The notes below the pieces were generated by a model. That model was not told the DNA's origin. It was given only the letters and a program-made list of their open reading frames with translations, and made no database searches. 64,000 nucleotides of DNA from Vulcanococcus sp. Clear-D1 (lineage in GTDB: Bacteria; Cyanobacteriota; Cyanobacteriia; PCC-6307; Cyanobiaceae), in NCBI RefSeq assembly GCF_014654725.1, contig NZ_JACVZV010000013.1, positions 1 to 64,000 of the forward strand, read 5' to 3'. Below are positions 1 to 64,000 of the stretch, piece by piece. The stretch's first letter is position 1. Each line of letters starts with the position of its first letter. The position numbers were made by a program, and so were the translations under genes.

Positions 1-144
1 ACGCCGCTGCTGGCAGTCACATGAATCTCGCGGCTGAGATGTGTCGGTCAACCAGCCTCCGCGCTTGAACAGCTGGCGCAGCGACTTTCCTGCACATTTG
101 GGAATGTGCAGAAAGGCCAGTCGCAGGTCGTGCCGAAGAATCAT
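1..144 (-). CDS. Sulfotransferase family protein, 5' end only (runs off left edge)
   Basis: Reading the minus strand from an ATG at 144 gives 48 open codons up to base 1. The N-terminal segment AFLHIPKCAGKSLRQLF (about residues 10-26) is the 5'-phosphosulfate-binding loop typical of Sulfotransfer_1/2-type proteins, which usually begin with a strand followed by HIPK(T/C)xGxSLR. Such enzymes move sulfate from PAPS onto sugars, lipids or proteins. The in-frame sequence upstream has a stop 12 codons before the ATG, so this is the most likely start; AAGG lies a few bases before it. Acceptor and C-terminal 3'-PAPS motifs are outside the window. Family assignment rests on one motif, so it is moderately sure. 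Its position beside a low-GC cluster of secreted-type genes suggests surface glycan modification, which is inference. Confidence 0.6.
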   Translation of the reverse strand, partial: MILRHDLRLAFLHIPKCAGKSLRQLFKRGGWLTDTSQPRDSCDCQQRR

Positions 145-562
145 GGCCTTGCTGGTCTTACAGCTGTCAGCACTGGATCAACCAGCCGGGCCTCGGCAGC
201 TGTCATGCTCACCAGAGGTCTAGGCGAAACTCGTTCCAGGCCAATCTCCGGTGCGAAGGGCGGTTGGTTGCAGAAGATTTGGATGATGTGCCCTTGGGTG
301 CTGAACTTGAGAACAGCGTCGCTTCCATCATTCACGGGATTTGGATCGTGCGGCCGAACATGTCGATAACAGCTGAAACGTTCATGCAGGAGCCATTCAC
401 CTCGCGATCAGCCACATGCGAAGTTCGTAGGGTAGTCCATCAGTGCTGGCATTGACACATCGATTGAACTGAACGTCGTTGGCTTGCTCAGCGTCCCATG
501 AAATACCACCCGGTGCTCAGTGTTCCTGGGCTCCCCGGGTGGCGGTTGGTCTATTCGGCCGT
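145..562. other. Intergenic, no credible gene
   Basis: No convincing coding frame is seen on either strand: short ORFs overlap in several frames and resemble no family I recognise. It probably holds the promoter of the minus-strand sulfotransferase at its left end and the transcript end of the minus-strand gene ending at 563. Base composition is less GC-rich than the core genome to the right. Confidence 0.5.
506..542 (-). terminator. Possible hairpin terminator after the 258-aa gene
   Basis: CCACCCGG (506-513) and CCGGGTGG (535-542) form a perfect 8-bp stem around a 21-nt loop, starting about 20 nt past the stop at 563 on the minus strand. Only a short TATTT follows, so it is a weak candidate for an intrinsic terminator. 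Confidence 0.3.
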
Positions 563-1339
563 TCAGGCAAAGAGGCCAGTGGAATCCCAGCTGATCGGGA
601 AGGCGGCCTGAGCGGCCTCACTGGTCAGTACGTCAGAGCGATTCGCACTGAAGCCAGATGTGTCCATTCCTAGCCCCAGTTCCAGGATGGTCTTGTCGTC
701 TGTGTAGAGAGCAGTTGGCTTTAAATACTTTGCAAGTTTGGCGCTATTTTTGCTATTGACCAAATCGGTCAGCTTCTGGATGCTAAGGGGCTTTCCTTTG
801 CCATTGGCGTTAATGATGGGGTCAAAAGCCACCAGTACTTCAACTCCCTTTCCGAATGCTTCGCCGTGAATGCCGACGATTACCCGGTTCACCGTGAAAC
901 CCTTGGCCACGGTGGGCGACTTTTTGGGGACTCTGGCATGGCCTTCGGCCCAGAGGCGCCCCTCGAGATTTAGAGATGAAGGTATTTTGAGATCGATCGA
1001 AAGACTCTCGGGTTTCACGTCAGATTCGGCGCGGATCCCTGAGGTGTCGCCGAGATCGCCAAGGCCGCTCAAGCCTCCAAGACCCGCGAGGGCCATAGCG
1101 GCCTTGCCCGCTAGAGCTTGGATAGCAGGACTGTCGGCACCGTACTCCACTCCGTCGACAAACGTTGCTTTGCCGAAGGTGGGAATTTTCACCTCCCAAC
1201 CAGTAATCGAATCTGTGCTTGTGGTGGTCACGACTTCATTGGTGTTGTCAATGTCGATGGGTGCAATAGGCATTGTCTGATTTGGGTGAGCTCCGCTATA
1301 TCCTAGCGCTGTTGCCCCCCTCGATCGAGGGGTAATCAT
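563..1339 (-). CDS. Hypothetical protein, 258 aa
   Basis: No family recognised. From the ATG at 1339, which overlaps the upstream stop as TAATG, the product is 258 aa; an internal ATG at 1273 (protein beginning MPIAPIDIDNT) would give 236 aa. The first 22 residues come from a duplicated sequence also found at the end of the upstream gene, so the shorter form may be the true protein. Visible features are a Thr/Ser-rich stretch near the N terminus, an Ala/Gly/Leu-rich segment around residues 80-97 (LAGLGGLSGLGDLGD), and a Lys/Asn-rich middle. There is no clear signal peptide or long membrane span. It is last in a three-gene minus-strand run with the RTX-like gene. AT content is higher than in the core genes. 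Role unknown. Confidence 0.6.
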   Translation of the reverse strand: MITPRSRGATALGYSGAHPNQTMPIAPIDIDNTNEVVTTTSTDSITGWEVKIPTFGKATFVDGVEYGADSPAIQALAGKAAMALAGLGGLSGLGDLGDTSGIRAESDVKPESLSIDLKIPSSLNLEGRLWAEGHARVPKKSPTVAKGFTVNRVIVGIHGEAFGKGVEVLVAFDPIINANGKGKPLSIQKLTDLVNSKNSAKLAKYLKPTALYTDDKTILELGLGMDTSGFSANRSDVLTSEAAQAAFPISWDSTGLFA

Positions 1340-1378
1340 TAAGTTGTGTTTAGGTGAGCTCCGCCGACTATTCCTAGG
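1281..1378. repeat. Imperfect direct repeat at the gene junction
   Basis: TTTGGGTGAGCTCCGC at 1281-1296 and TTTAGGTGAGCTCCGC at 1349-1364 differ at one base, and both are followed within a few bases by TATxTCCTAG. The copies span about 1281-1307 and 1349-1378. On the minus strand one copy encodes the last residues of the 441-aa protein (GIVGGAHLNTT) and the other the N-terminal extension of the 258-aa ORF (GYSGAHPNQT), each lying just upstream of an ATG in the 258-aa frame. This looks like a local duplication of the junction. Confidence 0.7.
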
Positions 1379-2664
1379 AGGGTCAGCACCTCTCCTAATG
1401 AGCCTCTTTGCGCTGCAGTTTGCTGATAAGCGTTTAAAAATGCATGCAGCGCCCAGGGCTCGTCGCCGCCCACGGTGATGGGGCTACTGTCTGTCCTTGC
1501 GGGCGCCTGATCGCTTGTTGCGGAACCTGGCCTGATCTTCAGCTGTTCCCCCCATGATGTGTTCACCGTCATGCTGTTCACGACGCCAGTGATGCTGTCA
1601 ATTTGTTCGGAGCGTAATTGATCCGGATTGATGATCCCGAAATCAGTCCCTTTCAGGCAAATCCTGAAATTGGCCTCAGCTTCTCCACCTGACCAGAACA
1701 CCAGCCGGTTCTCTGATGATCGAATCGATGTTCGTGCCAGGGCAAAACAGCGAACCGATTCCAGCGCATGGGTGCCTGCGCTTCCCCGCGCCGGAGACGC
1801 TTCACCCAGTTCCAGTAATCGACCTGTTGACAGGAAGATGTCGCCGTCATGTTGATATGACTTGTTGAGATCCATGACGGAATCCATCGAATCCATGATC
1901 TCTGATTCTTCCGAGATCAAGGCTCGCCAGTAGATCCAGGCGTCTCGATCCATGGCTTGGTGCGTGAGCCAGAATGTGATCGTGTCCGTTGGTTCCTGGA
2001 TCACATCGGATCGAAAGGAGAGTGTTTTAATACGATCTCCAAGCAGATTATAGATCTCCTCAACATCGTCACGCATCACCGGCGACATCGGGTGCCAGGT
2101 GCGGAGTTGGAGCGTCTGATCACCGGAGGTCATGCTGAACCGGTAGTTTCCATCCCGGCCGAAGGTGAAGCCGAGTTGAACAGGGGTGTTACGGGTGTCG
2201 ACACCATTCGCCTCAACAAAAGCAGGAATCCAATCGTTGCTGATGGCTTTGAATAGCAATCCCAGTCTGTTGGAGCGTAGGTTCAGAAGGGCTCTTACCT
2301 CAAAGTCCACATTCTTGAGGAGAGGTTGCAGCCGGCTTGTGGTCGGCTCCTCTTGATTCAGCCCGATAGGCCAGCGTTGATGGCTGCTCGCTTCGCCGAC
2401 CAGCAACGACCCGTAGAGCTGATGCCAGCGAGTGGCGGCAGATCCGCCACTTGGTTCCGATAAGGCCTGGATGGCATGCGGCAGTAAATTCACCTCCACA
2501 GCCTGTTGTCCCTCCTGCACAAGGGGCAGCAGTCTGCCGATTGGCTCGCCAGCTCCATCAAACAGCAGGGCATCCTGGCTGTGGTTCATGGCCTGGATCG
2601 CAAGCTCAAGGCTCTCCGGTTCCAGCCACAAACGCACGCGTGTAATCCTCGACGAGGTCTTCAT
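1339..2664 (-). CDS. Hypothetical protein, 441 aa
   Basis: No family recognised. The frame is open further upstream (to 2805), but that part lies inside the preceding gene. ATG 2664, 20 nt beyond that gene's stop, is the first sensible start and gives a protein beginning MKTSSRITRVRLWLEPESLE. It is soluble-looking and fairly acidic, with no signal peptide or membrane helix. Segments such as LGFTFGRDGNYRFSMTSGDQTLQLRTW and the Ser/Glu/Asp-rich middle read like an extended beta-rich protein. It is the middle gene of three minus-strand genes; its stop overlaps the next ATG by one base, pointing to co-transcription and possibly coupled translation. Composition is less GC-rich than the core genome. 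Confidence 0.6.
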   Translation of the reverse strand: MKTSSRITRVRLWLEPESLELAIQAMNHSQDALLFDGAGEPIGRLLPLVQEGQQAVEVNLLPHAIQALSEPSGGSAATRWHQLYGSLLVGEASSHQRWPIGLNQEEPTTSRLQPLLKNVDFEVRALLNLRSNRLGLLFKAISNDWIPAFVEANGVDTRNTPVQLGFTFGRDGNYRFSMTSGDQTLQLRTWHPMSPVMRDDVEEIYNLLGDRIKTLSFRSDVIQEPTDTITFWLTHQAMDRDAWIYWRALISEESEIMDSMDSVMDLNKSYQHDGDIFLSTGRLLELGEASPARGSAGTHALESVRCFALARTSIRSSENRLVFWSGGEAEANFRICLKGTDFGIINPDQLRSEQIDSITGVVNSMTVNTSWGEQLKIRPGSATSDQAPARTDSSPITVGGDEPWALHAFLNAYQQTAAQRGSLGEVLTLLGIVGGAHLNTT

Positions 2665-2683
2665 CGCGCCACTGTTCTCGATT

Positions 2684-4543
2684 TCACAAGGCGCCAATCT
2701 GAATGAGCTCAATCGCGCTGGATAGTGCAGAGGCATTGGCGCTGTCCAGTGGAATGGTCGCAACAAAGAGGGGCTTTTTGCTGCCATCCACGCATCCAGG
2801 GGCATCTAGATTGGCATTGAGAATCAGTTGCCCTGAGTCTTGGATGTAAACCAGATTCGATGTTGTTGCCAGAGCTTGCTTGATCAGCTTCTTGGAGCCC
2901 TTGCGTCTTTCAATGGTGCTGATTCTGAGTTCTCCTGTGACAGAATTCCTGAGCAGATCTGATGTGGCTTCTATGTGGAGGCTGTCGCCTTCGCTCGAGT
3001 TGAAATCCATGATTAGATCGGCATTCTTCTTGCTCTTCTTCACTGTTGAAATGCTGATCAGGAACTGATCTGCTCCCGCTTTGCCGGTGAGTTTGTCTTT
3101 CCTGTCGCCGCCATTGATGATGTCGTCTTGGTTGCTGCCGATGAGGGTATCCTTTCCGTTCAGTCCGAGCAGCTCTAGCCCGGCAGGGTGGTCGTTGCTC
3201 GATTCGTCCAGGGTGTCGTTGGCTTCGGTCCCTTGAATCACGATCCGTTTTGTCGGGTCACTCGAAGTGCTGACTTGAGTGGCGACTCGGCCCAGCGTTT
3301 CGATGCCGCTGTCTGCCGCAAGGGCTTCGAGTGCATCAAGAGGCAGTGATCCTCCTCCGATGAAGCGTTCGAGAGCCTGTTCGACCGCTTCGGCCTGCTC
3401 TGGAGTACCGCCGGTCAGCTTGTCAGATATATCTGGTATGAGCTCCAGCAGCGTTGGCCCATCCGTGCTGTCATGGTCTGAGGCCACGCCCTTTAGGCGC
3501 TGGAACATGTAGGAATCTAGGAGGCTAATCAAATACTTGGTATAGGACAATTCCACATTCCTGGCATCAATCTGCCCTTCGTTGTCGGGGAAGAGGAGTT
3601 CTTCTCCGTCTACGTAAGAGGTCGGCACGCGCATTTGATCGGCTACTGCCAGATCGGTCCCAATGAGGTGTGTGATGAGCCGTCGATCAAATAATCTGCC
3701 GATGTAGGTGTCGCCGGTATATTCGCGATTGGTGGTTCCATTGGGGTGCCAAACATCTTCGATCAGCCTCAGTTTATTGGGGATCTCGAGGCTCGTTGTA
3801 GTGCCTGTCGAGTAGCCAGTTTCCGTCCACCAGCTGCGGAATACGTCATCGTAATGGCTGCCATTGGCCGGCGGTTCTGCGTCGCTATCTCCGTTCCACA
3901 TGCCTGTATAAGCCGCGTGCACCGCATCGGCAAATTCAGTGCTCCCCTGTTGGCGGACCTCTTCCAGCATTTGTTGGATTTCATCGCTGGAGATGGTGAT
4001 CGCCTGCCCACTCACGAGCTCTCCTGTGTAGAGCCCGTATTCGCCCTCTTCCCACATGGGTTCAATCTGGATGTCGGCCGATGTGAGGTCATTCACGGCG
4101 CTCATCCATGGTTTCAACACCGCCCAGAGTCCCGGCTCAATCGCTTCGGCAAACCCCTGTAGCATCTCGACGCTGATCGGCTGGCTGAAGACGCCGCTAC
4201 TGCTCGTTCTTGAGCTTGCGGCCAAGCTGGGCAGGGCGTCCGTGCCGAACCACTGCACAAACTGATAGCCCACCTCGGTGCTCAGATCTCTGGCGGGCAT
4301 TAGGCCGAGCAACTCGGCATAGCTGAGAGCCCCATCTGCGATCGCAGCTGCAAGAGCCGTTGGCTCTGGTGAGTACTGGGTTGTGTTGTAGAGAAACGTT
4401 CCCCACTCCTGCCTGCTGGGGTCAACGGCCCATTCATCCTGGGGCAACAGGATGCTATTCAATAGGGCGATGCTTTGTAGCGCTTGGGTAGCCATTGGCT
4501 GGCGATCGATCCTGTCCTCTAGATATAGCTGTTCCTGTATCAA
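2684..4543 (-). CDS. Large protein with degenerate RTX-type calcium-binding repeats
   Basis: The 619-aa product has an N-terminal region of about 430 residues that I do not recognise (Trp-rich, acidic, mostly helical-looking). A C-terminal block at about residues 436-500 has GLNGKDTLIGSNQDDIINGG and KLTGKAGADQF, a degenerate form of the GGxGxDxLx nonapeptide repeat of RTX/hemolysin-type calcium-binding proteins. The tail then has DLIMDFNSSEGDSLHI, as commonly follows RTX blocks. Such proteins are usually exported by type I secretion using C-terminal signals, and there is no Sec signal here. The start is a TTG at 4543; ATG 4495 is an alternative. First gene of a three-gene run. A secreted or surface role is inferred from the family. 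The large domain could be an enzyme or adhesin of unknown type. Confidence 0.65.
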   Translation of the reverse strand: MIQEQLYLEDRIDRQPMATQALQSIALLNSILLPQDEWAVDPSRQEWGTFLYNTTQYSPEPTALAAAIADGALSYAELLGLMPARDLSTEVGYQFVQWFGTDALPSLAASSRTSSSGVFSQPISVEMLQGFAEAIEPGLWAVLKPWMSAVNDLTSADIQIEPMWEEGEYGLYTGELVSGQAITISSDEIQQMLEEVRQQGSTEFADAVHAAYTGMWNGDSDAEPPANGSHYDDVFRSWWTETGYSTGTTTSLEIPNKLRLIEDVWHPNGTTNREYTGDTYIGRLFDRRLITHLIGTDLAVADQMRVPTSYVDGEELLFPDNEGQIDARNVELSYTKYLISLLDSYMFQRLKGVASDHDSTDGPTLLELIPDISDKLTGGTPEQAEAVEQALERFIGGGSLPLDALEALAADSGIETLGRVATQVSTSSDPTKRIVIQGTEANDTLDESSNDHPAGLELLGLNGKDTLIGSNQDDIINGGDRKDKLTGKAGADQFLISISTVKKSKKNADLIMDFNSSEGDSLHIEATSDLLRNSVTGELRISTIERRKGSKKLIKQALATTSNLVYIQDSGQLILNANLDAPGCVDGSKKPLFVATIPLDSANASALSSAIELIQIGAL

Positions 4544-4611
4544 GGAAGGGTAACAATCTATAAAGCCCGCTGGCCTTGGCCCTGCGTTGCTTGTGCGTCG
4601 CTCGACGGGGG

Positions 4612-5598
4612 TTAGGCCAGTCCTGCCTGAACAAGGTCATGCAGCCTCAGGAGGCCCAGCAGCCGCTTCTCGGCGTCCACCACCGGCAGAATCCCGATCT
4701 CTTTTCGGTGGTTGCGTTCCATCTGCTTCAGAGCTTCAACGGCCAGGAGATGGCTGGGAACGGTGATCGGGTCCGCTGTCATCAGGTCACCGGCTGTGAG
4801 CGACCCCCATGTTTCGGGCGGATGCTGCTGCAGAGCACGGCGCAGATCACCGTCCGTGATTAACCCAGCGATCTTGTCCGGTGTGTTGTCATCGCGAATC
4901 CAGCCCGCGCCCACGCCATCGCTGGTGAGCGTGGTGATCACCTCGGTGAGCGCCGTTAGACGCTCAAGGGCTGTCAGCCGGGTTGCTGGCACCATCAGAT
5001 CCGAAGCGCTGAGAGTGAGCTGTTTACCCAGGGCGCCGGCGGGATGGTTCAGCGCAAAATCCTGCGGCGAAATCCCCCGCCGCTCCATCCACACCGCGGC
5101 CAGGGCATCACCGATGGCCATCGCTACAGCCGTGCTCGCTGTGGGTGCCAAGTTGAGTGGGCACACCTCTCGATCCACCGAGCCATCCAGCACCACATCG
5201 CTGCCCCGGGCCAGGCTGGAGTGCACGCGGCCAACCAGGGCGATTCGGCGGGTGCCGCGGCGTTTCAGGTGGGGAAGGATGTCGAGGAGTTCCTGCGTTT
5301 CACCACTGTTGGAGAGCAGCAGAGTGACGTCGTCGTTGGCTACCACACCCAGGTCCCCGTGCAGGGCATCGAGGGGGTTGAGGTAGATCGCCATCACGCC
5401 GATCGAAGAAAACGTGGCCGCGATTTTGCGGGCCACGATGCCGCTCTTGCCCACACCGCTGATCACTAGTTTTGAGCGTCGGTCTGCGCATTGATCGAGC
5501 AACACCAGTGCTGCCTCCACCTCCTCGTTGGACAGTCGCCCAGCCGCCGCTGCAATCGCCGCCGCTTCTTCCTGCAGGCATCGTGTCAGCGCTGACAA
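4612..5598 (-). CDS. kpsF: KpsF/GutQ-type arabinose-5-phosphate isomerase
   Basis: The 328-aa length is normal for the family. An N-terminal SIS sugar-isomerase domain (about residues 30-180) shows VISGVGKSGIVARKIAATF and LLLSNSGETQELL, and two CBS domains follow (about 200-325). The family interconverts ribulose 5-phosphate and arabinose 5-phosphate, the first step toward KDO for lipopolysaccharide. In cyanobacteria, many of which have reduced or no KDO, the real substrate may differ, so I name the family rather than the physiological role. It is divergent from the nucleotidyltransferase gene 51 nt away and begins the GC-rich part of the window. Confidence 0.9.
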   Translation of the reverse strand: MSALTRCLQEEAAAIAAAAGRLSNEEVEAALVLLDQCADRRSKLVISGVGKSGIVARKIAATFSSIGVMAIYLNPLDALHGDLGVVANDDVTLLLSNSGETQELLDILPHLKRRGTRRIALVGRVHSSLARGSDVVLDGSVDREVCPLNLAPTASTAVAMAIGDALAAVWMERRGISPQDFALNHPAGALGKQLTLSASDLMVPATRLTALERLTALTEVITTLTSDGVGAGWIRDDNTPDKIAGLITDGDLRRALQQHPPETWGSLTAGDLMTADPITVPSHLLAVEALKQMERNHRKEIGILPVVDAEKRLLGLLRLHDLVQAGLA

Positions 5599-5649
5599 TC
5601 GTTCGATCCGGGATGATCAGGCCATTCTCCATCACCCCTGCGCTGCGTC

Positions 5650-6864
5650 TTGGATGTGCCGGGCTATCCCGCTGCCCTTTGGGCAGCCCTCGCTGAGGCG
5701 GCTGATCGTGATCGGTTAGCCCTAGTAGGCGGAGCGGTGCGTGATCTTCTCCTGCACCGCGAACACCGCGATCCATGGCGAGGTCTGCTCGATCTTGATC
5801 TTGTAGTGGAAGGTTCAGCCGAGCGTCTCGTGGAACGCCTTCGCCACGTGCCCGGCGTGGGATGGCGAGGCCAGAGGGTTCATGGCGCCTACGGCACCGT
5901 GGAGTTGGAGCTTGAGGTGGCCGGGATGGTGGTTCTTCTGGATGTGGCCACAGCCCGATCGGAGCATTACCCGGTGCCTGCCGGGAAGCCTGAGGTGAAG
6001 GGTGCCAGCCTCGAGGCGGATCTGGCCCGGCGCGATTTTTCGATCAATGCGATCGCGATGCTCTTTGGATCTCCTCACGGGGCTTCGCTGCTGTTGGATC
6101 CCCATGGTGGTCAGCGCGATCTTCAACGGCGTGAACTGCGTTTTCTGCATGCGTCTAGCTTTCGCGATGACCCGTCGCGGCTAGTGAGGGCTGCACGGTA
6201 TGGGGCCCGGCTTGGCTTCACCATGGCTCCCGACTCTCTACAGCAGGTGGTGCGCACTTTGGCGGAGGATCCCTGGCCGCGGGATCGGGCGCTGCCGGGG
6301 TTGTCGAGTCGACTGCGCATGGAGTTGGAGCTGTTGCTGGAACGTGAACCCTGGCCTCAGGCTTTGCAACTGTTGCAGAGCTGGGGAGGCTTTCTCCTGC
6401 TCGATGGCACCCTGCAGGCCGACACTCACTGGCGTCGTCGTCTGCGTTGGGCCGAGCGGTTCAGTCAGCCGCTCTTGGCAGCTCTTGTGGCGGGCTGCCG
6501 TGATCCGATTGAGGTGGCTGTTCGCCTGCAGCTTCCTGAGCGCAATCGCCAGGCACTCCGCGCGTTTGTTGCGTTGCGCCAGCGCCTCGTCAGCTCGGCC
6601 TCTTGGCCGCAGGCGCCGTCACAGTGGACTGCACTCCTTGAAGGGCCAGGCGTTACGGCTGAGGCTGTGGCCATGTGCCTGGCAACCGGCAGTGGACCCA
6701 GACGTCCTCTTTTGCGTTGGTGGTTGCGTTGGCGCCACCAGCGTCCCCCCATCACTGCAGCCGAGCTGATGCGGGCTGAGGCTCTGGCTCCTGGGCCTGC
6801 TGTGGGCGCTCGCTTGCGGACGCTGCGAGCGCAATGGCTCGACGCTCAGGAGAGCTTGGGATAA
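5650..6864 (+). CDS. CCA tRNA nucleotidyltransferase / poly(A) polymerase family protein
   Basis: The 404-aa product has the class II nucleotidyltransferase head: LVGGAVRDLLL near residue 26, the catalytic DLDLVVEG near residue 48, ARRDFSINAIA near residue 125, and the RNA/primer-binding DPSRLVRAARYGARLGF near residue 175. The family adds CCA, or part of it, to tRNA 3' ends. Both tRNAs seen in this window lack an encoded CCA, consistent with a need for such an enzyme. The start is uncertain: TTG 5650 or GTG 5656. The 3' end overlaps the convergent galE by 19 bp. A CC-only or A-only adding role cannot be excluded. Confidence 0.88.
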   Translation: MDVPGYPAALWAALAEAADRDRLALVGGAVRDLLLHREHRDPWRGLLDLDLVVEGSAERLVERLRHVPGVGWRGQRVHGAYGTVELELEVAGMVVLLDVATARSEHYPVPAGKPEVKGASLEADLARRDFSINAIAMLFGSPHGASLLLDPHGGQRDLQRRELRFLHASSFRDDPSRLVRAARYGARLGFTMAPDSLQQVVRTLAEDPWPRDRALPGLSSRLRMELELLLEREPWPQALQLLQSWGGFLLLDGTLQADTHWRRRLRWAERFSQPLLAALVAGCRDPIEVAVRLQLPERNRQALRAFVALRQRLVSSASWPQAPSQWTALLEGPGVTAEAVAMCLATGSGPRRPLLRWWLRWRHQRPPITAAELMRAEALAPGPAVGARLRTLRAQWLDAQESLG

Positions 6865-7898
6865 CCCTGGGGGTTGTTGGATTGCCAGCACCAGCCATCA
6901 CGGCAGATGCTGGCGAGATCCCGTTGTGTCCTCCATCCCAGGGTTTTGGCGGCTGCAGTCGCATCCGCCACCGTGGTTGCTGCATCGCCGGGCCGACGCG
7001 CCACCACCTCATAAGGAATGGTGCGCCCACAGGCTTGTGCGAAGGCTGCGATCACCTCCAGCACCGAGTGACCCTGGCCGCTGCCGAGATTGAGTTGCAG
7101 CAGCTGATCGCCGCCGCTCAGTAAGGCCTTCAGGGCGGCTAGGTGGCCTTCCGCCAGATCCATCACATGGATGTAATCCCGAACCCCGCTGCCATCGCGG
7201 GTGGGCCAGTCGCCACCGAACACCTGCACCTGCTCACGCCGGCCCACGGCCACCTGGCTGATGAAGGGGAAGAGGTTGTTGGGAACGCCGTTGGGGTCTT
7301 CGCCGATGCGGCCACTGGGATGGGCACCCACCGGGTTGAAGTAACGCAGGGAGGCAATGCGCCAACCCGGCTCGCTGGCGGCGACATCACGGAGCATCTG
7401 CTCTACCGCTGCTTTGGTGTAGCCGTAGGGATTGATCGGTTGGATCGGTGCGCTTTCAGGGATGGGCACCGTCTCGGGGTAGCCGTAAAGGGTGGCGCTG
7501 CTGCTGAACACCAGCGTGCGGCAGCCGTGGGCGGCCATGGCCGCCAGCAGGTGTTGGCTGCCACTCACATTCACATCCCAGTAGCGAAGCGGCTGCGCCA
7601 CCGATTCCCCCACGGCTTTGAGGCCAGCGAAGTGAATCACCGCGTCTAGTTCGGCTTCTGTGGAGGCACCCTCGGCAAAGGCCCGTTCCAGATCGGCGCT
7701 GCGGCGAATGTCACCCTCGATCACCTGCAGGCGCCCCTCGGCGCCAGGCCCCGCCAGCTCCACCACGCGCCGCAATGCTTCCGGGGAGCTGTTGGCGTAG
7801 TTGTCGAGGACCACCAACTCATGGCCCGCCTCCAGCAGCACCAGGCAGGTGTGACTGCCGATGAAGCCTGCGCCGCCGGTAATCAGTAGACGCGCCAA
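6846..7898 (-). CDS. galE: UDP-glucose 4-epimerase
   Basis: The 350-aa short-chain dehydrogenase/reductase has the NAD-binding TGGAGFIGSHTCLVLLEAGH at residues 8-27, a Ser-rich catalytic strand VFSSSATLYG, and the YxxxK pair in PYGYTKAAVEQML. Spacing and the conserved NPVGAHPSGRIGEDPNGVPN segment are those of GalE, which interconverts UDP-glucose and UDP-galactose. It precedes a plus-strand run of UDP-sugar genes and probably works in the same precursor pool. It is divergent from hisS, with 83 nt between the starts. Confidence 0.93.
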   Translation of the reverse strand: MARLLITGGAGFIGSHTCLVLLEAGHELVVLDNYANSSPEALRRVVELAGPGAEGRLQVIEGDIRRSADLERAFAEGASTEAELDAVIHFAGLKAVGESVAQPLRYWDVNVSGSQHLLAAMAAHGCRTLVFSSSATLYGYPETVPIPESAPIQPINPYGYTKAAVEQMLRDVAASEPGWRIASLRYFNPVGAHPSGRIGEDPNGVPNNLFPFISQVAVGRREQVQVFGGDWPTRDGSGVRDYIHVMDLAEGHLAALKALLSGGDQLLQLNLGSGQGHSVLEVIAAFAQACGRTIPYEVVARRPGDAATTVADATAAAKTLGWRTQRDLASICRDGWCWQSNNPQGYPKLS

Positions 7899-7981
7899 AC
7901 CTGTTCGCCGGCCCTCGAAGGATTTGATGTTAAGGGCAGCTGCCCGCGATCCCGCAAGATGGCTGCAGCGCTAGAGCGGGT

Positions 7982-9244
7982 GTGGACAAACTGCAGAGCC
8001 TGCGGGGGATGGTGGATCTACTCCCCCAGTCCACCCCGCTCTGGCAGCGGATTGAAGCCACGGCCCGCGCTCACTTCGCGCGCGCGGCGATTGAGGAGAT
8101 CCGCACACCTGTGCTGGAGGCCACTGAGCTGTTCGCACGCGGCATCGGTGAAGCCACCGATGTGGTGGGTAAGGAGATGTACACCTTTGTCGATCGCGGC
8201 GAGCGCAGCTGCACCTTGCGGCCGGAGGGCACCGCTTCGGTGGTGCGCGCTGCGATTCAGCACGGCCTGCTGAGCCAGGGGCCGCAGCGCCTTTGGTATG
8301 GCGGGCCGATGTTCCGCTACGAGCGGCCTCAGGCCGGCCGGCAGCGGCAGTTTCACCAGATCGGCCTCGAGATGCTGGGCTTTGCTGATCCCCGCAGCGA
8401 TGTGGAAGCCATCGCCGTGGCCTGGGATCTCCTGGCGGACCTAGGGGTGCAGGGGTTGGCCCTGGAGCTCAACTCCTTGGGCAGCAGCGACGATCGAGCC
8501 CGCTACCGCGAGCAGCTGGTGGCTTGGTTGAGCGAGCGCGCCGATCAATTGGACCCGGATTCTCAGGATCGTCTGCAGCGCAATCCCCTGCGCATCTTGG
8601 ATTCGAAGAACCCCGATACCCAGGCGCTTTTAGCTGATGCGCCCACCCTGGCCGAGGCGTTGAGCCCGGAGAGCCGCGATCGCTTTGCCCGCGTGACCCA
8701 TGGCCTCACGCTGCTGGGCATCCCCTTCCAGCTCAATCCACGCCTGGTGCGCGGGCTGGATTACTACAGCCACACCGCGTTTGAAATCACCTCCACGCAG
8801 TTGGGAGCCCAGGCCACCGTGTGTGGCGGTGGTCGCTACGACGGGTTGGTGGAGCAGCTGGGTGGTCCCCCCACCGCGGCCATCGGCTGGGCTCTGGGGA
8901 TGGAGCGCTTGGCGATCCTGCTGGCACAGGCTGGTGCCGCCACCGCTGCGGCTCCTGAGGTGTACGTGGTGAGCCGCGGGGAGCAGGCTGAACCCCTGGC
9001 CTTGCAGCTGGCCCGGCAGCTGCGCCAAGCCGGCCATGCGGTGGATCTCGATCTCACGGGGGCTGCCTTCGGTAAGCAGTTCAAGCGGGCGGATCGCACC
9101 GGTGCCCGCTGGGCCGTGGTGATCGGCGACAGCGAAGCCGAGGCCGGTGTTGTGTTGTTGAAGGATTTGCGCGGGGCCAGTGGTGAGGCTTCCCAGCCTG
9201 AACAACGGCTCAGCCCCGAGGAGTTGTTGCAGCGCTTCGCTTAG
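7982..9244 (+). CDS. hisS: Histidyl-tRNA synthetase
   Basis: The 420-aa class II aminoacyl-tRNA synthetase charges tRNA-His. Visible signatures are [13 protein letters not shown] near the start, motif 2 [19 protein letters not shown] near residue 110, the histidine-specific [14 protein letters not shown] near residue 255, and motif 3 GGGRYDGL plus [13 protein letters not shown]-terminal anticodon-binding domain follows. The start is GTG 7982 with GAGCGGG just upstream; the nearby ATG at 7959 is out of frame. Length is normal. ugd begins 15 nt after the stop, so the two may be co-transcribed despite unrelated jobs. Confidence 0.95.
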
Positions 9245-9259
9245 TTTGCCCCCACCGTT

Positions 9260-10705
9260 TTGACTGATCGCGTGACCGGCACTGTTCCCGCCATTCGCAC
9301 GATCTGTTGTATCGGTGCTGGCTATGTGGGCGGGCCCACCATGGCCGTGATTGCCGACCGCTGCCCCGGCATTCAGGTGACGGTGGTGGATCTCAACGCC
9401 GAGCGCATTGCCGCCTGGAATGACGCCGACCTCAGCCGGTTGCCGGTGTATGAACCCGGTCTCGACGCGGTGGTGGGGCGTTGCCGGGGCCGCAACCTCT
9501 TCTTCAGCACCGGGGTGGAGGCTGCTATCGCCGCCGCCGACATGGTGTTCCTGTCGGTGAACACCCCCACCAAAACGAAAGGTCTTGGTGCTGGCCAAGC
9601 CAGTGATCTGCGCTGGGTGGAGGCCTCGGCTCGTTCGGTGGCGGCCCACGCCCAGGGGCACACGATTGTGGTGGAGAAGAGCACGTTGCCGGTGCGCACC
9701 GCCGCCACCGTGCAGGCCATCCTCCAGGCGGCGCAGGGCGAGGCCGAGGCGGTGCCGGAACACAAAACCTTTTCGGTGCTGTCCAATCCCGAGTTTTTGG
9801 CGGAAGGCACCGCCGTGGCTGATCTCGAGCAGCCCGATCGCGTGTTGATCGGCGGCGATGACCCACAGGCGATCGAGGCTTTGGCCTCGGTGTATGCCCA
9901 TTGGGTGCCCAAGGAGCGAATCCTGCGCACCAATCTGTGGAGTAGCGAGCTCTCCAAGCTCACCGCCAATGCCTTTTTGGCGCAGCGGATCAGCTCGATC
10001 AACAGCATCGCTGCCTTCTGTGAATCCACGGGCGCGGATGTGGGTGAAGTGGCCCGGGCGATTGGCGCCGACTCACGCATTGGGCCCAAGTTTTTACAAG
10101 CCGGACCAGGGTTTGGCGGCAGTTGTTTTCAGAAAGACATTCTCAATTTGGTGTATCTCTGCGGTCATTACGGCCTGCATGAGGTGGCGGCCTATTGGCA
10201 GAGCGTGGTCGATCTCAACACCTGGCAGCAGCACCGCATTGCGCGCTTGGTGGTGAACAACCTGTTCGGCACCGTGACGGGTAAGCGCCTGGCGGTGCTT
10301 GGCTTTGCCTTCAAGGCCGATACCAACGACACCCGCGAGGCGCCCGCGATCCGGATCTGCCGCGATCTGCTGGAAGAGGGTGCCGATCTGGCGATCTACG
10401 ACCCGAAGGTTGCCCCTGAGCAAATCGCCCGGGATCTGGGTCTGGCACCGAGTGCGGCCAGCTCCGGTCTCTCGGGAGAAGGCCGTTGGCAGTTGGCGGG
10501 ATCGGTGGAGGACGCCGTGGGCGGCGCTGATGCAGCGCTGATTCTCACGGAGTGGCAGGCCTTCCGCCAGCTGCCCTGGGCGCAGTTGGCCTCGCAGATG
10601 CGTCAGCCGGCATGGGTGTTTGACGCGCGCGCTGTGGTGGATCCGGAGCAGGTGCGTGCAGCCGGTTTACGCCTCTGGCGCGTGGGCGACGGCAAGATCG
10701 GTTGA
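9260..10705 (+). CDS. ugd: UDP-glucose 6-dehydrogenase, eukaryote-like type
   Basis: The 481-aa enzyme oxidises UDP-glucose to UDP-glucuronate with two NAD+. It begins with the Rossmann motif [18 protein letters not shown]; this GYVGGPT form and the overall length are those of the animal/plant-like subgroup rather than the shorter bacterial Ugd. The catalytic Cys lies in [19 protein letters not shown] near residue 290, and the C-terminal UDP-binding domain contains [17 protein letters not shown]. The start is TTG 9260 or GTG 9272. It is followed directly by UDP-glucuronate decarboxylase and UDP-glucuronate 4-epimerase genes, the two next steps for its product. Confidence 0.93.
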
Positions 10706-10721
10706 TCGGAGACCCTCCTTC

Positions 10722-11669
10722 ATGCCCGCCTCGCTGACCCGCAATCTGGTGACCGGTGGTGCCGGCTTTGTGGGCTCCCACCTCGTGGACCGGCTGATGG
10801 AAGCCGGCGAGGAGGTGATTTGCCTCGATAACTACTTCACCGGGCGCAAGGTCAACGTGGCCCGTTGGATGGGGCATCCCCGCTTCGAGTTGATCCGCCA
10901 CGACGTGACCGACCCGATCCTGCTGGAGGTGGATCGGATCTGGCATTTGGCCTGCCCCGCTTCGCCGGTGCACTATCAGCACAATCCGATCAAAACGGCG
11001 AAAACCAGTTTTCTCGGCACCTACAACATGCTCGGCCTGGCTCGCCGCGTCGGTGCTCGCCTGTTGCTGGCTTCCACCAGTGAGGTGTACGGCGATCCTG
11101 AGGTGCATCCCCAGCCGGAGAGCTACCGGGGCAATGTGAACACGCATGGCCTTCGTGCTTGTTACGACGAGGGCAAGCGTGTGGCCGAAACGCTTTGCTT
11201 CGATTACCAGCGCATGCATGGCACGCAGATCCGGATCGCCCGCATCTTCAACACCTATGGGCCGCGCATGTTGCCGGATGACGGCCGTGTGGTGAGCAAT
11301 TTCATTGTGCAGGCGCTGCGTGCTCAGCCCCTCACGCTCTACGGTGATGGCTCGCAAACGCGGTCGTTCTGCTACGTGGACGATCTGGTGGAAGGGTTAA
11401 TCCGCCTGATGAATGGTGTGCACGCCGGTCCGATCAACCTCGGTAATCCAAGTGAATTTACGATTCGCCAGCTTGCTGAATTGGTGCGTGACTGCATCAA
11501 TCCTGGCCTGCAATTGGTTTCTGAGCCGATGCCTGAGGACGACCCCTCGCAGCGTCAGCCTCTGATAGAGCTCGCGAAGAATCAATTGGGGTGGCACCCC
11601 ACGATCCCCTTGCAGCAGGGTCTGGAGCCCACCATCGCCTACTTCCGCGACCGATTGGCTGAAGCCTGA
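10722..11669 (+). CDS. uxs: UDP-glucuronate decarboxylase (UDP-xylose synthase)
   Basis: The frame is open from 10620, but ATG 10722 follows GGAG and starts at the conserved [20 protein letters not shown], giving 315 aa. The SDR fold shows the glycine motif [15 protein letters not shown], the UXS-typical [12 protein letters not shown], the STSEVYGDP catalytic Ser/Thr segment, and YDEGKR as the YxxxK pair. The family decarboxylates UDP-glucuronate to UDP-xylose using bound NAD+. It sits between ugd (17 nt) and the 4-epimerase (2 nt), a clear operon. UDP-apiose or 4-keto-pentose production are alternatives within the family. Confidence 0.92.
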
Positions 11670-11671
11670 GC

Positions 11672-12706
11672 ATGCAGCGTCCCATTCTGATTACCGGCGT
11701 TGCCGGCTTCATCGGTGCAGCGGTTGCTGAGACGTTGCTTCAGCGCGGCGAGGCGGTGTTGGGGATCGACAACCTCAACAGCTACTACACCCCTGCTTTG
11801 AAGCAGGCCCGGTTGGAGCGTCTGCAGCAGAGGCCTGAAGCTGCGCAGGGCTTCCAGTTCCTGCCCATCGACGTCGACGACACGGCCGCGATGGCGGCGT
11901 TGTTCGCCTCCCATCGCCCACGGGCGGTGGTGCATCTGGCGGCGCAGGCGGGGGTTCGCTACTCGCTGGAGAACCCTTCTGCCTACATCCAGAGCAACCT
12001 GGTGGGTTTCGGCCACATCCTCGAGGGGTGCCGGCATCACGGCGTGGAGCATCTGGTGTATGCCTCCAGTAGTTCGGTGTATGGCGGCAATCGAGCGATG
12101 CCGTTTTCCGAGCAGCACGCGGTGAATCATCCGGTGAGCCTTTATGCGGCCACCAAGAAGGCGAATGAATTGATGGCGCACACCTACAGCCATCTCTATG
12201 GCTTGCCCGCCACAGGTCTGCGCTTTTTCACGGTGTATGGCCCCTGGGGCCGGCCCGATATGGCACCGATGTTGTTTGCGCGCGCCATCCTGGCTGGTGA
12301 GCCGATCCGGGTGTTTAACCATGGCCGGATGCAGCGCGACTTCACCTACATCGATGACATCGCAGAAGGCGTGATCCGCTGCCTCGACAAGCCAGCCACG
12401 GCTGATCCCCTCTTCGATCCACTGCAGCCCAATCCCGCCACAGCCGCTGTGCCGCATCGGGTGTTCAACATCGGCAATGCCCAGCCCACGGAGCTGTTGC
12501 GTTTCATCGAGGTGCTCGAGCAGGCCCTCGGTCGCCGGGCGATTCAGGATCTGCAGCCGATGCAGCCGGGCGATGTGGTGGCCACGGCTGCCGATACCTC
12601 GGCGCTGGAGGCCTGGGTGGGTTTCCGTCCGTCCACCTCGATCGAGCAGGGCGTTGATGCGTTTGCCCGCTGGTATCGGGAAATGGATCAGGCGCTGGTG
12701 GTCTGA
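11672..12706 (+). CDS. UDP-glucuronate 4-epimerase family protein
   Basis: The 344-aa SDR epimerase has the NAD motif ITGVAGFIGAAVAETLL and the family-typical GIDNLNSYYTPALKQARL. ASSSSVYGG and the catalytic YAATKKANELMAHTYSHLYG are present, as is RFFTVYGPWGRPDMA, strongly characteristic of UDP-glucuronate 4-epimerases of capsule clusters (CapI/LspL/plant GAE). It would make UDP-galacturonate from the ugd product. ATG 11672 is 2 nt after the uxs stop. Its place as last gene of ugd-uxs-epimerase supports the substrate assignment. A strict UDP-glucose epimerase role is less likely because galE is also present. Confidence 0.88.
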   Translation: MQRPILITGVAGFIGAAVAETLLQRGEAVLGIDNLNSYYTPALKQARLERLQQRPEAAQGFQFLPIDVDDTAAMAALFASHRPRAVVHLAAQAGVRYSLENPSAYIQSNLVGFGHILEGCRHHGVEHLVYASSSSVYGGNRAMPFSEQHAVNHPVSLYAATKKANELMAHTYSHLYGLPATGLRFFTVYGPWGRPDMAPMLFARAILAGEPIRVFNHGRMQRDFTYIDDIAEGVIRCLDKPATADPLFDPLQPNPATAAVPHRVFNIGNAQPTELLRFIEVLEQALGRRAIQDLQPMQPGDVVATAADTSALEAWVGFRPSTSIEQGVDAFARWYREMDQALVV

Positions 12707-12742
12707 GCTCGCCAGACGCGGGCAAGCCCAACGCGCTCGAGC

Positions 12743-12766
12743 AAAAAAAAGGAGCCTCGCGGCCCC
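12743..12766 (-). terminator. Intrinsic terminator of psbEFLJ
   Basis: On the minus strand GGGGCC, a GCGA loop and GGCTCC form a 6-bp stem with one G-T pair, followed by eight Ts. It lies about 50 nt past the psbJ stop, in the right orientation. Confidence 0.75.
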
Positions 12767-12814
12767 TGAATCGGTTGAAGCTGATCGCGCTGTTGGACGC
12801 GAGCGAGGTACCGA

Positions 12815-13015
12815 TCAGGCGGAACCCACACCGGTGTAAGAGCCGTAGAAGAACAGGCCCACCACGAAGATCACAGCCATACCGCCAGCAGTGGCCACGA
12901 GCCACAGGGGCAGGGTGCCTTCGGTCCAGCGGGAGCGCCAGGCAACAGCCGGGCGGCCATCAGGCAGGCGATCGGGAATTCTGCCGTCAGGCAGACCGGA
13001 TTTCTTGCCGCTCAT
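12815..13015 (-). CDS. psbJ: Photosystem II protein J
   Basis: The 66-aa product has one membrane helix near the C terminus ([20 protein letters not shown]) ending [11 protein letters not shown], the typical PsbJ tail. PsbJ is a low-molecular-weight PSII subunit near cytochrome b559, affecting electron flow from QA to QB. The family core is about 40 residues. This form has an N-terminal extension with [19 protein letters not shown], as in picocyanobacteria. Last gene of psbE-F-L-J, 15 nt after psbL, with a terminator downstream. Confidence 0.95.
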
Positions 13016-13030
13016 CTCAGATCCTCCTGA

Positions 13031-13150
13031 TCAGTTGAAGAAGTAGCTGGAGAACAGGATCCCGCAGGTGAACACGAACAGCAGGCCTAGATACAGGCTG
13101 GTGCGGTTCAGTTCAACCGGCAGGTTGTTCGGGTTGGGATTGCGTTGCAT
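13031..13150 (-). CDS. psbL: Photosystem II protein L
   Basis: A 39-aa product is read from ATG 13150 to TGA 13031. It begins [20 protein letters not shown], followed by a single membrane helix [19 protein letters not shown], which is the full PsbL pattern. The protein sits at the PSII monomer interface and is needed for QA function and dimer stability. It lies 12 nt after psbF and 15 nt before psbJ. Confidence 0.96.
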
Positions 13151-13162
13151 GACGTGCGGTCC

Positions 13163-13300
13163 TCAGCGACGGATGAACTGCATGGCAGCCAGGGCACCCA
13201 GGAAGAACACCGTGGGGATGCCGAGGGCGTGCACCGCGAGCCACCGGACCGTGAAGATCGGATAGTTGCGCGGGGTGGTGCTGGCAGGAACTTGGGTCAT
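13163..13300 (-). CDS. psbF: Cytochrome b559 beta subunit
   Basis: A 45-aa product is read from ATG 13300 to TGA 13163. The sequence around [20 protein letters not shown] contains the helix start and the heme-ligand His (RWLAVHALG) of PsbF, with [14 protein letters not shown] at the C terminus. With PsbE it forms the b559 heme in the PSII core. It starts 3 nt after the psbE stop. Confidence 0.97.
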
Positions 13301-13303
13301 GGC

Positions 13304-13552
13304 TTATTTCAGGCGCTGGTCGAGGGAGGCCTTGGCGTCGTAGCGCTGGCTCACCACGGGAGCCTTCACGTCCTGCGTCTGGAAGTAAGCATCCGGACGG
13401 GGCGTGCCGAAGGCGTCGTAGGCCAGACCGGTGGACACGAACAGGAAGCCCGCCAGGAAAATCGCCGGCAGGGTCACGGCATGGATCACCCAGTAACGGA
13501 TGCTCGTGATGATTTCGAAAAACGGGCGTTCACCCGTTGAGCCGGCGGCCAT
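13304..13552 (-). CDS. psbE: Cytochrome b559 alpha subunit
   Basis: The 82-aa product has a cytoplasmic N terminus, one helix with the heme-ligand His in [20 protein letters not shown], and a lumenal tail including [10 protein letters not shown] and the terminal SLDQRLK. Length and motifs match PsbE. It is the first gene of psbEFLJ, 84 nt after ycf48 on the same strand. The rubA-ycf48-psbEFLJ order is the usual cyanobacterial arrangement and links assembly factors with their target subunits. Confidence 0.97.
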
Positions 13553-13636
13553 GAGCAGCGAGCATTCAGCTGGGTGATCCTAGGCCTGAGGAGGCGGCTG
13601 CCGGGATCGCGCTGCCGCCTTGGTTACAGAGCGTTG

Positions 13637-14632
13637 TTAGCCCACCCAGCGCAGCAGCGAGCCGCGTTCGCCCATCACGAAGCCCTTGCCGTCGTCGAAG
13701 AAAGCGATGCGGGTGAAGTTGGTGGGTTGTTGGCTGCCCACTGGGTCTTTCTGCCAGGTTTTGCCGCCGTCGTTGCTCACCAGCAGGGTGCCGCTGCCAC
13801 CGCCCGTCCAGATCGCACCACTGGGATCCCAGGCCATATCGAGATAGCCGTAGCCGTTCACGATCGGCACCACCGGCTTGCTCCATTCATCCGGGCTGTC
13901 GGCATCCGGGCTGAAGCGCATCTGGGCGCCGCGGGCCAGCATCCACAGCGCGCCATCGGGCTGGAAGCCCATCGATTGCAGGCGTTGGCTGCTGACGCGC
14001 TGGTGGGGTGTCCACACCGTGTCACCGGGGTTCCAGGTGGCGAAGAAGTTGCCCAGGCCGCTCACGCTCACATAACGACCATCGGTGCTGCGGCGCAGAT
14101 CGCGCACGGCGCCGGCGGCATCTTCCACCTCGGCCTGCCAGGTGTTGCCTCCATCGTTGGTGCGATAAACGGCGCCCACGTTGGTGGCCAGCTCGGCGCG
14201 GCTGCGCCCCTGGGCGGTGACCAGATAGGGCTCGCCAGGGAGCTTGGTGTCGAGGAAGAGGCGGCTCCAGTTCTGGCCGCCATCGGTGCTGTGCAACAGC
14301 AGGCCGGGTTGGCCCACGATCCAGCCTTCATCCCCGGAGAAATCCACGCTGATCAGGCGGAAGTTTTCCTCCTCCGGTAGCTCGAGGGCGCGCTCCTGCC
14401 AGGAAGCTCCCCCGTCGTTGGTTTCCAGGATCAGGCGATTGCTGCCCACCAGGAAGCCATGGCGGCTGTCGGTGAACGCCAGATCCAGTGGATTGGATTT
14501 GGTGTGGATGTCCACGGGCTGCCAGGGGCTGGCGCCGGCACTGGCGAGCCCGGAGCTCACGCAGCCGCTCAGGCCGAGGGAGAGCACCAGGGCGAGCGCC
14601 AGGGCGCTGAGGGAGGAGAGAAAACGCGACAT
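13637..14632 (-). CDS. ycf48: Photosystem II assembly factor Ycf48 (HCF136)
   Basis: The start is ATG 14632 (331 aa), giving an N-terminal lipoprotein-type signal ALALVLSLGLSGC with the lipobox Cys near residue 21. The mature part is a series of beta-propeller blades with repeated NDGGxxW-type turns (ETNDGGASWQE, STDGGQNWSRLF, RTNDGGNTWQAEV, SNDGGKTWQKD). Ycf48 binds nascent D1 in the thylakoid lumen and is needed for early PSII assembly and repair. It lies 7 nt after the rubredoxin gene and upstream of psbEFLJ. Confidence 0.95.
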   Translation of the reverse strand: MSRFLSSLSALALALVLSLGLSGCVSSGLASAGASPWQPVDIHTKSNPLDLAFTDSRHGFLVGSNRLILETNDGGASWQERALELPEEENFRLISVDFSGDEGWIVGQPGLLLHSTDGGQNWSRLFLDTKLPGEPYLVTAQGRSRAELATNVGAVYRTNDGGNTWQAEVEDAAGAVRDLRRSTDGRYVSVSGLGNFFATWNPGDTVWTPHQRVSSQRLQSMGFQPDGALWMLARGAQMRFSPDADSPDEWSKPVVPIVNGYGYLDMAWDPSGAIWTGGGSGTLLVSNDGGKTWQKDPVGSQQPTNFTRIAFFDDGKGFVMGERGSLLRWVG

Positions 14633-14639
14633 GCCGTGC

Positions 14640-15047
14640 TCAGCGCAGGGAATACAGAGAAAGGAAGAAGGCGATGGCCAGCGCGAAGCCACCGAAGATC
14701 AGCACATTCTTCTGGCCTGGGGTGAGCTGGTTCACCCCGAGGCCGTAGCCGAGGTTTTCCTCGAACCCGCTCGGTTTGTTGCGGGGGCCAATGTCTTTGA
14801 ACGCCTTGGTCTGGCTGCGGCAAACCGGGCAGCGGAAACTGAGCGGATCAAGGGCGCTGAAGGGCGTACCGGGTTCGATCGCCAGTTTTTTGATCCCTTC
14901 AGCCGGGTCGAACACGAAGCCGCAGCTGCGGCATTCGAAACGGTGCGTGTCCGGATTATCGACCGGTGCTTCCGGCGCGGCCACGGCATTTGCGTCCTGC
15001 GGGACTTCGCTGGCGGGGGCCTGCTCCTGAACTGGGTCCTCGCTCAC
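14640..15047 (-). CDS. rub: Membrane-anchored rubredoxin (RubA type)
   Basis: The 135-aa product starts at GTG 15047. After an acidic N-terminal linker, the rubredoxin domain (about residues 35-85) has the iron ligands in ECRSCGFVFDPAEG and FRCPVCRS. A C-terminal membrane helix NVLIFGGFALAIAFFLSLY follows. Cyanobacterial RubA is required for PSII (and in some species PSI) accumulation as a one-electron carrier or assembly factor at the membrane. It is transcribed with ycf48 and divergent from ndhC about 110 nt away. Confidence 0.94.
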   Translation of the reverse strand: MSEDPVQEQAPASEVPQDANAVAAPEAPVDNPDTHRFECRSCGFVFDPAEGIKKLAIEPGTPFSALDPLSFRCPVCRSQTKAFKDIGPRNKPSGFEENLGYGLGVNQLTPGQKNVLIFGGFALAIAFFLSLYSLR

Positions 15048-15159
15048 GGCATGGCGGTGATGGTGGTGGGAACTCTAGGAACTGGCTTCAGCCCGGCGAT
15101 CTGACCCAGGCCCGAGCCATGGATGCCAAACTGACCCGACGGTTGGGCAGATGGCGCCC

Positions 15160-15522
15160 GTGTTCGTTCTCTCCGGCTACGACGCCTTTCTGGGCTTCCT
15201 GCTGATCGCAGCAGCGGTGCCCGTGTTGGCGCTCGTCACCAACAAGATCGTGTCGCCCAAGTCGCGCACGGGTGAACGGGATCTCACCTACGAATCGGGC
15301 ATGGAGCCCATCGGCGGTGCCTGGATTCAGTTCAACATCCGCTACTACATGTTTGCGCTGGTCTTCGTGATCTTCGACGTGGAGACCGTGTTCCTCTATC
15401 CGTGGGCCGTGGCCTTCCATCGCCTCGGCCTGCTGGCCTTCATTGAGGCTCTGGTGTTCATCGCCATCCTGGTGGTGGCCCTGGCCTATGCCTGGCGCAA
15501 GGGCGCCCTCGAGTGGAGCTGA
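15160..15522 (+). CDS. ndhC: NADH dehydrogenase-like complex subunit 3 (NdhC)
   Basis: GTG 15160 gives a 120-aa protein beginning [20 protein letters not shown], the normal NdhC length; ATG 15151 would add three residues. Three membrane helices are visible, with the conserved [20 protein letters not shown] and the acidic [12 protein letters not shown]. NdhC is a thylakoid membrane subunit of NDH-1, which handles ferredoxin-driven cyclic electron flow, respiration and CO2 uptake. It begins ndhC-ndhK-ndhJ, with ndhK 6 nt downstream. Confidence 0.96.
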
Positions 15523-15528
15523 TCTGAG

Positions 15529-16293
15529 ATGACCCCCTCCTCTGCAACCTCCGGCATGGCCGAGGCCCTCTCCATCAATGCCCTGCGTGATCAGCGCGGT
15601 GCCAGCTGCAACCCGGTGGGAGCTCCGGCGGTCACCTCGGATCTCTCCGAGAACGTGATTCTCACCACGCTCGACGACCTGCACAACTGGGCCCGCCTCA
15701 GCAGCCTCTGGCCGCTCCTCTATGGCACTGCCTGCTGCTTCATCGAGTTTGCGGCGCTGATCGGCTCCCGCTTCGACTTCGACCGTTTCGGTCTGGTGCC
15801 CCGCTCCAGCCCGCGCCAGGCCGACCTGTTGATCGTGGCCGGCACGGTGACGATGAAAATGGCGCCGGCTCTGGTGCGCCTCTACGAGCAGATGCCTGAG
15901 CCCAAGTACGTGATCGCTATGGGCGCCTGCACGATCACCGGCGGCATGTTCTCAGCCGACTCCACCACTGCTGTGCGCGGTGTGGACAAGTTGATCCCGG
16001 TGGATCTTTATCTCCCGGGTTGCCCCCCGCGGCCTGAAGCGATCTTTGATGCGGTGATCAAGCTGCGCAAGAAGGTGGGCAATGAAGCGCTTTCGGAGCG
16101 CGGCAACCTCCTTCCCACCCATCGCTACTGCACGGTGGCCCATCAGATGAAGGCCGTCGAGCCGATCGTGGACGGCCGCTACCTCCGTGCTGAAACCCAG
16201 AAGGCCGCCTTGGCCGCCGCCGAGGGTCTGCCCGTGTCTGCTGCCGAGGGTCTGCCTGTGGCCGCCGCCAACCCCGCCATCAATCCCGCCTGA
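15529..16293 (+). CDS. ndhK: NADH dehydrogenase-like complex subunit K
   Basis: The 254-aa NuoB/PSST family subunit carries the N2 iron-sulfur cluster. Ligand motifs are [24 protein letters not shown] and [13 protein letters not shown]. The core ends near residue 215. The tail is Ala/Pro-rich and contains an 8-residue tandem repeat ([16 protein letters not shown]). It is the second gene of ndhCKJ, 3 nt before ndhJ. The start may be the ATG at residue 10, since the first residues are poorly conserved. Confidence 0.96.
16216..16263 (+). repeat. Two 24-bp tandem units in the ndhK tail
   Basis: Units at 16216-16239 and 16240-16263 differ at only a few positions and encode AAEGLPVS then AAEGLPVA. 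They lie in the variable C-terminal tail beyond the conserved NdhK core and keep the reading frame. Confidence 0.85.
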
Positions 16294-16296
16294 GCC

Positions 16297-16851
16297 ATGC
16301 CTGAGGACACCGCTCAACCCACCCTCACGGCACCTGAACCCGGGCCGGTGAGCCGCTGGCTCAGCAGCCAGGGCTTCGAGCATGAGCTGCTCGAGCCGGA
16401 TCATCTCGGCGTGGAAGTGCTGGGTGTGGAGGCACCCTTCCTCCCCCTGATCGCCACCGCCCTGAAGGCCTCCGGCTTCGACTACCTCCAGTGCCAGGGC
16501 GGCTACGACGAAGGCCCCGGTGGACGCCTGGTGAGCTTCTATCACCTGGTGAAACTGGGCTCGCTGGCCGACCAATGCAGTGCCGGCCAGCCGCTCCCCT
16601 CGGATCTCAAACCGGAGGAGGTGCGCCTGAAGGTGTTCCTACCCCGTGATGGAGCTCTCTCCATCCCCAGCCTCTACGGCCTGTTCCGCGGTGCGGATTG
16701 GCAGGAGCGCGAAACCTTCGACATGTATGGCATCAGCTTCGAGGGCCATCCCCATCCGAAGCGCCTGCTGATGCCGGAGGACTGGCAGGGTTTCCCGCTG
16801 CGCAAGGACTACGTGCAGCCCGATTTCTACGAAATGCAGGACGCCTACTGA
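16297..16851 (+). CDS. ndhJ: NADH dehydrogenase-like complex subunit J
   Basis: The 184-aa product belongs to the NuoC 30-kDa subunit family. The diagnostic C-terminal region has [36 protein letters not shown] and the terminal DFYEMQDAY. NdhJ is in the peripheral arm of NDH-1 next to NdhK. It ends the ndhCKJ operon, and its last 7 bases overlap the end of the convergent yvcK gene. Slightly longer at the N terminus than short NuoC forms, as usual in cyanobacteria. Confidence 0.95.
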
Positions 16852-18254
16852 GCGCTCTGTTTTTGGCGTTTGAAAAAGCGCATCACCGCCACTCCCACAC
16901 TGCGTGGGTCGTGGCGGAGCGTGGATGAAGGTCGAGCTCCCTGCATCGGCGCCAGCATCACGTCGTAGCCCTGGCTGCGCAGCCGACGCACATTGCAGCG
17001 CACCGGTTCAGCGCCGCGCTGGCGGTAGTGATGCACCAGGGGCGAGTCGCCCAGATCTTCCTGGGCCAGCACGGCATTGAACAGCCGCTGCTGAATGCCC
17101 AGACTGGCGAGTTGGGCTTCGATGGCTCGCAGATGGCCCTCCACATCCAGCCCATCGGTTTCACCGGGCTGGGTCATCAGGTTGCAGATGTAGAGGCGCG
17201 GCGCCCGGCTGCGGCTGATGGCGCTCACCAATTCGGGCACTAGCAGGTTGGGCAACAACGAGGTGTAAAGGCTGCCCGGGCCGAGCACGATCAGATCGGC
17301 GTTGGCGATCGCCTCAAGGGCGCGCGGCAGGGCCGGGGGGCGTTCGGGGGTGCAGCCCAGGCGCACGATCGGGCTGGAGGCGTGGCCGATCTGCGACTCG
17401 CCTTCGATGCGGCGACCGTCTTCGAGTTCAGCCCAGAGGCGCACATCGGCATTGGTGGCCGGCACCACGGTGCCCTGCACGGCGAGAACGCGGCTGCTGG
17501 CGGTGATCGCTGATTCCAGGCTGCCGGTGATCGCGGTGAGGGCGGAGAGGAAGAGGTTGCCGAAACTGTGGCCCTCCAAACCGGTGCCGGCCCGGAAGCG
17601 GTATTGGAACAGGCGGGTGAGCAGCGGTTCCTCGGTGGCAAGCGCCGCCAGGCAATTGCGGATGTCGCCGGGGGGCAGCACGCCGAGCTCGCGGCGCAGC
17701 ACCCCTGAGCTGCCCCCGTCGTCGGCGACGGTGACGATGGCCGTGAGGTTGCTGCTGTAGCGCTTCAGGCCGCTGAGCAAGGTGGAGAGGCCGGTGCCAC
17801 CGCCGATGGCCACGATCGCGGGCCCGCGGTTGAGCCGCCGTTTGGCGGCCAGGGCATCCACCAACAGGGTGTCTTTTTCGGGGGCGAGCGCCTTCTGAAT
17901 CGTGCCGAAACTGCGGCTCTGGCCCAGCCAGATCAGACCGCCGCCCACCAGGAGCACCAAGGGCCCGGTGATCTCCCGCGGCAACACTTGGGTGACGTTC
18001 TGCAGCGACCAGCGGATCGACTGCAGCAACCAATAAATGGGTTGCAAATCAGCCCAGACGGCTGCGCCGAGCAGCGCCAGCAGCAGGCCGATGCCCGAGG
18101 TGAGCATCCAGCGCTTCACCACCAGCCCTGGCTGCAGCCAGCGGGCGGCCCGCCGCGAGCGGCTCACCAGATCCTGCTGGCGCAGGTCGCCGCGGCCAAC
18201 CCAGCTGGGCCTGGGTCTGGTGCGCTGGCTGCTGCGTGGCATTCGAGCGCGCAT
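16845..18254 (-). CDS. yvcK: YvcK/CofD-like protein with N-terminal membrane region
   Basis: The frame is open upstream to 18524, but that part overlaps the divergent ABC gene. ATG 18254 gives 469 aa. Two hydrophobic segments lie near residues 45-65 ([19 protein letters not shown]) and 85-105, ahead of the CofD-like domain: [50 protein letters not shown] and [15 protein letters not shown]. In Firmicutes YvcK (about 320 aa, soluble) affects carbon metabolism and cell-wall synthesis and binds UDP-sugars. The membrane-anchored longer form is seen here. The role in cyanobacteria is not established. The start is somewhat uncertain (ATG 18242 also possible). Confidence 0.88.
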
Positions 18255-18324
18255 CACCCCAGGAGAGTGCTGGAACTGTACGGAGAAACCGCCAAGATGG
18301 CCCGGTTGCCTGCGTGAGTGTCCG

Positions 18325-19104
18325 GTGCCTGCACCCGTGGTGGAGATGCGCGACGTGAGCGTGCGCTGGGGCAGCAAGAGTGTGCTCAGCGATGTGGATC
18401 TGCTGCTGCAACCGGGTGAGCGCCTGGCGGTGGTGGGTCCTTCCGGTGCCGGCAAATCAACGATCCTGCGCCTGTTGGCTGGTTTGCTGTTGCCAAGTAG
18501 CGGTGAACTGAGCATCCACGGCATCCCGCAGACCTACCTCCGCCTCGATCAGCGCCATCCGCCAGATGTGCGGCTGGTGTTTCAGAACCCAGCACTGTTG
18601 GCTTCGCTCACCGTGCGTGAAAACGTGGGCTTTCTGCTGGATCGCTTCAGTCGCATGAGCGAGCCGGAGATCCGCGAGCGAGTGGGCAAGGCCCTCGACG
18701 CGGTCGGCCTTGCCGGCACGGAAGACCTCTACCCCGGTGAGCTGAGCGGGGGGATGCAGAAGCGGGTGAGCTTTGCCCGGGCGGTGATCGATGACCCCAG
18801 CCAGCCCGATGGCACGGTGCCGCTGTTGCTCTTCGATGAACCCACGGCTGGTTTGGATCCGGTGGCCTGCACGCGCATTGAGGATCTGATCGTGCAGACC
18901 ACCAACCTGGCCCGTGGCACCTCGGTGGTGGTGAGCCATGTGATGAGCACGATCCTGCGATCGGCCGATCGCGTGGTGTTGCTCTACGACGGCTTATTCC
19001 GGTGGGAGGGATCTGTGGCCGACTTTCAGACCACCACCAATCCCTATGTGCTGCAGTTCCGCACCGCTAGTCTCAGCGGACCGATGCAGCCGGCGGAGCT
19101 CTGA
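18325..19104 (+). CDS. ABC transporter ATP-binding protein, Mla/Ttg2A-like
   Basis: The 259-aa ATPase has Walker A VGPSGAGKSTILRLLAGLL, Q-loop FQNPALLASLTVRENVGF, signature LSGGMQKRVSFARA and Walker B LLLFDEPTAGLDP, with switch His in VSHVMST. RENVGF and PGELSGGMQKRV are typical of ATPases that work with MlaE permeases and MCE proteins in lipid trafficking. The start is uncertain: GTG 18325, GTG 18337 or ATG 18346. The MCE gene begins 5 nt downstream. No MlaE permease lies in the window, so it is presumably encoded elsewhere, as often in cyanobacteria. Confidence 0.9.
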   Translation: MPAPVVEMRDVSVRWGSKSVLSDVDLLLQPGERLAVVGPSGAGKSTILRLLAGLLLPSSGELSIHGIPQTYLRLDQRHPPDVRLVFQNPALLASLTVRENVGFLLDRFSRMSEPEIRERVGKALDAVGLAGTEDLYPGELSGGMQKRVSFARAVIDDPSQPDGTVPLLLFDEPTAGLDPVACTRIEDLIVQTTNLARGTSVVVSHVMSTILRSADRVVLLYDGLFRWEGSVADFQTTTNPYVLQFRTASLSGPMQPAEL

Positions 19105-19109
19105 GATCC

Positions 19110-20033
19110 ATGCGCCGCAGTGTGCGAGAAGCCATGGTGGGCTTCACCTTGATTGCGGCCTTGGCCGGAACGGGTTTGTTCTGGTTGTGGTTGCGAGGGG
19201 TGTCGCTGGCGAGCCGCACCTGGCGTTTTCAGGTGAATTTCGCTGATGCCTCCGGTTTGGCGGAGCGTTCAGCCGTGACCTACCGGGGTGTGCTTGTGGG
19301 CAACGTGAACAAGCTCACCACCACCTCTGCTGCCGTGGTGGCGGAGCTGGAAATCGATGATCCATCCCTGCAACTGCCCTTGCCGCTGGTGGCGCAGGTT
19401 CAGGAAGCTTCTCTCTTAGGGGGTGATGCTGTTGTGGCGTTGATTGCCCCCAGCCGTCCGCTGCCGGAGGGTACACCAGGCCCCACGGCGGACAATTGCA
19501 ACCGCAGCCTCATGGTGTGTGCGGGCGCCACCCTCAACGGCGTGAACGCGGCGAGCATCTCCAGCCTCACCGTGACCATGCAGAAACTGCTGGAGCAGGT
19601 GGAACGCGAGAACCTCGTGCCGGAACTGGTGAAGACCACCCGCAGTTTCGACATGACGGCCAAGGAAGCCACCAAGTTCATGGAGGACGGTCAGCAGCTG
19701 ATCAAGGATCTGGAGGCGGCGGTGAAGAGCGCTCAGCCCACGATCGACAACCTCAACGCCGCCACGGCCAACGTGCGCAACATCACCCGCGCGCTGGACA
19801 ACCCCAAAACGGTGTCGGAGCTTCAGGGCACGGTGGCCAACGCCGAGAAGCTCACCGCCCGCTGGAACGAGGTGGGCGGTGATGTAGAGAAACTCACCGC
19901 GGATAAGCGCTTCATGGATGGCCTGCGCAGTGTGGGCATTGGCCTGGGCAAGTTCTTCGATGAGCTCTACCCGGCCCAGACCGGCTCCAGCAAAGAGAAA
20001 CCGGCCCAGAGCGGAACCGCTAAACCCCGCTGA
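19110..20033 (+). CDS. MlaD family (MCE domain) protein
   Basis: The 307-aa product has an N-terminal membrane anchor ([17 protein letters not shown]). One MCE domain follows (about residues 40-120), with [23 protein letters not shown] and [16 protein letters not shown] long, mainly helical region with [19 protein letters not shown] completes the protein. MCE proteins bind lipids between membranes as substrate-binding parts of ABC systems. The upstream ATPase (5 nt) supports this. In cyanobacteria and chloroplasts, related TGD2-like proteins import lipids. The 3' end overlaps chlD by 14 bp, tail to tail. Confidence 0.9.
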
Positions 20034-22143
20034 TCGCCTCCATCGCGATTGCAGCGATCGCCTGATCGCTCGCCTTGGGCAGCTGCACGTATTTGCCGCC
20101 CGCGGCATCGGCGAGGTCTTTACCCATGCCGCTCCCGATGAATTTGCGCTCGGTGTCGATCACCAGCAGCTTGATGCCGAGGGCGCGGTAGCGGCTCGCC
20201 ACCTGCTTCACCTCCTCCTTCAGATCCACGGGTTCTTCACCCTCTAGTTCGGGCTGGCCGAGGGAGCGGCCCAGCGGCACATTGCCGCGGCCATCGGTGA
20301 TCGCCACCACCACCACCTGGCCGAGATCGCCGGTGGCCAGGGCGTTGGCACCCACGCGGGCGGCCTGGGAGAGGCCGTGGGCCAGCGGCGAACCGCCCCC
20401 GCAGGGCATCGATTCCAGGCGCCGGCGCGCCGCGGTGATCGAGCGGGTGGGCGGCAGCAACACCTCGGCCGCTTCGCCGCGGAAGGGGATCAGGGCCACT
20501 TCATCGCGGTTTTCGTAGGCCTCGGTGAGCAGGCGGATCACGGCACCCTTGGCACTTTGCATGCGGTTCAGCGCCATCGAACCGCTGGCATCCACCAGGA
20601 AGATCACCAGGGCTCCTGCTTTGCGCTGCAGCTGTTTCGCCCGCAGATCACCGTCTTCCACCACCACCTTTCGGTGAGGCTCCCGTTCGCGGCGGGTTTT
20701 CTGATACGGCGCGGCGGCCCGCAGGGTGGCATCCACGGCGATCCGCTTCACAGGGCCGCGGGGCAGCATCGGCTTCACATAGCGGCCGCGCGAATCGCTG
20801 AACACCACGGCCCGGCTGCCGCTGCCGCCGCTTTTGGCCTTACCGGCGTTGAACAGCAGCAGATCGGGATCGATGGCTGTGGCCTCGGGATCCAGCAGGA
20901 ATTCCTCCGGGATTGAGGGGGGAGCCTGATCTTCGGGTGTGTTCTCGTCGTCGTTGTTGTCGTCTTCGGGCTCGTCGGGCTCCTGCTCGTTCTCCGGTTG
21001 CTCGGGCTCCTCCGGCGGCTGCTCGCCCTGCGGCGGGGGCGGCGGCGGGGGCTCCATCGGCTGATCAGGATCCGGCGGCGGCAACTGCAGGGCGCGGGGG
21101 GCGATCACCAGGCGCACCGCCACCTGCAGGTCCTCCGCTTCCACCCGGTCGCGGCCGCTCAGAGCCGCATGGGCGCGGGCGACGCGCACGGCATAGAGCT
21201 CGCTGCGATGGCCCTCCACGCCACCGCGCAGGGCCTCGTTCACCAGGTAAGCGATTTGTTCGCGCGTGATCTGCACATCGGGCAGCCACTGGCGGGCCAG
21301 CAGCAGCTGGGTGGCCAGGGCGTCGGTGTCCTCCTGGAAGCGGGCGGCGAAGGCTTGGGTGGATTCGGCGTGGCCGATGGCGCTGCGGGCGATCTCCACA
21401 CGCTGATCCAGCTCCAGCACCTGGTTGGCCGAGAGAGCGATCGCGAAGCGATCGAGCAGGTGATCGCGCACCGCTCCCTCTTCGGGGTTGTAAGTGGCGA
21501 TCAGCAGGCAGCGGCAGGGATGGCTGAGGCTCAGGCCTTCCCGTTCGATCCGGTTCTCGCCGCTGCTCACCGCTGCCAGCAGCAGGTTGGTGATGTTGTC
21601 GTCGAGCAGGTTGAGCTCGTCCACATAGAGCACACCCCGGTGCGCTTCGGCCAGCAGGCCCGGTTGGAACACGGCCTGGCCGCTGGCCAGGGAGGCCGTC
21701 ACATCCACCGACCCAACAAGGCGGTCTTCGGTGATCCCCAGGGGTACCTGCACAAACGGTGCCGGAATCACCTTGGTGGGCAGCAGCGCGGCTGCATCGT
21801 TGCCGCTCGGATCGGCGCCGAGTTCGGTGAGGCGGCGGCGGGTGGGCTCGTCCCAGTCGTCGGGGCGTTGCGGGTCGATGTTGAGGGCCGCCGGGGTGGG
21901 CTGGCCGGCGGGTGCCGTGCCCAGATCGAGCACATCGATCGGAGGGAGCAGGGCGTGCAACCCCCGCGCCAAAACGGATTTACCGGTGCCGCGGCCGCCG
22001 GCGATCACCACGCCGCCAAGGCCTGGATCCACAGCCGCCAACAGCAGCGCCAGCTTCAGGGTGCCGTGGCCGGTGATGGCCGCCAGCGGGAAGGCCCGTT
22101 GAGCGGCGTCGTTGGCAGCCTCAGGACGGGCGCTTGCAAGCAT
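20020..22143 (-). CDS. chlD: Magnesium chelatase subunit D
   Basis: ATG 22143 gives 707 aa and matches the family N terminus ([19 protein letters not shown]). An AAA+ module has [20 protein letters not shown]. The linker around residues 355-420 is strongly Pro- and acid-rich (runs of P, then EDDNNDDEN). The C-terminal von Willebrand A domain has the MIDAS motif [12 protein letters not shown]. With ChlI and ChlH it inserts Mg2+ into protoporphyrin IX, the first committed step to chlorophyll. It is divergent from the short ORF and folK. Confidence 0.96.
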
Positions 22144-22154
22144 GGGCGGGCGCA

Positions 22155-22517
22155 ATGCACCGATTGGTGGCGACAAGTCTCTCTGATCAGGTCGGCCGCG
22201 CGTGTTGCCGTCGCCGAATTCGCCAGGGGCTGTTGCTGCTGGCGGCTGTGTCGCTGGTGGTGCTGTTCGCCGACTGTTTCGATACCAACGAAGCCGACAA
22301 GCTCCCGCTGGCGCTGCAGCGCCTTCAGTCCACCTGGTTGCCGGGCGATTGGTATCTGAATCAGACCCAGCCTCATCAGTGGTTGTTTCTGGATTTGGCG
22401 GGGCGCTACGGCGTGGTGGCTGTGGTCACCCGCGAGGGTCAGGCGGGGCCACCGGGTTGGCATCAGGCCTTGCAGGCATCGCCGTGGTGGCTCTGGCTGC
22501 CGGGATCGCCAACGTGA
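22155..22517 (+). pseudogene. Probable N-terminal remnant of a polytopic membrane protein
   Basis: This 120-codon ORF between chlD and folK has one membrane helix ([18 protein letters not shown]). Then comes [13 protein letters not shown] and [18 protein letters not shown], which read like the first loop of a large multi-span protein of glycosyltransferase C-like type. After LDLAGR the sequence loses that character and stops. Another frame just downstream reads hydrophobic (LAGIAVVALAAGIANV), which fits a frameshift plus deletion. Its TGA overlaps the folK ATG (TGATG), so it may still be translated and couple folK translation. It could instead be a genuine short protein; the fragment interpretation is inference from pattern, not alignment. 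Confidence 0.45.
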
Positions 22518-23128
22518 TGGAGCCCACCTGCAGCACGGGTTCAGCCCTGGCGATTGGTCTCGGGGCCAATCTGCCCAGCGCGGCCGGTGGGCCCTGCGAA
22601 ACCCTGGTGGCTGTGCGCCCACGCCTGGAAAGCCTGCTGCACATCTGGGCGGCTGAGCCCTGCGTTCTGCACTGGTCGCCGCTGGTTCGCAGCGCTCCGG
22701 TGGGAGGTCCGCCCGGTCAGCCGGATTACATCAACGCGGCGGTGGTGGTTGAGGTGTCGCGGACGCCGAGCCACAGCGCAGCCCTGGAGCTCCTGCATGG
22801 GTTGCAGCAGCTGGAGCTGGTTTTTGGCCGGCAACGGCTGGAGCACTGGGGCCCGCGCAGCCTGGACCTCGACCTGCTCTGGTGGGGTGATCTGACGATT
22901 GAGGAGCCTGCACTCCAGCTTCCGCATCCCCGCTGGCACCAGCGCGCCTTCGTGTTGGCGCCCCTGCTGGCGATCGAGCGCAGGTCGCCGTTCCAGGCAC
23001 CAAGGGGCTACCCGCCTTTAACAGCATTGATGGAGGCCACCCAGGAGCGCCCACCTCGCCCACTCCTGCCCCAATCGCACGGCTGGCTGGCGGGATCTAG
23101 TGCCACCAAGGATCATCAAGCCAACTAG
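22517..23128 (+). CDS. folK: 2-amino-4-hydroxy-6-hydroxymethyldihydropteridine pyrophosphokinase
   Basis: The 203-aa HPPK transfers pyrophosphate from ATP to hydroxymethyl-dihydropterin in folate synthesis. Evidence is the N-terminal AIGLGANLPSAAG, YINAAVVVEVS, the ELLHGLQQLELVFGR segment, and the signature WGPRSLDLDLLWWGD, followed by LPHPRWHQRAFVLAPL. Start ATG 22517 (or GTG 22514) overlaps the stop of the preceding ORF. The C-terminal tail of about 40 residues after the core is not conserved. It ends 8 nt before the convergent toxin gene. Confidence 0.92.
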   Translation: MEPTCSTGSALAIGLGANLPSAAGGPCETLVAVRPRLESLLHIWAAEPCVLHWSPLVRSAPVGGPPGQPDYINAAVVVEVSRTPSHSAALELLHGLQQLELVFGRQRLEHWGPRSLDLDLLWWGDLTIEEPALQLPHPRWHQRAFVLAPLLAIERRSPFQAPRGYPPLTALMEATQERPPRPLLPQSHGWLAGSSATKDHQAN

Positions 23129-23136
23129 CCACGTCA

Positions 23137-23535
23137 TCACCAGACCACCGGTACGCCGTGGCCACGAAGGGCCAGATCGCAGCTGACCAGACTCAGGTCT
23201 TCGCTCTGCGCCTGGGCCAGTAGGAATCGGTCGACAGCATCCGGTTGTGGGCGCTTGCTGCGCGCGTGCCATTGACCCGCCAGCAGGCTGTGTTGCGCGT
23301 TGATGGCCAGGAGTGCAAAACCCTCATCCAGCACCAGTTGTGGGAGCTCCCAGACCACGGGAGCAAGCTCTGGCAGCTTCCCGTCCTCAACAGCCAGGCT
23401 GAGTTCCCAAAGGGAAGCTGCACTCACCACAACCGGCTGATCCGGTGCTTGCAACAACGCCTGCACCTTTGACGAGAGCAGTCCAGGGCAGCACCACCAC
23501 CACAGCAGGACGTGGCTATCGAGCAGGAGCTTCAT
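23137..23535 (-). CDS. PIN-domain toxin, VapC-like
   Basis: The 132-aa product is the normal size for PIN-domain toxins. Acidic active-site residues line up with the family: Asp6 in LLLDSHVLLW, Glu44 in SAASLWELSLA, Asp99/Asp102 in PQPDAVDRFLLAQA and Asp120 in LSLVSCDLAL. These proteins are Mg2+-dependent RNases, often cutting tRNA or rRNA. The start overlaps the antitoxin stop by 4 bp (ATGA), the standard toxin-antitoxin layout. The segment WWWCCPGLL just after the first motif is unusually Trp/Cys-rich. All key acids are kept, so the toxin looks intact. Confidence 0.88.
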   Translation of the reverse strand: MKLLLDSHVLLWWWCCPGLLSSKVQALLQAPDQPVVVSAASLWELSLAVEDGKLPELAPVVWELPQLVLDEGFALLAINAQHSLLAGQWHARSKRPQPDAVDRFLLAQAQSEDLSLVSCDLALRGHGVPVVW

Positions 23536-23756
23536 CGCCGGAACAGGATGCGCGGATCCTGCAGGGGACCGAGCTGCCGCAAGCGGCCTGGTTGCCGTTG
23601 CGGTGTTTGCGCTTGCCGGGGAAGTGGAAGGAGCTGAGCCCAGGGCTCGCCGTATTTCGTGAGGACGAATTGCTCACCGGCGTGAGCGCGATCCATCAGC
23701 TCTGCCAGGCCTTGCCGCGCGGCATGGGCGTTGATCCGCTGAGTGGGAGCGTTCAT
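23532..23756 (-). CDS. Antitoxin, Phd/YefM type
   Basis: ATG 23756 gives 74 aa: NAPTQRINAHAARQGLAELM, then HAGEQFVLTKYGEPWAQLLP, the two-part pattern of Phd/YefM DNA-binding antitoxins (INAxxAxxxLxxLxxxxxxGE...xxGxPxAxLxP). The Arg/Gln/Pro-rich C terminus would be the toxin-neutralising tail. A longer frame to 23822 would run through the inverted repeat, so the shorter start is preferred. The gene precedes and overlaps the PIN toxin. Family members bind their own operator and repress the operon. Confidence 0.85.
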   Translation of the reverse strand: MNAPTQRINAHAARQGLAELMDRAHAGEQFVLTKYGEPWAQLLPLPRQAQTPQRQPGRLRQLGPLQDPRILFRR

Positions 23757-23783
23757 GGTGCTTGGTGTGGGGTTTGTCGTGTG

Positions 23784-23829
23784 TCCATGGGTGGGACCAT
23801 GTTTGGGGGGATGTGGTCCCACCCATGGA
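23784..23829. promoter_or_regulatory. Perfect 16-bp inverted repeat, likely toxin-antitoxin operator
   Basis: TCCATGGGTGGGACCA (23784-23799) and its exact reverse complement (23814-23829) flank a 14-nt spacer, 28 nt upstream of the antitoxin start. Each arm also contains a small dyad (ATGG...CCAT). Position and symmetry fit a site bound by the antitoxin dimer. A hairpin acting at RNA level is the alternative; there is no T-run. Confidence 0.7.
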
Positions 23830-23943
23830 GAGCGATGGCCGACGACGTTGTTGCCTCCGCTCGCCGTTAACGGCAGTGTTCCCCGCCGCTGCTCAGCTGC
23901 CCCTGCGAAGCTGGCTCAACCACGCCTCGCTTCTGCTGCTGCC

Positions 23944-24507
23944 ATGGCGCCATTGCCCGCCCCGGAACCTGCGCGCCATCTGGAAACCATCGCCAGCCTG
24001 GATGCCCGCAAGCTGCGCTTCGAGATCAACCGGGTGCAGTTGCCGATGGGGGTGGAGGGCAGCTTCGGTGTGATCAAGCACCCCGGTGCCTCTCTGGCGG
24101 TGCCAGTGCTTGCTGACGGCCGGGTGGTGGTGCTGCGCCAGTACCGCTTTGCCGTGGCCACGCGCCTCCTGGAGTTCCCCGCCGGCACCCTGGATCCCGG
24201 CGAGACGCCGCTGTCGACGATGCAGCGTGAGCTTCAGGAGGAAGCGGGCTACAGCGCCAGCCGCTGGGATGCGCTTGGCGCGATGCTGCCCTGCCCGGGC
24301 TATTCCGATGAGGTGATACACCTCTTTTTGGCCCGGGATCTCAGCGAGCTGAGCGAGCGCCCCGCCGGCGACGACGATGAAGATCTCGAGGTGGTGTTGA
24401 TGACACCGGCCGAACTCGATGCCGCCATCGCCAGCGGCGATGAGTACCTCGACGGCAAAAGCATCACGGCTTGGTTCCGGGCCAAGCAGCTGCTCGGCTT
24501 GGCATGA
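23944..24507 (+). CDS. Nudix hydrolase, ADP-ribose pyrophosphatase-like
   Basis: ATG 23944 gives 187 aa. The Nudix box is complete: GTLDPGETPLSTMQRELQEE followed by AGY (G-x5-E-x7-REUxEExGU). The upstream VVLRQYRFAVATRLLEFPAG and downstream PGYSDEVIHLFLARDL match the ADP-sugar pyrophosphatase (NudF/ADPRase) subgroup, which cleaves ADP-ribose or related compounds. The stop overlaps the photolyase start (ATGA), so both are probably on one transcript. Exact substrate not determinable from sequence. Confidence 0.9.
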   Translation: MAPLPAPEPARHLETIASLDARKLRFEINRVQLPMGVEGSFGVIKHPGASLAVPVLADGRVVVLRQYRFAVATRLLEFPAGTLDPGETPLSTMQRELQEEAGYSASRWDALGAMLPCPGYSDEVIHLFLARDLSELSERPAGDDDEDLEVVLMTPAELDAAIASGDEYLDGKSITAWFRAKQLLGLA

Positions 24508-26036
24508 GCGCGGAACGTTGGCTGTTCTGGCATCGGCGCGATCTGCGTCTGGCCGACAACCTGGGCCTGGCTACGGCCGCTGCTGCCACCCCTGCGGTGA
24601 CCGGGGTGTTCGTGCTCGATCCCGCCATCCTCGGCGCCCCGGATATGGCGCCGGCGCGGGTGTGGTTCCTGCTCGAGAGCCTGAAGGAGCTGCAGCAGCG
24701 CTGGCATGAGGCGGGCAGCCGGCTGTTGGTGCTCGAAGGGGATCCGGAGCAGGTGCTGCCCCAGTTGGCGGAAGCCTTGGCGGCGCCGGTTGTGGCCTGG
24801 AACCGGGACGTGGAGCCCTACGGCCGTGCCCGCGACCGGCGCGTGGCGGCGGCGTTGCAGGCGGCCGGCCGCAAGGTGCTCGTGGATTGGGATCAGCTGC
24901 TGGTGGCGCCGGAGGCGCTGAAAACCGGCGGCGGTGATCCCTATCGCGTGTATGGCCCCTTCCTGCGCAATTGGCGCGGCCAGCTGGAACGCAAGGCCGC
25001 GGCGGGCTCCGCTCTCAGCGGTGGCGTGGACCCCGTGGCAGCACCGGCTGGCCTTGTGGATCTGGATCCAGCGGCCCTGCCGGAACCGCGTGCGGCGCTG
25101 TGGGCCCAGCTGCCACTGCGCGACAGCCTTCCCACGCTGGAGGAGCTGGACCAATCATTTGAGGGGGTGGACTTGTGCCCGTGCCGGCCTGGAGAGGCCG
25201 CCGCTTTGGCGCAGCTGCAAGCGTTCTGTGATGGAGGCGGTGTATCGAGCAGGCGCATTCCGTTGTTCGGCTACGAACCGGGCCGCAACATGCCGGGGGA
25301 GGCCGGCACCTCGGGCTTGAGTGCGGCGCTTAAATTCGGCACCCTTAGCCCGCGTCAGGCCTGGGCCGCAGCGCAGCAGGCCCGCCGGGTGGCGGAAGCC
25401 TTAGGTGGTGCGGAAGAAGCGATCACCTCGATCGGCGTGTGGGAGCAGGAACTGGCCTGGCGCGAGTTTTATCAACAGGCGCTGTTCCATTTCCCCGAAC
25501 TGGCGGAGGGGCCCTACCGGCCGCAGTGGAAGCACTTCCCCTGGGACAACCACCAGGGCCGCTACGAGGCCTGGTGTGAAGGCCTCACCGGGATGCCGAT
25601 CATTGATGCGGCGATGCGCCAGCTCAACGAGAGCGGCTGGATGCATAACCGCTGCCGCATGATCGTGGCCTCCTATCTGGTGAAGGATCTGATCTGTGAT
25701 TGGCGCTGGGGCGAAACTGCCTTCATGCAGCGCCTCGTGGACGGGGATTTAGCAGCCAACAACGGCGGCTGGCAGTGGAGCGCCAGCAGCGGCATGGATC
25801 CCAAGCCGCTGCGCATCTTCAATCCCGCCACCCAGGCCAGCAAGTTCGATCCCACTGGCGCCTACATCCGCCAGTGGTTGCCGGAGCTGCGCCATGTGAA
25901 CACCAAGGATCTGCTCAGCGGCGAGATCGCTCCGATGGAGCGGCGCGGCTATCCAGGGCAACTGGTGAGCCACAAGAACCAACAAGCCCGCTTCAAGGCT
26001 CTTTACGCCGCCTTGCCCAAGCCGGGCAACGCCTGA
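24504..26036 (+). CDS. phrA: Deoxyribodipyrimidine photolyase, class I
   Basis: The 510-aa flavoprotein repairs cyclobutane pyrimidine dimers with blue light. The N-terminal antenna domain starts WLFWHRRDLRLADNLGLA. The FAD domain shows ELAWREFYQQALFHFP, GLTGMPIIDAAMRQL, GWMHNRCRMIVASYLVKDL and NNGGWQWSASSGMDPKPLRI, including the Trp/Met contacts of CPD photolyases. Length is usual. ATG 24504 overlaps the Nudix stop. This is the complete photolyase of the window; a second, split one lies at 28494-29929. Confidence 0.95.
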   Translation: MSAERWLFWHRRDLRLADNLGLATAAAATPAVTGVFVLDPAILGAPDMAPARVWFLLESLKELQQRWHEAGSRLLVLEGDPEQVLPQLAEALAAPVVAWNRDVEPYGRARDRRVAAALQAAGRKVLVDWDQLLVAPEALKTGGGDPYRVYGPFLRNWRGQLERKAAAGSALSGGVDPVAAPAGLVDLDPAALPEPRAALWAQLPLRDSLPTLEELDQSFEGVDLCPCRPGEAAALAQLQAFCDGGGVSSRRIPLFGYEPGRNMPGEAGTSGLSAALKFGTLSPRQAWAAAQQARRVAEALGGAEEAITSIGVWEQELAWREFYQQALFHFPELAEGPYRPQWKHFPWDNHQGRYEAWCEGLTGMPIIDAAMRQLNESGWMHNRCRMIVASYLVKDLICDWRWGETAFMQRLVDGDLAANNGGWQWSASSGMDPKPLRIFNPATQASKFDPTGAYIRQWLPELRHVNTKDLLSGEIAPMERRGYPGQLVSHKNQQARFKALYAALPKPGNA

Positions 26037-27257
<1,221 letters not shown>

Positions 27258-27295
27258 GAAGGCAACCTTAAGACGCCTGTTCGGATCCCCGATCC

Positions 27296-27886
27296 TCAAG
27301 CCCCCTCGGGATGCCACTTGATGTTGCATCCGATCGAGGGTTGCTGTTCGGCGCTGATGGGCTGGCCGGCCAGGAGAGCATCGAGGGCAGCGCGCAGCGT
27401 GCGGCCATCTAGCGGTTCGGCGTTGCCGGGGCGGCTGTCATCCAGTTGGCCGCGGTAGGCGAGGTGATGGGCGCCATCAAACAAGTAGAGGTCTGGGGTG
27501 CAGGCGGCGTGGAAGGCCTTTGCCACGGCCTGGCTGGCATCAAACAAATAGGGGAAGCGCCAGCCGTTCCGTTGGGCCTGCTCCCGCAGACCCTCGGGTC
27601 CGTCCTGGGGGTGGGTGAGTGTGCTGTTGCTGGAGATGGCCACGATCTGGATTTGGCTGCCGTAATCGCGCTCCAGCCGACTGAGTTCCGGCTCGATGTG
27701 CTTCACGAAGGGGCAGTGGGCGCAGAGAAACAGCACCAGCACCGGCTGGGCCGTGAGCGTGTTGGTGCTCCAGGGTTCACCGCTGTCGCCGCTGCCCACG
27801 GGTCCCTGGCCGCCCCAGATCTGCTCGAGGGTGAAGGCGGGCAGCGCTGTGCCGAGCGGCAGCATCGTGGAGGGGGTCAACACCAT
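27296..27886 (-). CDS. Thioredoxin-fold (AhpC/TSA-like) protein
   Basis: The 196-aa thioredoxin-like protein has an N-terminal LPAFTLEQIWGG, the redox site FLCAHCPFVKHIEPELSRL with CxxC (CAHC), and VAISSNSTLTHPQDGPEGL. PYLFDASQAVAKAFHAACTPDLYLFD carries the cis-Pro, and the tail PSIGCNIKWHPEG with an extra Cys is typical of a bacterial peroxiredoxin-like family. Likely a thiol oxidoreductase; its partner is unknown. ATG 27886 shares CATG with the start of the divergent lipoprotein, so one of the two probably begins further in; ATG 27865 is the alternative here. Confidence 0.85.
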   Translation of the reverse strand: MVLTPSTMLPLGTALPAFTLEQIWGGQGPVGSGDSGEPWSTNTLTAQPVLVLFLCAHCPFVKHIEPELSRLERDYGSQIQIVAISSNSTLTHPQDGPEGLREQAQRNGWRFPYLFDASQAVAKAFHAACTPDLYLFDGAHHLAYRGQLDDSRPGNAEPLDGRTLRAALDALLAGQPISAEQQPSIGCNIKWHPEGA

Positions 27887-28481
27887 GGCGGCGGCTCTGG
27901 CGGAGTTGGGGCAGGATGCGCCGATTGTGTCTCGGCTGGCCTTGCTTCGATCTGCGCTGCATCGCCCTCGCTGCTGGAGTGGCCTTCTGCTTGCTGCCGC
28001 CTTGGTGGGCTGTGTGCCGGCCCATCGCAGCGCCAGCTGGGCGCTCTATCCCCTGCAGCGCAACCAGCCCCACGACGGCCTGGCGGTGGTGAGCCAGCCC
28101 GACGGCTATGGCCTGCACATCTGGCTGGAAACCGACACCAGCCAGCAGGGTGTGTGCCGGCCGCGCTGGTTGGTGGATCCGGCGCGGCTGTTCAACGGCA
28201 ACGGCAGCGCTCCCTTCAGCTCTGGCTTGGCCACCCGCGCTGAATTTTTTGAGGCCGTGTCCCGCAAAGACGTGCAGCGGATGCTGAAGAGCGAGTTGGA
28301 GGCCTTGTGCAAAGCCCGTGCTCCCAAGGCCCAGTGGCAGTGGAGCGAACCGCCTCGCAAGCCCGCCGATGTGAAGGTGCAGACCTTCCCCCTGGTGGAA
28401 GAGCAAGACCTGCTGCCCTCCCCCTATGAGGTGCGCCAGCAGGAAGAGGAGCTGATGAACGGGGCTCCACCGGCTTCCTGA
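27885..28481 (+). CDS. Putative lipoprotein, cyanobacterial hypothetical
   Basis: Up to 198 aa. The hydrophobic segment SGLLLAAALVGCVPAH ends in a lipobox (LVGC), so it is probably exported and lipidated. ATG 27885 puts about 45 residues ahead of the lipobox Cys, which is long; GTG 27927 gives a more normal signal peptide of about 30. The mature region (LYPLQRNQPHDGLAVVSQPDGYGLHIWLET and later DVQRMLKSELEALCKA) belongs to no family I can name. It ends 12 nt before the convergent photolyase N-domain gene. Confidence 0.7.
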   Translation: MAAALAELGQDAPIVSRLALLRSALHRPRCWSGLLLAAALVGCVPAHRSASWALYPLQRNQPHDGLAVVSQPDGYGLHIWLETDTSQQGVCRPRWLVDPARLFNGNGSAPFSSGLATRAEFFEAVSRKDVQRMLKSELEALCKARAPKAQWQWSEPPRKPADVKVQTFPLVEEQDLLPSPYEVRQQEEELMNGAPPAS

Positions 28482-28493
28482 GCTGCGGCAGCC

Positions 28494-28967
28494 CTACTGC
28501 TGCGGGCTCCAGTTGGCCCACACCTCCCGTTCGGCGCGGCGCCAGTAGCGGCTGAAGCGCCCCAGATCCACCCGTCCATCCAGCTGTACGAACGGCTCAG
28601 GCTCCAGAACCTCCACAGGCAGCTCCTGCTCAAGGGCCTTCCCAATCGCCTCCACCCGAGGGTCGGTGCCGGCGCTGGTGACGATGCCATCGGCCCCATG
28701 GGCGCGGGCGAAGGCGAGCACCTCGGCCGCCACATCCCCGTGGCGCAAGCTCACGGGCAGCTCCAGTAGGCATTCGTAGAGGAAGCCGATCCGCTTGAGG
28801 CTCACCGCTTGGGGCGCCCCGCCGGCGGGATCGCCGGTGGTGGGGCTGCGGCCCGCCAGGAGTTCCGCGTCGAACACGAACACCGCTGGCCGGTCGGGGT
28901 GGGCCTGCAGGGCGGGATTGGCGGGGCCGAGGGCCTCGCCGTGAATCCAGAGGATGGGGCGTTCCAT
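28494..28967 (-). CDS. Stand-alone N-terminal (alpha/beta) domain of a photolyase/cryptochrome-like protein
   Basis: A 157-aa protein from ATG 28967, corresponding to only the antenna-binding Rossmann-like domain of a photolyase: PILWIHGEALGPANPALQAH, then AVFVFDAELLAG, SLKRIGFLYECLLELPVSLR and DVAAEVLAFARAHGADGIVT. No FAD-binding part is present. The FAD half is the preceding gene on the same strand, 14 nt upstream, so the two are co-transcribed. In fused photolyases this domain comes first; here it is encoded second. It probably docks with the FAD protein to form a two-subunit flavoprotein (inference). Confidence 0.8.
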   Translation of the reverse strand: MERPILWIHGEALGPANPALQAHPDRPAVFVFDAELLAGRSPTTGDPAGGAPQAVSLKRIGFLYECLLELPVSLRHGDVAAEVLAFARAHGADGIVTSAGTDPRVEAIGKALEQELPVEVLEPEPFVQLDGRVDLGRFSRYWRRAEREVWANWSPQQ

Positions 28968-28981
28968 CGGGTTGGCTCTGC

Positions 28982-29929
28982 TCAGTGGCGGCGGGTGGGA
29001 CGACTCAGGGCGGCGGAGGGGCCGGATGACCGCGGGCTGGAGCGTTCGCGGCGGCCCGCATCCACGCTGCGGAGGCTGGGTAGTGGTTGGAAGAGTTCGG
29101 CCTCCAGCTGCTCGTAGCTGGCATCGAACGGGCAGCCCTGTTCGCTCAGGCGGCAGCTCCGGCAGAAGCTGCCGCCGCTGTAGCGCTCGAGGTTGCCTCG
29201 ATTGAAGAAGTAGGGCTTGTGGCTGAAGCTGCTGGCCACCCACTGCCAGCTCAGGTTGTTGCTGGCTGGATCGCCATCGAGCAGGTGGCGCAGGAACCAT
29301 TGGGCCCCGGCCTGCCAGCGGACCCGCCGCCAGTGCACCAGGTAGGCCGCCAGCCACATGCGGGCGTGGTTGTGCAGCCAGCCGCTGGTGTGCAGCTCAG
29401 CGATGAAGCCATCCATGCAGGCCAGGCCGGTGCGGCCCTCGGCCACGTCGGCCGGGAGCTCAGAGCTGTAGGTGCCGGGGTGGTGGCCGGTTTTGAGCTC
29501 TTCTTGATCGCGCCAGATGCCGCCTCCGAGCTGCTGCCAGAGGCGTTGCCAGTAGTCGCGCCAGCCGAGCTCATTGATCAGCTTTTCACCGGCTGGCCGG
29601 CCACCGCCGCCCGGGGCCTGCAGCCGGGCGAACACGGCATCGCGCACCTCCGCCAGGCTCAGTGCCCCATGGCGGATGTAGGGCGACAGGCGGGTCACCG
29701 GGCCATCAAGGAAGTTGCGTCCCTTGGCGTAGCGGGCCGGCTGGATGCGGCCCAGCAGCGCTTCGGCCTGGTGGCGGCCGCCGCGGATCGGGCTGAGGCT
29801 GCCTTCGGCTTCTGGGAAGAGGTGTTGCAGCTCGGCCTCCAGCGCCTGGCGGCTCTCGAACTGGCGCGGCAGCTCGCCTGGCTGCTCAGGCCAGCTGAGC
29901 GGTGCGCCGCTAAGGGAATCGGTGGCCAC
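28982..29929 (-). CDS. Stand-alone FAD-binding domain of a photolyase/cryptochrome-like protein
   Basis: About 315 aa from GTG 29929; the frame is open to 30091, with ATG 30019 as alternative, but that would overlap fabI. FAD-domain features are SPIRGGRHQAEALLGRI, RLSPYIRHGALSLAEVRDAV, ELGWRDYWQRLWQQLGGGIW, FIAELHTSGWLHNHARMWLA and NNLSWQWVASSFSHKPYFFN. The region just after has CRSCRLSEQGC (C-x2-C-x6-C), hinting at a metal or Fe-S site. The C terminus is Arg/Ser-rich. The matching alpha/beta domain is the next gene. DNA repair or photoreception cannot be told apart from sequence alone. Confidence 0.82.
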   Translation of the reverse strand: MATDSLSGAPLSWPEQPGELPRQFESRQALEAELQHLFPEAEGSLSPIRGGRHQAEALLGRIQPARYAKGRNFLDGPVTRLSPYIRHGALSLAEVRDAVFARLQAPGGGGRPAGEKLINELGWRDYWQRLWQQLGGGIWRDQEELKTGHHPGTYSSELPADVAEGRTGLACMDGFIAELHTSGWLHNHARMWLAAYLVHWRRVRWQAGAQWFLRHLLDGDPASNNLSWQWVASSFSHKPYFFNRGNLERYSGGSFCRSCRLSEQGCPFDASYEQLEAELFQPLPSLRSVDAGRRERSSPRSSGPSAALSRPTRRH

Positions 29930-30017
29930 GGGGTGGAGCAATCCATGCGCCGATACTGCCGCTTGGGGCCGGTGGCCGTGGCTGGGGGAGAATCCCCCGA
30001 TCGCAAGCGCCCGATCC

Positions 30018-30800
30018 ATGCTCCTCGACCTGCGCGGCAAGAAGGCCCTCGTCACCGGCATCGCTAACAACAAGTCGATTGCCTGGGGCATCGCCCAGCA
30101 GCTGCATGCCGCCGGCGCTGAGCTGGGGGTGACCTATCTCCCCGATGAGAAGGGCCGCTTCGAAGGCAAGGTGCGCGACCTCACCGCTCCCCTGGCACCC
30201 ACCCTGTTCGAGCCCCTCAACGTGCAGGACCCGGCTCAGATCGAGGCCGTGTTCAACCGGGTGAAGGAGCAGTGGGGCTCCATCGATGTGCTCGTGCACT
30301 GCCTGGCCTATGCCGGCAAAGACGAGCTGGTGGGCGATTACTCGAATATTTCCCCGGAAGGCTTTGGCCGCGCGCTCGAGGTGAGCGCCTACTCGTTGGC
30401 GCCTCTCTGCCGCTACGCCAAGCCCCTGTTTAACGAGGGCGCCAGCGTGATCACCCTCAGCTACCTCGGGGCTGAGCGCGCCATCCCCAACTACAACGTG
30501 ATGGGCGTGGCGAAGGCGGCCCTGGAGGCCTCCGTGCGTTATCTGGCCGCTGAGCTGGGCGCCGAGAAACAGGTGCGCGTGAATGCCATCAGCGCTGGCC
30601 CGATCCGCACCCTGGCCAGCTCTGCCATCGGTGGCATCCTCGACATGATCCACAACGTGGAGGAAAAGGCCCCGCTGCACCGCACCGTGACCCAAGACGA
30701 AGTGGGCGGCACCGCGGCCTTCCTCGCCAGCCCCCTCTCGAGCGGCATAACCGGCCAGGTGATCTATGTTGATGCGGGCTACTGCATCACTGGAATGTGA
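30018..30800 (+). CDS. fabI: Enoyl-[acyl-carrier-protein] reductase (NADH)
   Basis: The 260-aa SDR enzyme carries out the last reduction in each fatty-acid elongation cycle. LLDLRGKKALVTGIANNKSI is the FabI N terminus. DVLVHCLAYAGKDELVGDY, the catalytic Tyr/Lys in YNVMGVAKAALEASVRYLA (Y-x6-K spacing unique to FabI) and AGPIRTLASSAIGGI confirm it. ATG 30018 follows a short leader containing GGGGGAGAATCC. It is divergent from the photolyase FAD gene, whose start is about 90 nt away. Confidence 0.96.
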   Translation: MLLDLRGKKALVTGIANNKSIAWGIAQQLHAAGAELGVTYLPDEKGRFEGKVRDLTAPLAPTLFEPLNVQDPAQIEAVFNRVKEQWGSIDVLVHCLAYAGKDELVGDYSNISPEGFGRALEVSAYSLAPLCRYAKPLFNEGASVITLSYLGAERAIPNYNVMGVAKAALEASVRYLAAELGAEKQVRVNAISAGPIRTLASSAIGGILDMIHNVEEKAPLHRTVTQDEVGGTAAFLASPLSSGITGQVIYVDAGYCITGM

Positions 30801-30938
30801 GCGGCCGCTCTGGAAGGTCGCGGAGGATCGATAGGGCCTCGGCTGGATCTGTGAGCGGAACGCGTCGTGATCCATCGGGCCAAGACGCAGAGGCCTGATG
30901 CATGTCTCAGATAGATTTACGTGAGCTTTTCGGCCTGA

Positions 30939-31841
30939 ATGCTGCGCCAGGTTGGCCGCTTCGGTGATCTCAAGGTGGCTCTCTATGTGGGCCGATCGCT
31001 GTGGGATGATCTCGGTGTTGCTCTGTTGTTGTGCTTGTGCACAATCAATATCAACAAAACGATCTCTGCCCATGTAGCGCCGGAGATCCTGCTGCCAATG
31101 CTGGGCATCGCGGTTTCGATCTTCACCAGCTTCCGCAACAGTCAGGCCTATTCACGCTGGTGGGAGGCGCGCTCGCTCTGGGGTGCGCTGATCAACCACA
31201 GTCGCAACTGGCGGGACAATCTTTACAGTCTGCTGGGTGATACCGAAGCGGCGCGGGCGATCACTGGGCCGCTGCTGCAGCGGCAGGTGTTGCTGATGTG
31301 GTCCCTCAACAATGAATTGCGGGATCGGCCGCAGCCCTACGCGGTCCTAGCGTTGGACCAGCTATCGCGCTCATTGGGGTCCGGCGAAGTGGCCACCACG
31401 CAGGCGTTGCTGGTGGAGCAGTCGCTGGCGGTGGAGGCGCTCTGCCGAGAGGGACGGATCAGCGAGTTCGGGCGGATGCAGCTGCTGCGGGTGCTGGATG
31501 AGCTGTGCAATGCGATCGGTGGCTGTGAAAAGGTGCGCAATCAGCCGTTTCCCGCTTCCTACGATGCCTTTATCCGCGTGAGTGTGTGGGTGTTCGGCTT
31601 TCTGGTGTACATCCGGATGGATGCCTCCCATGAGCCCTGGGGGGCGCTAGTGGGCTATCTGGTGATGGCCGCGTTCATCACAGCCGAACGGCTCGGTGCC
31701 TACATAGAAGCCCCTTTCTTCGGGCCGGTGTTCGCGCTGCCGATGAATCGCCTCTGCGCCACGATCACAAAAGGCTTGCTGGGGGCGTCCCATCCCCTGG
31801 CGGTGCCGCCTGAGGATGAGCGCGCCACTCTCTGGACCTGA
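30939..31841 (+). CDS. Bestrophin-like ion channel family protein
   Basis: The 300-aa membrane protein of the UPF0187/bestrophin type has hydrophobic helices near residues 22-36, 46-62, 205-220 and 230-248. Between the second and third lies the conserved SFRNSQAYSRWWEARSLWG. Bacterial relatives form pentameric anion or cation channels; thylakoid bestrophins pass bicarbonate or chloride, which would matter in a photosynthetic cell, but the ion here is unknown. The 138 nt upstream, after fabI, hold no gene I can see. Confidence 0.88.
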   Translation: MLRQVGRFGDLKVALYVGRSLWDDLGVALLLCLCTININKTISAHVAPEILLPMLGIAVSIFTSFRNSQAYSRWWEARSLWGALINHSRNWRDNLYSLLGDTEAARAITGPLLQRQVLLMWSLNNELRDRPQPYAVLALDQLSRSLGSGEVATTQALLVEQSLAVEALCREGRISEFGRMQLLRVLDELCNAIGGCEKVRNQPFPASYDAFIRVSVWVFGFLVYIRMDASHEPWGALVGYLVMAAFITAERLGAYIEAPFFGPVFALPMNRLCATITKGLLGASHPLAVPPEDERATLWT

Positions 31842-31894
31842 CGGCGGCAGGTCGGATGTTTCGGCATGATCGAAGTATCGCGAGCCTCTGATCC

Positions 31895-32497
31895 ATGCGC
31901 ACCGGCACGATCCACCGCGTTACTGGCGAGACCGATGTGCATGTGAGCCTGGGGCTCGATGGCAGTGGCAGCTGCCAAGTGAGCACCGGCGTGCCGTTCC
32001 TTGATCACATGCTCCATCAGATCAGCAGCCACGGGCTGATTGATCTGGAGATCAAGGCGGTGGGCGACACCCACATCGACGATCACCACACCAATGAAGA
32101 TGTTGGTATCGCCTTGGGTCAGGCCCTGGCCCAGGCGCTGGGGGATCGGCGCGGCATTCACCGCTTCGGACACTTTCTGGCCCCCCTCGATGAAGCGCTG
32201 GTGCAGGTGGCCCTCGATTGCAGCGGCCGGCCGCACCTGAGCTTCGGCCTGCAGATCCCCGCCCAGAAGATCGGTAGCTACGACACCGAACTGGTGAAGG
32301 AGTTTTTCGTGGCCGTGGTGAACAACTCCGGCCTCACCCTGCACGTCCGCCAGTTGGATGGGGTGAATTCGCACCACATCGTGGAGGCTTGCTTCAAGGC
32401 CTTTGCGCGGGCGTTGCGCCAGGCCACCGAGGTGGATTCGCGCCGTGCCGGGGCGGTGCCCAGCAGCAAAGGGGTGCTGGAGCGGGCCGGGGCCTGA
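31895..32497 (+). CDS. hisB: Imidazoleglycerol-phosphate dehydratase
   Basis: The 200-aa manganese enzyme is the sixth step of histidine synthesis. The duplicated metal-binding pattern is clear: [33 protein letters not shown], and in the second half [16 protein letters not shown], plus [20 protein letters not shown]. Length is normal for the monofunctional form, with no phosphatase domain. The stop lies within a strong hairpin (32480-32509). Confidence 0.96.
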
Positions 32498-32509
32498 TCC
32501 GGCCCGCTC
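32480..32509 (+). terminator. Strong hairpin across the hisB stop
   Basis: GAGCGGGCCGG (32480-32490) and CCGGCCCGCTC (32499-32509) pair perfectly over 11 bp around an 8-nt loop containing the stop codon. No T-run follows, so termination, if any, would not be of the classic intrinsic type; it may stabilise the mRNA end. Confidence 0.45.
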
Positions 32510-32560
32510 TGGGCGCCAGTTGAGGGCAGTGCAGGCGGACCTGTCTGGGGATGTGTCTGC

Positions 32561-32596
32561 GAGTGGGCCCAGATGCCGCGGGTTGTGGGCCCACTC
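32561..32596. repeat. Perfect 11-bp inverted repeat with 14-nt spacer
   Basis: GAGTGGGCCCA (32561-32571) and TGGGCCCACTC (32586-32596) are exact reverse complements around 14 nt, between hisB and the carotenoid oxygenase gene. The core TGGGCCCA is itself palindromic. It could be a second transcript-end hairpin or a binding site. Confidence 0.65.
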
Positions 32597-32688
32597 CTGG
32601 ACAGTTGCTTCGCCCCCGCCCCCGACCTGGAGCGATGCCTTAACACTCCGTTACGCGATGATGGGGAAATGCGCCTGCCGCCGCCCTG

Positions 32689-34155
32689 ATGACCGCTGCC
32701 CCCGCTGCCGCTCCCGCCTACGACCGCGCTGATTGGGCCAGCGCCTTTCGCAATGTGGGCGTGGAGCTCGATGGCGTCGCGCTCACCGCGGCACGCGGCA
32801 CGATCCCGCCGGAGCTCGAGGGCACGCTCTATCGCAATGGCCCCGGCAGGCTGGAGCGCGGCGGCCATTGGGTGCATCACCCCTTTGATGGCGACGGCAT
32901 GATCACCGCCCTGCGCTTCGCGGGCGGCCAGGCGGAGCTGCGCAACCGTTTTGTGCGCACGGAGGGTTGGCAGGCGGAGGAAGCGGCAGACAAATTCCTC
33001 TACCGCGGTGTGTTCGGCACCCAGAAACCCGGAGGCATCGCCGCCAATGCCTTCGACCTGCGGCTCAAGAACATCGCCAACACCCATGTGGTGTGCCTCG
33101 GTGATCAGCTCCTGGCGCTGTGGGAGGCGGCTGAGCCCCACGCCCTCGACCCCGACACCCTGGAAACCCGCGGCCTCAGCCGCCTGGATGGCTTGTTGAA
33201 AAAGGGCGAGGCCTTCAGCGCCCACCCCCGCTTCGATCCCGGCCATCACGGCGAGCCCCGCATGGTGACCTTCGGCGTGAAGGCGGGCCCGCGCAGCACG
33301 ATCCGGCTGATGGAGTTTTCCAGCGCGGGCACGCTGCTGGCCGACAGCAAGCACAGCTTCAAGGGTTTCGCCTTCCTGCACGATTTCGCCATCACCCCCA
33401 ACTGGGCGGTGTTCCTCCAGAACGCCGTGGCCTTCAATCCCACCGGCTTCGTGCTGGGCCAGAAGGGTGCAGCGCAGTGCCTGAGCTCCAAGCCGGGAGA
33501 GCACGGTCAGTTCTGGTTGATCCCCCGCAGTTCCGGCAGCGCCGCGGGCCGTGAGCCGCTCCAGATCGCCGCGCCGGAAGGCTTTGTGTTCCACCACCTC
33601 AATGCGTTTGAAGAGGGCGATGAACTGGTGGTGGATTCGATCTACTACGCCGATTTCCCCTCGATCGGGCCCGACGTGGATTTCCGCCAGGTGGATTTCG
33701 AGAGCATCCCCGAAGGCCAGCTGGTGCGCTGCCGCATCAACCTCACCGATGGCAGCGTCACGAGCGAGCTGCTTGAGGAGCGCACCTGCGAATTTGCGAT
33801 GGTGAACCCCGCTCGGCAGGGCTTGGATGCTCACGTGAGCTGGATGGCTGTGGCCGAGCGCGAGCGGGGTAACGATCCGCTGCAGGCGATCAAGAAGCTC
33901 GATCTCCGCACCGGGGACGGCCGGGTGTGGAGCGCAGCACCGCGCGGGTTTGTGAGTGAGCCGGTGATGGTGCCCCGCCCTGGTGCCACGGCAGAAGACG
34001 ACGGCTGGGTGCTCTGCCTGGTGTGGAACGGCGCCCGCTGCGCCAGCGATCTGGTGATTCTCGATGCAGCGTCGATGGCGGAAGTGGCCGTGCTGGAACT
34101 GCCCCTGGCGGTGCCCCACGGCCTGCATGGCAGCTGGGCGCCTGCATCGGCTTGA
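32689..34155 (+). CDS. Carotenoid oxygenase (RPE65/CCD family)
   Basis: The 488-aa beta-propeller dioxygenase cleaves carotenoids or apocarotenoids. Family marks are PPELEGTLYRNGPGRLERGG and HHPFDGDGMI. The four iron-binding His are in NIANTHVVCLG, KGFAFLHDFAIT, VFHHLNAFEEGDELVVD and LAVPHGLHGSWAP. Length and N terminus are like cyanobacterial apocarotenoid oxygenases (Synechocystis Diox1 type) that make retinal, but substrate position cannot be read off. The stop overlaps the next ATG by 1 nt (TGATG). Confidence 0.93.
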   Translation: MTAAPAAAPAYDRADWASAFRNVGVELDGVALTAARGTIPPELEGTLYRNGPGRLERGGHWVHHPFDGDGMITALRFAGGQAELRNRFVRTEGWQAEEAADKFLYRGVFGTQKPGGIAANAFDLRLKNIANTHVVCLGDQLLALWEAAEPHALDPDTLETRGLSRLDGLLKKGEAFSAHPRFDPGHHGEPRMVTFGVKAGPRSTIRLMEFSSAGTLLADSKHSFKGFAFLHDFAITPNWAVFLQNAVAFNPTGFVLGQKGAAQCLSSKPGEHGQFWLIPRSSGSAAGREPLQIAAPEGFVFHHLNAFEEGDELVVDSIYYADFPSIGPDVDFRQVDFESIPEGQLVRCRINLTDGSVTSELLEERTCEFAMVNPARQGLDAHVSWMAVAERERGNDPLQAIKKLDLRTGDGRVWSAAPRGFVSEPVMVPRPGATAEDDGWVLCLVWNGARCASDLVILDAASMAEVAVLELPLAVPHGLHGSWAPASA

Positions 34156-34451
34156 TGCCCTGGTTTGTGAAGCAGGAAACCTTCCTGCGTTCCTATGCGC
34201 AGATGAAGCCCCACCTGCAGGCGCATCGCGCCTGGGTGGAGCAGTTGCGTGAGGCTGGGACCGTGCTCAGCAGCGGCTATTTGGTGGACGGGGCTGGGCG
34301 GCCTGGTGGGGGAGGTCTGCTGCTGCTGCAGGCTGCCGACTACGCCGAGGCGGAAGCCCTGGTGCTGCAAGACCCGATGGTGCGCAGTGGCGGCGTGGAA
34401 TGGCGGCTGCAGGAATGGCGGCCGTCAGTCGGTGATCTGGGCGTGCCCTGA
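34155..34451 (+). CDS. YCII-like domain protein
   Basis: The 98-aa ferredoxin-like small protein shows MKPHLQAHRAWVEQLREAGT, GGLLLLQAADYAEAEALVLQ and DPMVRSGGVEWRLQEW, the pattern of YciI-like proteins (H...L...G, then A...DP...G). Relatives act in small-molecule binding or hydrolysis or as dehalogenase-like enzymes; the function here is unknown. ATG 34155 overlaps the carotenoid oxygenase stop, suggesting coupled translation and perhaps a linked role in apocarotenoid handling (inference). Confidence 0.8.
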   Translation: MPWFVKQETFLRSYAQMKPHLQAHRAWVEQLREAGTVLSSGYLVDGAGRPGGGGLLLLQAADYAEAEALVLQDPMVRSGGVEWRLQEWRPSVGDLGVP

Positions 34452-34558
34452 AGCCTTGTTGGGGCTTGTTCAGTTGCATCTGGTTGCAGATCGCTGCAAG
34501 ACCGGTCGCATGGCTCCGCAGGGCTGCCCTTAGACACAAGGGAGATGCCCAGACACCC

Positions 34559-35239
34559 GTGGTTTCGCTCCGGTTCGCTGCTGTTGCTCTGAGTGCCCTG
34601 CCGCTGGCGGTGCCGGTTCAGGCGCAGCCACTCAGCTGCAACGGCACCCTGCTCCAACTGCAGGAGCAGGAGCAGGGCAGTGCCGCCTTTGATCGCTTCA
34701 GCTTTAACCTGGGCCTCGAGGCCGAAGCCCCCACCAAGGCCGCGGCGCTCGATCAGCTGAATGCCCGCCTGGCAGAGGTGCGCAAGGCGGTGACGCCCCT
34801 GGCCAGTGGGAAGCTCACGATTCCGGCGCCGTCCACCTATCCCAGCGGTGGCGGTAGCGCGGGGCCGGTGCGTGAGCGGGCCACCACCACGGTGTCGGGC
34901 ACGGTGAGCAAGGCGAATTACAACTCCCTGATCCAGGTAGCCGGCCGGTTGCCCGGCTTGAACCTGCGTGGCTTCACGGCGGAAGCGGCCACTGGCAGTG
35001 AAGCCCAGCTGCGCACTCGGCTGCTGCGGGAGGCGCTGGCGGACGGCCAGCGGCAGGCGCAGGCCACGGCTGATGCGCTGGGTCTGCGGCGGGTTCAGCT
35101 CCTGCGCATCGACCAACGCGGCGGCGGTTCGATCCGTCCGATGCCCTACGCGATGGCAGCGCGGAATAGCTTCAATCCCGATGAAGCTCGGGCGCCACAG
35201 AGCAGCGTGAGTCTGGGGTTGGACTACTGCTTGTCTTGA
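34559..35239 (+). CDS. SIMPL (DUF541) domain exported protein
   Basis: GTG 34559 gives 226 aa starting with a signal peptide VSLRFAAVALSALPLAVPVQAQ (cleavage likely after AQA). The mature part has alternating-pattern features of SIMPL proteins: FDRFSFNLGLEAEAPTKAAALDQLNARL, TTTVSGTVSKANYNSLIQVA and REALADGQRQAQATADALGL. These periplasmic proteins are poorly characterised. The frame is open upstream to 34466, without a better start. The 3' end overlaps rdgB by 16 bp, tail to tail. Confidence 0.82.
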   Translation: MVSLRFAAVALSALPLAVPVQAQPLSCNGTLLQLQEQEQGSAAFDRFSFNLGLEAEAPTKAAALDQLNARLAEVRKAVTPLASGKLTIPAPSTYPSGGGSAGPVRERATTTVSGTVSKANYNSLIQVAGRLPGLNLRGFTAEAATGSEAQLRTRLLREALADGQRQAQATADALGLRRVQLLRIDQRGGGSIRPMPYAMAARNSFNPDEARAPQSSVSLGLDYCLS

Positions 35240-35826
35240 GCTAGAGCCGCGCGCAGTAGCGGTTTCAAGGCGGCAAAGGCCCGGCCCCGATGTCCGAGTT
35301 CAGCCTTCTGGCTGTGGGGCATCTCGGCAAACGTGAGGCCGGCTTCCGGCACGAAGAACACCGGGTCGTAGCCGAAGCCGCCCTCGCCGCGGGGCGCCTC
35401 GAGGATCGCACCGGGGCAGATGCCCTCCACTTCCAGCACCACCTCCCCCTCCGGGTTGGCGAGGGCCAGGGCGGCGGTGAAGTAAGCCCTGCGGGCTTCA
35501 GGGGTCTGGGCTCCGGCGGCGGCCAGCTCCTGCAGTAGGCGATCGATCCGAGCGGCGTCTGTCTCGGCATACCGGGCGGAGTGCACGCCTGGGGCACCGC
35601 CAAGGGCCTCCACGCTGAGGCCGGAATCGTCAGCCAGGGCCCAGCAGCCGGTGGCGAGGGCCACAGCTTCCGCTTTGAGGCGGGCGTTCTCGGCGAAGCT
35701 GGTGCCGGTTTCCTCCACCTCCAGTCCCTCAGGCTGCGGCTGGGTCTCGAGGCCGAGATCAGCCAGGAGTCGCCCGAACTCGCGCACTTTGCCGGCGTTG
35801 CCGCTGGCGATTACCAGGGTGGTCAT
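35224..35826 (-). CDS. rdgB: Non-canonical purine NTP pyrophosphatase (RdgB/HAM1)
   Basis: The 200-aa house-cleaning enzyme hydrolyses dITP, XTP and similar nucleotides to monophosphates. LVIASGNAGKVREFGRLLA is the N-terminal substrate loop, and LADDSGLSVEALGGAPGVHS with ARYAE carries the catalytic acids. GFGYDPVFFVPEAGLTFAEM and GHRGRAFAALKPLL complete the signature. Its ATG shares one base with the stop of the upstream phosphohexomutase (TGATG), so the two are co-transcribed. Confidence 0.95.
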   Translation of the reverse strand: MTTLVIASGNAGKVREFGRLLADLGLETQPQPEGLEVEETGTSFAENARLKAEAVALATGCWALADDSGLSVEALGGAPGVHSARYAETDAARIDRLLQELAAAGAQTPEARRAYFTAALALANPEGEVVLEVEGICPGAILEAPRGEGGFGYDPVFFVPEAGLTFAEMPHSQKAELGHRGRAFAALKPLLRAALAQDKQ

Positions 35827-37295
35827 CAGATCCCCTCCGCCAGTTCGCGGGCCCAGCTGAGCACCTCAGCCACGCGGGCGTCGCTGGGGGCTTCGCAGTA
35901 GAGGCGCAGCAAGGGTTCGGTTCCGGAGAAGCGCAGCATCAGCCAATGGCTGGGGCCTAAGCGCAGCTTCACGCCATCGGTGCTGATCACCTCTTGCACG
36001 GCCGCACCAGCTACCTCAGTGGGTGGTGTGGAGGTGAGGAACTGCTCCAGCCGTTGGCGTGTGGCCATGTCGCGCAGGCGTAGATCGAGGCGGTCGTAGG
36101 CGGCGGCGCCACCGGAGCGCTGCTGGAGCTCGCTCACCCGCTCGCCCAGTGGTTTGCCGCCTTCCACCAGCGCCTCGATCAGCAGCAGCGCCGCGTAGAG
36201 CGCATCGCGTTCGGGCAGGTGGCCGCCGAAGCCCACACCGCCTGATTCCTCGCCGCCCACCAGCACCTCGCTGGCCAGCATCTCGGCGGCTATGTATTTG
36301 AAGCCCACGGCCTTTTCGATCACCAGACGGCCGAGGCCCTCGGCCACCAGCTGCATCAGATCGGAGCCGCTCACCGTTTTGATCACGCTGCCCGGCAGAC
36401 CCTTGGCGCGGGCCAGGTGGTCGATGAACAGGGGCATCAGCAGCTGGGTGCTGCAGAAGCGGCCGTGCTCATCCACCGCGGCGATGCGATCGCCATCGCC
36501 ATCGAACACGATGCCAACCGCCGGCCGCCCGGCCAGGGTGGAGGCGCGCACCTCAGCGATCAGCTCCTGCAGGTAAGGAGCCAAGGGTTCTGGGGGATTA
36601 CCGCCGAACAGGGGATCGCGGTTGGAGCGGATCTCACGTAGGTGGTCGCTGGCGGCGGCGCCCTCCAGCAGTCGGCTGAGGCCACCGGCGGCGGAGCCGT
36701 GCATGGGATCCACGATCACCTGCAGGCCCAGTCGCTGCAGCCCTTCGCTCAGGGCGGCTGTATCCACCTTGCTCTTCAGGCCCGCCAGGTAGGTACCCAT
36801 GGCATCGAAGCGCAGCGTGTCGCCGGGGATCGGCACCGTGATGCTGCCGGCCTCAAGCCGCGTTTCTACCCGCTTGGTGAAGTCACCCTCCACCGAGCCG
36901 CCGAAGGGACCTTTGATCTTCAGGCCCAGCCATTCCGGCGGGTTGTGGCTGGCGGTGATCACCAGCGCCCCCAGGGCTCGGCGCTCCACCACCGCCCAAC
37001 TGGCGGCGGGGGTGGGGATCGGCGCTTCGGCCAGCACAGGCACCAGATCGGCGCCGCGCACGGCGCTGCAAATGGCTTCGGCCAGTTCCGGAGCCAGGAA
37101 ACGGCGGTCGTAGCCGATCACGATCTCGCGGCTGTTCAGGCCCTCCGGTGCGGAAAACTCCAGCTCGCGCGCGGCGGCTGCCGCCACTGGCAGCAAGCGC
37201 TCCACCGTGATGTCCACCCCGAGGATCCCGCGCCAGCCATCGGTGCCGAAGGCGATCGGGCTGGCCTCCAGGGGCAGGGGCGCGGACGCAGCCAT
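35826..37295 (-). CDS. Phosphoglucomutase/phosphomannomutase family protein
   Basis: ATG 37295 gives 489 aa of alpha-D-phosphohexomutase. The active-site phosphoserine loop is ALVITASHNPPEWLGLKIKG, the metal site is VGIVFDGDGDRIAAVDEHG, the sugar-binding loop is VGGEESGGVGF and the phosphate-binding C-terminal site is RFSGTEPLLRLYCEAP. FGTDGWRGILGVDITVERL begins the fold. The enzyme moves phosphate between C1 and C6 of hexoses, feeding glycogen and nucleotide-sugar synthesis. Substrate (glucose, mannose or glucosamine phosphate) is not settled. Confidence 0.92.
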   Translation of the reverse strand: MAASAPLPLEASPIAFGTDGWRGILGVDITVERLLPVAAAAARELEFSAPEGLNSREIVIGYDRRFLAPELAEAICSAVRGADLVPVLAEAPIPTPAASWAVVERRALGALVITASHNPPEWLGLKIKGPFGGSVEGDFTKRVETRLEAGSITVPIPGDTLRFDAMGTYLAGLKSKVDTAALSEGLQRLGLQVIVDPMHGSAAGGLSRLLEGAAASDHLREIRSNRDPLFGGNPPEPLAPYLQELIAEVRASTLAGRPAVGIVFDGDGDRIAAVDEHGRFCSTQLLMPLFIDHLARAKGLPGSVIKTVSGSDLMQLVAEGLGRLVIEKAVGFKYIAAEMLASEVLVGGEESGGVGFGGHLPERDALYAALLLIEALVEGGKPLGERVSELQQRSGGAAAYDRLDLRLRDMATRQRLEQFLTSTPPTEVAGAAVQEVISTDGVKLRLGPSHWLMLRFSGTEPLLRLYCEAPSDARVAEVLSWARELAEGI

Positions 37296-37389
37296 CGGGG
37301 CAGAGGCACAGGGCGATACCGGTGGTGCTAGCAGCCGGCCTGCCCCCCTGCGGGCGCGCGGGTGCCGGCAGGCCAGACGGCCACCTAGC

Positions 37390-38877
37390 GTGAAGCCCGT
37401 GCCCACTGAGATCCCGCTCAACGACCGGCTGTTGCGCAGCTGGCTGCGCTGCAAGCGCCGCGCCTGGCTGGATCAGTTCGGCAACCCGGATCAACGGCTG
37501 TGGACGGCTCATCGCGAGTTGCAGCTCGATGAGCAGCGCCGCAGTTTTTCCACGCTCTTCCCGCAGAAGCCCCAGCGCGGCGAGGCGGCGGCATCCGCCG
37601 GAGCGCCAGCTGTGGTGGGTTTGCGTCTGCGGGGCCAGGTGGGCGGGCTCGCGGTGGAGGCACACCCCCCTTTGCTGCAGCGGGTTCAAGGGAGCAGCCG
37701 TTGGGGTACCCATGCCTACCGGCCGGTGATGTTTCGCCAGGGCCGCCGCACCACGCGCGAGCACCGGGTGGTGCTGGCTCTGTGGGGTCGGTTGCTGGCG
37801 GGAGAGCAACAGGCGCCGGTGGCGAATGGCTTGGTGCTCAACGGCGCGGGCCGCGGTCTTGAGAAGGAAACCCTGAACCTCACGGGCAGCCTGCCTCGCC
37901 AGCTCGATGAGGCGCTGGAGCGCCTGGCGGGTGATCTGGCTCGCTCCGCCCCGCCGCCGCTGGTGGCCGACCGCAAGAAATGCGTGCTCTGCAGCTGGCG
38001 CGGCGCCTGTGATCAGGTGGCTGCCGCCGAGGGGCATCTCAGCGAGGTGAGCGGCATCGGCGCCAAGCGGCGCGAGATGTTGCTGGAGCTGGGGGTGGAT
38101 CGGCTCGAGCATCTGGCGGCCGCTGAGCCTGAACAACTGGCTGAGGCCTTGCTGGTGCACGGCGAGCAGCACGCTGAGGTGGCCGGTCAGCTGGTGACGC
38201 AGGCGCGGGTGCAGCGAGACGGCGTGCCGCTGCGGCGGGATCCCAGCGCATCCCTTCCGGAGTTGGCCGCGGCGCCAGGAGTGCTGATCTACGACATCGA
38301 ATCCGATCCCGACGCCCGCGACGATTTTTTGCACGGTTTTGTTCGCTTACCGCGGGATCGCGACGGGCGCTGGCCCATCGCTGCAGCGGCCGCGGCGGCG
38401 CCGTATCACCCCCTGCTGGCGCTGCAGGAGCACGGCGAAGCGCGGCTCTGGCAGCGGTTGCAGCGCCTGCTGGGTGCCTATCCCGATTGGCCCGTGCTCC
38501 ATTACGGCGAAACCGAGCTGCTCGCGTTAGTGCGACTGGCTCAGCGCCAGGGGGCCAAGGAGCGCCAGATCGCTCAGCTGCGCAGCCGGATGCTTGACGT
38601 GCACCTGCGGCTGCGGCGCCATTGGTGGATGCCCACCAACAGCTACGGCCTCAAGGCCACCGCCAGCTGGCTGGGCTTCCGCTGGCGCCAGCAGGGAGTG
38701 GATGGGGCACGGGCCTTGCTGTGGTGGCGGCGCTGGCGTCTGGGCGGCGACGGCCCTGAGGGCCGCGGCTCCCGCCAAAACCTGCGCCGGATCTTCCGCT
38801 ACAACCACGACGATGCCCTGGCCACCTGGGCGGTGGCCCACTGGCTGTTGGAGCAGGACGACGCGCCGCCGCCCTGA
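37390..38877 (+). CDS. TM0106 family RecB-like putative nuclease
   Basis: GTG 37390 gives 495 aa. The N-terminal half is RecB/Cas4-like (LLRSWLRCKRRAWLDQFGNPD) with a Cys cluster KKCVLCSWRGACDQ likely from an Fe-S-stabilised nuclease. A helix-hairpin-helix-like region follows (VSGIGAKRREMLLELGV). The C-terminal part resembles a DEDD/RNase H-like exonuclease starting LIYDIESDPDARDDFLHGFV and ending YNHDDALATWAVAHWLL. This is the TM0106/DUF2779-like group, thought to act in DNA or RNA processing; no function is proven. Divergent from the phosphohexomutase. Confidence 0.85.
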   Translation: MKPVPTEIPLNDRLLRSWLRCKRRAWLDQFGNPDQRLWTAHRELQLDEQRRSFSTLFPQKPQRGEAAASAGAPAVVGLRLRGQVGGLAVEAHPPLLQRVQGSSRWGTHAYRPVMFRQGRRTTREHRVVLALWGRLLAGEQQAPVANGLVLNGAGRGLEKETLNLTGSLPRQLDEALERLAGDLARSAPPPLVADRKKCVLCSWRGACDQVAAAEGHLSEVSGIGAKRREMLLELGVDRLEHLAAAEPEQLAEALLVHGEQHAEVAGQLVTQARVQRDGVPLRRDPSASLPELAAAPGVLIYDIESDPDARDDFLHGFVRLPRDRDGRWPIAAAAAAAPYHPLLALQEHGEARLWQRLQRLLGAYPDWPVLHYGETELLALVRLAQRQGAKERQIAQLRSRMLDVHLRLRRHWWMPTNSYGLKATASWLGFRWRQQGVDGARALLWWRRWRLGGDGPEGRGSRQNLRRIFRYNHDDALATWAVAHWLLEQDDAPPP

Positions 38878-38880
38878 GCT

Positions 38881-39792
38881 TCAGCTGAGGCCGCCCGTAC
38901 CGACGGGAGGCGCCACGAAGCCTGTCGGCACGCTGATCTGCAGCACCATGTCTGCGCTGGCTGTGCCGTCAGCGCCGGCGGGAAATAGCGCCTCCGCGTC
39001 CAGCGCGCTGCGGCGCACCAGGGCCAGACCCTCCGGGGCATCGGCCCCGGCCAAGGCTGAGGTGATCACCCCGGCCCGCTCACCGGCGGCCGTGAACAAG
39101 GTGGTTCCGGGGCTGCAGGAGCCGGCCGCTCCGCCGCGCCAGTGGCGCAGCTGTTGTTTCACTCCGTCGTAGGTGGCCAGTTTCGCCAGGGTTTCCTGGC
39201 CCACGTAGCAGCCCTTGTTGAGGCTCACCCAGGGCGCGAGCCCGAGCTCGAAGGGATTGGTGCTGTCGTTGAGTTCGCCGGGTGCGGACGGGAAGCCCTG
39301 GCGCAGGCGCAGCTGCTCCGCCGCTTCCTCGCTCAGCTCGGGCAGGGCCTCCAGCCAGGCGGGCAAGGGCTCCCCCGGTTGCTGCAGCCAGGCCGGTTGC
39401 GCCGCGCCCGCCCCCAGATCCACGCCAGGGTTGAGCATCTGCAGGGCGTTCTCGCTCGCAGTCGCCCCGACCCAGCGCACCAGCGTGGCGGCTTCCACGG
39501 GGCCGAGCTTCACCCGATCGGCCGGGAACAGCACCCGATCGAGGGCCTGATGCACCGCTGCACCCTCGCCGGCGATCACCAGCAGGTCAGCGCCGCTGTC
39601 GTCTGGCCGCACCAGCGCCAGAGCGCGCATGCGGCCGGTGGGGCTGATCAGACAGGTGGGCAGACAGGCTCCGCTGGAGGCCAGCTCGATGGCCTGACTG
39701 CTCTGTCCATGCAGAAAGCGGCGCGCATCCGCTCCCTCCAGCCGGATGCGGCTGATCGGGGTGCTCCAGCGGGCCGGGCCGGTGAGGCTCAT
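38881..39792 (-). CDS. ygfZ: YgfZ/GcvT-type folate-binding iron-sulfur protein
   Basis: The 303-aa product belongs to the GcvT-like fold. The hallmark [13 protein letters not shown] (KGCYxGQE) around residue 200 is diagnostic of YgfZ. These proteins bind folate and help maintain or repair certain Fe-S enzymes. [13 protein letters not shown] near residue 30 and [20 protein letters not shown] fit. The ATG overlaps the pyrE reading end by 4 bp (ATGA), so it is cotranscribed behind pyrE. It ends 3 nt after the convergent nuclease gene. Confidence 0.93.
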
Positions 39793-40382
39793 GAGCGGCT
39801 CGCGGCGGATACGGCGGCCACCTCTTCCAGTAGAAACAGGCTCTGCAGCTCCAAACCGGCAGCGGTCATGGCGTCCAGCCCGCCTTCCTGGCGATCCACG
39901 ATCGTTACCACCCGATTCACCGTGTAGCCCGCCTCCCGCAGTTGATTCACCGCCTTGAGCGAGGAGCCGCCGGTGGTCACCACGTCTTCCAGCACGGTGA
40001 TGCAGCTGCCGGGCTCAGGCAGGGGGCCCTCGAGCCAGGCACCGGTGCCATGGCCCTTCGCTTCCTTGCGCACGATCAGCGCGTCGAGGGCGCGGCCGCT
40101 CAGGGCTGCGGCCACCGCCACGCCGCTCACCAGTGGATCCGCACCGAGGGTGAGGCCGGCCACCGCGACGGCCTCGGGTTCCACCAGTTCGAGCATCTGG
40201 GCTGACAGCAGTGCCAGCCCTTCACCGCTGAGGCTCACCGGCTTGCAGTTCACGTAGTGATTGCTGGTGCGGCCCGATGCCAGCGTGAAGCTGCCGTGCC
40301 GGTATGCCCGCTCCGCCAGAAGACGCAGCAGCAGCTGACGTTGCTCAGCGCTGGCCTGGGGAAGGGTTGGCAGCTGGGTCAT
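39789..40382 (-). CDS. pyrE: Orotate phosphoribosyltransferase
   Basis: The 197-aa type I phosphoribosyltransferase joins orotate to PRPP in pyrimidine synthesis. The PRPP loop is [40 protein letters not shown] is the PyrE N-terminal motif, and [15 protein letters not shown] and [12 protein letters not shown] supply further contacts. Length is usual. It is the first gene of the pyrE-ygfZ pair and divergent from the exported hypothetical gene. Confidence 0.96.
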
Positions 40383-40443
40383 GCCTCTGGCATCAGGCGG
40401 TTGAGCTGTCTAGTTTGCGCCCAGCGTGTGTCGCGGGCGATTG

Positions 40444-40977
40444 ATGGGCTGGCGTTGTTCGGTGCGTACGGCGCTGGCGCCTGGGCTGCTGCTGGCTCCA
40501 GCCCTGCTGGCGCTCGGCCCCGGCCCACGGCCCGCCGCGGCGGGCCCTGTGGTGTGCACCACCACCCTTGAAGCACCGCTGGCTGGCTCGGGCCCGGCGG
40601 AGGTCACGCGTTGTGGCCCCGTTGTTACCACGCCGCAGCTGGTGGAGCGCCGCTTCTACAGCTACACCTCCCCCTACGCCCGCGGCATCGACATCACCCA
40701 CCAGATCACCGACATCCTCGGGATCGCCATGGGCGGCGGCGATGGCACCAAGGTGATGGGCTTCGGCTTCCCTGACCAGACAATCGTGTGGGATGGCTCG
40801 GCGCTGGAAAACACCTATCAGGTGTTGCTGGAGCAGCAGAGCAATCCGATGCCGTGGCGCACCGCCGATGTCAACAACGGCTTTTGCCAGGGCCTCTCCC
40901 AGGGCAGCTGCAATGCCCAGAGCGCACCGCCCAGCTGGCCGCAACCCGGCTCGCGGGTGATCCGGGGCCTGTGGTAG
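40444..40977 (+). CDS. Exported cyanobacterial hypothetical protein
   Basis: ATG 40444 gives 177 aa (GTG 40426 would add six). The N-terminal signal peptide TALAPGLLLAPALLALGPGP with AAAG cleavage is clear. The mature region has CTTTLEAPLAGSGPAEVTRC, FYSYTSPYARGIDITHQITD, LGIAMGGGDGTKVMGFGFPD and four Cys likely in disulfides. I recognise the type as a conserved picocyanobacterial exported protein but know no function. A tRNA gene follows 23 nt after the stop. Confidence 0.72.
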   Translation: MGWRCSVRTALAPGLLLAPALLALGPGPRPAAAGPVVCTTTLEAPLAGSGPAEVTRCGPVVTTPQLVERRFYSYTSPYARGIDITHQITDILGIAMGGGDGTKVMGFGFPDQTIVWDGSALENTYQVLLEQQSNPMPWRTADVNNGFCQGLSQGSCNAQSAPPSWPQPGSRVIRGLW

Positions 40978-41000
40978 ACACGCCCTGCGGCTTGCCGCAC

Positions 41001-41073
41001 GGGGGTCTAGCAATCTGGTGAATGCAGCGGACTCATAATCCGCCTTAGGCGAGTTCGATCCTCGCGACCCCCA
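41001..41073 (+). tRNA. tRNA with CAU anticodon (Met, or Ile with modified C34)
   Basis: Acceptor stem GGGGGTC / GACCCCC (41001-41007 with 41066-41072) with discriminator A41073; anticodon arm GCGGA-CTCATAA-TCCGC with anticodon CAT at about 41033-41035; T arm GCGAG-TTCGATC-CTCGC. No CCA is encoded. CAU is shared by elongator Met and lysidine-modified Ile2 tRNAs, and I cannot decide which; the full acceptor pairing at position 1-72 argues against initiator Met. Confidence 0.9.
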
Positions 41074-41083
41074 TCTGAACCCG

Positions 41084-42376
41084 ATGCGATTCCTGGCACC
41101 GGCGGCCCTGCTGCTCCTGCTGGCCTTCTTCGCTGCCTCGGAATTTGCGTTGATTCGGCTGCGCCCCACCCGGGTGCAGCTGCTCGAGGCGGATGGCGAG
41201 CGGGGCGCCACGGCGGTGGCGCGTCTGCAGCGCCGCCTGCGGCGGGCCCTGGTCACCACCCAGTTGGGCATGACCCTGGCCCTGCTGGCTCTGGGTTGGA
41301 CGGGGCGGGGCCTGGCGGAGCGCTGGGGTTCCGGGCCTGCCGGCACCTGGCTAGGCCAGGCCTGGCTCGATGGGCTTCTGTTTCTGGTTTTGGTAGTGCT
41401 GGCCACGCTGCTTGGTGGACTGGTGCCCAAGGCCTGGGTGCTGCACCGCCCGGAAGCTTCCGCCCTGCGGCTGGCGCCGGTGCTCGAGGCGGTGATGCGC
41501 AGCCTCGGCCCCTTGCTTGTCGTGCTGGAGCGGCTGGGCAACGGCTTGCTGCGCCTGCTGGGGCTGCCGCGCAACTGGGATGAGCTGGTGCCGGCTCTCT
41601 CCGCCGGGGAGCTGGAAACCCTGATCGAATCCAACAGCGTGATCGGATTGATGCCCGATGAGCGCGACATGCTCGAGGGCCTGTTCTCCCTGCGCGACAC
41701 CCAGGTGCGTGAGGTCATGGTGCCTCGCTCCGGGATGGTCACCCTGCCGCTGGAGGTGCGCTTCGCGGAGCTGATGGAGGCGGTGCACAGCACCCACCAC
41801 GCCCGCTTCCCCGTGATCGGCAGCTCCCTCGACGACGTGCGTGGCCTGCTCGACCTGCGCCGCCTGGCCGAACCGATCGCGAAGGGACTGTTGCGCAGCG
41901 ATTCACCCCTGGCGCCCTATGTGACCCCCGTGACGAAGGTGCAGGAAACCACCCCCCTGGCGGAGCTGCTACCGGTGATCCGCAGCGGCGAGCCGCTGCT
42001 GGTGGTGGTGGATGAGCACGGCGGCACCGAAGGCCTGGTGACGATCTCCGATCTCACCAGCGAAATCGTGGGCGATGAGGAAGACCCCGAAAACCCGGAA
42101 GACGATCTCAAGCAGCTGCAGGAGCACAGCTGGCTGGTGGCGGGCGACCTGGAGATCTACGAGCTCAACCGTGAACTGGGCCTGCAGCTGCCCGAATCCG
42201 ATGAGCACCACACCCTGGCCGGCTTTCTGCTGGAGCGGTTGCAGCACATCCCCGCCCCCGGCGAGAGCCTGCGCTGGAAGGGCCATCAGTTTTTGATCAT
42301 GGCCATGGATGGCCCGCGCATCGAGCGGGTGGAGATCACCCGTCGGGCGGTGGAGCCGGAGGCTGAAGAGAGTTGA
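41084..42376 (+). CDS. CNNM/CorC-type (DUF21 + CBS) membrane protein
   Basis: The 430-aa product starts with a DUF21 membrane domain (helices near residues 1-18, 65-85, 105-125), including FFAASEFALIRLRPTRVQLL. A CBS pair follows (about 205-325; DTQVREVMVPRSGMVTL, DEHGGTEGLVTISDLTSEIV), then a CorC/HlyC domain (about 345-420). The family is linked to Mg2+ or Co2+ efflux or ion sensing. The older name hemolysin-like is misleading. It begins only 10 nt after the tRNA, so it may be read through from it. Confidence 0.92.
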   Translation: MRFLAPAALLLLLAFFAASEFALIRLRPTRVQLLEADGERGATAVARLQRRLRRALVTTQLGMTLALLALGWTGRGLAERWGSGPAGTWLGQAWLDGLLFLVLVVLATLLGGLVPKAWVLHRPEASALRLAPVLEAVMRSLGPLLVVLERLGNGLLRLLGLPRNWDELVPALSAGELETLIESNSVIGLMPDERDMLEGLFSLRDTQVREVMVPRSGMVTLPLEVRFAELMEAVHSTHHARFPVIGSSLDDVRGLLDLRRLAEPIAKGLLRSDSPLAPYVTPVTKVQETTPLAELLPVIRSGEPLLVVVDEHGGTEGLVTISDLTSEIVGDEEDPENPEDDLKQLQEHSWLVAGDLEIYELNRELGLQLPESDEHHTLAGFLLERLQHIPAPGESLRWKGHQFLIMAMDGPRIERVEITRRAVEPEAEES

Positions 42377-42440
42377 TCGGCGAAGGCCCGTGGTGGTGGC
42401 CGCTCATCGTCGATAATCTCTGCGTCAGATCGCCAGCGCC

Positions 42441-43433
42441 ATGCAGCCGGTTCGCGTTGGAGTGATCGGAATCGGAAACATGGGCTGGCACCACGCCCGG
42501 GTGCTCAGCTTGCTGCGCGATGCCGAGCTGGTGGGGGTGGCGGATCCCGATCCCGCCCGCGGCCAGCTCGCGGTGGAGCAATTCGGCTGCCGCTGGTTCG
42601 CCAGTTACGAGGAGATGCTGAGCGAGGTGGAGGCGGTGTGCATCGCTGTGCCCACCCTGCTGCACCACCGCGTGGGCATGGCCTGCTTCAAGGCCGGTGT
42701 GCACGTGTTGATCGAGAAGCCGATCGCCGCCACCCAGGAGGAGGCCACAGAGCTCAGCGCCGCTGCCGAGCAGGCCGGACGCTTGTTGCAGGTGGGCCAC
42801 ATCGAGCGCTTCAACCCCGCCTTCCGCGAGCTGGTGAAGGTGGTGGCCAATGAGGAGGTGGTGGTGCTGGAAGCGCGCCGCCACAGCCCCAACCCCGACC
42901 GCGCCAACGATGTGTCGGTGGTTCTGGATCTGATGATCCACGACATCGATCTGGTGCTCGAGCTGGCCGGCTCCAAGGTGGTGCGCCTCGCCGCCGCCGG
43001 GGGTCGCAGTGCCGAAGGCCCGATCGATTACGTGAACGCCACCCTCGGCTTTGCCAATGGCGTGGTGGCCAGCCTCACGGCCAGCAAGATGGCCCACCGC
43101 AAGATCCGCAGCCTCTCGGCCCACTGCCGCAGTGCGCTGGTGGAAACCGATTTCCTCAACCGCAGCCTGCAGATCCACCGCCGCACCCAGCTGTCGTTCT
43201 CGGCCGATCACGGCGAGCTGCTCTACCGCAACGACGGCTTCATCGAAGAGGTGAGCACCTCACCGGTGGATCCTCTGGTGGCCGAGCTGGAGCACTTCCT
43301 CCAGTGCGTGCGCGGCCTGGAGCAGCCCGCGGTGGATGGCCCCCAGGCCTCCCGCGCCCTGCTGCTCGCCGATCTGATCGAGCAGTGCGTGGAGCAGCCC
43401 ACGCTCTGCATGACGCTGGCTGAGCCGATTTAG
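42441..43433 (+). CDS. Gfo/Idh/MocA family oxidoreductase
   Basis: The 330-aa NAD(P)-dependent sugar dehydrogenase-like protein has the Rossmann fold VGVIGIGNMGWHHARVLSLL, PTLLHHRVGMACFKAGVHVL and the EKPIA catalytic-Lys motif in LIEKPIAATQEEATEL. VGHIERFNPAFRELVKVV is typical of the WlbA/UDP-sugar 3-dehydrogenase side of the family. It may act on nucleotide sugars or inositol; substrate unknown. Its last 4 bases overlap the convergent GH15-like gene. Confidence 0.9.
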   Translation: MQPVRVGVIGIGNMGWHHARVLSLLRDAELVGVADPDPARGQLAVEQFGCRWFASYEEMLSEVEAVCIAVPTLLHHRVGMACFKAGVHVLIEKPIAATQEEATELSAAAEQAGRLLQVGHIERFNPAFRELVKVVANEEVVVLEARRHSPNPDRANDVSVVLDLMIHDIDLVLELAGSKVVRLAAAGGRSAEGPIDYVNATLGFANGVVASLTASKMAHRKIRSLSAHCRSALVETDFLNRSLQIHRRTQLSFSADHGELLYRNDGFIEEVSTSPVDPLVAELEHFLQCVRGLEQPAVDGPQASRALLLADLIEQCVEQPTLCMTLAEPI

Positions 43434-46400
43434 GCCGGCTGCAGTTCCGCCAGCTCCTTGAGGGCCAGCAGCTGCCAGCGGCGGCACTGGGCCGGTGAGG
43501 AGCGGTAGAAGCCATCCCAGGCTTCCGCCTTGTGGGAGGGGTACTCCTCCGGTGGCTGCTCGGGGTGCTGCTGCTGCCAGCCCACCCGCACGGCGTGGCC
43601 GATCACCACATCGAGGGCCAGGTCGTCGTCGAAGCGCATCTGGGGGTTGGCATCCACAAACGCAATCAGGGTGATCAGCGTTTCAATGCAGAGCCGGCGG
43701 TATTCCGGCGCCTCGATCTTGCTGAGCAGGTGCTCCACGTGGGTGGCGAAGTTGCGCTCGCCCGGGGTTTTCTCCTTGAGCAGGGCGCTTTCGAGCCGGT
43801 TGCGGCGCTCGAGCTTGTCGCCGATCACCAGGCCGCGGCAGTGGTGCAGCAGCTCCCAGATGCCCGGGTGAAAGTTGCGCGGCACGATCTGCAGCGCTCC
43901 CATACGCTCGCGGTGCTTCAGCCAGCAACCGCTCTTGGGCAGCTCCTCCAAGGGATCGGGCGCTTCCCAGCGCACGCGGCCGCTCACATGCAACTGCTCC
44001 TTGCGCTGCAGCGCCGCCTTGGCGTGCTCCACATCGCGCAGCACTTGCTGCAGGCGCCGGCGAATCGCGTGGGGCGGCTCATCGCAGAGGGCCTCGAACG
44101 CTTCGATCGGGGTGAGATCGCGCTCGCCCGCCAGTTCGCTGGTGAGCAGCAACAGCAGCTGACCGAGTTGCAGGGTGAGGCTGCCGCTGAGCAGGGCCGG
44201 CTCCCGCCGGGCCACACCATCGAGGGCCAGGAGCAGCTCCTGCTGCAGCATCCATTCGCGGCCGTCTTCGCCGCTGAAGCGCTGGATCATCGCCGCGATC
44301 GCCAGGCTGCCGGTGGGTTGGCTGAGCAGCGATTCGTTGGTGTAGTTGCGGCCCACCACCACCTGCTTCTGGCGCACCAACAGATCGGTGAGCGCGTCTT
44401 CCAGCTGCGGGTGCACCAGGCCGAGGGAGCCGGCGCAGCGGCGCACCACGTTCCAATTGGCATCGGCCAGCGCGCGCCGGTAGATCTCCTCCAGCAGGGC
44501 CTGGGGGGTGGCGCTGCCGCCGGGGCCGCTGAGCTCAGCCTCCAGGCCCAGGCGATGCACGAGTTGCTCCAGCAGCTCGGCCTGCTCCGGCAGCGATTGG
44601 CTTTGCCAGAGGCGCTCGGCGAGCGCGTCGATCCCCGACTCCTCCAGCTCCTGCTCCTCCTCGGCGGTGAGCGGTTGTTGTTCGGTGCTGGCCCGCAGCA
44701 GGGTGGGGGCCGGTTGGCTGCGCGGCTGGTCTTGGGGTTGGGCGTGCTCGGGCAGTTCGGCCCAGCTGGCCTGGTCCATCAGCTCCTGCAGGGGTGCCAG
44801 CTGCACCGCCACCCCGTTCACCAGGCCACTGCGCAGCCGCTCGCCAAGCCGCAGGAATGAATCCGGGCTGCGCTGGAAGGGGCCCTCCTCCACGGGGATT
44901 AGCAGCACCGGGGCGCCGGCGCCCCGCCAGTGCCGTTGCAATTGGCTGATCTCGCTCTCCACCGCATCCACCAGCAGTTCGGGATCGTCGGAGAGGTAGT
45001 AGGTGCTCTCCTCGAGCACGGCCGGCAGGAAGGCCAGCGGTTGGCCGCCCTGGCGGTAGAGCCGGGCCGTCACCATCGTTTCCATCCGCAGCGGCGGGTG
45101 GCCGCTGAGCCCCAGGCGTGGATTGGCGCCCACGGCCCCCATACGCTCGCCCAGTTCCGCCGAGCTGGCGATCGCCACCTGGCCGGGGCGCGTCACCGCC
45201 AGGCCGGCCTGCTCCAGCGCGGTGGCGATGTGCTCACGCGCCGGCACGAAGCTCACCAGCACCTGATCGGCGCCAAGCGGGCAGCTCAGGCGGCGGCCAC
45301 TGGGGTCGAGATCGTCGGGTTTGAGCAGGCCCAGCAGCAGGAGATCCCCGAGCCAGGTGAGGCTCTGGGTCCAGAGCAGTGGCACGTTCTCGTTGGGGAT
45401 GCGCGGCTGGCTGCCGGGCTTCAGGCGCTCGGCTTCCACAGCCTCCTTCGGCACCACGTAGAGCTCCGGCAGGAGCGCCACACCATCCACGTCCACCGCC
45501 ACGCGGTGGAGCCGCTCGCGCCATTGCCAGGCTTCGGCCCAGCGCTCTTCGCAGCAGGCGGTGATCAGCTCGTAGGCCAGAAACAGCGGCCATTCGCATT
45601 CGATGTGCTCGAACTGGGCCAGCTCCTCGCGTTCGTAGTGCAGGCGGGTGTGGTCTTCCACCACGGTTTGGTGCCCGTCGCGGCGGAAGCGCTTGTAGCC
45701 GTAGGGCCCGCCCAGCTCGGTGCGGATCTTGCTGCGGGTGCGCTCCACTAGCGAAGGATCCTCCACGGCCCAGGCGGGGTAGCCGATCACCGAGAGGCAG
45801 GCCGCATCCACCTCTTTGCTGGCGGATTCGCGCGGCAGCAGGCCGGTGAGGGCGCGGCGCAGGCGCACGATTGCGTCGTGGGGGATGTGCAGGCTGCACT
45901 GGCCATTGCCGTGGGGGCCATAGAGATCCAGGCCTTCCAGCGCTTCCAGCGATGCCTTCACCAGGCCAATCGAACTGGCATTGCGCTCCGGCAGGCCGTG
46001 GTTGCCCTTGTCTCCCCGCTCCCAGATGCCGTAGTCGCGCACCCGGTAGGCCCGGGCCACGTAATACACCAGGTTTTGGATGAAATCGCGTTCGTGGCTG
46101 GTCTGCACCACCACTAGGCCGGAGCGGGTGAGCTGCGCCAGCTGCAGCAGGAAGAGAGCCGTGGCATCGAGCTGCAGGTGGCCCCAGCCGTCATCGGGCA
46201 CCACCGGTTCGCCGCTGCTGGTGTCGTATTTGGCGTGCAGTGCATCCAGCGGCTCGAGGCTGTGCTTGAAGCGCTCCACCTTGGCGGCCTGGCGCAGCAT
46301 GGCGTTGAGCAGGCCGCGCATCAGTTGCAGCACCCGCTGCTCCAGCTCGAACACACGCGTGGTGGCGCCGCTGAGGCGCCGGTGTGCCAGCGCCAGACCC

Positions 46401-46624
46401 CACACGCATTGGATCGAATACACGCAATCGCGCACCCAGGCGTCGCCGTAGTTGCCGTGCACCGTGTTGGCGGTGCTGGCGGGCAACAGGCCGGTGATCG
46501 GGTGCTGGCGCTGCAGCACCACCCGATCGATCTGAGCATCGAGCTCCTGCAACCGCTGCCAGGCTTCGGCGGCGCTCAGCTGCAACGGTGTCGCCTGGCT
46601 GGCCGTGGGTGCGCTGCTGAGCAT
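43430..46624 (-). CDS. GH15 / phosphorylase kinase alpha-like protein
   Basis: ATG 46624 gives 1064 aa. The N-terminal half is an (alpha/alpha)6 glucoamylase-like domain: HGNYGDAWVRDCVYSIQCVW near residue 57, DDGWGHLQLDATALFLLQLA near residue 140, WERGDKGNHGLPERNASSIG and YGYKRFRRDGHQTVVED. These motifs are shared with the regulatory alpha/beta subunits of eukaryotic phosphorylase kinase. The C-terminal half (to residue 1064) also resembles that family. Glucoamylase catalytic activity is uncertain; binding of glycogen or oligosaccharides is possible. Function in cyanobacteria is unproven. Divergent from the WecG-type gene, with 59 nt between. Confidence 0.85.
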   Translation of the reverse strand: MLSSAPTASQATPLQLSAAEAWQRLQELDAQIDRVVLQRQHPITGLLPASTANTVHGNYGDAWVRDCVYSIQCVWGLALAHRRLSGATTRVFELEQRVLQLMRGLLNAMLRQAAKVERFKHSLEPLDALHAKYDTSSGEPVVPDDGWGHLQLDATALFLLQLAQLTRSGLVVVQTSHERDFIQNLVYYVARAYRVRDYGIWERGDKGNHGLPERNASSIGLVKASLEALEGLDLYGPHGNGQCSLHIPHDAIVRLRRALTGLLPRESASKEVDAACLSVIGYPAWAVEDPSLVERTRSKIRTELGGPYGYKRFRRDGHQTVVEDHTRLHYEREELAQFEHIECEWPLFLAYELITACCEERWAEAWQWRERLHRVAVDVDGVALLPELYVVPKEAVEAERLKPGSQPRIPNENVPLLWTQSLTWLGDLLLLGLLKPDDLDPSGRRLSCPLGADQVLVSFVPAREHIATALEQAGLAVTRPGQVAIASSAELGERMGAVGANPRLGLSGHPPLRMETMVTARLYRQGGQPLAFLPAVLEESTYYLSDDPELLVDAVESEISQLQRHWRGAGAPVLLIPVEEGPFQRSPDSFLRLGERLRSGLVNGVAVQLAPLQELMDQASWAELPEHAQPQDQPRSQPAPTLLRASTEQQPLTAEEEQELEESGIDALAERLWQSQSLPEQAELLEQLVHRLGLEAELSGPGGSATPQALLEEIYRRALADANWNVVRRCAGSLGLVHPQLEDALTDLLVRQKQVVVGRNYTNESLLSQPTGSLAIAAMIQRFSGEDGREWMLQQELLLALDGVARREPALLSGSLTLQLGQLLLLLTSELAGERDLTPIEAFEALCDEPPHAIRRRLQQVLRDVEHAKAALQRKEQLHVSGRVRWEAPDPLEELPKSGCWLKHRERMGALQIVPRNFHPGIWELLHHCRGLVIGDKLERRNRLESALLKEKTPGERNFATHVEHLLSKIEAPEYRRLCIETLITLIAFVDANPQMRFDDDLALDVVIGHAVRVGWQQQHPEQPPEEYPSHKAEAWDGFYRSSPAQCRRWQLLALKELAELQPA

Positions 46625-46683
46625 CGTGGGCGCGGCGGAACCGGGCTGCAGCCATAGATTCTCTCGTGTGGCCCCTGCGCTCG

Positions 46684-47451
46684 ATGGCATCAATGGCGAC
46701 GGATGCGTCCCGCACTGGCTTTCGAGGTTCCACAGAGCCGCCCTCGTGGACGGTGACCTCCGTGCTTGGCGTACAGGTGGCCGTGAGCAGCAACGTGTTT
46801 GCGGCCGCACTGGAGCTCAAACAGCGCGGTGGCGGCCAGATCGTGACGCTCAACGCTGAGATGACCATGGCGGCTCGGGCTAATCCCGAGCTCGGCGCCG
46901 CCATCGCCGAGGCCGATCTGGTGATTCCCGACGGGGCCGGCGTGGTGTGGGCTCTGGGGCGCCAGGGCTATCGGGTGCGTCGCAGCCCGGGGATTGAGCT
47001 CGCCCGCCAGTTGCTGGTGTACGCCGCAGCCCGCCAGTGGCGGGTGGCGCTGGTGGGGGCCAGCCCCGAGGTGATGGAGCGGTTGGTGGAGCGGTTGCAG
47101 GCCGAGATCCCGCAGATCGATCTGGCCTTCGCCATCCATGGCTATCAAGACCCGGAGCAGTGGCCGGGCATCGAGCAGCAGCTGCAGCAAGCCCGGCCGG
47201 ATCTGGTGCTGGTGGCCCTGGGGGTGCCCCGCCAGGAAACCTGGATTCAGCGGCTGCATCCAGAACAGCCGGGCCTGTGGATGGGCGTGGGCGGCAGCTT
47301 TGACGTGTGGTCGGGCACCAAGCAGCGTGCGCCCGAGTGGATGGGCCGGCTGCAGATCGAGTGGCTCTATCGCCTGATCCAGGAGCCCAGCCGCTGGCGG
47401 CGCATGTTGGCCCTGCCTGCGTTTGCTTGGGAGGTGCTGCGGCGCGGCTGA
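46684..47451 (+). CDS. WecG/TagA/CpsF family glycosyltransferase
   Basis: ATG 46684 gives 255 aa (GTG 46666 and ATG 46693 are alternatives). Family GT26 motifs are TLNAEMTMAARANPELGAAI, DLVIPDGAGVVWALGRQGY, RSPGIELARQLL, LVALGVPRQETWIQR and GVGGSFDVWSGTKQRAPEWM. These enzymes add N-acetylmannosamine-type sugars to lipid-linked precursors for teichoic acids, enterobacterial common antigen or other envelope polymers. The polymer in this organism is unknown. A WecA-like initiating transferase lies at 62229-63323. Confidence 0.92.
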   Translation: MASMATDASRTGFRGSTEPPSWTVTSVLGVQVAVSSNVFAAALELKQRGGGQIVTLNAEMTMAARANPELGAAIAEADLVIPDGAGVVWALGRQGYRVRRSPGIELARQLLVYAAARQWRVALVGASPEVMERLVERLQAEIPQIDLAFAIHGYQDPEQWPGIEQQLQQARPDLVLVALGVPRQETWIQRLHPEQPGLWMGVGGSFDVWSGTKQRAPEWMGRLQIEWLYRLIQEPSRWRRMLALPAFAWEVLRRG

Positions 47452-47480
47452 TTGAGGGCCGTTGCTCAGGCTTAGTCAGC

Positions 47481-47510
47481 AAAAAGCGGTGGAAGCCAAG
47501 CTCCCACCGC
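47481..47510 (-). terminator. Intrinsic terminator of psbK
   Basis: On the minus strand an 11-bp stem (GCGGTGGGAGC with GCTTCCACCGC, one G-T pair) around a 3-nt loop is followed by five Ts. It lies about 55 nt beyond the psbK stop. Confidence 0.85.
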
Positions 47511-47565
47511 AATGGTTGGAACTGCCGAGATCTGGTCTCAGCGGTTCAGGATCAATCTGCTGGCT

Positions 47566-47709
47566 TCAGCGGAAGCCCACCGAGGCCTGCCATACGAAGG
47601 CCAGCAGCAAGAAGAACAGGGGAATGATCGGCAGGATGTCCACCAGGGGCGCGAAGGCCTGATAGGCCTCGGGCAGCTGGGCCAGGGTCTGCAGGGCGTA
47701 GGCGGCCAT
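47566..47709 (-). CDS. psbK: Photosystem II protein K
   Basis: A 47-aa precursor is read from ATG 47709 to TGA 47566. The mature part [20 protein letters not shown] followed by [16 protein letters not shown] is the PsbK signature, after a short leader [11 protein letters not shown] that is normally removed. PsbK is a single-helix PSII subunit near CP43, helping dimer stability and plastoquinone binding. It follows tgt by 30 nt on the same strand and has its own terminator. Confidence 0.96.
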
Positions 47710-47739
47710 CCCGGAATGTTCGTTGGCTAGAGGCGGACG

Positions 47740-48888
47740 CTACCACGTGTGTGCGGCTGGGGAGTCGGGTTCCCAGGGAGCGAAATCCTCTGCAAAACAA
47801 CCGTCGCGAATCGCGCGGGCCATGGCGCTGCTGAAGCGCACCAGCTGGGTGATGTTGTGCAGGCTCAGCAGGATCTTGCCCAACAGTTCATCGGTCTTGA
47901 TCAGGTGGTGCAGGTAGGCGCGGCTGTGCACCGTGCAGGCCGGGCACGAGCAGCTCGGATCGAGGGGGGTGTGGTCGTGGCGGAAGCGGGCGTTCTTGAG
48001 GTTCCAGCGTTCGCCGCCCACCAAGGCCGCGCCATGGCGGCCCAATCGGGTGGGGAGAACGCAATCAAACACATCGAAGCCGTTAGCCACCGCGATCGCC
48101 ATCTCCGGCAGAGTGCCCACCCCCATTAAGTAGTGGGGCTTGTCGTCGGGCAGCAGCGGCCCCACCTGGCGCACGATCCGGTGCATCTCTTCGGCCGGCT
48201 CACCCACGCTCACCCCGCCTACGGCGATGCCGGGTAGCCCCATGGAGCTCACCACCCGAGCCGACTCTTCGCGTAGATGCGGGAAACAGCCCCCTTGCAC
48301 GATGCCGAACAGGGCCTGATCACTTTTGGTGTGGCTGGTGATGCAGCGCTCCAACCAGGCGTGGGTGCGGCGGCAGGCGGCGGCCACCTCGCTTTCGGTG
48401 GCCGGATAGGGCGGGCACTGATCGAAGGCCATCGCCACATCGGCGGCCAGGGTCATCTGGATCGCCATCGAGCGCTCGGGGGTGAGGTCGATGCGGGCGC
48501 CGTCGCGGGGGGAGCGGAACACCACGCCCCGGTCGTTGATCGTGTTGATGTCGCCCAGGCTGAACACCTGGAAGCCGCCCGAATCGGTGAGCATCGGGCC
48601 GTCCCAGGCCATGAAGCGGTGCAGGCCGCCGCCGTCGGCCACGATCTGCTCGCCGGGCTGCAGGTGCAGGTGGAAGGTGTTGGAGAGCACCATCTCGGCG
48701 CCGGTGGCCTTGAGCTGGGCGGGTGTCACGCCCTTCACCGTGGCCAGGGTGCCCACCGGCATGAACCGCGGGGTGTTCACCACCCCATGGGGGGTGTGAA
48801 AGCAGCCGCAGCGGGCGCGGGTGTTCGGGCAGTGGGCTGTGATCTCGAACGCGAACACCAGCGAGGCAGCAGGATTGGCTGATCCCAT
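47740..48888 (-). CDS. tgt: tRNA-guanine transglycosylase (queuine tRNA-ribosyltransferase)
   Basis: The 382-aa enzyme inserts queuosine precursor at G34 of GUN-anticodon tRNAs. Catalytic Asp region [56 protein letters not shown] with GGVSVGEP, and zinc ligands in [18 protein letters not shown] are all present. Length is usual. ATG 48888 is only 2 nt from the divergent cobS start, so their promoters must overlap coding sequence or the starts are slightly off. Confidence 0.96.
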
Positions 48889-48890
48889 CG

Positions 48891-49685
48891 TTGCTGGCCG
48901 TGGCCAAGGCCCCGTTTCGCCTCGCCTGGCTGGGGGATCTGGCCGGCGCCTGGATCTTTTACAGCGTGCTGCCGCTGCCGCCTGGGATCACGCCGCGGTT
49001 TGAACGCATTGCCCGTTTCGCCCCCTGGGTGGCGCTGGTGATCGGTGGGCTGGAGGCGGCGCTGTGGCAGGGGCTGGCCGGCGCTGGGCTTGTGGCGCAG
49101 CTGGCCTTGGTGCTCGCGCTCGGCAGCGCCCTCAGCGGCGGCCTGCATCTCGATGGCGCCATGGATACGGCCGATGGGCTGGCGGCGGGGCCGCAGCGCC
49201 GCCTGGAGGCGATGGACGACAGCCGCGTGGGGGCCAGTGGCGTTCAGGCGCTGCTGCAGCTGGTGTTGGTGCGGATCGGGGGGCTCGCCTTGTTGGCGGT
49301 CGCGGCGCCCTGGGGGTTGGTGTGGGCTGCGGTGTGGGGACGGATCGCGCCGTTGGTGGCGATGCAGCTGTTCCCTTATCTGCGCGAACCCGGCACTGGC
49401 ACCGCCGCCTTCCATCGCCGCCATTGGCAAGGTTGGTGGGCGGAGCTGGTGCCTTCGCTGATGCTGCTGGGGGCACTCACCGCTCTGGCCCTCCGCTTTG
49501 CGGCGGGGCCCTGGTGGTGGCTGGGCTGGCTGGGGCTGCTGCCGGCGGTGTTGGTGCCGCTTGAGCTGGGGCGGCGCCTCGGCGGCCACAGCGGCGACAG
49601 CTATGGCGCCTGCGTGGAATGGACGGTGAGCTGGAGCCTGCTGCTGATGGGCTTGATCAGCTGGCGGATGACAGCGGCAGGCTGA
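48891..49685 (+). CDS. cobS: Adenosylcobinamide-GDP ribazoletransferase (cobalamin synthase)
   Basis: The 264-aa polytopic membrane enzyme joins the nucleotide loop to adenosylcobinamide in vitamin B12 synthesis. The acidic motif [36 protein letters not shown] and the C-terminal [15 protein letters not shown] are typical. At least six hydrophobic helices are visible. The start is TTG 48891 or GTG 48900. Cyanobacteria of this group make pseudocobalamin. No B12 riboswitch is seen upstream. The 3' end overlaps the histidine kinase by 29 bp, tail to tail. Confidence 0.93.
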
Positions 49686-50766
49686 GGCGAAACGCGTTGC
49701 CGGCGGCGGGCAGCTGCGGATCGAGGCTGCTGGCGGGCACCACCAGCTCCAGCTCGCCGCCCAGGCTGCGGGCCAGATCGCGGGCCAGGGCGAGCCCCAG
49801 GCCGCTGCCCGGCAGGGCCGCACCACGGCTGCCCCGCACCCCCTTGGCAAAGATCTGCTCTCGCTCCTCCAGGGGCACCGGAGGCCCGCTGTCCCAGATG
49901 CTCAGCTCCAGGCGCCCGGTGCATTGGCAGTGCAGACCGATGGCGCCGCCGCTGCGGCTGTAGCGGAAGGCGTTTTCCAGCAGGTTGGCCACGATTTCAC
50001 CGATGGCGCTGCCATCGCCCTGCCAATTGGGTAGGGATGTGGGGGTCTGCCAGGGGCGCCCTTGCAGATTGGCGGTGGCGGCGGCGCGCTCCAGCAGCGG
50101 CCGCAGGATCTGCTCGAGGCTCTGTGGTGTGCTCTCGCTGAGCGCGGGCGGCAGCAGTAGGGGCGTGCTGGTGTCGCTGCTCACGAGAGCGGGGGCTTCG
50201 GTGAGGTGATCGATCGCTTCCACATAGCGGCTGATCTGGCGCTGCTCACCCAGCAGGCTGTCCACCAGTGAGAGGTTGCGGGCATCGCCATCGAGGCGCC
50301 GGCGCAGCAGTTGCCCGAAGGTGCGCAGGGCGGCCAGGGGATTGCGCAGTTGATGCACCAGCAGCCGCAGCTCGTCGTCGCGCTGGCTCAGCTCGCGGCC
50401 CAGCCGCTGCTGCTCCAGATCCAGGCGCAGCGCTTCGGTGAGGCAGCGAGCTGTGGCCTCCAGCCGTTCGCTGAGGCTGGCGGGCCAGGGCCAGCGATCC
50501 GCATCCACCCGCAGGGCGCCGAGCAGCATCGTCTCGTCGCGCAGAGCCAGCCAGCGGCGGCCGCTTTCCACGTTGGCGTCGTGTCCCGCAGCGGTGCCTT
50601 CGCTAAGGGCCAGGGACTGGGGCCAGCGGCCGATCGCCACCAGCGAGGGTTGGCCACTGGGTTCTGGCACCGCCACATACACCACCAGGGCCAGGAGGTC
50701 GGGCCGATCCGTGAATTGGGCCAGCTGCTGCTCGAGCAGTGCCAGAAACCGCTTGGAGACCTGCAT
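49657..50766 (-). CDS. Soluble sensor histidine kinase, Hik2/CSK-like
   Basis: The 369-aa kinase has an N-terminal GAF-like input domain of about 110 residues with no membrane helix. The DHp helix has the phospho-acceptor His138 in LRLLVHQLRNPLAALRTFGQ. The HATPase domain has the N box VANLLENAFRYSR, the D box IWDSGPPVP and the G box GSGLGLALARDLARSLGG. HQLRNPLAALRTFG resembles the H box of the Hik2/chloroplast sensor kinase family, which senses redox or salt and tunes photosystem genes. That sub-assignment is inferred. No response regulator is adjacent. Confidence 0.85.
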   Translation of the reverse strand: MQVSKRFLALLEQQLAQFTDRPDLLALVVYVAVPEPSGQPSLVAIGRWPQSLALSEGTAAGHDANVESGRRWLALRDETMLLGALRVDADRWPWPASLSERLEATARCLTEALRLDLEQQRLGRELSQRDDELRLLVHQLRNPLAALRTFGQLLRRRLDGDARNLSLVDSLLGEQRQISRYVEAIDHLTEAPALVSSDTSTPLLLPPALSESTPQSLEQILRPLLERAAATANLQGRPWQTPTSLPNWQGDGSAIGEIVANLLENAFRYSRSGGAIGLHCQCTGRLELSIWDSGPPVPLEEREQIFAKGVRGSRGAALPGSGLGLALARDLARSLGGELELVVPASSLDPQLPAAGNAFRLSLPLSSAS

Positions 50767-51109
50767 CTGAGCGGGAACTGGGGTGGGATCCGGCCCGCTC
50801 AGCGCGCAGGCCCAGCAGAAATTTCCCCGACCGTGTTCGAAATCTGGGAAAAAGTCTTAAGATTCTCGGTATCGACCAATACCTCGCGGTCCGGGTTCGG
50901 GCGGCGCAGCGATCGGCCCATCCGGCTTTTGTTGCATCTCCGTGCAATTGAGGCTACAGCAGTGGATGTTGCGTCCTCTGCTGATCGGAGCGGTGCCGTT
51001 GTGGCGCCCACCCGGCTCGCAGGTGTATGGGCGTTGCCGAGGCTTCCGGTCCTTGTGGCTGGTCCTCATCGTCCGACTCCATCCACCCTGCCCTCACGGG
51101 CTTAGCTCC
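50767..51109. other. 343-nt intergenic region between divergent genes
   Basis: This lies between the minus-strand kinase start and the plus-strand DUF3155 start. It contains an 8-bp inverted repeat TGAGCGGG / CCCGCTCA (50768-50775 and 50794-50801) next to the kinase start, and an AT-richer patch at about 50818-50900 that probably holds promoters. No credible gene is seen. Confidence 0.55.
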
Positions 51110-51481
51110 ATGTCCAAGAAGCGCAAGCGCATCAGTCGCCGCCGTCTAGCCGGTCAGCGGGTTCTGGCTCATGTCGCCACCCACAACCTCGAAACCGGCG
51201 ACTACAAACCCGTCACCGCTGCACGTCGCTACATCGCTGAGGGCGGCATCGTGCCCCCCGCGATCCTGAACGTGCGTCGCAACGAGCACACCACCGACCG
51301 CTTCTTCTGGGGCGAGAAGGGTCTGTTCAGTGCCCAGTACGCCGAAGAGAACCACTTCCTGTTCCCCTCTCTGCGCGAGATCGTGGATCGCATCGGCGAG
51401 GACACCCTGTTCGCCGGCCTGGAGGCCATGGCTGCCGACGACTGGGAAGAGATGGAGGAGTACGAATACGCCTTCGTTTGA
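51110..51481 (+). CDS. DUF3155 domain protein
   Basis: ATG 51110 gives a 123-aa protein beginning MSKKRKRISRRRLAGQRVLA, strongly basic, then HNLETGDYKPVTAARRYIAE, RRNEHTTDRFFWGEKGLFSA and YAEENHFLFPSLR. The acidic tail is DDWEEMEEYEYAFV. This is the cyanobacterial DUF3155 family, conserved but of unknown function; the charged, basic-to-acidic layout would suit nucleic-acid or ribosome association (inference). It has its own intrinsic terminator downstream. Confidence 0.9.
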   Translation: MSKKRKRISRRRLAGQRVLAHVATHNLETGDYKPVTAARRYIAEGGIVPPAILNVRRNEHTTDRFFWGEKGLFSAQYAEENHFLFPSLREIVDRIGEDTLFAGLEAMAADDWEEMEEYEYAFV

Positions 51482-51503
51482 GCGAAACGGCGTTTGCGCT
51501 TCC

Positions 51504-51530
51504 AGCCGGTCCCAAGGGACCGGCTTTTTT
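51504..51530 (+). terminator. Intrinsic terminator after DUF3155
   Basis: AGCCGGTCCC (51504-51513) and GGGACCGGCT (51516-51525) form a perfect 10-bp stem with a 2-nt loop, followed by a run of Ts to 51530. The esterase stop codon on the other strand begins at the last T. Confidence 0.93.
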
Positions 51531-52141
51531 CATGGCTGTGTGTTCAGCTGCTGGCGTACAAAGGCTCGGATCTGCGGCAGCACCGCAGCATCAATGGTGT
51601 GACCGCCATCGAACGCGAGCAGTTCGGCGCTGTTGCCGGCGGCGATCAGCCGCTCCTGAGCGGCTTTGCTGGCGGCGAAGGGCACCACGGGATCCTCCCG
51701 TCCATGGCTGAGCAGCACCGGTGCCACCGCTGCACCCGGATGCCAGCCCTCATGGGGATAGCCACTGCAGGCCACGATGCCGGCTAAAGGCAGGCTGCTG
51801 CCCACATCCAAGGCCATAGCGCCTCCCTGGGAGAAGCCGAGCAGCACCGTGCTGGCTAGGGGCACCGTGGTGGCCAGATCCTCCAGGCGCTCTTTGAGGG
51901 CCGTGCGGGCGGCGGGCAGCTGCGTCCAGTCGATTGGCTGCAGGCCGTACCACTGGCGGCCTGTGCCGTAGGGATGCGGCTCCGGTGCCCGCAGCGCCAC
52001 CACGCTCACGTCAGGGCTCACCAGCAACGGGCCGAGATTCAACAGGTCGTCGGCATCGGCTCCCCAGCCATGCAGCAGCACCAGCCGACAGGCGGCCTCA
52101 GCGGGGCCGCATTGGAGCTGATCAGAGAAGGAACCGGTCAT
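51530..52141 (-). CDS. Carboxylesterase/phospholipase-type alpha/beta hydrolase
   Basis: ATG 52141 gives 203 aa (ATG 52192 would add 17). The alpha/beta hydrolase fold has RLVLLHGWGADADDLLNLG (oxyanion region), nucleophile Ser in LLGFSQGGAMALDVG, catalytic Asp in LLSHGREDPVVPF and His in FDGGHTID. It is close to the YpfH/EstB-type serine esterases; substrate unknown. Divergent from purH, with 56 nt between starts. Confidence 0.9.
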   Translation of the reverse strand: MTGSFSDQLQCGPAEAACRLVLLHGWGADADDLLNLGPLLVSPDVSVVALRAPEPHPYGTGRQWYGLQPIDWTQLPAARTALKERLEDLATTVPLASTVLLGFSQGGAMALDVGSSLPLAGIVACSGYPHEGWHPGAAVAPVLLSHGREDPVVPFAASKAAQERLIAAGNSAELLAFDGGHTIDAAVLPQIRAFVRQQLNTQP

Positions 52142-52197
52142 CGGCGTGAAGTGCTGCTGCTGCGTAGGTTGGAACGCTTGCCCTCCACTCAACAGCC

Positions 52198-53763
52198 ATG
52201 GCGCCCACGGCCCTGCTCAGCGTGTCGAATAAGGACGGCCTGGTGCCCCTGGCTGAAGGACTGCTGGCCGCCGGCTACCAGCTGATTTCCAGCGGCGGCA
52301 CGGCCGCGGCGCTGGCGGCGGCAGGTCTGCCCGTGACCAAGGTGGCGGAGCACACCGGCGCCCCTGAAATCCTCGGCGGCCGGGTGAAAACGCTGCACCC
52401 CCGCATCCACGGCGGCATCCTCGCCAAGCGCTCCGAACCCTCCCACCAGGCGGATCTGGAAGCCCAGGGCATCGCCACGATTGATGTGGTGGTGGTGAAC
52501 CTTTATCCCTTCCGCGAAACCATCGCCCGCCCGGATGTGAGCTGGGATCTGGCGATCGAAAACATCGACATCGGCGGCCCGGCCATGGTGCGCGCCGCCG
52601 CCAAAAACCACGCCGATGTGGCGGTGCTCACCAGCCCCAGCCAATACCCCGCTTTCCTGGAGGCCCTGGCCGCCGGAGCCCTGAGTGAGGCCCTGCGCCG
52701 CCGGCTCGCCCTCGAGGCCTACAGCCACACCGCCGACTACGACACCGCCATCAGCGCCTGGCTCGCCAGCCAGCTCAGCCAGGAGGAAGCCACGGCTGAG
52801 CAGCTCACGCTCAATCTGCCCGCTCGCCAGAGCCTGCGCTACGGCGAAAACCCCCACCAGAACGCCACCTGGTATGCCCAGCCCGGCGCTGGCCTCGGCG
52901 CCGGCGAGCAGCTGCAGGGCAAGGAGCTCAGCTACAACAACATCCTTGATCTCGAAGCCGCCCTCGCCACGGTGCGGGAGTTCGGCTACGGCGGCCAGCC
53001 GGCTGGCGGTAACCCCTTCCAGCCGGCAGCGGTGGTGGTGAAGCACACCAACCCCTGCGGTGTGGCCACCGGCAGCGGCAGCGCCAACGCCCTCGAGCGG
53101 GCCCTCGATGCCGATCGCGTGTCGGCCTTTGGCGGCATCGTGGCCATCAACGGCCCGGTAGATGCGGCCACCGCCGGCCATCTCACCAGCCTGTTCCTGG
53201 AGTGCGTGGTGGCGCCGGTGTTTGAGCCGGCCGCCCGAGAGCTGCTGGCGGCTAAGGCCAACCTGCGCCTGCTGGAGCTGGATCCGGCGGCAATTGAGCG
53301 TGCCAGCCGTCAGCAGCTGCGCAGCGTGCTCGGTGGGGTGCTGGTGCAGGAGCTCGATGACCAGCCAGTGGATGAAACGGTGTGGGAGGTGGTGAGCCAG
53401 CGCCAGCCCACCGCTCAGGAGCTGGAGGATCTGCGCTTCGCCTGGCGTTTGGTGCGCCATGTGCGCTCCAACGCGATCACCGTGGCCAAGGGCGGACAGA
53501 GCCTCGGCATTGGTGCCGGCCAGATGAACCGGGTGGGTTCAGCCCGCATTGCCCTTGAAACCGCCGGTGAAAAAGCCAAGGGCGCTGTGTTGGCCAGCGA
53601 TGGCTTCTTCCCCTTCGACGACACCGTGCGTTTGGCAGCCCAGCACGGCATCACGGCTGTGATTCAGCCCGGCGGCAGCGTGCGTGATGCCGATTCGATC
53701 GCCGCCTGCGATGAGCTGGGGCTGGCGATGGTCACCACTGGCCGCCGGCATTTCCTGCACTGA
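52198..53763 (+). CDS. purH: Bifunctional AICAR formyltransferase / IMP cyclohydrolase
   Basis: The 521-aa enzyme does the last two steps of IMP synthesis. The N-terminal cyclohydrolase domain (to about residue 195) begins [20 protein letters not shown], with [10 protein letters not shown] and [19 protein letters not shown]. The transformylase part has [42 protein letters not shown] (catalytic Lys-His) and the C-terminal [20 protein letters not shown] with RHFLH end. Length normal. Confidence 0.97.
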
Positions 53764-53817
53764 GGCTGACGCCTCTGCCCTAGTTTCGCCCCACTGCGCT
53801 GATCACAGCTCGCTCCC

Positions 53818-54282
53818 ATGCCCGAGAGCCTCGCTTTTAACCTCAACTTCCTGCATCCCCTGGCGATGTGGGCGCTGTTGGCCCTGAGCGGCTACGCGAT
53901 GTTTCTGGGCATTAAGGCCAAGAAAACCCGCACCGCTGACGCCGAAACCCGCAAGACCCTGATCAAAGGGCAATTCGCCAAGCGCCACTACCTCTATGGC
54001 AGTGCCGTTTTGGCGGTGATGGTGCTCGGCACCTTTGGTGGCATGGCCGTCACCTACATCAACAACGGCAAGCTGTTTGTGGGCCCTCACCTGCTGGTGG
54101 GCATTGCCATGAGCAGCATGCTGGTGGTGGCTGCCGCTCTCTCGCCCCTGATGCAGCAGGGCAACCTGATCGCCCGCAAGATCCACGTGGGTCTGAACAT
54201 GGGTGTGGTCACCCTGTTCCTGTGGCAGGCCGTGACCGGCATGCAGATCGTCAACAAGATCTGGGAAAACCGGCCCGCCTGA
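53818..54282 (+). CDS. DUF4079 membrane protein
   Basis: The 154-aa product has four hydrophobic helices (about residues 10-28, 60-80, 88-112 and 125-145). Conserved His residues are seen in NFLHPLAMWALLALSGYAMF, VGPHLLVGIAMSSMLVVAAA and IHVGLNMGVVTLFLWQAVTG. It fits DUF4079, found in cyanobacteria and chloroplasts; the paired His near helices suggest heme or pigment binding as in b-type cytochromes, which is inference. It ends 12 nt before the convergent DUF1997 gene. Confidence 0.85.
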   Translation: MPESLAFNLNFLHPLAMWALLALSGYAMFLGIKAKKTRTADAETRKTLIKGQFAKRHYLYGSAVLAVMVLGTFGGMAVTYINNGKLFVGPHLLVGIAMSSMLVVAAALSPLMQQGNLIARKIHVGLNMGVVTLFLWQAVTGMQIVNKIWENRPA

Positions 54283-54294
54283 TCAGCCAATCCC

Positions 54295-54981
54295 TCAGAA
54301 CTGTGCCCGCCGCCGCGGCGGGCAATCCAGCTCGTGGGTGGCGTGAAAGTCTTCCTGCACCTTCCAGGTGAGCTTGCGGGAGATCTGGCGCACGATCTGG
54401 CGCAGCAGGTGATCGCCGCTGCTCTGCACCAGGGATTCCGGCAGCAGGCCGATCACCGACGGCAGCTTGATCCACACACTCAGATCCAGTTCCCAGCGCA
54501 CCTCCGTGAGCGGAGCATCGGCAGATTGCTCCTCAAGTCGCAGTGCTGCGTTGAATTCCACGTCGTAGAGGTCGCGCAGGCCGGGCTGGAACTGCTCGGG
54601 GGGCACGGTGCAGATCCGATACACGCCGGCGCTCTGGGGTAGCAGCTCCAGGCCAATCGTGGGCTCTACCTCAAAGCCGAAGTTGCCGAAGCGGCCGAGG
54701 GTGAGCACGTAGCCATTGCGCCCCAGGGCATCCACCTGCATCGGGGCGGCGCAGCGGCGGAACCAGCCCTCATGGCGATCCAGGTAGGCCCCCACGATGT
54801 GGGCCGGAGCCCGCATCTCCATCAGGTCGGCGAACTGGCTGCTGTAGCAGCGCACCCGAGAATCCTCGCTGTGGCGCAGGGATGGCTGCAGCGTTTCGCT
54901 CAACTCAGGCAGGGGGTTGGTCACCGATGAGATCAACGCGGTCGGTTCTCCCCAGGCCTGAACCAGTGAATGTTGAAACAA
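54295..54981 (-). CDS. DUF1997 domain protein
   Basis: The 228-aa product has SQFADLMEMRAPAHIVGAYL, RHEGWFRRCAAPMQVDALG, NGYVLTLGRFGNFGFEVEPT and VWIKLPSVIGLLPESLVQSS, matching the cyanobacterial/plant DUF1997 family, which has a START-like (SRPBCC) appearance. No function is established; in plants relatives are plastid proteins. It lies between the DUF4079 gene and ispH, 47 nt after the ispH 3' end in genome terms, on the same strand as ispH. Confidence 0.85.
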   Translation of the reverse strand: MFQHSLVQAWGEPTALISSVTNPLPELSETLQPSLRHSEDSRVRCYSSQFADLMEMRAPAHIVGAYLDRHEGWFRRCAAPMQVDALGRNGYVLTLGRFGNFGFEVEPTIGLELLPQSAGVYRICTVPPEQFQPGLRDLYDVEFNAALRLEEQSADAPLTEVRWELDLSVWIKLPSVIGLLPESLVQSSGDHLLRQIVRQISRKLTWKVQEDFHATHELDCPPRRRAQF

Positions 54982-55028
54982 TGTAAAGCCCGGCTGCGGC
55001 CTGGATTGCAGTCGCTGTGACAGCCCGA

Positions 55029-56225
55029 TCAGGCGTCAGCCAGATCGATCAGCCGGCTGATCACGTCTTCCACCACACGATCCGGCGTGGAGGCGCCGGA
55101 GGTGATCCCCACCCGCAGCGTTCCCTCCGGCAGGAAGGGCTCCACCACCTCCAGTTCGCCCCCCAAGGGCTTGTGCTCGATTCGATTGCCTGGGCCAATC
55201 CGCTCGGGCGTATCGATGTGGAAGGAGCGGATGCCGCGGCTCACCGCGATTTCCTGGAGGTGGGTGGTGTTGGAGGAGTTGTAGCCACCGATCACCACCA
55301 TCAGATCGAGGGGCTCATCCACCAAGGCGAACATCGCGTCCTGGCGCTCCTGGGTGGCATCGCAGATCGTGTTGAACGCCACGAAATGGTCGTTGAGCTC
55401 CACAGGGCCGAAGCGCTGCAGCATCGTGCGCTCAAACATGCGGCCGATTTCCTCGGTTTCGCTCTTGAGCATCGTGGTTTGGTTGGCCACGCCGACGCGG
55501 TTGAGATCGCGGTCGGGATCAAAGCCAGGGGAGCAGGCCTTGGCGAAGCGGGCCATGAAGGCCTCGCGGTCGCCTTTGCCGAGGATGTAGTCGCACACCA
55601 GTTGCGCTTCGGCCAGATCCAGCACCACCAGGTAGGTGCCCGCAAAGGAGCTGGTGGCCAGCGTTTCCTCGTGCTTCACCTTGCCGTGAATGATCGAGGT
55701 GATGTCGTGCTTCTTGTGCTTCTCCACGGTGTTCCACACCTTGGAGACCCACGGACAGGTGGTGTCCACGATGTGGCAACCGCGCTCGTTCAGCAGCTGC
55801 ATCTCCTGCACCGTGGCGCCGAAGGCAGGCAGGATCACCACATCGCCGCTGGCCACGTTGGAGAAGTCCTTCACGCCGCCATCCACGGGGATGAACAGCA
55901 CGTTCATCTCCCGCAGGTGATCGTTCACCGAGGGGTTGTGGATGATCTCGTTGGTGATCCAGATGCGCTCGGTGGGGTAGTGGCGCCGCGTCTCGTAGGC
56001 CATGGCCACCGCGCGCTCCACGCCCCAGCAGAAACCAAAGGCTTCGGCAAGCTTCACGCTCAGCCGCCCGTGCTGCAGCTGATAGCCGTTCTCCCGCAGG
56101 CTGGCGATCAGGTTGCTCTGGTAGGCCTGCTCCAGGCTGCCCGCCACTTCCTCGCCCAGGCCGAAGCCGCGGCGGTTGTAGCGATCCGAATGGTGCAGGG
56201 ATCGCTTGAACGCGCGGGTATCCAC
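55029..56225 (-). CDS. ispH: 4-hydroxy-3-methylbut-2-enyl diphosphate reductase
   Basis: GTG 56225 gives 398 aa starting [20 protein letters not shown], the cyanobacterial/plant-type N terminus. The three Fe-S ligand Cys are in [31 protein letters not shown] and [27 protein letters not shown] is the substrate site. The enzyme makes IPP and DMAPP in the MEP pathway for carotenoids, chlorophyll tails and quinones. The frame is open far upstream (to 56702), but that runs through the divergent regulator gene. The regulator's start is 108 nt away. Confidence 0.96.
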
Positions 56226-56333
56226 GGCGGCGGGCACGGGGGCTTTCAACTCTATGGGGCTCCACCGCTCAGGTTGGGTTGCATGCTGAGTTGTTTTCGC
56301 CCTACAGAGGGCGCAGCTGGTTATGGGGCGCGC

Positions 56334-57206
56334 ATGGTCACGCAGGAGCAGTTGGCAGCCCTTGATTTGCTCATCTGGCTCAAGACCACCGAGCAGGCTG
56401 CCCAGCTGGCCTTTTCCAACCAGAGCACCATCTGCCGGCGAACGCAGGCTGTGCTCCGGCAGTTTGGCCTGAAGCTCGAACGTGATCAGTCTGGCCGCCG
56501 GCCCACTGGCGATCTTGCGCTTCTGGATCTGGAGCGGCAGGTGCACCAGCAGGCGCGCTTTCGCGGCCATCACCCCCTGAGGTTGCACGTTCCGTACTGG
56601 ACCCGGCGGGAAGCACTGCGTGATCTGCCGGAAGGATGGTGCGCCAATCCTTTGGTGCCGGATCTGGTCTGTGACGACCCGGTGACTCTTCTGAGGGAGC
56701 ACATCCTGGATGCCTGCCTGGTCACGCCAACCCAGCTGCCTGCCTGTCAGGACGATCTGGTGTTACTGGATCTCTACCGGAGCCCGATTCAACTGATTCT
56801 GTTCCCGGGTTCCGATGACCATCCCACAGAGGTCCGGGATCGTTTCTGGTGGCAGCAGGAGAATGGACAGCTCAATCTGTTGCTGATGCCGTTTCTGCCG
56901 GAGAGCTGTCGGCAGCGTTCCGGCGACTGGTTCAAAGCGCTCGAGGCTGGTCCCGGGTCGGCTCCTGAGCGGTTGCGGAGGCTGGAACCATCCCGCTACG
57001 CCGGCCAGAGCCTCACAGTGGCTTTTCTGACTCCGGAGATGAAGGCAGCCCAGGATTGGCCAGGGCAGGTGGAGGACACGGTTCAGCCGTATCCCTACGT
57101 GGAGCGTCTGGCCGTGCTGGCTGATCATGCGGCTGAACCCGCTGTGCTGCGCCTGCAGGAGCAGCTGGTGGCGCGGTTCGCTCCACAGGCGTCATGGATC
57201 GCTTAG
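56334..57206 (+). CDS. LysR-like HTH transcriptional regulator
   Basis: ATG 56334 gives 290 aa (ATG 56283 adds 17). The N-terminal helix-turn-helix reads [20 protein letters not shown] followed by [14 protein letters not shown], similar in layout to LysR regulators but lacking the usual tight consensus. The remaining 230 residues look like a periplasmic-binding-type effector domain ([36 protein letters not shown]). It is divergent from ispH with 108 nt between starts, so regulation of ispH or itself is plausible. The effector is unknown. Confidence 0.7.
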
Positions 57207-57209
57207 GCC

Positions 57210-57992
57210 TCATGCCTGCAGATCCGCGCTGCGTTGAACTGCCGCAAGCCCTTGCCAGGCCACGCCGGTGGCGCTGAATCCATAGCGGCAGGGCAGCACC
57301 TCCACGCCGGCATCGAGAGCCTGGCGGAACAGCTCGCCGTAGCGGGGATCGGCGCTGTCGCCGGGGGCGAAGCGGGTCACATCGGCGCGGCTCAGGCAGG
57401 GCACCAGCACGGCACGGGCCTCAGGCAGCACGCCCATCAGTTCCTCGAGGTGCTTTTGGCCCCGTTCGGTCACGGTGTCGGGAAACAGCGCCAGATCGCC
57501 GTCGGTCCAGGTGGTGTTCTTCACCTCCACATAGATCGGCCGTGGATCAGCAGCGCCTTCGGCGGGGGTGAGCAGCAGATCGATTCGGCTGCGGCGGTTG
57601 GCGCCATAGGCCACCTCAGCGCGGATGCCCGCGATCGGCCCCAGCCAGGGCTCCAGGCAGCCGGCCTCGATCGTGGCGCGCACCAGGCGGTTGGGCAGTG
57701 CTGTGTTAATCCCCACCCACACCGGCTCGCCATCCGCCCCGGGCACTTGCGCCTGCTCCCAGGTCCAGGCCAGCTTGCGGGTGGGGGAGGGAGCATGGCG
57801 CAGCCGCACGCGCCCGCCCACGTGCAGCACCCCGGTCATCGGCCCGGTGTTGGCGCAGTGGGCGGTCACCACCTCGCCGTTGTCGAGTTGAACATCGGCG
57901 AGGAAGCGTTTGTAGCGCTTGAACAGCACGCCCTCCTGCAAGGGCTCCAGCGTCAGCACAGGTTGGGCTTCGGGTGCGGCGGCAACCGGCAT
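57210..57992 (-). CDS. sfsA: SfsA family DNA/RNA nuclease
   Basis: ATG 57992 gives 260 aa. Signatures are FKRYKRFLADVQLDNGEVVT, AHCANTGPMTGVL, SPTRKLAWTWEQAQV, NTALPNRLV, SRIDLLLTPAEGAADPRPIY, and VEVKNTTWTDGDLALFPDTV with TERGQKHLEEL. SfsA was named for sugar-fermentation stimulation but has an OB-fold plus PD-(D/E)XK nuclease fold; its cellular task is unclear. Ends 3 nt after the regulator gene, convergent with it. Confidence 0.94.
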   Translation of the reverse strand: MPVAAAPEAQPVLTLEPLQEGVLFKRYKRFLADVQLDNGEVVTAHCANTGPMTGVLHVGGRVRLRHAPSPTRKLAWTWEQAQVPGADGEPVWVGINTALPNRLVRATIEAGCLEPWLGPIAGIRAEVAYGANRRSRIDLLLTPAEGAADPRPIYVEVKNTTWTDGDLALFPDTVTERGQKHLEELMGVLPEARAVLVPCLSRADVTRFAPGDSADPRYGELFRQALDAGVEVLPCRYGFSATGVAWQGLAAVQRSADLQA

Positions 57993-58048
57993 GACGGCGA
58001 GGCTTCTGCAGGCAAGAATCGCCCGAGTTGGGGCCAAGGCCGCACTAC

Positions 58049-59716
58049 ATGAGCGAATCCCCGAGCGAATCGCCCAGCCCAGCCCCAGCGCCGGCGCGCT
58101 CGCTACGCCGCATTGCCCTGATCGTGGCGGTGGCCACGGCCCTGAGCAAGCTGGCCGGTCTGGTGCGCCAGCAGGCAATCGCGGCCGCCTTCGGTGTAGG
58201 CGCCGCCTACGACGCCTACAACTACGCCTATGTGTTGCCGGGCTTTTTGTTGATCCTGCTGGGCGGGATCAATGGCCCCTTCCACAGCGCCATGGTGAGC
58301 GCCCTCTCGCGCCGGCCCCGTGAGGAAGGCGCCCATGTGCTCGCCGCTATCAACACCCTGGTGGGTGCAGCCCTGATCGGGGTGACGCTGCTCTTGTTTG
58401 TGGCGGCGGATCCGCTCATTGATCTGGTGGGCCCAGGGCTGGATGCCGAGCGCCACGCGATCGCGGTGCTGGAGCTGCGCTGGATGGCGCCGATGGCCCT
58501 CTTCGCTGGCCTGATCGGCCTGGGCTTTGGGGCCCTCAATGCCGCGGATGAGTTCTGGTTGCCTTCGGTGAGCCCTTTGCTCTCCAGCGTGGCGGTGATC
58601 GCCGGCCTGGGGATCCTCTGGCTGCACCTGGGGTCCGACATCGCTCTGCCCCAGTACGCCTTCCTCGGCGGTGCCGTGTTGGCGGGCACCACGCTGTTGG
58701 GGGCGGTGTTCCAGTGGCTGATTCAGTTGCCGGCTTTGGCGCGCCAGGGGCTGCACAAGTTCCAGCTGGTGTGGGATTGGAAGCACCCCGGCGTCCAGGA
58801 GGTGCTGCGGGTGATGGGCCCCGCCACCCTCTCCTCGGGCATGTTGCAGATCAACGTGTTCACCGATCTGTTCTTCGCGTCCGGGATCGTGGGCGCGGCG
58901 GCAGGCCTGGGCTACGCCAACCTGCTGGTGCAAACGCCCCTGGGCCTGCTCTCCAACGCCCTGCTCGTGCCGCTGCTGCCGGTGTATGCCCGGCTCACCG
59001 CTCCGGGCGATCGGCCGGAGCTGATCAGCCGCATCCGTCAGGGGCTGATGCTCTCCAATGCCTCGATGCTCCCCCTGGGGGCCCTGATGGTGGCCCTGGC
59101 AGGTCCGATCGTGGCCCTCATCTACGAGCGGGGGGCGTTCAATGCCAGTGCCGCCGCTCTGGTGGGCGGCCTGCTGATGGCCTATGGCGTCGGCATGCCC
59201 GCTTATCTCGGCCGCGATGTGCTGGTGCGCGTGTTCTATGCCCTTGGCGACGGCACCACCCCCTTCCGCTTCTCAATGGCGGGCATCGGCCTGAACGCCC
59301 TGTTCGATTGGCTGCTGGTGGGTGGTCCGACGCCCTGGGGCTTGCAGCTGCCTGCTCTCAATTTCGGCGCCCCCGGCCTGGTGTTGGCCACCGTGGGGGT
59401 GAATCTGCTCACTTGTTTGGCGCTGCTGCTGGCGCTGCAGCGCCGTTTGGGTGGGCTGCCGCTGTTGGCCTGGGTGCGCGACAGCCTGCTCCTGCTGGTG
59501 GCTGCGGTGCTGGCTGGTGGGCTCAGCTTCGGACTCTCGGTGCTGATCGCCTGGCCTTCCCAGCTGGTGGGCCTGCTCTTGCAGTGCGGCCTCTGCGCGG
59601 CCGCTGGTCTGCTCGTGTATGGGCTTGTGGCCAGCTGGGCCGGTGTGCCGGAAGCCAGGCAGATCACCCGGCAATTCGGTGGTCAGATCACGCGGCGCCT
59701 GCGGTTCAAGCGTTGA
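58049..59716 (+). CDS. murJ: Lipid II flippase MurJ
   Basis: ATG 58049 gives 555 aa. This MviN/MurJ protein of the MOP superfamily has about 14 hydrophobic helices. Motifs are ALSKLAGLVRQQAIAAAFGV, AYDAYNYAYVLPGFLLILLG, GPFHSAMVSALS and LIYERGAFNASAAALVGGLL. It moves lipid-linked peptidoglycan precursor across the cytoplasmic membrane. The N terminus is Ser/Pro-rich before the first helix. It is divergent from sfsA, with 56 nt between starts. Confidence 0.95.
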   Translation: MSESPSESPSPAPAPARSLRRIALIVAVATALSKLAGLVRQQAIAAAFGVGAAYDAYNYAYVLPGFLLILLGGINGPFHSAMVSALSRRPREEGAHVLAAINTLVGAALIGVTLLLFVAADPLIDLVGPGLDAERHAIAVLELRWMAPMALFAGLIGLGFGALNAADEFWLPSVSPLLSSVAVIAGLGILWLHLGSDIALPQYAFLGGAVLAGTTLLGAVFQWLIQLPALARQGLHKFQLVWDWKHPGVQEVLRVMGPATLSSGMLQINVFTDLFFASGIVGAAAGLGYANLLVQTPLGLLSNALLVPLLPVYARLTAPGDRPELISRIRQGLMLSNASMLPLGALMVALAGPIVALIYERGAFNASAAALVGGLLMAYGVGMPAYLGRDVLVRVFYALGDGTTPFRFSMAGIGLNALFDWLLVGGPTPWGLQLPALNFGAPGLVLATVGVNLLTCLALLLALQRRLGGLPLLAWVRDSLLLLVAAVLAGGLSFGLSVLIAWPSQLVGLLLQCGLCAAAGLLVYGLVASWAGVPEARQITRQFGGQITRRLRFKR

Positions 59717-59726
59717 GGCGGCGGCC

Positions 59727-59981
59727 TCAGCCTTCCACCACGCGCTCTTCGCGCACATGGATTGGCACTTCCAGATGGTTGCGGCCCACCATGGCTGGCC
59801 CATCCACCGAATAGATCCGCGCTTCGATACCGAAGTCGCGGAAGGCGGTTTCCATTTCCTGCATCAGCGCCTTTTCCACCTGTGCTTCAGCGTCCACCAC
59901 CTTGCCGATCAGGCGGCTGCCCAGAGGGCCGATGCGCTGGCGAACAACCTCTCGGGCGTTGGTGACCTCGATGACCAGCAC
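59727..59981 (-). CDS. Small cyanobacterial hypothetical protein, 84 aa
   Basis: Short, soluble and mixed-charge: VIEVTNAREVVRQRIGPLGS, then KVVDAEAQVEKALMQEMETA, a helix that may dimerise, and a C-terminal strand-like NHLEVPIHVREERVVEG. No named family recalled. It is convergent with murJ and followed on the same strand direction by two other small genes (60006 and 60316), possibly one transcript starting near 60555. Confidence 0.7.
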   Translation of the reverse strand: MLVIEVTNAREVVRQRIGPLGSRLIGKVVDAEAQVEKALMQEMETAFRDFGIEARIYSVDGPAMVGRNHLEVPIHVREERVVEG

Positions 59982-60005
59982 AGGGCCGCAGCGGGATGCG
60001 CAACC

Positions 60006-60293
60006 CTAGCCGTGGTTGGCGAGCAGATCCTCGAGATCCTGCAGCTGGCCGGCCGGCACGAGCCGTGCCAGCGGCAACTTGCTGCTGCCACCGCCGATGG
60101 GCACCTGCACCGCTTCAAGGGCCTGGCGCGCGCACACACCGGCGCCTTGATCAAGGCGGGCGGCGCATTCGATCGCCAGCGCTTCGGCTACGCCGGCATC
60201 GCCCAGATACAGGTGCCAACCCCCGATCTGGATGTAGAGCCGGTCGGCGATCTCCAATTGCAGATCGCGGATCTCGCTGGCGGAGAGGGGCAT
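60006..60293 (-). CDS. DUF3181 domain protein
   Basis: The 95-aa product has LQLEIADRLYIQIGGWHLYL and GDAGVAEALAIECAARL, then GGGSSKLPLARLVPAGQLQD, matching the cyanobacterial DUF3181 family (a WHLYLxDA motif near the N terminus). Function unknown. It is the middle one of three small minus-strand genes, 22 nt after the 2-helix protein and 24 nt before the 84-aa gene. Confidence 0.85.
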   Translation of the reverse strand: MPLSASEIRDLQLEIADRLYIQIGGWHLYLGDAGVAEALAIECAARLDQGAGVCARQALEAVQVPIGGGSSKLPLARLVPAGQLQDLEDLLANHG

Positions 60294-60315
60294 CGCGGCG
60301 ATGGCGGGTGTGGTC

Positions 60316-60555
60316 TCAGGATGGCGTTTCCGGTCGCCTGGCGACCACGCTGATCAGCTGCACCACCAGCAGCAGGGCCCAAGCCTCGGTGAGCCAGGCC
60401 AGGTGGCTGAAGGGATGGCGCATGTTCTGCACGAACCACAGGCCGCTGTTGAGAGCGGCGAACACCATCGTGTGCAGCACCAGATTCACGATCCGGTTGA
60501 AGTGCCGGTAGGTGGGGTCTTCAGGGTTGGCGGGTCCGTACCAGCGGATCGGCAT
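60316..60555 (-). CDS. Small membrane protein with two helices
   Basis: ATG 60555 gives 79 aa (ATG 60606 would add 17 residues without conservation). It starts PIRWYGPANPEDPTYRHFNR, then two hydrophobic segments IVNLVLHTMVFAALNSGLWF and LTEAWALLLVVQLISVVA. Such short 2-TM proteins are common in cyanobacterial membranes; no function known. First of the three small genes, and the tRNA-Arg gene lies just upstream on the opposite strand. Confidence 0.72.
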   Translation of the reverse strand: MPIRWYGPANPEDPTYRHFNRIVNLVLHTMVFAALNSGLWFVQNMRHPFSHLAWLTEAWALLLVVQLISVVARRPETPS

Positions 60556-60625
60556 CGGGGATTGGAGGCGGAGGTCTGTTGACGGGTGGGCCCTCGGTAT
60601 GGGCACAATGTCAGGGCAGGCGAAG

Positions 60626-60699
60626 GCGCTTGTAGCTCAGCGGATTAGAGCATCTGACTACGGATCAGAGGGTCGGGAGTTCGAATCTCTCCAGGCGCG
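60626..60699 (+). tRNA. tRNA-Arg (ACG anticodon)
   Basis: A 74-nt cloverleaf: acceptor GCGCTTG / CAGGCGC (one G-T pair) with discriminator G60699, D arm with GCTCAGCGGATTAGAGC, anticodon arm TCTGA-CTACGGA-TCAGA giving ACG, and T arm GGGAG-TTCGAAT-CTCTC. No CCA is encoded. A34 would be deaminated to inosine to read CGU, CGC and CGA. Confidence 0.95.
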
Positions 60700-60710
60700 C
60701 CTTTCAAGTG

Positions 60711-60738
60711 AAACCGCTCTTTCGGGAGCGGTTTTTTT
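60711..60738 (+). terminator. Intrinsic terminator after tRNA-Arg
   Basis: AAACCGCTC (60711-60719) pairs perfectly with GAGCGGTTT (60726-60734) around a 6-nt loop, with a run of seven Ts at 60732-60738. It ends the tRNA transcript and separates it from glyA. Confidence 0.93.
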
Positions 60739-60829
60739 GTGCTCACACGCGGATAGCCAGGCCCCATCGGAGAGGCGCTGTGTGCTGCGGTTTCTTACGA
60801 TCCAAGTCACATCAACACCTTGATCTGCC

Positions 60830-62119
60830 ATGGCGGAGTCCACCGGAGCAGCCGTGAACCAGTCGCTGGCGGCCGGTGACCCCGCAATCGCTGCTCTGAT
60901 CGGTCAGGAGCTGCAGCGTCAGCAGACGCACCTCGAGCTGATCGCCTCGGAGAACTTCGCCTCCCGCGCCGTGATGGAGGCCCAGGGCTCGGTGCTCACC
61001 AACAAATACGCCGAAGGCCTGCCCTCCAAGCGCTACTACGGCGGCTGCGAGCACGTGGATGCGATCGAGGAGCTGGCGATCGAGCGCGCCAAGGAGCTCT
61101 TCGGTGCCGCTTGGGCCAACGTGCAGCCCCACAGCGGTGCCCAGGCCAACTTTGCTGTGTTCCTGGCGCTGCTGCAGCCCGGCGACACGATCATGGGCAT
61201 GGACCTCAGCCATGGCGGCCACCTCACCCACGGTTCGCCCGTGAACGTGAGTGGCAAGTGGTTCAAGGTGGTGCAGTACGGCGTGGATGAGGCCACCCAG
61301 CAGCTCAACTTCGACACCATCCGGCAGCTCGCGCTCGAGCACAAGCCGAAGCTGATCGTGTGCGGCTACTCCGCCTATCCCCGCACCATCAACTTCGAGG
61401 CCTTCCGCGCCATTGCCGATGAAGTGGGTGCCTATCTGTTGGCCGACATGGCCCACATCGCTGGTCTGGTGGCCGCTGGTGTGCACCCCAACCCCGTGCC
61501 CGTGTGCGATGTGGTGACCACCACCACCCACAAAACCCTGCGCGGCCCCCGCGGTGGTCTGATCCTCTGCCGCGACGCTGAATTTGCCAAGCAGTTCGAT
61601 AAGGCGGTGTTCCCCGGCAGCCAGGGCGGCCCGCTTGAGCATGTGATCGCCGCCAAGGCCGTGGCCTTCGGTGAGGCGCTGCAGCCTTCCTTCAAGACCT
61701 ATGCCCAGCAGGTGGTGGCCAACGCCCAGGCCCTGGCCGCCCGCATCCAGGAGCGCGGCATTGATGTGGTGAGCGGCGGCACCGACAACCACATCGTGCT
61801 GCTGGATCTACGCGGCATCGGCATGACCGGCAAGGTGGCCGACCTGCTGGTGAGCGATGTGCACATCACCGCCAACAAGAACACGGTGCCGTTCGATCCC
61901 CAGTCGCCCTTCGTAACCAGCGGCCTGCGCCTGGGCACCGCCGCCTGCACCACTCGCGGCTTCGATGAAGCGGCCTTCCGTGAGGTGGCCGATGTGATCG
62001 CCGATCGCCTGCTCAACCCTGAAGACAGCGCGATCGAGCAGCGCTGCCGCGAGCGTGTGGCGGCCCTCTGCGAGCGCTTCCCGCTCTACGCCGAGGCCCG
62101 CGAACTGCAGCCCGCTTGA
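60830..62119 (+). CDS. glyA: Serine hydroxymethyltransferase
   Basis: The 429-aa PLP enzyme interconverts serine and glycine with tetrahydrofolate, important for one-carbon supply and photorespiration. Motifs are [58 protein letters not shown], and the PLP-Lys segment [20 protein letters not shown]. Length normal. ATG 60830 lies 91 nt beyond the tRNA terminator, where its promoter should be. Confidence 0.97.
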
Positions 62120-62160
62120 ACGACTGGCCTGCCGCGGCCCTTCCATGATCGCCCCGGAGC

Positions 62161-62194
62161 TGGGCCCTGCTTAAGCTGCGCCCGGCAGGGCCCA
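62161..62194. repeat. Perfect 10-bp inverted repeat with 14-nt spacer
   Basis: TGGGCCCTGC (62161-62170) and GCAGGGCCCA (62185-62194) are exact reverse complements around 14 nt, in the gap between glyA and the transferase gene. No T-run follows. It may close the glyA transcript or be a binding site for the next gene. Confidence 0.65.
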
Positions 62195-62228
62195 CTTGGG
62201 CCTCGATTCCGACCGCGCACCGCCCCCG

Positions 62229-63323
62229 ATGATCTCCAGCCGGCCGGATCTCGCCGCTGTTCTGGCATTCGGCATTGCGGCGTTCTGCACAGCGCTCGTG
62301 GTGCCGATCGTGCGTCGCGCCGGTCTGCGCTGGGGCCTGATCGATCAGCCCGATTCCCGCAAGCAGCACACCACTCCGATGGTGCGCCTGGGCGGGGTGG
62401 GCATCGTGGGCGGTTTTGTGATTGCGCTGGCCTTGATCTGGCTGATGGGCGGCTTCGTGGAGCTGCCCCCCCAGCGCGACAGCCAGATCTGGACCACCAT
62501 CGCCGGCGCCCTCTGCTTCTTTGTGATCGGCCTGGCGGATGACCTGTTCGCCTTGCCCCCGCTGCCCCGTCTCGGCGGCCAGGTGCTGGTGGCCATGGCG
62601 GTGTGGAGCCAGGGCGTGCAGATCGGGGCCATTGATCTGCCCTTTCATCTCTTGGGCGGGCCGCCCGGCGCCATCCCGTTGCCGGATGGTCTGAGCCTGA
62701 TCGCCACGGTGATCTGGCTGGTGGGCATCACCAATGCGATCAACTGGCTGGATGGATTGGATGGCCTGGCCGCCGGCGTGAGCGGTATCGCCGCCGTGGG
62801 CCTGCTGTCAGTGAGTTACAGCCTCAATCAGCCGGCGCCGGGGCTGCTGGCCGCGGCACTGGCGGGCAGCTGCCTTGGCTTCCTCCGCCACAACTTCAAC
62901 CCGGCCCGCATCTTCATGGGGGATGGCGGTTCCTATTTCCTCGGTTTTGCCCTGGCGGCGATCAGCATCGTGGGCCCGGCCAAAGGGCTTACCAGCGTGA
63001 GCTTGCTGCTGCCGCTGCTGATCCTGTCGCTGCCTTTGGCCGACATGTCGGCCGTGATCATGGGGCGCCTCAGCCAGGGCCATTCGCCCTTCTATCCCGA
63101 TCGGCGCCACCTTCACCATCGCCTGCTGCGGGCCGGCTTCAGCCACCGCCGCACGGTGGTGCTGATCTATGCCTTCACCCAGTGGCTGGCAGCGTTGGCT
63201 CTGGTGCTGGCCAATGCGGAATTGCGTTTTCTCTGGCTGGGCCTCGCCACGGCGGTGCTGATTGTGGTGGTGATCGCCGCTCGCCGCAGCCTCAACCGCG
63301 AGTTGGCCGGGGATGAGCGCTGA
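62229..63323 (+). CDS. WecA/MraY-type undecaprenyl-phosphate sugar-1-phosphate transferase
   Basis: ATG 62229 gives 364 aa of GT4-type polyprenyl-phosphate transferase with about 10 helices. The Asp-rich and catalytic motifs are [53 protein letters not shown] and the HIHH-like [13 protein letters not shown]. It starts lipid-linked synthesis of a surface polysaccharide by adding a sugar phosphate, commonly GlcNAc-1-P. It is separate from MraY of peptidoglycan by its HHR motif. It overlaps cinA by 11 nt. Confidence 0.9.
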
Positions 63324-64000
63324 AATCCTCTGCATCGGCACCGAGCTGCTGCTGGGCAACATCACCAACGGCAACGCCCGCTGGATCGCCGAGCAGCTTG
63401 CGGCCCTGGGCATTGCGCACCACCGTCAGCTCGTGGTGGGCGACAACCGCGAGCGCCTGATCGCTGAGCTGCAGGCCGCCCCTCAGCGCTGCCGTGTGTT
63501 GATCACCACCGGTGGCCTGGGCCCCACGCCCGACGACCTCACCACCGAGGCGATCGCCGCTGCCTTCGGAGCGCCCCTGGTGGAGCATCCCCAGGCGTGG
63601 GCCGAGATCCAGGCCCGCCTCGCGGCCCGCGGCCGCCCCTGCGCCGCCAGCAACCGCCGCCAGGCCTTCCTGCCGGAGGGGGCCGCCTTGCTGCCCAATC
63701 CCACCGGCACTGCTCCCGGCATGATCTGGAGCCCGCGCCCGGATTTCACGATCCTCACCTTCCCGGGAGTTCCCAGCGAGATGCGGGCGATGTGGGAGGC
63801 CACCGCCGCTCCCTGGCTGCAGGCCGCTGGCCTGGCGGAGGGTGTGTTCGCCAGCCGCATGCTGCGTTTCTGGGGCGTGGGCGAGTCGAACTTGGCCGAA
63901 CAGATGGCCGACCTTTTGGAGGGCTCCAATCCCACCGTGGCCCCTTACGCCGGTGCTGGTGAGGTGAAGCTGCGGATCACGGCGCGTGCTGCGTCCACGT
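63313..64000 (+). CDS. cinA: CinA family protein, 5' part (runs off right edge)
   Basis: ATG 63313 opens a frame that stays open to the end of the window (229 codons visible). The molybdopterin-binding-like N-terminal domain shows [59 protein letters not shown] and [15 protein letters not shown], characteristic of CinA/nicotinamide-nucleotide-related proteins, also called competence/damage-inducible. The C-terminal deamidase-type domain would lie outside the window. It overlaps the transferase gene by 11 nt. Confidence 0.93.

Follow-up and report, generated by a model that had tools for sequence, protein, structure and literature searches.

A photolyase encoded as two genes in swapped order: a probable two-subunit enzyme of the Phr4/Phr5 kind in Vulcanococcus and its relatives

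Introduction

In well-studied photolyases, the antenna domain and the catalytic domain share one chain. The locus considered here places them in two adjacent ORFs. It lies within a stretch of 64,000 nucleotides of Vulcanococcus sp. Clear-D1 (positions 1 to 64,000 of contig NZ_JACVZV010000013.1), which we refer to in its entirety as the window, and it raises a simple question: do these ORFs encode separate proteins that operate together as one photolyase, or do they reflect a single enzyme joined by a frameshift, a catalytic protein with an optional accessory or even a light sensor? If the locus does specify a repair enzyme, which UV lesion would be its substrate?

The arrangement itself is not new, and the window locus is a further case of one already in print. 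A heterodimer was suggested for SynWH7803_0266/0267 in 2012 (PMC3441193) and, ten years later, the pair was described in marine picocyanobacteria as Phr4/Phr5, or Phr6 where fused (Haney et al. 2022, PMC9426592). The 2022 study leaves undecided whether the genes yield one frameshifted protein or two polypeptides, reports a seven-bp separation with a change of frame for all strains studied and predicts (6-4) repair from the Fe-S cysteines together with the UV-C/UV-B pattern (PMC9426592). As in the window, Phr4 and Phr5 of marine Synechococcus and Cyanobium are separate ORFs in FAD-then-antenna order with four Fe-S cysteines, and a normal phr3 photolyase is encoded a few genes away. Among the literature matches listed, which were limited to papers outside subscription, we saw no further account of a photolyase that is permuted or divided between two genes, and the available parts of PMC9498864 and PMC9649867 hold nothing bearing on the split.

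Results

Locus layout and gene calls

A first-pass annotation of this DNA had placed an FAD half of 315 aa first and an antenna half of 157 aa second, 14 nt apart, with a normal photolyase also present in the window. Both the ORFs and the Pfam matches bear this layout out (Table 1). For phr4, we prefer the GTG start, which coincides in the alignment with that of close relatives, to an in-frame ATG at 30091 that would lengthen the protein to 369 aa. The ordinary one-chain photolyase has the 8-HDF-type model as its best match, with a score under the cut-off of that model. Two further members of the family are encoded elsewhere in the genome: contig C38 has a Phr1-like protein of 595 aa, and contig C15 has a PhrB-type protein of 516 aa that shows His-His and four Cys. 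The ORF beside the PhrB-type gene presumably resembles uvrC. A published account likewise has uvrC adjoining phr2 (PMC9426592).

Table 1. Photolyase-related features of the window
Feature	Position	Strand	Details
FAD/catalytic half (phr4 type)	28982-29929	(-)	GTG start, 315 aa; Pfam FAD_binding_7 E=3.1e-23
Antenna half (phr5 type)	28494-28967	(-)	ATG start, 157 aa; alpha/beta domain related to photolyase N-terminal domain
Spacer from phr4 stop (TGA) to phr5 start	28968-28981	(-)	14 nt
Ordinary one-chain photolyase (phr3 type)	24504-26036	(+)	Nearest model is 8-HDF-type class I

Identity of the antenna half

The antenna half matches Pfam DNA_photolyase weakly, under the curated cut-off (E=0.014), and its assignment is supported by three further lines of evidence. 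Among 58 aligned antenna halves, 48 match DNA_photolyase at E<=0.1, the best at 1.4e-5; one locus whose reference spanned a stop (L020) was left out of this alignment and kept in the junction count. The antenna profile also finds the Phr1-like protein of the same genome, at its N-terminal domain (probability 95.5%, E=1.4e-8). Lastly, the predicted antenna fold (mean pLDDT 86.2, pTM 0.77) has 38 matches in the PDB at E<=0.001, of which 37 are photolyases or cryptochromes, many of these being the same class II enzyme entered more than once. A second structural aligner placed two Fe-S (6-4) proteins, CryB (Z 12.1) and PhrB (Z 11.7), at the top of its list. Since this aligner also matched the model with universal stress proteins (Z 8.7 to 10.1, vs 12.1 for CryB), the fold alone is no proof of a photolyase domain.

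Two probable polypeptides at a variable junction

Relatives of the locus were drawn from 151 genomes of the family, from a genome collection (the best 80 of 581 loci) and from 386 cyanobacterial genomes. After removal of duplicates, these comprised 110 distinct loci: 77 adjacent split pairs, 17 fused in FAD-then-antenna order, 10 with the halves spaced by at least 150 nt and 6 whose examined stretch lacked an antenna. All six of these genomes have an antenna match at another site, which in one case is partial. Both forms are found even within the window's own genus, with the split form in five of the relatives searched and the fused form in one (G150). The recurrence of two complete ORFs makes it unlikely that a sequencing frameshift conceals a fused gene, the case that would have undone the first-pass reading, and the same recurrence led us to reject a pseudogene.

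The junction itself is highly variable. Start codons were taken as those nearest to the profile start, and a different choice would change the gap, not the phase. By this choice, the gaps of the 77 adjacent pairs range from -104 to +138 nt, with 37 overlapping. Phases 2, 0 and 1 occur in 48, 20 and 9 pairs, respectively, and the phr4 stop is TGA, TAA or TAG in 51, 20 and 6. Even sister loci differ, as the window has a gap of 14 in phase 2, while two sisters have a gap of 6 in phase 0 (L005 and L006) and another a gap of 4 in phase 1 (L034). Because phases, gaps and stops all vary, sisters included, a conserved frameshift does not explain the layout. Judging from this comparison, phr4 and phr5 very probably specify two separate polypeptides, not one frameshifted protein, which largely settles the question of one or two proteins posed in 2022.

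The window spacer of 14 nt also departs from the seven bp reported for Phr4/Phr5. By the start choice used, a 7-nt gap is present in 2 of the 77 adjacent pairs. As the spacing is variable among close relatives, Synechococcus WH7803 included, we treat the seven-bp separation as a non-defining character of Phr4/Phr5. WH7803 (L045) carries the pair with phr5 in the frame of phr4 behind a TGA, an arrangement at odds with the published seven-bp spacer and frame change. The 14-nt spacer before the window phr5 contains no Shine-Dalgarno-like site by a simple motif scan. The same scan detected such a motif before phr5 in 26 of the 77 adjacent pairs, the window not among them, and a common Shine-Dalgarno site for the phr5 start was rejected on these counts.

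Co-inheritance of the halves

To what extent do the halves travel together when they are not neighbors? Using E-value limits of 1e-45 for the FAD half and 1e-10 for the antenna, we searched 386 cyanobacterial genomes and 201 genomes from the phylum of a Roseiflexus genome (G503), both sampled evenly from larger groups. As raw counts that ignore kinship, the FAD half is present in 82 of the cyanobacterial genomes, the antenna in 83, both in 81 and either in 84. The exceptions consist of one genome with a related FAD protein and no detected antenna (G176) and two with an antenna lacking the FAD half, one at a contig edge (G047) and one partial (G497). The Jaccard index for FAD half and antenna is 0.96, vs 0.34 for the FAD half and the control PhrB domain PF04244 (125 of 386 genomes, 53 shared). 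In the phylum of G503, raw counts that likewise ignore kinship give the FAD half in 9 of 201 genomes, the antenna in 10 and both in 9; outside the cyanobacteria, G574 has the antenna alone.

The distance between the halves is far less constant than their joint presence. Among the 81 cyanobacterial genomes with both, 49 have them fused or less than 200 nt apart, 10 have them 211-1874 nt apart on one strand and 12 have them on one contig at a distance of 25 kb to 4.9 Mb; in the other 10, they are on different contigs of draft assemblies and so are not necessarily far apart. One genome with a full pair also contains a second, truncated FAD-antenna pair, its halves beside each other (G407, contig C1 293235-293917). 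The Roseiflexus locus (L085 2449-6481) encodes, in order, a protein of the PhrB type (His-His, Fe-S cysteines), the FAD half, an intervening ORF and the antenna half. We take the intervening ORF to resemble an acyltransferase.

Recurrent fusion and the circular permutation

Fused and split forms are intermixed among the relatives. A quick tree of 107 FAD domains, which has long outgroup branches and was used only for this mixing and for the neighbors of the window, implies by parsimony at least seven interchanges between fused and split forms, three of them forced by starred branches, and places the window nearest to a Vulcanococcus MAG and other MAGs. Both forms occur as well on Deinococcus plasmids, among the 7 of 159 plasmid records examined: D. 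psychrotolerans has a fused gene, and Deinococcus sp. QL22 has split genes that overlap by four bases (L202 1357-2730; L203 1369-2660). The antenna of the latter strain is annotated as a hypothetical protein.

A natural fused protein (L073) provided a means to compare the gene order with the textbook enzyme. Its model has a mean pLDDT of 71.3 and a pTM of 0.74, with a linker of low confidence. Taking match ranges as first and last aligned residues only, model residues 1-304 match 60-474 of the 1qnf chain (Z 9.2, rmsd 5.1, 267 aligned), while residues 342-458 match 1-129 of the 3zxs chain (Z 10.2, rmsd 2.3, 113 aligned) and residues 342-455 match 1-130 of 1dnp (Z 9.6, rmsd 2.2, 108 aligned). 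Foldseek TM-scores of the fused model reach only 0.26-0.39, and the fold search gives nothing on the interface. Because the halves of the fused model map onto swapped photolyase regions, the gene order is a circular permutation of the textbook enzyme, as the first-pass annotation had proposed. Its further claim, that the two products rebuild a whole protein as two subunits, stands as a matter of inference: co-inheritance even of unlinked halves and recurrent fusion suggest that Phr4 and Phr5 quite likely form a working complex.

Active site, Fe-S cysteines and lesion type

We take residues E283, W286, N349, M353 and W392 of the Anacystis nidulans enzyme to be its CPD contacts. These align with E120, W123, N187, M191 and W230 of phr4, which are kept in 63, 64, 64, 60 and 64, respectively, of the 64 split-type rows of the alignment (fused rows left out). 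The split protein of Deinococcus sp. QL22 has Q at the E120 position, and A. nidulans R350 corresponds to H188 in all 64 relatives. At the five contact positions, the PhrB-type protein of the genome reads Q, W, H, L and L. The PhrB-type active-site His is absent from phr4, being N187 in 64 of 64 relatives, while the own and the Roseiflexus PhrB-type proteins have H. On the other hand, four Fe-S-type cysteines of phr4 (C171, C256, C259 and C266) are invariant in all 64 and aligned with those of PhrB-type proteins. PMC9426592 lists 13 FAD-site residues. The window protein shares 9 of them and has substitutions at three (T240->V, S241->T, A385->S), and W280 is opposite a gap of the alignment.

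The FAD profile matches PhrB (4dja) at E=9e-4, far more weakly than class I 1owl (E=8e-24). PF04244 (DPRP) was not among the matches of either half at E<=1, in a search where the HMMER filters already remove most hits weaker than 0.1. For Phr4, the DASH-cryptochrome model of NCBIfam has the top score by a small margin, at 77.1 bits vs a cut-off of 317.05. Residues aligned at low identity depict Phr4 as a protein that would combine a CPD-type site with an Fe-S site, and we favor, with fair confidence, the CPD as its main substrate. This is a checkable prediction, and it contradicts the published one. The latter is weakened, not disproved, because the site is of the CPD type and a PhrB-type protein is already encoded in the genome.

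Discussion

The locus is probably best explained as a two-subunit photolyase of the Phr4/Phr5 kind. Presumably, each protein would be translated separately from one transcript, and Phr5 would then bind Phr4, occupying the place of the N-terminal domain of one-chain photolyases. There it would take up near-UV/blue light via a putative bound chromophore and hand the energy to the reduced FAD of Phr4, which in turn would split a lesion formed by UV, the likeliest being the cyclobutane pyrimidine dimer. A structural or DNA-binding role is probable for the Fe-S cluster of Phr4. Published experiments provide a functional context for these steps: disruption of phr4 lowered UV-C survival 20-30 fold in RS9916, the sole strain with a published UV-survival function, and phr4/5 raised UV-C survival 10-20 fold in E. 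coli (PMC9426592). This E. coli protection was not significantly different between light and dark, and there was no effect with UV-B (PMC9426592). Light-independent protection is odd for a photolyase.

Several other readings deserve consideration. Programmed frameshifting at the junction, which would join both ORFs into one Phr6-like protein, draws on the existence of fused forms, but it is confronted with all three phases and a 7-nt gap in 2 of 77 adjacent pairs, with WH7803 genes that no +1 shift could join, as they share a frame behind a TGA, and with 22 of 81 cyanobacterial genomes in which the halves are separated by more than 20 kb or assigned to different contigs. We accord it hardly any credence for the window and, given the junction variation and unlinked pairs, reject it as a general mechanism; the comparative data thus count against the frameshift option of 2022. 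The same 22 genomes, as well as short photolyase-like proteins that have the active-site pattern of Phr4 and no detectable antenna, could be taken to indicate that Phr4 acts alone as a short photolyase, with Phr5 as merely an optional accessory. This is rather improbable given that the two halves occur together almost without exception (in 81 of 84 cyanobacterial genomes and 9 of 10 in the phylum of G503) and have been fused repeatedly.

If the two proteins do form a repair enzyme, it could conceivably be a two-subunit (6-4) photolyase, a reading compatible with the invariant Fe-S-type cysteines, with CryB and PhrB heading the structural list for the antenna model and with the published loss of UV-C, but not UV-B, survival upon loss of phr4 (PMC9426592). 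We nonetheless regard it as unlikely, if deserving of attention: Phr4 has a CPD-type Asn in place of the PhrB-type His and retains the E, M and W of CPD enzymes, its profile scores PhrB far below class I, a protein of the PhrB type (His-His, four Cys) is already encoded in the genome and, in Roseiflexus, such a protein is located directly upstream of the FAD half. The first-pass annotation had also envisioned a separate repair or light-sensing role. The repair part of this proposal fits the UV-C survival of the published mutant (PMC9426592), whereas we found no evidence for light sensing. A cryptochrome-like sensor that is not a repair enzyme might account for the slight preference of Phr4 for the DASH-cryptochrome model and for the light-independent E. 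coli protection, yet the former is far under its cut-off, the repair-type active-site residues are retained and UV-C survival is altered in the published mutant (PMC9426592). It is consequently very improbable, and a signalling role, also considered, found no support.

Returning to the two-subunit photolyase, its distribution hints at a broader possibility, which we put forward tentatively and at somewhat less than even confidence. Phr4/Phr5 may represent an old and widespread photolyase class in which separate genes encode a light-collecting and a catalytic protein, co-inherited in cyanobacteria and the Roseiflexus phylum even when megabases apart, present in Deinococcus and repeatedly fused in the reverse of the textbook order. 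Its enzyme would be an Fe-S protein with a CPD-type, not a (6-4), site, and the Z-domain of short photolyases could be a worn antenna. A natural two-protein photolyase is also of practical value, since the antenna could be removed, swapped or titrated with the enzyme untouched, making its contribution directly testable.

The key features of the window pair can be compared with those of several known classes. Phr6 of some Cyanobium has the same domains in the same order, except on one chain with a variable linker of 13-56 aa, and fused proteins are scattered among split ones in the tree. Class I CPD photolyases (1owl, 1dnp) share FAD-domain similarity and the E, W, N, M and W residues with Phr4, whereas they are one chain with the antenna first, and the genome's own Phr3 has no aligned Fe-S cysteine. 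The (6-4) enzymes of the PhrB/FeS-BCP group have four Fe-S cysteines at positions aligned with Phr4 and include the top structural matches of the antenna model, CryB and PhrB; unlike the window pair, they are one chain with a PF04244 N-terminal domain and an active-site His. By profile scores and residue pattern, Phr4, as an FAD domain without an N-terminal antenna, is closer to the SPL (short photolyase-like) class than to the others. This class is described in PMC9426592 and PMC9178010, the latter of which places a Synechococcus elongatus protein in it. Like Phr4, the SPL/Phr7 proteins have their FAD domain at the N-terminus and exhibit the E/W/N-H/M/W pattern in 8 of 8 examined, whereas the Fe-S cysteine quartet is found in 0 of 8. 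Outside the split and fused group, the highest FAD-profile scores go to short photolyase-like proteins: 223 bits for G176, 185 and 177 for Persicobacter and 122-142 for three alphaproteobacteria, while Prochlorococcus Phr7 reaches 116-123 vs 73.6, 33.5 and 30.2 for the own Phr3, Phr1 and Phr2.

The Z-domain may be a degenerate antenna. Compared with the antenna profile, the C-terminal Z-domain of Prochlorococcus Phr7 has no detectable similarity (probability 0.1), and the C-terminal parts of Persicobacter and G176 together give a weak signal (probability 53.9, E=1.3e-4; reversed control 0.1), falling to 0.4 and 8.0 when compared singly. With the Prochlorococcus result negative and the weak signal confined to Persicobacter and G176, the Z-domain is at most a candidate for a degenerate antenna. 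The weakly matching C-terminal parts belong to L201 1222-2562 (+) of Persicobacter and L174 319-1671 (-) of G176.
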